Assembly: GCA_026417415.1 (NCBI GenBank)
Contig: JAOADG010000034.1
Location: 1 to 23,379 of the forward strand
Reading direction: 5' to 3'
Length of the DNA stretch: 23,379 nucleotides
DNA from: a bacterium
GTDB taxonomy: Bacteria; Electryoneota; JAOADG01
A program made the position numbers and the translations under genes. The notes under the pieces were generated by a model. That model saw nothing but the letters and a program-made list of their open reading frames with translations. It was not told the DNA's origin and ran no database searches. Within the stretch, counting starts at the first letter, position 1. The number at the start of each line of letters is the position of its first letter. Shown here piece after piece: positions 1 through 23,379 of the stretch.

Positions 1-1045
1 GTGCAGTTTCATAATCCTTAGGATTACCGATATCTAACCAATATTCTACGATGGGAAAACTCACTACGTCTTTTTTCTCTTCAATCAGTATTTTCATTAA
101 ATCGGTCATGTCAAACTTCTGACTTTTAGGAATATATTGATGTACAGCAGGTTCTAAGATGTAAATTCCAGCATTCACAAAAAAGGATAATGTAGGTTTT
201 TCTGTGATGGATACAACTTTCATTTCTTTTGTTTCAATTACTCCAAAAGGCACCTGAATATCATATTGCCGAACCCCAACTGTTAAATATGCCTTATGTT
301 CTTGATGAAATCGGTACATCGCACGAAAATCAACCTGAGTAAGTACATCGCCATTCATTACCAACAAAGGTTCTGTTGGTGCTTCCATTAAAGAAAGTGC
401 ACCTGCGGTTCCTAAAGGGCTATCCTCTTGTACATAATCCACTTTTACTCCAAAATCAGAACCATCCCGAAAATATGCCATGATTTTTTCTGGAAGATAA
501 TGGGTGGTGATATTGACGTGATGAATTCCTGAGTTTTTCAACTGTTCAATGATGTGCTCCATTAACGGTTTATCTCCAACAGGCAACATCGGTTTTGGTG
601 TGGTTTCTGTGTAAGGTCTTAACCGTGTGCCAAATCCTCCAGCCATAATGACAGCGCGTAAGGGAGTTGGAGATACAGGAGCAACTTCACTTAAAGTAAC
701 TAAATCTATCACTGTACCATCATCGTCAAGTAAAGGGAGTTGACTGATATGATGTTGATGCATCAACTCGATTTGCTCAGCAATTGGTAAATGGATAGAT
801 GCTTTCAAAGGAACCTCATAACGTGTTCCTTTTTTTCTTTCTAAGATGATGGACACAGGATTGGATAAAGGAATCGCATCAAGAATCGCTCTACGAATAT
901 CACCATCGGTAACCGTACCGATGAGTTTTCGGTCGGCAGTTGTAACTAACGCAATCCCCTTTCCACTTTGATTAATCCGTTGGATTGCTGTATGGATCGT
1001 ATCTTCTATACCGATACAAATGATATTCAGTACTTCTTTGGACAA
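1..1045 (-). CDS. CBS-domain sugar-phosphate nucleotidyltransferase (3' end outside window)
   Basis: This should activate a sugar phosphate with an NTP to make a nucleotide sugar for surface glycans. The first ~120 residues form a CBS pair (VTTADRKLIGTVTDGDIRR in the first CBS; QLPLLDDDGTVIDLVTLSEV in the second). From about residue 130 comes a nucleotidyltransferase domain with the signature MAGGFGTRLRP, then TPKPMLPVG, LVMNGDV and, near the window edge, WLDIGNPKDY. That last motif normally lies close to the C-terminus, so only a short tail is missing. The start is a TTG at 1043-1045 preceded by AAAAGGAAA; no better start is visible. The CBS-plus-transferase order matches the PtmE/HddC-like group (PtmE is a GlcN-1-P guanylyltransferase in legionaminic acid synthesis), but substrate and nucleotide cannot be read from sequence. 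It is divergent from a flippase gene, which fits a glycan locus. Confidence 0.85.
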   Translation of the reverse strand, partial: MSKEVLNIICIGIEDTIHTAIQRINQSGKGIALVTTADRKLIGTVTDGDIRRAILDAIPLSNPVSIILERKKGTRYEVPLKASIHLPIAEQIELMHQHHISQLPLLDDDGTVIDLVTLSEVAPVSPTPLRAVIMAGGFGTRLRPYTETTPKPMLPVGDKPLMEHIIEQLKNSGIHHVNITTHYLPEKIMAYFRDGSDFGVKVDYVQEDSPLGTAGALSLMEAPTEPLLVMNGDVLTQVDFRAMYRFHQEHKAYLTVGVRQYDIQVPFGVIETKEMKVVSITEKPTLSFFVNAGIYILEPAVHQYIPKSQKFDMTDLMKILIEEKKDVVSFPIVEYWLDIGNPKDYETA

Positions 1046-1224
1046 GTTGGATTTCCTTTTAATAAAAATGGATAATACGTTTGAGATTTATGAATTACAA
1101 AATATTTTCAAATTCCATTTGTTTAATAGGTTTCGTACCATTATACTCGTTTTTCAATCGTTGATAAAAAATTTACATTTTTTTCTTTGGTTTCACTAAA
1201 ATCACCACAAACTTTAAGAATTTT

Positions 1225-2514
1225 GTGAATCACGCACCTACAGAAAACACTCAGAAACCTAAAGATATCTCTGTTGTAGGGAAATTTGCATTGGGTAACC
1301 AAATTTCCACTATTCTTCGCTTTATAGGCGGTTTATTACAAGCACGATTCGTTTTTCCTGAAGTGCTCGGCAAATTCAATAGTATTACGATGATCTTAGA
1401 GTATGTCAGTATGAGTGAACTTGGAATTATCAGTGCTTTGGGAAGAGAGTACCCCTATCACATCGGTAAAGGTGAAAAAGAAAAAGGACTTGCACTTGCA
1501 GCCACTGCTCTTTATTGGTCCTTGTTACTGACTATTGTATCAGGCCTAATCATGCTCATACTGAGTGGGTATTACTTTTGGAGGGGTGATGCAGAGATGG
1601 GATGGGGTTTTATTGCAAATGTGTTTACAGCATTTTACTTGTACTACTCCATTTCATTTTTAGCTCAAACCTATAGAACCAGTCACCAGTTTGTCACATT
1701 AGCCAAAATCACAGTTACCCAAAATGTACTAACTCTTGTTTTCTTAGTGTTTGTGTATTGGTATGGGTTTTATGGATTGTTGATACGAGCAGTACTTAGT
1801 GCAATTAGTTACACAATTATGGTCTATCGGTGGCGTCCAATTCGTGTTTTACCCAAATGGAATTGGGATCATTTGAAGCACCTTTCCAAAGTCGGTTTTC
1901 CCATTTTTTTAATGGGACAACTCTATGCACGTTGGACAACCATTAATTCAACAGTGGTTCTTTGGCTTGCAGGTCAACGTTCACTGGGACTTTATGCCAT
2001 TGTGGTTACATTTACCGGGTCATTAGAGATCTTGCCAAATGCAATAGCACAAGTATTTTATCCTAAACTTTCCGAAGAATACGGAAAAAGTAATGATCCA
2101 TTAAAATTGTTGTCCATGATGAAAAAACCCATTTTAATTTCCTTCGGACTCATAACCGCCTTGTGTGTGTTGGTTTTCCCCATTTTGCCTTACATCATCC
2201 GATTTCTGCTACCTAAATATGTGGACGCAACTTTAGCAGCCCAGTTTGGATTATTGATTGCTATTGTAGATAGCGGAACAACTCCCATGCGTACGATATT
2301 CAATGTCATCAGACGACAAGATTTATTTTTCTACAGCATCTTGAGTGGTGTAATTGCTTACTTACTTGCAGTACTTAGCATTTACCCCAATATCTCTGAG
2401 TTATATGTATTTGCACTATCTATGGCTTTCGGACGTGGAGTAATGTTACTGACCGCTTATCTTTTTCTACAGCGAATTAAACGAAAAGCATTGCGTTTAC
2501 GACAATCTCAGTGA
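1225..2514 (+). CDS. Wzx-type oligosaccharide flippase / polysaccharide export membrane protein
   Basis: A 429-residue protein that is almost entirely hydrophobic helices separated by short basic loops, typical of the MOP superfamily polysaccharide transporters (Wzx/RfbX, usually 400-480 residues). Early residues include GKFALGNQISTILRFIGGLL and the loop EVLGKFNSI, as in family members where an aromatic/Gly-rich first helix is followed by a conserved loop. The role inferred is flipping lipid-linked sugar units across the inner membrane. The start is GTG at 1225 with only a weak purine stretch (AAGAA) upstream; no upstream in-frame ATG was found. The neighbouring divergent sugar-nucleotidyltransferase supports a surface-glycan role. 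Its 3' end overlaps the last 7 bp of the convergent MFS gene. The substrate is unknown. Confidence 0.75.
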   Translation: MNHAPTENTQKPKDISVVGKFALGNQISTILRFIGGLLQARFVFPEVLGKFNSITMILEYVSMSELGIISALGREYPYHIGKGEKEKGLALAATALYWSLLLTIVSGLIMLILSGYYFWRGDAEMGWGFIANVFTAFYLYYSISFLAQTYRTSHQFVTLAKITVTQNVLTLVFLVFVYWYGFYGLLIRAVLSAISYTIMVYRWRPIRVLPKWNWDHLKHLSKVGFPIFLMGQLYARWTTINSTVVLWLAGQRSLGLYAIVVTFTGSLEILPNAIAQVFYPKLSEEYGKSNDPLKLLSMMKKPILISFGLITALCVLVFPILPYIIRFLLPKYVDATLAAQFGLLIAIVDSGTTPMRTIFNVIRRQDLFFYSILSGVIAYLLAVLSIYPNISELYVFALSMAFGRGVMLLTAYLFLQRIKRKALRLRQSQ

Positions 2515-3716
2515 CTTTGTATCTCTTCAGGTGGTTTGACCTTGCGAAACGAGAAATAAAGTAATAGATCGTAGGTAATTTTTAATCCTGCACCAGCAAA
2601 TAATGGGCTTAGCATGGAAACGCTTTGCATGGCTAATCCTGCAAACGCGGGACCTATCGCCCATGCACCCAATCGTACCAAATGGGTAACTCCTGATGCT
2701 AACGTCCTCTCTTCGGGTTTTACGATTGCCATAACATAAGATTGACGTGTAGGTACATCCATTTCCACCAATGATTCCCGAATTAAAAAGAGTATCGCTG
2801 CTATCGTGAATGATGGAGCAAATGCTACGGTAATTAACAAGAAACTTGATGGAATATGAGTAAAAACCATGGTATTGACCAGCCCAAATCGCTTTGCAAG
2901 AAATGCTGCAGCAAGATGGGAGAAGGCATTGGCAATTCTTGCTAAAAAATACAATACTCCAATTTGTGCTGGTGTAGCATCAAATTGTTTGAAAAAAAAG
3001 TAAGAGAGCAATGCTGAGGTCAAAAATCCACCACCGATACTGTCTAAAGCGAATAAAGATGAGATTTTCATTAAATGTTTTTTGGTTTCTTTAGTCACTG
3101 GAACTCGGGATTGCTTTGGTTTTTGTATTTCTACTTTTTCTGAAAGAAAACTATACAAACCTGCAGTAACTAAGAAACAAGAGGCATATAGAAAAAAAAG
3201 GAATGTATAGGCAAATTTTTCTTCCCAATTGAACCCAATAACGAATATCGTAGGAAGCCCTGCACATAATGCCCCGATAGCATGTGCAGCATCTTGCAAA
3301 ACGTTGTACCAAGCAAACCATTTAGTCCTCTTTTGATCTTCTGCCAGTGTGGGTAAAATGGCTTGCTCAATCACCAAAGCAGCACCTCGATCTCTTCCCA
3401 TCCCGTTAATCATTCCTAAAAAGGAAATGATTCCAAGGAATAGAATTTGATTGTTTAGTGGAAGTAAAATACCACCTATGGCAGAAATGATTGAAAGAAA
3501 GATGAGTACTTTTTTTCTTCCCCAACTATCCGCAATCAAAGTGACGATTAAGGTAGCCAAGGCACCACCTGCTAACCCAGCAGTAACTAACGTTCCTATT
3601 GAACTGGGGTTAAGACCTTCTTTCGCAAGATAGATTCCAAAGATGAGTCCACTTAAACTGATAGCAAACGCTCGAAACCAAGCAGTGATGAGAATGATTA
3701 AAAAATCACGTTTCAT
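2508..3716 (-). CDS. MFS transporter
   Basis: A 402-residue, twelve-helix-type major facilitator. The MFS signature loop between helices 2 and 3 is seen as DSWGRKKV, and the second half repeats the pattern with the loop AKRFGLV. A basic central loop (around KQSRVPVTKETKKH) separates the two six-helix halves, as in the family. A helix-4 region (MGRDRGAALVIEQAILP) and the segment MDVPTRQSYVMA resemble drug or metabolite exporters, but the substrate cannot be assigned. It starts with ATG at 3716 and is divergent from the acyl-CoA dehydrogenase gene across a 93-bp gap. It converges on the flippase with a 7-bp overlap, so neither gene has a terminator between them. Confidence 0.85.
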   Translation of the reverse strand: MKRDFLIILITAWFRAFAISLSGLIFGIYLAKEGLNPSSIGTLVTAGLAGGALATLIVTLIADSWGRKKVLIFLSIISAIGGILLPLNNQILFLGIISFLGMINGMGRDRGAALVIEQAILPTLAEDQKRTKWFAWYNVLQDAAHAIGALCAGLPTIFVIGFNWEEKFAYTFLFFLYASCFLVTAGLYSFLSEKVEIQKPKQSRVPVTKETKKHLMKISSLFALDSIGGGFLTSALLSYFFFKQFDATPAQIGVLYFLARIANAFSHLAAAFLAKRFGLVNTMVFTHIPSSFLLITVAFAPSFTIAAILFLIRESLVEMDVPTRQSYVMAIVKPEERTLASGVTHLVRLGAWAIGPAFAGLAMQSVSMLSPLFAGAGLKITYDLLLYFSFRKVKPPEEIQSH

Positions 3717-3809
3717 TTTTTCCTATGGAAATGTGGTAAAAAGTATTTGTATTTCTGAAAGTGACGATTTAAGTTTAGTGAAATTGTTGAAGCATTTCAA
3801 AGGAATAGT

Positions 3810-5021
3810 ATGAACCAAGAATTTCTTACTCCAAAACAACAAGAACTTATCCAAAAAGTTCGTGAATTGAGCAAAACTTACATTCTTCCGAATGCGGCGA
3901 AATGGGATCGTGATCAAATTTACCCTTGGGAAATCGTTCAAGCACTTCAAGCAGAAAAACTGATGGGTGTTTGGATACCGGAAAAATACGGGGGGTTAGG
4001 TTTGGGTGTATTTGAATTGTGTTTGTTGGTGGAAGAATTGTCGCGTCATTGTGGTGGAGTTGGCGTTGCTTACGCTGTCAATGCTTTAGGCAGTTTTCCG
4101 ATATTATTGGGTGGCACAGAAGAACAAAAACAAGAATGGCTTCCACCCATCGCGCGTGGTGAAAAATTGATTAGTTTTGGACTATCTGAAAAGATTTCTG
4201 GGTCTGATGCAGGTTCAATGATCACCAAAGCGATCAAAGAAGGTGATGAGTATGTTCTTTATGGTGAAAAGAAATGGAATACCAATGGTGGTGCGGCAAC
4301 AATTTATACAATTTATGCCACCACCGATCCTAACCGCGGACATCGTGGTGTATCTGCATTCCTATTAGAAAAAGGACACCCGAACTTTGAAATTGGCTAT
4401 ATGGAAGATAAAATGGGGATACGAACTGTTTCAGTTCACGAACTCTATTTGAATGGAGCAAGAGTCCCTGCTGATCGTTTACTCGGTGGTAAAGAAGGAA
4501 CAGGGTTTGCAAATGCAATGATGACTTTAGATCGCGCTCGACCGGGTGTTGCTGCACAAGCATTGGGTTTGGCTCAAGGTGCTTTAGATTTAACTATTGA
4601 GTATTTGACCAAACATAGCGGTGAATTTCCTAAATCTTATACTTATGAAGATGGTCAGTTTTTCCCAGATGAATGGGAAAGTGCACCCAAATCAAGTGAA
4701 CAAGCCATACAATTTCGTTTAGCAGAGTTAGCCACAAAAATTGAAGCAGCAAGGCATCTGGTATATACTGCAGCCAAATTGATCGATGCGGGAGCGAAAA
4801 ATATTTCACAAATTAGCGCAATGTGCAAATTGTTTGCTACCGATACTGCAATGGAAGTAACCAGTGAATGTATGAGTTTATGGGGGATAGAAGGTTGTCT
4901 TCGCGATCATCCTATAGAGAAATACTATCGTGATGCTAAGATCACACAAATCTACGAAGGTACAAATCAAATTCAACGACTTGTTATTGCTCGCAACTTA
5001 TTGAGGAGTTTCTCCGCTTAG
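3810..5021 (+). CDS. Acyl-CoA dehydrogenase family protein
   Basis: A 403-residue FAD-dependent dehydrogenase that should introduce a 2,3-double bond into an acyl-CoA and pass electrons to ETF. The N-terminal helical domain contains IPEKYGGLGLG. The middle beta domain has the FAD/substrate signature FGLSEKISGSDAGS followed by GEKKWNTNGG. The C-terminal helical domain ends with ITQIYEGTNQIQR, where Glu383 matches the catalytic base of short- and medium-chain family members. An oddity is that the usual RxQFG segment after the first long helix of the C-terminal domain is replaced by a longer acidic/aromatic loop (about residues 265-296), before the standard QAIQFRLAELATKIEAARH. The start ATG has a good AAGGAA 4 bases upstream. 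No ETF or thiolase gene lies beside it, so the chain-length preference is unknown. Confidence 0.9.
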   Translation: MNQEFLTPKQQELIQKVRELSKTYILPNAAKWDRDQIYPWEIVQALQAEKLMGVWIPEKYGGLGLGVFELCLLVEELSRHCGGVGVAYAVNALGSFPILLGGTEEQKQEWLPPIARGEKLISFGLSEKISGSDAGSMITKAIKEGDEYVLYGEKKWNTNGGAATIYTIYATTDPNRGHRGVSAFLLEKGHPNFEIGYMEDKMGIRTVSVHELYLNGARVPADRLLGGKEGTGFANAMMTLDRARPGVAAQALGLAQGALDLTIEYLTKHSGEFPKSYTYEDGQFFPDEWESAPKSSEQAIQFRLAELATKIEAARHLVYTAAKLIDAGAKNISQISAMCKLFATDTAMEVTSECMSLWGIEGCLRDHPIEKYYRDAKITQIYEGTNQIQRLVIARNLLRSFSA

Positions 5022-5085
5022 CATTTTTAAATTTTTTCCACTTTGTGATTTCAAACAACTGTTTTGAAACCATTGACTTCGTACT

Positions 5086-5102
5086 ATCTCAAAATGTGAG
5101 AT
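5086..5102. repeat. Short inverted repeat upstream of the small membrane protein gene
   Basis: ATCTCA, five bases, TGAGAT: a perfect 6-bp dyad ending 21 bases before the start of the gene at 5124. It could be a small operator or an RNA hairpin in the leader. No poly-T follows, so it is not an intrinsic terminator. The function is not known. Confidence 0.35.
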
Positions 5103-5123
5103 TGCGAAGTTAGAGAACTTTTC

Positions 5124-5537
5124 ATGAATGATATTCTCTTATTGATTGTCATGGTGCTTTCCATTTGGGGTGCACTGCTATTCTTAACCCTAAAGGTAGG
5201 GCTTATTACTGCTCGCAATACAATAGAATTAGGGTTACGAAAACGTCGGTTACAACTCTTGCGATATCGTTTTTTGTTGGGCTGCACGATTGGATTGTTG
5301 TTGTTGGGATTGACCTTACACTATTTGGTGAATACAGGTTACACAAAAGAAACATTCGTTCTCTACCTTGCTTTTTCTTGTATTTGTTTAAGTGAAATGT
5401 ACTTCTGGTTACGTTACCTTCAACTCTATAAAAATTTCCGAAAATACTCAACCAAATTTTTTCAGATTGATACCATTAGCCCTTACTTTTCTTTAAGTGG
5501 AACCATTCTCTCTATTCTTTCCATCTTAACCAGATAA
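5124..5537 (+). CDS. Hypothetical small membrane protein (four predicted helices)
   Basis: A 137-residue protein that I do not recognise. Hydrophobic segments lie at about residues 4-26, 49-70, 76-95 and 120-135. A strongly basic loop (ELGLRKRRLQLLRYR) sits between the first two, which by the positive-inside rule would be cytoplasmic. No enzymatic or metal-binding motif is seen. The start ATG is preceded by GAGA at a normal distance. It stands alone between the acyl-CoA dehydrogenase gene (102 bp upstream) and the convergent alanine-dehydrogenase-family gene, whose stop is only 3 bp away. Codon use looks like its neighbours, and the clean hydrophobic pattern favours a real gene. Confidence 0.65.
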   Translation: MNDILLLIVMVLSIWGALLFLTLKVGLITARNTIELGLRKRRLQLLRYRFLLGCTIGLLLLGLTLHYLVNTGYTKETFVLYLAFSCICLSEMYFWLRYLQLYKNFRKYSTKFFQIDTISPYFSLSGTILSILSILTR

Positions 5538-5540
5538 TTT

Positions 5541-6647
5541 TTAAGGGTAGATCTCGAAGGGTAAACCGGTATAATCTGCTACCGCTTTTCTGGTGGCTTT
5601 GCCTTTGTAAATAGTCACACCTCTTCTCAACTCTTCGTTCTTAGAAAGAGCTAACTCAAGACCTTGTTCTGCGATTTCAAGAACTGTATCACCTAATAGA
5701 TTGGTCAATAAATGGGAAGCCATTCTACCTACTGCAGAAGGTAAATTCGGAACACAAATGTGTGTTACCCCTTCTTTGATATAAACTGGATTTTGAAGGG
5801 TTGTAGGTCTAGATGTTTCTGAGGAACCGCCTTGATCAATGGCTAAGTCAATAAATACGCTTCCTGGTTTCATAGATTGAATTTGTTGGACAGTTAAGAC
5901 GTGCGGCGCTCGTGCATCTTCTAAATGCACTGCACTAATCAAAACATCTGCAAATGCGACCACGCGAGTAATGTTATCGGGAATAGCCACCATTGTTTCT
6001 AACTCAGAATGAAATTCATCAGGTAAATTTCTTAAACGAGAAGGATATCGATCTAAAAGAATTACTCGTGCTCCAGCACGAATTGCAGCACGTGCGGCAG
6101 ATACACCCGCAGCTCCAGCACCAAGAATGGTAACTTGCGCTCCCGGTACGGTAGGCAATGAATTCAGTAACAAACCGCGTCCACCATGAATGTTCAATAA
6201 GTACATTGCAGCAAAATGGATTGCTAAATGTCCAGCAATTTCACTCATCCCTTGTCGAAAAGGATATTCATTGTTGTCTGTAGAAATTGATTCAAGTGCA
6301 ATAGCAGTAATTTTCTTTTCATTTAAGATACTAGCAATCTCTTTTGGCATTGCTGCTGCCAATAGAAAGGAAACCAAGGTTTGTCCTGTTTCAAACAATG
6401 ATGCTTCTTCTTTTGATGGTGGTAATACTTTCAATATGAGTTCACTACGGCTGATGGTTTCTTCTTTGGAATACGTGATAATCGCCCCTTTTTTCATATA
6501 CTCAGTATCTTGCCATCCAGCATTTGCACCTGCTGAATTTTCTACATAAACTCGGTGACCTTTTTCTGTAAGCGCAGCAACACCTGCGGGGTTAAGTATG
6601 ACTCTCGATTCGTTCGCATAAGTTTCTTTTAGTATTCCGATATCCAT
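5541..6647 (-). CDS. ald: Alanine dehydrogenase / PNT-alpha family protein lacking two canonical catalytic residues
   Basis: A 368-residue member of the AlaDH/PNT family. Canonical Ald interconverts alanine and pyruvate plus ammonia with NAD(H). The N-terminal domain has GILKETYANESRV with the substrate-binding Arg15 kept. The Rossmann domain has ILGAGAAG at about 174-181, and FIDLAIDQGG keeps the aspartate (about 271). The catalytic Lys75 of canonical Ald, in the motif LKVKEP, is Leu here (LKVLPP). His96, in the motif FLHLAA, is also Leu (FLLAAA). The family is therefore clear, but alanine dehydrogenase activity is doubtful. The start is ATG at 6645-6647 with AAGGAAAAGGAA upstream; an in-frame extension to 6734 has no support. 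It is divergent from lysS. Confidence 0.8.
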   Translation of the reverse strand: MDIGILKETYANESRVILNPAGVAALTEKGHRVYVENSAGANAGWQDTEYMKKGAIITYSKEETISRSELILKVLPPSKEEASLFETGQTLVSFLLAAAMPKEIASILNEKKITAIALESISTDNNEYPFRQGMSEIAGHLAIHFAAMYLLNIHGGRGLLLNSLPTVPGAQVTILGAGAAGVSAARAAIRAGARVILLDRYPSRLRNLPDEFHSELETMVAIPDNITRVVAFADVLISAVHLEDARAPHVLTVQQIQSMKPGSVFIDLAIDQGGSSETSRPTTLQNPVYIKEGVTHICVPNLPSAVGRMASHLLTNLLGDTVLEIAEQGLELALSKNEELRRGVTIYKGKATRKAVADYTGLPFEIYP

Positions 6648-6822
6648 AGATGTTCCTTTTCCTTGAGGTTTTCTATTGGCAGAGGTTCGAATCGCTACGA
6701 TTCTAATATAATTTGAAATTCCTCGTATCTCCAATGTATGTGATTTTTACAAAGATATTCTTACTTTATGAATCAATTAAAAAATCGTTTTGTATGAACC
6801 CGTTTATCAATGAGAGAAGACC

Positions 6823-8769
6823 ATGGGAGAAAGTAGAGAAAAACAGTTGTTTGAAGTACGCCTTCAAAAATTAGAAAAAATCCGCCAAGCAAACATTAAC
6901 CCTTATCCACCTGTATATCATCGCAGTCATACGATTCAAGAGGTTTTGTCTCACTTTGAAACCTACTTGGAGATGAAAAAAGAAGTGGTGATTGCAGGAC
7001 GCATCAAAGCCATTCGTGAAATGGGAAAAGTTAGTTTTGCATACCTTGAAGATGAACTTGCTGGAATACAACTGTATATCAAACGCGATAACGTAGGAGA
7101 AACTTTGTATGAGTTGTGGAAAGAGATTGATCTTGGTGATGTAATTGGTGCTAAAGGGACTTTAATGATTACGCGAACTGGTGAAAAAACGTTGAATGTG
7201 ATGGAATGGACGTTGTTAGCAAAATGTTTACGAACATTACCGATTGCAAAAGAAGTTCGTGATGAAGAAGGAAACGTCATTCAAGCGTACAATGAATTCA
7301 CATCGCAAGAAGCCCGTTATCGCAGACGCTATGTGGACTTAGCAGTACATATGAATGTTCGTGAAGTATTTTTGAAACGTGCAAAAATTATCTCCTCTAT
7401 ACGAAAATTTTTAGATCACCGCGGCTTTGTTGAAGTAGAAACTCCTATTTTGCAACCATTATACGGAGGTGCTCTAGCCAGACCATTTACTACCTATCAT
7501 AATGAATTAAAGCAAAAATTGTATTTAAGGATTGCCGACGAATTGTACTTAAAACGATTGATCGTTGGCGGTCTATCAAAAGTTTATGAAATTGGAAAAG
7601 ATTTTCGTAACGAAGGGGTTGACCGATTTCACTCTCCAGAGTTTACTATGCTTGAATTTTATTGGGCTTATGCCGATTATCTTGATGCTGCCAATTTAAT
7701 AGAAGAATTGTTAGAATTTGTTGCTTTAGAAGTATTAGGACAAACCAAAGTGAAGTATGGAGAGGAAGAAATTGATTTTAAAGGTCCCTACCGCAGAGCA
7801 AAATTTTTTGATTTATTACAGGATGCAACTGGACAAGATTTGGCGAATGCTTCGGAAAGTGAACTTCTTAATCTATTTCAGGAGAAAAACTTAGAGGTTC
7901 CTGATAATGCCTCTTTGGCGAAATTGTATGATGAATTGTTTAGTGAGTTGGTAGAACCCAATTTGATACAACCAACCATTGTGATGGATTATCCTGTTGT
8001 CCTTTCACCGCTTGCAAAAAGACATCGCGAACATCCCAATTTAGTGGAACGTTTTGAATTGATTATCGGCGGAAAAGAGCTTGCCAATTCTTTTAGTGAA
8101 TTAAATGACCCATTTGATCAACGGGAACGATTTGAACTACAACGTCAATTTCGTGAATTGGGTGATTTAGAGACGCAACCTATGGATGAAGATTATCTTT
8201 ATGCATTAGAATGTGGGATGCCACCTACAGCGGGGTTGGGACTTGGGATTGATCGGCTATGTATGTGGTTGCTCAACCAACCGACTTTGCGTGATGTTGT
8301 ACTTTTTCCCGCTTTACGTCCAGAAGAAAATGAACCCATGTTGCGGCAACTCAAAGTGGATTATGCAATTCGAGTTGGTGAAGCGGTGCGTGAAGAATTG
8401 ATTGAAATTGAGTATGATGTAAAAGATGCCAATGACCAACTTTTTAGCCGTCTTCAGGTCGGAAAAAAGTTGAATCAACGGAGTTGGTCAGTATTGGATA
8501 CACCACCATTCGGATTGACTGCAGATGCCATTCAACGAATGTTTCAACATTTAGAAGTGGGAACGAAAGTGGTATTGCTTTTGTGGAATCGTAATCCAAC
8601 CATAGAGGAAACAAAAGAAATACGGTACTTAGAATTTAAACAAGTGATGGATGAAGATTACCTTTTTGAACAAATTCCTTTGACCGATGAACAACAAGAG
8701 CGGCTAATTGAAGAATTGGAACGTAGAGATTTAAAAATTTGCCATCATATTGGTTATGGAGAAAGATAA
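6823..8769 (+). CDS. lysS: Class II lysyl-tRNA synthetase with a ~140-residue C-terminal extension
   Basis: Charges tRNA-Lys with lysine in the cytoplasm. An OB-fold anticodon-binding domain spans about residues 55-150 (VVIAGRIKAIREMGKVSFAY). The class II catalytic core follows, with motif 2 as DFRNEGVDRFHSPEFTMLEF and motif 3 as GLGLGIDRLCMWL at about 471-483, just after MDEDYLYALECGMPPT. A normal bacterial LysRS ends soon after LRDVVLFPALRPEE (near residue 505). This one continues to residue 648 with an extra, mostly charged alpha/beta-looking region that I do not recognise. The start ATG is preceded by GAGAGAAG. The agmatinase gene follows after 15 bp, probably in the same operon. Confidence 0.95.
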   Translation: MGESREKQLFEVRLQKLEKIRQANINPYPPVYHRSHTIQEVLSHFETYLEMKKEVVIAGRIKAIREMGKVSFAYLEDELAGIQLYIKRDNVGETLYELWKEIDLGDVIGAKGTLMITRTGEKTLNVMEWTLLAKCLRTLPIAKEVRDEEGNVIQAYNEFTSQEARYRRRYVDLAVHMNVREVFLKRAKIISSIRKFLDHRGFVEVETPILQPLYGGALARPFTTYHNELKQKLYLRIADELYLKRLIVGGLSKVYEIGKDFRNEGVDRFHSPEFTMLEFYWAYADYLDAANLIEELLEFVALEVLGQTKVKYGEEEIDFKGPYRRAKFFDLLQDATGQDLANASESELLNLFQEKNLEVPDNASLAKLYDELFSELVEPNLIQPTIVMDYPVVLSPLAKRHREHPNLVERFELIIGGKELANSFSELNDPFDQRERFELQRQFRELGDLETQPMDEDYLYALECGMPPTAGLGLGIDRLCMWLLNQPTLRDVVLFPALRPEENEPMLRQLKVDYAIRVGEAVREELIEIEYDVKDANDQLFSRLQVGKKLNQRSWSVLDTPPFGLTADAIQRMFQHLEVGTKVVLLLWNRNPTIEETKEIRYLEFKQVMDEDYLFEQIPLTDEQQERLIEELERRDLKICHHIGYGER

Positions 8770-8784
8770 CTTATAGGAGCACCG

Positions 8785-9639
8785 TTGAACGATTTTCCTT
8801 GGTTAAGTCATCATTATTTGACTGCAGAACATACTCTTGAAAATGCACAAATTGCATTGATAGGTGCACCTTACGATTCGACAACCAGTTTTCGCCCTGG
8901 TGCAAGGTTTGGTCCTTCTGCTATTCGTACTGCAAGTTATGGGATTGAAAGTTACTCACCCTATGTCCATCGCGATTTAACTGAATTGCGAATATGTGAT
9001 TTAGGTGATTTAGAACTGCCATTCGGTAGTCCAGAACGTGCTTTTTCTACTTTATCTGAAGGGATTCGCTTTGTACTCAATCAATCGGTTGTGCCAATTC
9101 TATTAGGTGGGGAGCATTCGTTAACGTATGCATCGGTTCGTGTGTTTCAAGAATTTTATCCCAATCTTCATCTTATTGTTTTTGATGCGCATTGTGATTT
9201 ACGCGAAGAATACTTAGAAGAACCCTACTCTCATGCAAGTGTTGTACGCCGTTGTTGTGATTTGTTAGGAACCAATCGTATTCATCAGTTTGGAATTCGT
9301 AGTGGAATGAAAGAAGAATTTTTCTATGCTCGCCAACACGGTTTACAACATTTTTATAATCCACAGTCCCTTTTAGACGTTTTACAACGGATAGGGAATG
9401 AACCGATTTATCTTTCCATTGATTTGGATGTACATGATCCCTCCGTTTTTCCCGGCACGGGAACACCTGAGCCGGGTGGAGTGACTTTTTTGGATACTTT
9501 AGATATGTTCAATGCTTTGGAAAATTTTCGTATTGTTGGAGCCGATTTAATGGAACTTTCTCCGCATTACGATTCAACTGGATGTAGTAGTGTTCTTGCC
9601 GCTAAAGTATTGAGAGAATTGTTGGTACGAATAGTTTAA
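8785..9639 (+). CDS. speB: Agmatinase / arginase-family ureohydrolase
   Basis: A 284-residue binuclear-manganese ureohydrolase, most likely hydrolysing agmatine to putrescine and urea. Metal-binding motifs are all present: GGEHS with His111, DAHCD with Asp134, His136 and Asp138, and SIDLDVHDP with Asp213 and Asp215, followed by PGTGTPEPGG. The N-terminal GAPYDSTTSFRPGARFGPSA is typical of SpeB-like enzymes. The start is TTG at 8785 with AGGAG 5 bases upstream. It lies 15 bp after lysS, so the two are probably co-transcribed. Its last 4 bp overlap the end of the convergent metallo-hydrolase gene. Guanidinobutyrase or another ureohydrolase substrate cannot be excluded. Confidence 0.85.
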   Translation: MNDFPWLSHHYLTAEHTLENAQIALIGAPYDSTTSFRPGARFGPSAIRTASYGIESYSPYVHRDLTELRICDLGDLELPFGSPERAFSTLSEGIRFVLNQSVVPILLGGEHSLTYASVRVFQEFYPNLHLIVFDAHCDLREEYLEEPYSHASVVRRCCDLLGTNRIHQFGIRSGMKEEFFYARQHGLQHFYNPQSLLDVLQRIGNEPIYLSIDLDVHDPSVFPGTGTPEPGGVTFLDTLDMFNALENFRIVGADLMELSPHYDSTGCSSVLAAKVLRELLVRIV

Positions 9640-10406
9640 CTGCGATGAAAAAGGATCGAGCGTTTTCGCTGATAAGTCATTGCGATCGGTGGTAAAGGAA
9701 CGTTGTTTTGTGCTAAAATTTGTTGAATGGTGTCTTTACATAAAAATTCATCGTTGTTGTTTTCCGAACGATGGGCTAAAAAGACGTATTCTAAACTCGG
9801 GTGAACCAATTCGGCAATTAGTTTAGCAGTATCTTCATTAGATAAGTGTCCTAATCTTGAAGCGATACGTTGTTTTAAATCCCAAGGGTAAGGACCATTC
9901 ATCAACATTTGATAATCGTAATTTGCCTCGATCACTAAAACATTTACATGTGTTAGTTGCTCGCGCACCAAATTGGTAACAGAACCAATATCGGTAACAA
10001 CCCCTACGGATTCTTGATGATTTTGGAACGTAAATGCAATCGGATTTGCAGCATCGTGGTTGACGGAAAATGGTTGGACAATAACATCTCCCATTTGAAA
10101 TGGATCGCTTGTCAGTTCATACCATTGATGGAATGGAACTTGAATTGGTAATCTTTGTAAAGTTTCTCGATTGGAAAATAACCGAAGTTGATATTTTTCT
10201 AATAAATTAGGAACACCTTTTACGTGGTCAGAATGTTCGTGAGATAGAAATACGCCTTCAATTTCATCAATATCTTCACCAATCTCGTTAAGTGTGTGCA
10301 CAATTCTTTTAGCAGAAATTCCAGCATCCACAAGTATTTTCATTCCGCTAAGTTCAATAAAGGTACAGTTTCCACTTGATCCACTAGCTAAGACACAAAC
10401 TTTCAA
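9636..10406 (-). CDS. MBL-fold metallo-hydrolase, YycJ/WalJ-like
   Basis: A 256-residue metallo-beta-lactamase-fold hydrolase. The N-terminus KVCVLASGSSGNCTFIE is the hallmark opening of the YycJ/WalJ group, linked in Firmicutes to WalK signalling and DNA-repair coordination. The metal motif is SHEHSDH with His56, His58, Asp60 and His61. Further family features are TDIGSVT and VLVIEANYD, then LGHLSNEDTA and FLAHRSENN. I place the start at the TTG at 10406 because AAGGAG lies 8 bases before it. The earlier in-frame GTG at 10424 would put that Shine-Dalgarno inside the gene. It is the last gene of a pyrF-pyrE unit (30 bp after pyrE). No WalRK system is near, so the biological role is open. Confidence 0.85.
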   Translation of the reverse strand: MKVCVLASGSSGNCTFIELSGMKILVDAGISAKRIVHTLNEIGEDIDEIEGVFLSHEHSDHVKGVPNLLEKYQLRLFSNRETLQRLPIQVPFHQWYELTSDPFQMGDVIVQPFSVNHDAANPIAFTFQNHQESVGVVTDIGSVTNLVREQLTHVNVLVIEANYDYQMLMNGPYPWDLKQRIASRLGHLSNEDTAKLIAELVHPSLEYVFLAHRSENNNDEFLCKDTIQQILAQNNVPLPPIAMTYQRKRSILFHRS

Positions 10407-10436
10407 ATTTGCTCTCCTTATCACTCGTTAGAACAA

Positions 10437-11015
10437 TTAGTTCGTCAAGTTTCTTGAACCGGGTTTTATTGGAGGGATAGATTTCAAGAACTCAGGTAAT
10501 TCATCTTCTTTCCAAGCATTGATGTCTAATGTACATACAGCATAGGTCTCAAATGGAAACTTTGCTTTTCCTTGACTTCTATCGCAGATCAACCCTATCC
10601 CAATGATGGTAGATGGTTGTGATTTCAGAGTTTCAATGACTTCAAGCAAAGAACCACCCGTAGTGACGATATCTTCTACCAATAGTACTCGATCGGTATT
10701 TTGGAATTGAAATCCTCTTCGAAAAGTAAATTTTCCATCCACACGTTCTGGAAATGCCATTTTTGTCCCTAAGTGACGTGCGACTTCGTATGCTAATAGA
10801 ATTCCACCCATCGCAGGACCAACCACAATAGTTGGATTTTGGTTTCTAAAGTATTCAGCAATATCCTTAGCAAAAAGTTCACAATAATAGGGTTGCTCCA
10901 AGAGCCGAAATTTTTCTACATATTGGTCGCTATGTAGCCCACTGGTCAAAATAAAATGGCCTTTTAGCAACGCACCCGATTCTTTAAGCAAATGGATTGC
11001 TTTTTCTTGATCCAT
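10437..11015 (-). CDS. pyrE: Orotate phosphoribosyltransferase
   Basis: Transfers the phosphoribosyl group from PRPP to orotate to give OMP, the fifth step of de novo pyrimidine synthesis. The 192-residue length is normal. The N-terminal GHFILTSGLHSDQYVEK is typical of PyrE, and the PRPP-binding loop RVLLVEDIVTTGGS is at residues 109-122. VVGPAMGGILLAYEVAR forms the other conserved loop. The start ATG at 11015 has AAGGAAG upstream. The gene lies 24 bp downstream of pyrF and 30 bp upstream of the MBL-fold gene on the same strand, which indicates an operon. Confidence 0.95.
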   Translation of the reverse strand: MDQEKAIHLLKESGALLKGHFILTSGLHSDQYVEKFRLLEQPYYCELFAKDIAEYFRNQNPTIVVGPAMGGILLAYEVARHLGTKMAFPERVDGKFTFRRGFQFQNTDRVLLVEDIVTTGGSLLEVIETLKSQPSTIIGIGLICDRSQGKAKFPFETYAVCTLDINAWKEDELPEFLKSIPPIKPGSRNLTN

Positions 11016-11039
11016 TTTGATCTTCCTTTTGACTTTACT

Positions 11040-11834
11040 CTATTTTTCAAGATAGGATTGAATTTCATCGTACCATTGTTTGGCTGCTTTTGCAGCGGCT
11101 GTTAAATAATCCGTTTCCACAGAAGCGTATAAAATACCACGAGCAACGTTGATTAATCCAGCTACTTTTCCTCCTTGTAATCCATCCCGAACCGCATGCT
11201 CTAACGATCCTCCTTGAGCACCAATCCCCGGTATAAGAAATGGTTTTTCATCGGCTAACGCTCTTGCGATTTTCAATTCTTCGGTTTTTGTTGCTCCAAT
11301 AACGTATCCCAAATTGGAGTGCCCCCAATTTTTGCTTTGAAGGATAACCTGTTGCCATAATGGCGGATTCCCGTGAAATTGAAAATCATAAGCACCCTGA
11401 TTGGATGTTAATGCCAAAAGAAAGACCCCTTTTTCTGAATGATTTAGAAATGGTTCTACGGAATCTTTTCCCAGATAAGGATTTACCGTAACAGCATCCG
11501 CTTGCAAGATATTAAATAGGGCTTTCGCATAACGTTCCGAGGTGTTCCCAATATCCCCACGTTTTGCATCCAATATCCAAAGGGTATTTTCTGGAATGTG
11601 TGCCTTTATCCTTTCCAACATGAAAATACCATCGGCACCAAATTGTTCAAAATATGCAAGGTTAGCTTTTATAGCGCATATATAAGGTGCACTGGCTTGG
11701 ATCATTTCTATACAAAAAGTTTCCACGCCTTTAATCCCACGATAGTGTGTAGGCATAAGTTCTTGCACTGGATCCAAACCTAAGCACAAATACCCTTTCG
11801 TGTGGTTTAAACGAGATAGTTTTTCAATGAACAT
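11040..11834 (-). CDS. pyrF: Orotidine 5'-phosphate decarboxylase, class 2
   Basis: Decarboxylates OMP to UMP, the last step of de novo pyrimidine synthesis, using the product of the adjacent pyrE. The catalytic Lys/Asp network is visible as LDAKRGDIGNT with Asp89, Lys91 and Asp94, plus AIKANLAYFE containing Lys57. The 264-residue length and the N-terminal CLGLDPVQ fit the longer subfamily 2 enzymes rather than the ~230-residue E. coli type. The C-terminal phosphate-binding segment includes IPGIGAQGG and LINVARGILYA. The start ATG at 11834 has AAAAGGAAAA upstream. It is the first gene of the pyrF-pyrE-MBL unit. Confidence 0.95.
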   Translation of the reverse strand: MFIEKLSRLNHTKGYLCLGLDPVQELMPTHYRGIKGVETFCIEMIQASAPYICAIKANLAYFEQFGADGIFMLERIKAHIPENTLWILDAKRGDIGNTSERYAKALFNILQADAVTVNPYLGKDSVEPFLNHSEKGVFLLALTSNQGAYDFQFHGNPPLWQQVILQSKNWGHSNLGYVIGATKTEELKIARALADEKPFLIPGIGAQGGSLEHAVRDGLQGGKVAGLINVARGILYASVETDYLTAAAKAAKQWYDEIQSYLEK

Positions 11835-11922
11835 GTTTTTTCCTTTTCTATTGTAAAGTTAAAATTTTGGATTTTGTGATTGCAATAGAACAATTATGGG
11901 TTACCATTGCCCTAACAAGTTC

Positions 11923-12117
11923 TTAAACACCTCTTGGGTTTAAATTTAATTCTTTTTTAATGATTAAAAAACACGAATTGTTTGAATGACGCACAGTTTG
12001 AATAAGTTTATATTCTAAAATATTTTTACATAGTTGGTTTACTTGACAATTGAAAAATGGCTTTTTATTTTGATGTCCAGATTGGTGAAATTTGTTTTTA
12101 TGTGAAATCTTTCTCAT
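11923..12117 (-). CDS. Doubtful small ORF (64 residues)
   Basis: An ATG-started ORF with a Shine-Dalgarno-like stretch (AGGAAAGG) 7 bases upstream, ending 88 bp before pyrF on the same strand. The predicted peptide is rich in Lys, Asn, His and Gln and contains two Cys. I do not recognise it. Against it: the composition is what AT-rich non-coding DNA gives, and the likely promoter of the hdr operon lies inside it on the opposite strand. I list it because its ribosome site is better than chance and nothing else explains the region. Confidence 0.2.
   Translation of the reverse strand: MRKISHKNKFHQSGHQNKKPFFNCQVNQLCKNILEYKLIQTVRHSNNSCFLIIKKELNLNPRGV
11953..11971. repeat. AT-only palindrome
   Basis: TTTTTTAAT, one base, ATTAAAAAA: a perfect 9-bp dyad. 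As RNA it would be weak because it lacks G-C pairs. As DNA it could be a regulator site between the divergent pyrF and hdr promoters. It could also be chance in AT-rich sequence. Confidence 0.3.
12043..12071 (+). promoter_or_regulatory. Candidate sigma70-type promoter of the hdr/mvh operon
   Basis: TTGACA at 12043-12048 is a perfect -35 box. A 17-base spacer separates it from TATTTT at 12066-12071, a five-of-six -10 box. Transcription would start near 12078 and leave a leader of about 165 bases before hdrC. It is the best promoter-like site in the 409-bp gap upstream of the operon. Confidence 0.45.
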
Positions 12118-12243
12118 AAAACTGCCTTTCCTAAGTAACGACCAATTCCACCCTTTCTATACATACTTGATTGATTAGGCACGTTGTAATGGATCTTTGG
12201 AATATTGATTGTGAATAGTATCACATAACTTAAAGGAATTGTT

Positions 12244-12882
12244 ATGCAACAAGAAACTCCGAAACAAATCCGCTTTGTTGGGAAACTTGATCCAGATTTT
12301 GTCCAAAAAATGTGGCGCGGCTGGAAAAAAGTAAAATTTGAAGAAGAAATGGATCCCCAATTCGCAGAAAAGGTCGCATCTTACCCGGGTTGCAACACGT
12401 TATTTGATTGCATCCAATGCGGGACCTGTAGCGGCATTTGTCCAATGGGTTCCTTTATGGAGTATGCGCCGCGTAAAATAGTTGGGATGATTCGTGCGGG
12501 TTTCAAAGGTGAAGTGCTAACCAGTTATACCACATGGCTATGTGCCTCTTGTTATGCTTGTACTGTAGAATGTCCTAAAAATATAAAGATTACTGATATA
12601 ATGTATGCTCTTAAACAACTTGCAATCAAAGAGCATATGCACCCACGACGTTTACCTATCCCAGTGTTGGCACGTCAATTTTTCGAAATTGTGAAAAAAT
12701 TTGGACGCAACAATGAAGGTAAAGTTGTGATCAATATGTATTTTCGCACCAATCCACTTTTGCCCTTACGGAATTTGATCATGGGAATCAAATTGTATTT
12801 ACGTGGTCGAATCGCATTTACTCAAGATAAAATTCAGAATATTCCTCAATTAACGAAAATTCTAAACACCGTAAAGATGTAG
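12244..12882 (+). CDS. hdrC: Heterodisulfide reductase-like subunit C (iron-sulfur)
   Basis: A 212-residue ferredoxin-type subunit with two [4Fe-4S] motifs: CIQCGTCSGIC (Cys56, 59, 62, 66) followed by PMGS, and CASCYACTVEC (Cys100, 103, 106, 110) followed by PKN. An extra Cys50 precedes the first motif. In HdrABC complexes this subunit carries electrons from HdrA to the catalytic HdrB. The start ATG at 12244 has AAAGGAA upstream. It is the first gene of the hydrogenase operon, and hdrB follows after 16 bp with its own AAGGAG. The C-terminal ~90 residues are basic and helical, as in other HdrC proteins. Confidence 0.92.
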   Translation: MQQETPKQIRFVGKLDPDFVQKMWRGWKKVKFEEEMDPQFAEKVASYPGCNTLFDCIQCGTCSGICPMGSFMEYAPRKIVGMIRAGFKGEVLTSYTTWLCASCYACTVECPKNIKITDIMYALKQLAIKEHMHPRRLPIPVLARQFFEIVKKFGRNNEGKVVINMYFRTNPLLPLRNLIMGIKLYLRGRIAFTQDKIQNIPQLTKILNTVKM

Positions 12883-12898
12883 TTGTAAGGAGCCAGTT

Positions 12899-13804
12899 AT
12901 GAGTTACCTGTATTATCCGGGTTGTTGCTGCTCAATGAAAGCCAGTGGGAAAGCGTATGAAGAATCTCTGATGGCAGTTTTGAAAAAGTTGGGAGTCACC
13001 TTAGAAGAACTTAAAGATTGGAATTGTTGTGGTGCTACGATGTATATGGCAATTGATCAAATGCAAGCATTTGGTATGGCATCACGAAATTTAGCATTAG
13101 CCGAACAACAATGTCCTAACAAAACACCAGAATTGATGGCTCCTTGCAGTGCTTGTTATGTCGTAATGAATAAAACCAAACACTTTATAGAAGATTATAA
13201 AGAACAAGTCGGTACACCTATTCGAAATGCATTAAAAGAAGCAGGATTTACTTATACTGGGAAAACCAAAGTTCGTCATCCTTTGGATATTTTAGTGAAT
13301 GATATTGGATTAGATAAAATACGCCAACATGTAAAAAAACCGCTAAAAGGTTTGAAAGTTGCTAGTTATTATGGATGCCTTTTAGTACGTCCGTATTCAG
13401 AATTTGATGATGTTCATTATCCTCGGAGCATGGACAACTTGATGGAAGCCCTTGGTGCCAGCAGTTTAGAATGGCCTCTTAAAACCCGCTGTTGTGGTGG
13501 TTCCATGACCGGCACCGTAGAAGACGCAGGTCTGCGATTAAGCTATATTATCTTAAATGAGGCGGAACGACGAGGTGCGGATGTCGTGGTTACAGCGTGT
13601 CCATTCTGCCAAACCAATTTAGAATGCTTCCAACAACGAATACAACGTAAATCCAAAGGTGGTATTTCCGATTTGCCCATTCTGTTTTTTACACAATTGG
13701 TTGGTTATGCAATGGGCATTCCTGAAAGAGAATTGGGCTTTCACCGTTTGTTTGTTCCTTTTCATTTTTCACCGAAACAAGTGGTGACGGAGGGAGTAGA
13801 ATGA
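12899..13804 (+). CDS. hdrB: Heterodisulfide reductase-like subunit B (two CCG domains)
   Basis: The catalytic subunit that reduces a disulfide-type acceptor on non-cubane [4Fe-4S] clusters. Both cysteine-rich CCG domains are complete: Cys9 (YYPGC), Cys43-Cys44 (NCCG) and Cys83/Cys86 (CSAC) in the first; Cys160 (YYGC), Cys198-Cys199 (CCGG) and Cys234/Cys237 (CPFC) in the second. The 301-residue length is normal. The start ATG has AAGGAG 7 bases upstream, and the end overlaps hdrA by 4 bp (ATGA). In methanogens the substrate is CoM-S-S-CoB. No coenzyme M/B genes are visible here, so the acceptor is unknown. Confidence 0.93.
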   Translation: MSYLYYPGCCCSMKASGKAYEESLMAVLKKLGVTLEELKDWNCCGATMYMAIDQMQAFGMASRNLALAEQQCPNKTPELMAPCSACYVVMNKTKHFIEDYKEQVGTPIRNALKEAGFTYTGKTKVRHPLDILVNDIGLDKIRQHVKKPLKGLKVASYYGCLLVRPYSEFDDVHYPRSMDNLMEALGASSLEWPLKTRCCGGSMTGTVEDAGLRLSYIILNEAERRGADVVVTACPFCQTNLECFQQRIQRKSKGGISDLPILFFTQLVGYAMGIPERELGFHRLFVPFHFSPKQVVTEGVE

Positions 13805-16041
13805 AAGATCAGCATGTCCACCATTTTGAACACACGGATGTAAAAGTTGGTGTTTATGTTTGCCATTGTGGGATCAACATCGCTTCCAAAGTCAATGTAC
13901 ATGAAGTTGTAGAATTTGCAAAAAACTTACCTAATGTGACGGTTGCGACAGAATACAAATTCATGTGCAGCGATGCTGGGCAAGATATCATCGTTCAAGA
14001 TATCCGTAGTGGTAAAGTGAATCGTGTTATTGTTGCCAGTTGTTCACCGTTGATGCATGAAATCACTTTCCGCAATGCTACCCAACATGGTGGGATTAAT
14101 CCATATTTCTTCCAAATGGCAAACATTCGTGAACACGTAAGTTGGGTTACAGCTGAAAAAGAAGATGCCACCGTTAAAGCCAAAGCATTGGTAGCGGCTG
14201 CGGTTCACCGTGTATCAAAACATACTTCTTTAGAGAAGAAGTATTTTCCAGTCAATCCAAATGTATTGGTGGTTGGAGGCGGAATTGCCGGTATTCAAGC
14301 AGCATTAACCATAGCCAATGCTGGAAAAAAAGTTTACTTGGTTGAACGGGAACCGACCATCGGTGGCCATATGGCGAAATTTGATAAGACATTCCCAACC
14401 TTAGATTGTGCTGCATGTATCTTAACTCCCAAAATGTCACAAGTCCGTTCCCATCCGAACATTACCCTTTGGACCTACGCTGAGGTAGAAAACGTGAGTG
14501 GTTATGTAGGGAATTTTACTGTACAAGTAAAACATAAAAAACGATACATCAATGCAGACACTTGTATCGGTTGTAAAGCATGTGTAGATGCTTGTATCGG
14601 ACCGGAGAATATTCCAGATGAATTTAACGAAGGTTTAAGTTATAGAAAACCGGTGTATATGCCATTTCCACAAGCAACACCATCTGTAGTAATTATTGAT
14701 GAAAACAGCTGTTATCATTTTACAAAGGGTGGTTGTCCTCCAGATTTTTCTTCTAAAAATGGGCATTTAAGTCCACAACTTCAATCTCTACTTAGGCGAG
14801 CAAATGAGTGTTTTGAATTAAGGGATTTTCAAGAAACATTGAAGTTGACGAAAGAAATTTTAAAATCTTCTCCTGAACATCAAGAAACACTTTTTCTCCA
14901 TGCACAAACTTTATATCAATTAGGGATGATCAATGAAGCAACGGAAGTAATGCGGAATGTAATGGTCAAAGAACGCTGTGTCGCCGCTTGTCCAAAAGGA
15001 TCTGTAGATTTGTATCAAACGGAAGCAATTAGTGAAATTCAAGTCGGTGCGATTATTATTGCAACTGGATTTAAGACCTTCCAAGGGGAAAGAACCACAC
15101 AGTATGGATACAAAAGGTATCCCAATGTGTTTACCTCGTTAGAAATTGAACGATTGGTGAATGCTTCCGGCCCCACGGGAGGTGAAATTGTTTTACGCGA
15201 TGGAAAAACTAAACCGAAATCTGTGGCCATTCTTCATTGTGTTGGTAGCCGCGACTTGCATTCAAATCGTTACTGTTCACGTGTCTGTTGTATGTATTCA
15301 CTAAAACTTGCACATTTAATTAAAGAACGAACGGGAGCAGAGGTTTACAATTTCTATATTGATATGCGTACGCCCGGAAAAGGGTATGAAGAATTTTATG
15401 AAAAATTGTGTCACGAAAATGTTCACTTTATCCGCGGACGTGCGGCTGAGGTCACAGATTGGGTGTTGTCAAAAGCAGAACTCGGGAAATTGGTGGTTCG
15501 TGCTGAAGATACACTGTTGGGAATGGTTCGTCGCGTCCCCGTAGATATGGTGGTTTTATCTGTGGGATTAGAACCTCAAACGGATGCTGAAGAAGTACGA
15601 CGGAAATTCAACATTAGTTGCAGTAAAGAAGGGTGGTTCCTTGAACGTCACCCCAAGTTAGCCCCAGTAAATACTTTTACCGATGGGATTTTTCTTGCCG
15701 GCGCTTGCCAAGGACCGAAAGACATTCCTGATACAGTAGCCCAAGCTGGAGCTGCTGCGGCAGAGGCATTGGCTCTGATTGATATCGGTTATGTAGAAAT
15801 GGAACCCAATACTGCTTTTATTACAGAAGAAAATTGCAGTGGTTGCCGCATTTGCGTGGCGCTGTGTCCCTATACTGCTATTACTACGGATCCTGTAAAA
15901 TTGATTTCTGTGGTGAACCCTGCACTTTGTAAAGGTTGCGGGACCTGCGTTGCAGCATGTCCAAGTGGTGCCGCTCAACAAAATCTATTTACTGATGAAC
16001 AAATCTTTGAAGAAATTGAAGGAGTTTTGGAATATGTCTAA
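13801..16041 (+). CDS. hdrA: Heterodisulfide reductase-like subunit A, with TPR-like insertion in an iron-sulfur motif
   Basis: The flavin subunit expected to perform electron bifurcation. The N-terminal domain has VCHCG (Cys21, Cys23). The FAD Rossmann motif VVGGGIAGIQAA starts at about residue 156, with TLDCAACILTPKM near 200-212. A ferredoxin motif is CIGCKACVDAC (Cys255, 258, 261, 265). The next cluster motif starts with Cys304 and FTKGGC (Cys312), but instead of closing at once it is interrupted by about 78 residues before CVAACP (Cys393, Cys397). The insert has two helix-turn-helix repeats of TPR type. The rest is standard: CVGSRD, RVCCMYSLK, GKGYEEFYE, FLAGACQGPKDIPDT, and two C-terminal ferredoxin motifs (Cys679-689, Cys710-720). 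The length of 746 exceeds the usual ~650-670 by about the insert. Overlaps both neighbours. Confidence 0.93.
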   Translation: MKDQHVHHFEHTDVKVGVYVCHCGINIASKVNVHEVVEFAKNLPNVTVATEYKFMCSDAGQDIIVQDIRSGKVNRVIVASCSPLMHEITFRNATQHGGINPYFFQMANIREHVSWVTAEKEDATVKAKALVAAAVHRVSKHTSLEKKYFPVNPNVLVVGGGIAGIQAALTIANAGKKVYLVEREPTIGGHMAKFDKTFPTLDCAACILTPKMSQVRSHPNITLWTYAEVENVSGYVGNFTVQVKHKKRYINADTCIGCKACVDACIGPENIPDEFNEGLSYRKPVYMPFPQATPSVVIIDENSCYHFTKGGCPPDFSSKNGHLSPQLQSLLRRANECFELRDFQETLKLTKEILKSSPEHQETLFLHAQTLYQLGMINEATEVMRNVMVKERCVAACPKGSVDLYQTEAISEIQVGAIIIATGFKTFQGERTTQYGYKRYPNVFTSLEIERLVNASGPTGGEIVLRDGKTKPKSVAILHCVGSRDLHSNRYCSRVCCMYSLKLAHLIKERTGAEVYNFYIDMRTPGKGYEEFYEKLCHENVHFIRGRAAEVTDWVLSKAELGKLVVRAEDTLLGMVRRVPVDMVVLSVGLEPQTDAEEVRRKFNISCSKEGWFLERHPKLAPVNTFTDGIFLAGACQGPKDIPDTVAQAGAAAAEALALIDIGYVEMEPNTAFITEENCSGCRICVALCPYTAITTDPVKLISVVNPALCKGCGTCVAACPSGAAQQNLFTDEQIFEEIEGVLEYV
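14740..14976 (+). other. TPR-like insertion inside HdrA (about residues 314-392)
   Basis: The insert begins right after FTKGGC and ends before ERCVAACP. It reads as two 34-residue helical hairpins. The first contains LLRRANECFELRDFQETLKL and ILKSSPEHQE. The second contains LHAQTLYQLGMINEATEVM. The spacing of Leu, Ala, Gly/Asp, Ala and Pro matches the TPR consensus. It stays in frame, and codon use is like the flanking gene. TPRs usually bind protein partners, so the inferred role is docking of another subunit or regulator near this cluster. Confidence 0.75.
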
Positions 16042-16534
16042 CTCCCAATCTAAACCATCTGATTTTACCCCAAGGATTGTTGCCTTTTTTTGTAATTGGT
16101 GTACTTATACTGCATCGGATTTAGCGGGCACAGCCCGAATGACGTATGCGCCAAATGCACGTATCATTCGCGTGATGTGCTCGGGACGAATTGATCCTCA
16201 ATTCGTGATGGCAGCTTATCGCAATGGTGCAGACGGTGTCCTCATTGGCGGATGCCATCCGGGTGATTGTCACTATCAAGAGGGCAACTATAAATGTTTG
16301 CGTAGAATTACTTTGCTGAAAAGGATGCTCAGTCAACTTGGGATTGAATCGGAACGACTTCGTTTAGAATGGATTTCAGCCAGCGAAGGGGATCGGGTTC
16401 AGCGTGTAGTCAATGAAATGACAATGCAAATCAAAGCACTTGGTCCGTTAAAATTGAATATTCCACAACCTGAGCATTCCCATGCGGTCCCTACGCAATC
16501 CCATACCCCTAAAAGTAAGGAGGTGGTTTCATGA
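16034..16534 (+). CDS. mvhD: Hydrogenase iron-sulfur subunit D
   Basis: A 166-residue [2Fe-2S] protein that passes electrons from the hydrogenase MvhAG to HdrA. Family features are FFCNWCTYTASDLAG, RVMCSGRIDPQFV and the Cys/His-rich IGGCHPGDCHYQEGN, followed by a helical tail. I use the ATG at 16034, which overlaps the hdrA stop by 8 bp and has GGAG 9 bases upstream. An in-frame extension to 15950 would lie deep inside hdrA and has no family match. The last ~20 residues are a polar His/Ser/Pro tail not seen in the core family. The next gene overlaps by 4 bp. Confidence 0.9.
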   Translation: MSNSQSKPSDFTPRIVAFFCNWCTYTASDLAGTARMTYAPNARIIRVMCSGRIDPQFVMAAYRNGADGVLIGGCHPGDCHYQEGNYKCLRRITLLKRMLSQLGIESERLRLEWISASEGDRVQRVVNEMTMQIKALGPLKLNIPQPEHSHAVPTQSHTPKSKEVVS

Positions 16535-17508
16535 GTAAGCCAAAAATTGGATTTTATTGGTGTGCATCCTGCGGTGGTTGTGAAGAAGCCATTGTTGATT
16601 TAAATGAAGCCGTGTTGGATGTAGTCGCTGCTGTAGATATTGTGTTTTGGCCTTGTGCAATGGATTTTAAGAAGAGCGACGTGGAAGCGATGGCGGATAA
16701 AGAAATTACTGCTATCTTTATTAACGGGGCGATTCGTTCCAGTGAACAATTTGAGATGGCTGAATTGCTAAGAAAAAAATCGCAATTCGTAATTTCATTT
16801 GGGAGTTGTTCCCATGAAGGGGGTATTCCGGGATTAGCCAACTTGTATAAAAAAGAGGATTTGTTATCAACAGTTTATAGCACAGCTTTTTCAACCATTA
16901 ACCCAAACTATACACTTCCACAAACTCAAACCAAAGTCCCTGAAGGCATTGCAACACTCCCAGAACTTTGGGAGACAGTGAAATCTTTAGATCAAGTGAT
17001 TGACGTGGATTACTTTTTACCGGGATGTCCACCACCCGTGAAATTAGTTGTTGATGCTGTGACTGCACTATTGAGTGGCAATTTACCTCCCAAAGGTGCT
17101 GTGTTAGCTCCGGATAAAGCATTGTGTGATGATTGTACACGTAAAGCCACAAAACCGGAGAAACTTCAACATAAACGGTTTTACCGTCCTTCAGAAATCC
17201 TTATTGATCCGGAAAAATGTTTATTGGCACAAGGGTTATTGTGTTTGGGACCGGTTACACGAATGGGCTGTGATTGGGCTTGTATCAATGGGAATATGCC
17301 TTGTACAGGTTGCATGGGACCAACTTCAAGGGTAAGAGATTACGGTGCAAAAGCACTCTCAGCGATGGCAAGCGTCATTGACTTAAATGATGAAGAAGAA
17401 ATTCAAAAAAGTATGGATAGTATTGTAGATCCAGTAGGTACATTCTATCGTTATAGTTTAGCTACTTCACAATTGCATAGTGCAATCCACACCAATGGGG
17501 GCAAGTAA
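16531..17508 (+). CDS. mvhG: [NiFe] hydrogenase small subunit, MvhG type (group 3c)
   Basis: The electron-transferring small subunit of the hydrogenase. The proximal cluster ligands are visible: CASCGGCEE (Cys14 and Cys17), FGSCSHEGG (Cys93) and PGCPPP (Cys166). The C-terminal part has the other cluster cysteines, including CDDCTRK (Cys199, Cys202), CINGNMPCTGCMGP and an intervening GLLCLGP. It has no twin-arginine signal peptide, so the enzyme is cytoplasmic, as expected for Mvh. The 325-residue length is normal. The start ATG overlaps the mvhD stop (ATGA) and has AAGGAGG upstream. mvhA follows with a one-base gap. Confidence 0.92.
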   Translation: MSKPKIGFYWCASCGGCEEAIVDLNEAVLDVVAAVDIVFWPCAMDFKKSDVEAMADKEITAIFINGAIRSSEQFEMAELLRKKSQFVISFGSCSHEGGIPGLANLYKKEDLLSTVYSTAFSTINPNYTLPQTQTKVPEGIATLPELWETVKSLDQVIDVDYFLPGCPPPVKLVVDAVTALLSGNLPPKGAVLAPDKALCDDCTRKATKPEKLQHKRFYRPSEILIDPEKCLLAQGLLCLGPVTRMGCDWACINGNMPCTGCMGPTSRVRDYGAKALSAMASVIDLNDEEEIQKSMDSIVDPVGTFYRYSLATSQLHSAIHTNGGK

Positions 17509-17509
17509 T

Positions 17510-18973
17510 ATGGGCAAGACGGTGACTATAGATCCCATCACACGACTGGAAGGTCATGGTAAAATTGAGATTTTTCTTGATGATTCTGGAAATGTAGAGC
17601 GTGCATACATGCAAGTTCCGGAATTACGAGGGTTTGAACAGTTTGCTGTGGGTCGGCCAGCAGAAGATATGCCACAAATTACATCCCGAATTTGTGGAGT
17701 TTGTCCTACTGCTCATCATATGGCAGCGACCAAATGTGTAGATCACTTGTATCGTGTTGATCCACCTAGCACTGCAAAAAAAATTCGTGAACTGATCTAT
17801 TCCACTTTTTTTGTAGAAGATCATGCTTTGCATTTCTATTTTCTTGGTGGACCTGATTTTGTAGTGGGACCCACTGCGAGTAAAGCCGAAAGGAATATCT
17901 TGGGGGTGATTGGAAAAGTTGGTGTTGAAGTCGGAAAGCATGTTATTGCAGTACGTAAACAGTTGCGAGAACTCATTTCTTTAAGCGGTGGCAAGGTCGT
18001 TCACCCCGTATTTGGATTGCCCGGTGGAGTGGCTAAACCTTTGACGAAAGAAGACCAAAAGAAGTTTCAAGATGCTGCGAAAGTTGCAATTGAATTTGGT
18101 TTATTTACCTTACAAGTTTTTCGTGATATTGTGTTAAAAAATTCCGCTTATGTTGATGCAATCTTATCTGATGGGTTTACCCATAAAACTTATTACATGG
18201 GTATGGTAGATGCCAATAAAAAAGTAAACTTTTATGATGGTTACCTGCGTGTAGTGGATCCCAATGGGAACGAATTTGCTTACTTCCCTAATCAAGATTA
18301 TTTAGACCATATTGCTGAACACGTAGAACCTTGGAGTTATATGAAGTTCACCTATCTGAAAAAGAATGGTTGGACAGGTTTTACAGAAGGCAATCTATCA
18401 GGAGTTTATGCAGTTGCCCCACTGGCTCGTTTAAATGCTTCGTTAGGAATGGCGACACCAAAAGCGCAAGAGGCACATGACGAGATGTATTCAACCCTTA
18501 AAGGTAAACCGGTACATCACACACTTGCAAACCATTGGGCAAGGTTAATTGAATTGCTTTATGCTGCAGAGCGTATGGATGAATTGGCAAATGATGATGA
18601 AATCGTTGGTTCCAATTATCGCACCATCCCTACCAATATTCCCAAAGAAGGTGTTGGTGTTGTGGAAGCACCGCGGGGCACATTGATTCACCATTACAAA
18701 TCCGATGAACGTGGAATTTTAACTGGCGCTAGTTTGATTGTTGCTACCCAAAACAATGCAGCCAGAATTGCAATGTCCGTGGATAAAGCGGCAAAAACTT
18801 TAATAAAAAATGGTGTTGTTAATGATGGACTTCTTAATCAAGTAGAAATGGCGTTTCGAGCTTATGACCCTTGCTACGGTTGTGCAACCCACACCTTAAA
18901 TGGTGAAATTCCCATCGTGATCACCATTCGTAACCAGAAAGGAGAAATTGTTCAACAGATTAACCGAACCTAA
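17510..18973 (+). CDS. mvhA: [NiFe] hydrogenase large subunit, MvhA type (group 3c)
   Basis: The catalytic subunit carrying the NiFe(CN)2CO centre, splitting or making H2. Both nickel-binding motifs are intact: RICGVCPTAHH (Cys62, Cys65) and DPCYGCATH (Cys455, Cys458, His461). About 26 residues follow the last His, the C-terminal peptide expected to be removed on maturation; a protease gene follows directly. The N-terminus TIDPITRLEGHGKIEIF is typical. I use the ATG at 17510, one base after the mvhG stop. An in-frame extension from 17480 would overlap mvhG and precede the conserved start. All nickel ligands are present, so the enzyme should be active. Confidence 0.94.
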   Translation: MGKTVTIDPITRLEGHGKIEIFLDDSGNVERAYMQVPELRGFEQFAVGRPAEDMPQITSRICGVCPTAHHMAATKCVDHLYRVDPPSTAKKIRELIYSTFFVEDHALHFYFLGGPDFVVGPTASKAERNILGVIGKVGVEVGKHVIAVRKQLRELISLSGGKVVHPVFGLPGGVAKPLTKEDQKKFQDAAKVAIEFGLFTLQVFRDIVLKNSAYVDAILSDGFTHKTYYMGMVDANKKVNFYDGYLRVVDPNGNEFAYFPNQDYLDHIAEHVEPWSYMKFTYLKKNGWTGFTEGNLSGVYAVAPLARLNASLGMATPKAQEAHDEMYSTLKGKPVHHTLANHWARLIELLYAAERMDELANDDEIVGSNYRTIPTNIPKEGVGVVEAPRGTLIHHYKSDERGILTGASLIVATQNNAARIAMSVDKAAKTLIKNGVVNDGLLNQVEMAFRAYDPCYGCATHTLNGEIPIVITIRNQKGEIVQQINRT

Positions 18974-19478
18974 AATTGATCACCTCCGACGAACGAAACC
19001 TTTTTTAATTCTTGGTTTAGGAAACGAACTACTTGCTGATGATGCTGCCGGTATTTTGGTAGTAAAAGAATTGGCGAGTAGTTTCTTTTTTCAGCCATTT
19101 GAACCTTTTTTTGAAACTGTTCTTTGCAGCGAGTCCGGAGTGACATTATTGGATTACTTCAGCGGATATCAGAAAGCAATTGTGGTGGATTCGATTCATT
19201 CACCCAATTATCCTGTTGGGGAAAGTATTGAAATCCCTATTGACAATTTACAAGTTACCTATGCACCTTCACCCCATTACAGTGGCCTTACTGAGTTACA
19301 ACAACTTGCAAAAGAAATGGACATTCCATTTCCCAACGAAATACGAATTGTCGCCATTCCAGTTGAAGACCCTTACACCATTGGAAAGCCACTATCCGAA
19401 TCCACATACTTAGGGATTCAATCTGCTAAAAACAAATGTTTAGCCATTGCAGAAAGTTGGATAAAATCCTATTGTTAA
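18948..19478 (+). CDS. Hydrogenase maturation protease (HycI/HyaD family)
   Basis: An endopeptidase that cuts the C-terminal tail from the large subunit after nickel insertion. The family opening is clear: ILGLGNELLADDAAGILVV, where the acidic pair contacts nickel, then VVDSIHS and APSPHYSGLTEL. Length (176 residues) is near normal. The start is uncertain. The TTG at 18948 lies inside mvhA (26-bp overlap), with GGAG only 3 bases before it, a short spacing. No ATG or GTG occurs between there and the conserved GLGN motif. The target is almost certainly the MvhA product just upstream. Confidence 0.85.
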   Translation: MFNRLTEPKIDHLRRTKPFLILGLGNELLADDAAGILVVKELASSFFFQPFEPFFETVLCSESGVTLLDYFSGYQKAIVVDSIHSPNYPVGESIEIPIDNLQVTYAPSPHYSGLTELQQLAKEMDIPFPNEIRIVAIPVEDPYTIGKPLSESTYLGIQSAKNKCLAIAESWIKSYC

Positions 19479-19561
19479 ATGATTAAGGTTTTGTAAAGAT
19501 GCATGATATTGTTCATCAAAAAAAAATTATTTACTTTTAATGTTTACAAATTGGGGTTCTA

Positions 19562-20752
19562 TTGTTTCAAAGAATACTTATTGCCTTACTACTTATTTTT
19601 CTTGTTTCTGTTTCCTACTCACGCGACTTAGGGTTGATAGCTCGCGATGTTCCTAATGATGCTGGTTTTGCTATTCGCTTAAATTGGCAGCCCATTCCTA
19701 TACCACCGAATATCCACATTCATCGGTTTTATTTAGAGCGAGGGGTACAACCTGAAGGTCCATTTCAAAAAGTGACTGACTTGAAAAGCGATGATACAAG
19801 TTATGTGGATGATGGTAGCAACCGCAATCCAAACTCACTGAAACCGAACACCAACGTTTGGTACCGATTGAAAATTGAATACGCAATGGCATTTCGCCAA
19901 GGCGATTCGTTGCTTGTTGATACTTTAAATCGAGTAATCGTAAGTTCAGAAACAGTCGGACCCGTTCAAGCCAAACCTTCTTGGGTGAACCCAAAAAGAT
20001 TAATCGTCATTTTTCTGATCACAATTTATTTTTTACTGATTCTATTCTTTACCAGACGAGCTAGAAAAGGTTTATCCCTTTTCGTTCGTAAAATTGCTGG
20101 ATTATCTGCATTAGACGAAGCAATTGGTCGAGCTACCGAAATGGGAAAACCCGTTTTATACTGTCCCGGTTCACAAGGGGTAGATAATATCCAAACTATT
20201 GCTTCTATGATCATTTTAACAGAAGTTTCGCGAAGAACTGCAGAATATGATGTTCCGATTATTGTGCCACTAATGTCGGCTTTTGTGGTCCCGGTAGCAG
20301 AAGAAGCTGTACGTTCTGGTGCGCTGAATGCAGGTCGCCCTGATGCATTTCAGCCGGATAACATCCGATTTTTATCTGAAGAGCAATTCGCATATACTGC
20401 CGGTGTAAGTGGGATTATGCTGCGCGAAAGGCCTGCTGCAAATTTGTTTATGGGCGCTTTTTTTGCTGAATCACTCATTTTAAGTGAGGTCGGTTTTTCG
20501 ACAGGCGCTATACAAATTGCAGGTACATCAAATGTACATCAATTGCCGTTTTTTGTTGTTGCTTGTGATTACACTTTAATTGGAGAAGAGTATTTTGCTG
20601 CCAGTAGTTATATTTCAAAGGATCCGGGACTATTGGGAACCCTTAAAGGTACAGATTGGATAAAGATATTCACAATTGCAGTGATTGTGATTGGAGCAAT
20701 TTTAGAAACATTCGGTCTAACTGGATTTACTAAACTTTTTGAGATTCAATAA
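19562..20752 (+). CDS. Uncharacterised membrane protein with signal peptide, Fn3-like domain and conserved C-terminal domain
   Basis: A 396-residue protein, first of a four-gene unit. An N-terminal hydrophobic signal (about residues 4-20, ending VSYSRD) is followed by a beta-rich region to ~110 that resembles a fibronectin type III fold (IRLNWQP early, VWYRLKIEY late). A transmembrane helix at about 148-166 is followed by a basic RRARKG. A conserved-looking domain follows (GLSALDEAIGRATEMGKPVL, then residues to ~370), and a second helix at about 375-392. This domain resembles the uncharacterised DUF6754 type, from memory only. Start is TTG at 19562 with GGGG upstream; other in-frame starts would cut the signal peptide. 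No enzymatic motif is seen. Confidence 0.75.
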   Translation: MFQRILIALLLIFLVSVSYSRDLGLIARDVPNDAGFAIRLNWQPIPIPPNIHIHRFYLERGVQPEGPFQKVTDLKSDDTSYVDDGSNRNPNSLKPNTNVWYRLKIEYAMAFRQGDSLLVDTLNRVIVSSETVGPVQAKPSWVNPKRLIVIFLITIYFLLILFFTRRARKGLSLFVRKIAGLSALDEAIGRATEMGKPVLYCPGSQGVDNIQTIASMIILTEVSRRTAEYDVPIIVPLMSAFVVPVAEEAVRSGALNAGRPDAFQPDNIRFLSEEQFAYTAGVSGIMLRERPAANLFMGAFFAESLILSEVGFSTGAIQIAGTSNVHQLPFFVVACDYTLIGEEYFAASSYISKDPGLLGTLKGTDWIKIFTIAVIVIGAILETFGLTGFTKLFEIQ

Positions 20753-20757
20753 TTTAT

Positions 20758-21384
20758 ATGAAGCGTGAGATCCCACTTGCCATCTTACTGATTACCGGTC
20801 TTTTTATGATCTTTCAGTATTTTGTGCCCCATTATGCCATAAGTGATATTGCCAGTAAAATTCAACAATGGGCGATTATTATTACTTCGGGAGCGGCCCT
20901 ATTGGGTATTGCGAATTTGCTACGGGTATCTTTGGATCAAGCAATCGCTAGAAAACAAGATTGGATGTACAAATGGGTGGTTATCGTTTCATTGGTAGTC
21001 ACGGGAGTAAGTGGGATCGTTGGTGGAATTGAGCCCGGTACCTTTTTTAATGATATGATTTATTTTCATATGTACACACCCATGGCCTCTACGATGTATG
21101 CAACGTTGGCATTTTTTATCGCATCTGCTGCCTTTCGTGCTTTTCGTGTACGTAGTTGGCAAGCATGGCTGTTAGCATGTACCGCTTTATTGGTCATGTT
21201 AGGCAGAATTCCCTTTGGAAAAATGATTTGGGGGGATTTTCCGCAATTTGTGGATTGGATTATGAATGTTCCCAATACTGTGGCGCAACGTGCGATCCTG
21301 ATTGGTGCTGCATTGGGTGCAGTGGCTACTGGTTTGAAAATGATTTTTGGGATTGAACGAAGTTGGTTAGGGGGTGGAGATTAG
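20758..21384 (+). CDS. Uncharacterised six-helix membrane protein
   Basis: A 208-residue integral membrane protein with hydrophobic segments near residues 7-25, 37-57, 71-93, 106-125, 134-152 and 176-200. I do not recognise the family. A conserved-looking polar loop, EPGTFFNDMIYFHMYTPMAS, sits between helices 3 and 4. It starts 5 bp after the preceding gene and its stop shares a base with the GTG start of the next, so it is translationally linked to both neighbours. The likely role is a subunit of a membrane complex with the other three products. Confidence 0.75.
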   Translation: MKREIPLAILLITGLFMIFQYFVPHYAISDIASKIQQWAIIITSGAALLGIANLLRVSLDQAIARKQDWMYKWVVIVSLVVTGVSGIVGGIEPGTFFNDMIYFHMYTPMASTMYATLAFFIASAAFRAFRVRSWQAWLLACTALLVMLGRIPFGKMIWGDFPQFVDWIMNVPNTVAQRAILIGAALGAVATGLKMIFGIERSWLGGGD

Positions 21385-22220
21385 TGAGCTCTGTCTGGAC
21401 GAAAATTAATCATTTGGATAAGCGATGGATCTATCTGTTTGTGCTATTAGCAGTCGCACTTCCTTTAATCCTTCCCATCAATCTCCCACTTTCCCCTTCA
21501 GGTCCCGTAATGAGTTTTTACAAAGCCATTGAATCAATCCCCAAAGGTTCTATCGTTCTTATTAGCAATGATTACGATCCGGGTTCCAAAGCAGAACTCT
21601 ACCCTATGACAGAAGCGGTGCTGTATCATCTTTTCAAAAGAAATTGCCGTGTGGTAATGCTGAGTTTGTTTCCAGCAGGTCCACCAATGTCTGAACGAGC
21701 GGTCGCACGTGTCACGGAAGATTTACCAAACCTCCAGTACGGCACTGATTTTGTGAACTTGGGGTATAAAGATGGACGTGAAGCGGTCTTGGTTGAAATG
21801 GGACGTTCCATCCGTAGTGCATTCCCCAAAGATTATCGTGGGATCCCCTATGATAGCATTGCGTTACTGAAAGAGGTTGAGAATTATAGCAGTTTTGCGT
21901 TGGTGATTTCAATTTCTGTGGGTTATCCGGGAACAAAAGAGTATGTTCAATATGCACAAGGTCGGTTCAATTTGAAATTGTTGGCAGGTGCTGCAGCGGT
22001 TTCAGTTCCAGAATATTCTGCCTACTATAACTCAGGTCAGTTGTCGGGAATGTTGACAGGGATCTCGGGAGCAGCAGAATACGAAGAATTAATTGGCCGC
22101 CGTGCCTTAGCAGCAAAAGCAATTGATGCTCAAGCCATTGGGCATATGGTTATTATTTTGCTTATTGTATTAGGGAATGTGGCATGGTTTGTAACGAAAG
22201 GTAAAAAGAACCATGAGTGA
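21384..22220 (+). CDS. Uncharacterised membrane-anchored alpha/beta protein
   Basis: A 278-residue protein with an N-terminal helix (about residues 15-35) and a C-terminal helix (about 243-265). They enclose a soluble domain with alternating strands and helices (IVLISNDYDPGSKAELYP, then CRVVMLSLFPAGPPMSE, YGTDFVNLGYKDGREAVLVE and FALVISISVGYPGTKEYV). The pattern looks Rossmann-like, but no nucleotide-binding signature is obvious. I place the start at the GTG at 21384, overlapping the previous stop by one base with GGAGA 3-4 bases upstream. An in-frame TTG at 21363 is less well placed. The family is not recognised. Confidence 0.75.
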   Translation: MSSVWTKINHLDKRWIYLFVLLAVALPLILPINLPLSPSGPVMSFYKAIESIPKGSIVLISNDYDPGSKAELYPMTEAVLYHLFKRNCRVVMLSLFPAGPPMSERAVARVTEDLPNLQYGTDFVNLGYKDGREAVLVEMGRSIRSAFPKDYRGIPYDSIALLKEVENYSSFALVISISVGYPGTKEYVQYAQGRFNLKLLAGAAAVSVPEYSAYYNSGQLSGMLTGISGAAEYEELIGRRALAAKAIDAQAIGHMVIILLIVLGNVAWFVTKGKKNHE

Positions 22221-22869
22221 ACTGATTGGACTTTGGATCGCAGCACTTCTAACAGTTTTTATTCTTTCGTTCCTATATAAAGACAATCCATTCTACAAAT
22301 TTGCTGAACACCTGTTCGTGGGGGTGGCTGCTGGTTATGTATTAGCCCTATCTTGGCACAATACCATCAAACCCAATTTGGTTGAACCCCTCTTCTACCA
22401 AGGAGAATGGATTTTAATTGTTCCCATGGCATTCGGTTTACTTCTTTTTACACGATTTATCCCCAAAATGAGTTGGTTATCCCGCTGGTCGTTGGCTGCT
22501 ATTGTGGGGATCTATTCTGGATTGGCAGTCGTTGCGATAGCAGAAGCCGATTTTGTTACACAAATTCGTGCTACTTTGATTCCCATTTGGGATCAAACAA
22601 AATGGACACAATTTTCAAACCAACCTTCAATCGTTCACTTTATCCATCTGTTCACTAATTTTATTACCATCTTTGGACTTCTTACCATCCTCTTTTACTT
22701 CTTCTTTTCAGTAGAGCATAGCGGCACTTGGGGTCTTATCGCTAAAATCGGTACAGGCCTATTAATGGTGGGTTTTGGCGCAGGTTACGGTTATACCGTA
22801 ATGACGCGTATCGCACTTCTCATTGACCGTGTTGTGTTTTTGCTGGGCGATGTGATTGGATTATTGTAA
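22213..22869 (+). CDS. Uncharacterised six-helix membrane protein, last gene of the unit
   Basis: A 218-residue integral membrane protein with hydrophobic segments near residues 3-21, 28-47, 66-82, 89-110, 145-170 and 176-200. The second segment contains KFAEHLFVGVAAGYVLA, and the end has FGAGYGYTVMTRIALLIDR, both unusually rich in small residues for packed helices. I do not recognise the family. It starts with ATG 8 bp inside the previous gene, so it is coupled to it. It closes the four-gene unit; 250 bp separate it from cas9. Confidence 0.75.
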   Translation: MSELIGLWIAALLTVFILSFLYKDNPFYKFAEHLFVGVAAGYVLALSWHNTIKPNLVEPLFYQGEWILIVPMAFGLLLFTRFIPKMSWLSRWSLAAIVGIYSGLAVVAIAEADFVTQIRATLIPIWDQTKWTQFSNQPSIVHFIHLFTNFITIFGLLTILFYFFFSVEHSGTWGLIAKIGTGLLMVGFGAGYGYTVMTRIALLIDRVVFLLGDVIGLL

Positions 22870-22959
22870 ATCGACTAAAATATTTCAAAACGCTAGAATT
22901 TTATTATTTTATCCTATATAGTTTTATTATTGTTTTATTTATCTATTAAGATTTATATT

Positions 22960-22988
22960 AAAAAAAATGCCCCACCTTTCGGTGAGGC
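22960..22988 (-). terminator. Intrinsic terminator of the candidate tracrRNA
   Basis: On the minus strand the arms GCCTCACC and GGTGGGGC pair over 8 bp (one U-G wobble) around a GAAA tetraloop. They are followed by AT7T-type sequence that gives a run of eight U. This is a textbook Rho-independent terminator. On the plus strand the hairpin is not followed by U, so it works leftward, not for the membrane operon. Confidence 0.85.
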
Positions 22989-23069
22989 CTTTGGGTTACG
23001 TCCGGTAGGACGATATCCTGCAAATGTTACATTTTGTTATGATAAGCAGGAGCAGTCAACGGTTAGTTA
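22960..23069 (-). ncRNA. Candidate tracrRNA, divergent from cas9
   Basis: Read on the minus strand, the 250-bp gap upstream of cas9 contains a promoter-like site, structured sequence and a strong terminator, giving an RNA of about 110 nt. Visible folds are: TCCTGC pairing with GCAGGA (arms about 30 bases apart in the RNA); an inner AAATG/CATTT hairpin; CGTCC-TACC-GGACG (or the alternative AGGA/TCCT, like the nexus seen in type II-C tracrRNAs); then the terminator. A tracrRNA next to cas9 is standard for type II systems. The anti-repeat, probably within 23021-23068, cannot be proven because the repeat array is outside the window. Confidence 0.55.
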
Positions 23070-23075
23070 TACTGT

Positions 23076-23103
23076 GATATAAATCTAAAAAAGAAAAAGT
23101 CAA
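23076..23103 (-). promoter_or_regulatory. Candidate promoter of the tracrRNA
   Basis: On the minus strand TTGACT (23103-23098) is a five-of-six -35 box. A 16-base spacer precedes TATATC (23081-23076), a four-of-six -10 box. The start would be near 23069, about 110 nt before the end of the U-run. It overlaps the 5' leader of cas9. A second TTGACT copy lies at 23110-23105, but its spacing is too long for this -10. Confidence 0.4.
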
Positions 23104-23119
23104 AAGTCAAGAGGTGGCT

Positions 23120-23379
23120 ATGTCTAAAACAATTTTAGGACTGGATATTGGTACCAATTCTATCGGCTGGGCGCTTTTAGGGTGCGATGACGATGGGGAA
23201 CCAAACTCGATTATCAAAACAGGTGTCCGTGTTTTTCAAGAAGCAGTAGACGCTGAATCACATGAACCAAAAAATCTTAAAAGACGAATGAAACGTTTGT
23301 CCAGAAGGACTTTACGCAGAAGAGTAAAAAGAAAAAAACGAGTTGCTGAATTGTTACTTATCCATCATTTCTTTAAAGA
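23120..23379 (+). CDS. cas9: Cas9 endonuclease, N-terminal 86 residues (gene runs off the window)
   Basis: The RNA-guided DNA nuclease of a type II CRISPR system. The RuvC-I motif ILGLDIGTNSIGWALL contains the catalytic Asp9. It is followed by TGVRVFQEAVD, then EPKNLKRRMKRLSRRTLRR and further Arg/Lys-rich sequence. This is the bridge helix that binds the guide RNA. The start ATG at 23120 has GAGGTGG 2-7 bases upstream. The order RuvC-I, short linker, bridge helix is characteristic of Cas9. The short N-terminus suggests type II-C or II-A, but the subtype cannot be settled from this fragment. HNH, RuvC-II/III, cas1, cas2 and the array would lie to the right. Confidence 0.93.
   Translation, partial: MSKTILGLDIGTNSIGWALLGCDDDGEPNSIIKTGVRVFQEAVDAESHEPKNLKRRMKRLSRRTLRRRVKRKKRVAELLLIHHFFK

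Follow-up and report, generated by a model that had tools for sequence, protein, structure and literature searches.

The window, by which we mean the whole stretch of 23,379 nucleotides analysed here, carries the gene order hdrCBA-mvhDGA-hycI, a common bacterial arrangement according to a synteny comparison. The genes are as follows:

12244..12882, + strand: hdrC, iron-sulfur subunit of HdrABC (Pfam Fer4_8; NCBIfam HdrC models below cut-off; synteny)
12899..13804, + strand: hdrB, catalytic subunit with CCG domain (Pfam CCG, 3.8e-22; synteny)
13801..16041, + strand: hdrA, flavin-based bifurcating subunit with tetratricopeptide repeat (TPR) insert, 746 aa (NCBIfam HdrA models; PDB 5odc/8rvu relatives, E ~1e-197; fold match 8rvu_A)
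16034..16534, + strand: mvhD (Pfam FlpD, 1.3e-53; start set at the ATG overlapping the end of hdrA)
16531..17508, + strand: mvhG, [NiFe]-hydrogenase small subunit (Pfam Oxidored_q6; NCBIfam VhuG-type)
17480..18973, + strand: mvhA, [NiFe]-hydrogenase large subunit (Pfam NiFeSe_Hases; NCBIfam VhuA-type)
18948..19478, + strand: hydrogenase maturation protease of HycI/HybD type (TIGR00072 over cut-off)

The open reading frame list and translation showed that hdrA is complete. Its product has the N-terminal domain, the FAD/thioredoxin-reductase fold and the inserted and C-terminal ferredoxin domains of HdrA (matches over residues 14-745), and, around the insert, it superposes on a solved HdrA over 634 of the 643 residues of 8RVU chain A (Z 44.2). 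Every score of the NCBIfam HdrA models on this protein was below the curated cut-off; therefore, the protein is called HdrA on the strength of its fold, its motifs and its operon. The window genome (G000) has five genes of the 2-oxoacid:ferredoxin oxidoreductase (POR) type and no RnfC over cut-off, indicating that ferredoxin is likely to be a relevant carrier. The gene product is predicted to be a working HdrA and would assemble into an HdrABC-MvhADG hydrogenase complex that bifurcates (or confurcates) electrons. Directly downstream of the protease gene, the region 19562-22869 encodes a DUF6754 membrane protein (PF20539, 3e-107) and, after it, three smaller proteins that appear hydrophobic by eye and lack family matches over cut-off; this group was not found beside the other hdr-mvh operons compared.

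An earlier note on this DNA had claimed that TPRs interrupt a cysteine motif of this HdrA. The inserted ferredoxin domain is laid out as follows:

14563..14595, + strand: cysteine motif 1 (Cys255, 258, 261, 265), invariant in a 47-sequence alignment
14710..14736, + strand: first half of motif 2, Cys304-x7-Cys312, invariant in the same alignment
14737..14772, + strand: insert linker, residues 313-324, PPDFSSKNGHLS, better conserved than the repeats in the pairwise comparison with G001
14773..14868, + strand: TPR 1, helices 325-339 and 343-356 (AlphaFold2 models; TPR fold matches)
14881..14961, + strand: TPR 2, helices 361-373 and 377-387 (AlphaFold2 models; TPR fold matches)
14977..14991, + strand: second half of motif 2, Cys393-x3-Cys397, invariant in the same alignment

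The four cysteines of motif 2 had been placed correctly: Cys304 and Cys312 (codons at 14710 and 14734) lie within NSCYHFTKGGC, and Cys393 and Cys397 (14977 and 14989) lie within CVAACP. The large gap between Cys312 and Cys393 was confirmed, but its length, previously given as about 78 residues, is exactly 80 (residues 313-392, flanked by the second and third motif cysteines). All eight cysteines of the domain (255, 258, 261, 265, 304, 312, 393 and 397) were invariant among the 47 aligned HdrA sequences, in agreement with the view that every cluster ligand has been kept. Ordinary HdrA proved compact, as expected, with a length of about 650-680 aa (previously 650-670) against 746 here. When the spacing of motif 2 was surveyed in 72 HdrA proteins, 49 displayed C-x7-C-x3-C-x3-C, 12 had 11 to 19 residues separating the first two cysteines (a loop whose length in relatives is anywhere between 2 and 19 residues), seven carried an NfnB-like insert about 420 residues long, and C-x7-C-x80-C-x3-C occurred solely in the window HdrA and its relative in G001. 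The compact motif, a usual but not a defining feature of HdrA, is thus absent in the window protein, and the NfnB-inserted proteins likewise lack it. Under the standard ferredoxin rule, Cys304, Cys312 and Cys393 of motif 2 would ligate one cluster, so that the insert would have a ligand of that same cluster at either end. The [4Fe-4S] cluster around the insert is probably still built.

On its predicted fold, the insert is a two-repeat TPR. When folded alone from its single sequence, it formed four helices (mean pLDDT 83.1), and the same four helices appeared in the full-length AlphaFold2 model, at a pLDDT of only about 58-71. The top structural matches of the lone insert were TPR proteins, among them 2PL2 (0.8 A over 64 columns), MamA and consensus TPRs; the VIA Z against TPR proteins reached 12.5, in the modest range for helical repeats, and the Foldseek E-values were only about 0.01 for this very short chain. 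The helices are predicted to pair in antiparallel fashion as in a TPR, in line with the hairpins suspected in the earlier note. The Pfam search hit only TPR-type and other helical-repeat families, with a divided outcome: the window copy remained below the cut-offs (TPR_19, E 2e-4; ANAPC3, E 3e-5), whereas the G001 counterpart exceeded them (TPR_11, 41.1 bits against 26.8; TPR_19, 34.7 bits against 25). The spacing survey, the G001 profile scores and the predicted fold together bear out a TPR insert within the cysteine motif.

Our sampling comprised 39 genomes of the phylum, of which two belong to the family of the window genome, namely G000 itself and G001, which represents a second genus. The search for the insert in related genomes, as proposed earlier, located it in this one sampled relative (contig C36, 20375-22570), where the HdrA is 72% identical overall to the window HdrA and carries the insert in frame, at the same residue and aligning without any gap. 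The two inserts are reciprocal best matches between both genomes, although the next match of the G001 insert in G000 is only marginally weaker. A profile of the insert with its flanks, searched against 386 relatives and three further phyla, detected it only in G000 and G001, and about 470 other genomes yielded no instance of it. It also had no match among the closest HdrA loci of a large genome collection; the best 80 of 489 relatives were kept, so rarer insert-bearing cases may exist. The insert is therefore confined so far, among the genomes sampled, to one small uncultured bacterial family. As to its source, no sign was found that the insert had recently been copied from a different TPR gene in G000, the window insert matching only that of G001.

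In the HdrA tree, the two TPR-bearing proteins formed one clade (100/98), whose sister was a plain HdrA2 of G001 (99/87). One G001 contig reads hdrC-hdrB-hdrA(TPR)-hdrC2-hdrB2-hdrA2 and breaks inside hdrA2, and another opens at the matching hdrA2 residue and continues as hdrA2-mvhD-mvhG-mvhA; a 9-base near-overlap suggests that the two contigs join. The two adjoining hdrCBA modules of G001 (L174, 6762-13045, and L175, 1-4437), one with and one without the TPR, apparently serve a single mvhDGA set. The window HdrC and HdrB are 69 and 74% identical to those of the first module, against 53 and 54% for the second, and the TPR copy is the sole full HdrA found in G000, where the plain copy is absent. 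The simplest history is that hdrCBA was duplicated, that one copy gained the TPR and that G000 lost the plain copy.

Conservation between the two genera differs from one part of the protein to another. Synonymous changes between the two hdrA genes are saturated. The insert flanks are 77-78% identical and this is the sole full HdrA found in G000, both of which indicate a gene under constraint. The motif and linker (residues 304-330) retained 15 of 27 residues (56%), whereas the TPR part retained only 9 of 62 (15%), most of them at TPR scaffold positions, which makes a single fixed partner less likely. Fold and length are preserved while the surface drifts, a pattern that suits a structural or loosely specific role more than a fixed partner.

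Solved complexes point to the inserted ferredoxin domain as the place where low-potential electrons are expected to leave HdrA (PMC12350162). In Methanospirillum, FmdF binds this domain, and in Methanothermobacter, density for MvhB is attached to it, with HA6 located 9.8 A from an MvhB cluster (PMC12350162). In other lineages, NfnB-like or NuoG-like parts have reshaped this domain. Because in solved complexes this domain is both the anticipated electron exit and the place where acceptors dock, we propose that the TPR module, acquired a single time, in the family ancestor, by one of two hdrCBA copies, would loop out of the domain with a ligand of the same [4Fe-4S] cluster on each side and could provide an added surface for docking, tethering or shielding a low-potential acceptor (ferredoxin or a ferredoxin-dependent enzyme). 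We give this joint reading, a working HdrA with a single TPR gain in the duplicated copy and such a surface, a probability of roughly 45%; what is shown comprises the anatomy, the conserved cysteines, the predicted TPR fold, the single clade and the operon, and what we infer is that the cluster assembles, that the complex forms and that there is a partner and an effect on electron flow. The earlier note suggested that the module could dock a partner such as another oxidoreductase, or regulate bifurcation; its location would suit the docking of an acceptor, but its surface is poorly conserved. Docking in particular is weakened by the low TPR identity with matches mostly at scaffold positions, which looks unlike a conserved partner-binding face. 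Two repeats are also short for a classical TPR groove, the insert has low confidence in the full-length model, and the window contains no obvious extra partner among the adjacent genes.

The main rival explanation is that the insert is a tolerated passenger, a TPR fragment that landed by recombination in a permissive loop between Cys2 and Cys3 after the duplication and that folds by itself, harmless and without a partner. The very fast divergence of the TPR part beside well-kept flanks and the variable length of the neighbouring Cys1-Cys2 loop are as expected for such a passenger; however, the length of exactly 80 residues without a gap, the TPR scaffold residues and the linker have been kept between genera, and G000 retains the TPR copy alone. 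We regard a passenger as rather unlikely, if a serious competitor. Slightly less probable still is a stronger form of our proposal, in which the TPR would be a dedicated adaptor that binds one particular low-potential acceptor beside the exit cluster and passes electrons on to it, as one of several independent swaps (NfnB-like, NuoG-like and TPR) at one adaptor site in HdrA. The TPR might instead serve assembly, making contacts within or between Hdr complexes (in an HdrA homodimer, or between TPR-HdrA and plain HdrA2 in G001) rather than docking an acceptor. HdrABC complexes are dimers (PMC9012536), the TPR and plain modules adjoin in G001, and the operon has no evident foreign partner gene; G000, however, has the TPR copy only, so a mixed dimer is not general, and we consider an assembly role improbable.

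More improbable again is a loss of the low-potential branch, in which the insert spoils the cluster and HdrA no longer bifurcates to ferredoxin. A cluster with two of its ligands set 80 residues further apart could be disturbed, but the four cysteines of motif 2 and all of motif 1 are invariant, proteins with NfnB-type inserts at the same domain likewise retain cysteines, and the HdrA fold is predicted to be intact. The draft state of both assemblies (40 and 310 contigs) would allow for an assembly chimera or sequencing artefact, the concern raised in the earlier note; the gapless, in-frame counterpart at the same residue of a 72% identical HdrA in a second genus makes this very unlikely, and we rejected it. 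The docking, tethering or shielding surface is our preferred reading. Together with the NfnB-like and NuoG-like replacements in other lineages, a TPR in a cluster loop of the exit domain suggests an adaptor role for the inserted ferredoxin domain, which bears on the destination of HdrA's low-potential electron and on the choice of acceptor in bacterial HdrABC-MvhADG complexes.

Insertion into the inserted ferredoxin domain of HdrA is a known class. HdrA9-11 of ANME-1 carries an NfnB-like insert of ~500 residues there (PMC9012536), and the earlier note's remark that it knew of no described HdrA of such layout therefore holds only for the TPR version, for which nothing relevant (HdrA with a TPR or tetratricopeptide insert) was found in the searchable literature. 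The TPR version is the apparent novelty, a small but real variation on a known enzyme. At seven loci of our survey, HdrA of the Bipolaricaulota/Acetothermia type (1136-1178 aa), encoded beside mvhDGA, carries an NfnB/GltD-like insert in this ferredoxin domain, with boundaries placed by alignment alone; NfnB-like inserts, described for ANME-1, apparently are more widespread. In other genomes of the same phylum as the window genome (L118, 185-7809, and L119-L132), a break at the inserted ferredoxin domain divides HdrA between two genes, giving an N-terminal half of ~300-370 aa and a C-terminal half of ~590 aa that begins with a NuoG-like [2Fe-2S]/[4Fe-4S] domain; many of these genomes have nuoE- and nuoF-like genes between the halves, and mvhD-mvhG follow. 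The split protein is possibly an NADH-linked HdrA, and no description of it was found in the literature searched. HdrA halves of three same-phylum genomes (G030:C119, G032:C296 and G033:C146) contain an in-frame TGA, which may encode selenocysteine.

The HdrA of HdrABC-MvhADG from Methanothermococcus thermolithotrophicus (5ODC) and Methanothermobacter marburgensis (8RVU) shares with the window HdrA all domains, the FAD site and the motifs of both the inserted and the C-terminal ferredoxin domain, at 46-49% identity and with almost every residue superposed, but its motif 2, as read from alignments, is a compact C-x2-C-x2-C-x3-C, in contrast to C-x7-C-x80-C-x3-C with a TPR. Plain bacterial HdrA proteins encoded with mvhDGA (in Zixibacteria, Ignavibacteria, Omnitrophota, Armatimonadota and others) are closer (64-73% identity, with the same operon), yet they have 3 residues between Cys2 and Cys3 of motif 2 instead of 80. 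The proteins of ANME-1 and of the Bipolaricaulota/Acetothermia type resemble the window HdrA in bearing a foreign domain within the inserted ferredoxin domain. Theirs, however, is a pyridine-nucleotide oxidoreductase of ~420-500 residues with its own cofactors, whereas the insert of the window HdrA is a small helical repeat; with its 80 residues, its exclusively TPR-type or helical-repeat Pfam hits and its TPR fold matches, this HdrA is not of the NfnB-inserted kind. The TPR domains of TTC0263 (2PL2), MamA (3VTX) and a consensus TPR (2AVP) contain a matching unit of four helices in two repeats (0.8-1.1 A across 61-64 residues), but unlike them, the TPR of HdrA is set within a redox enzyme, between two of its cluster ligands.
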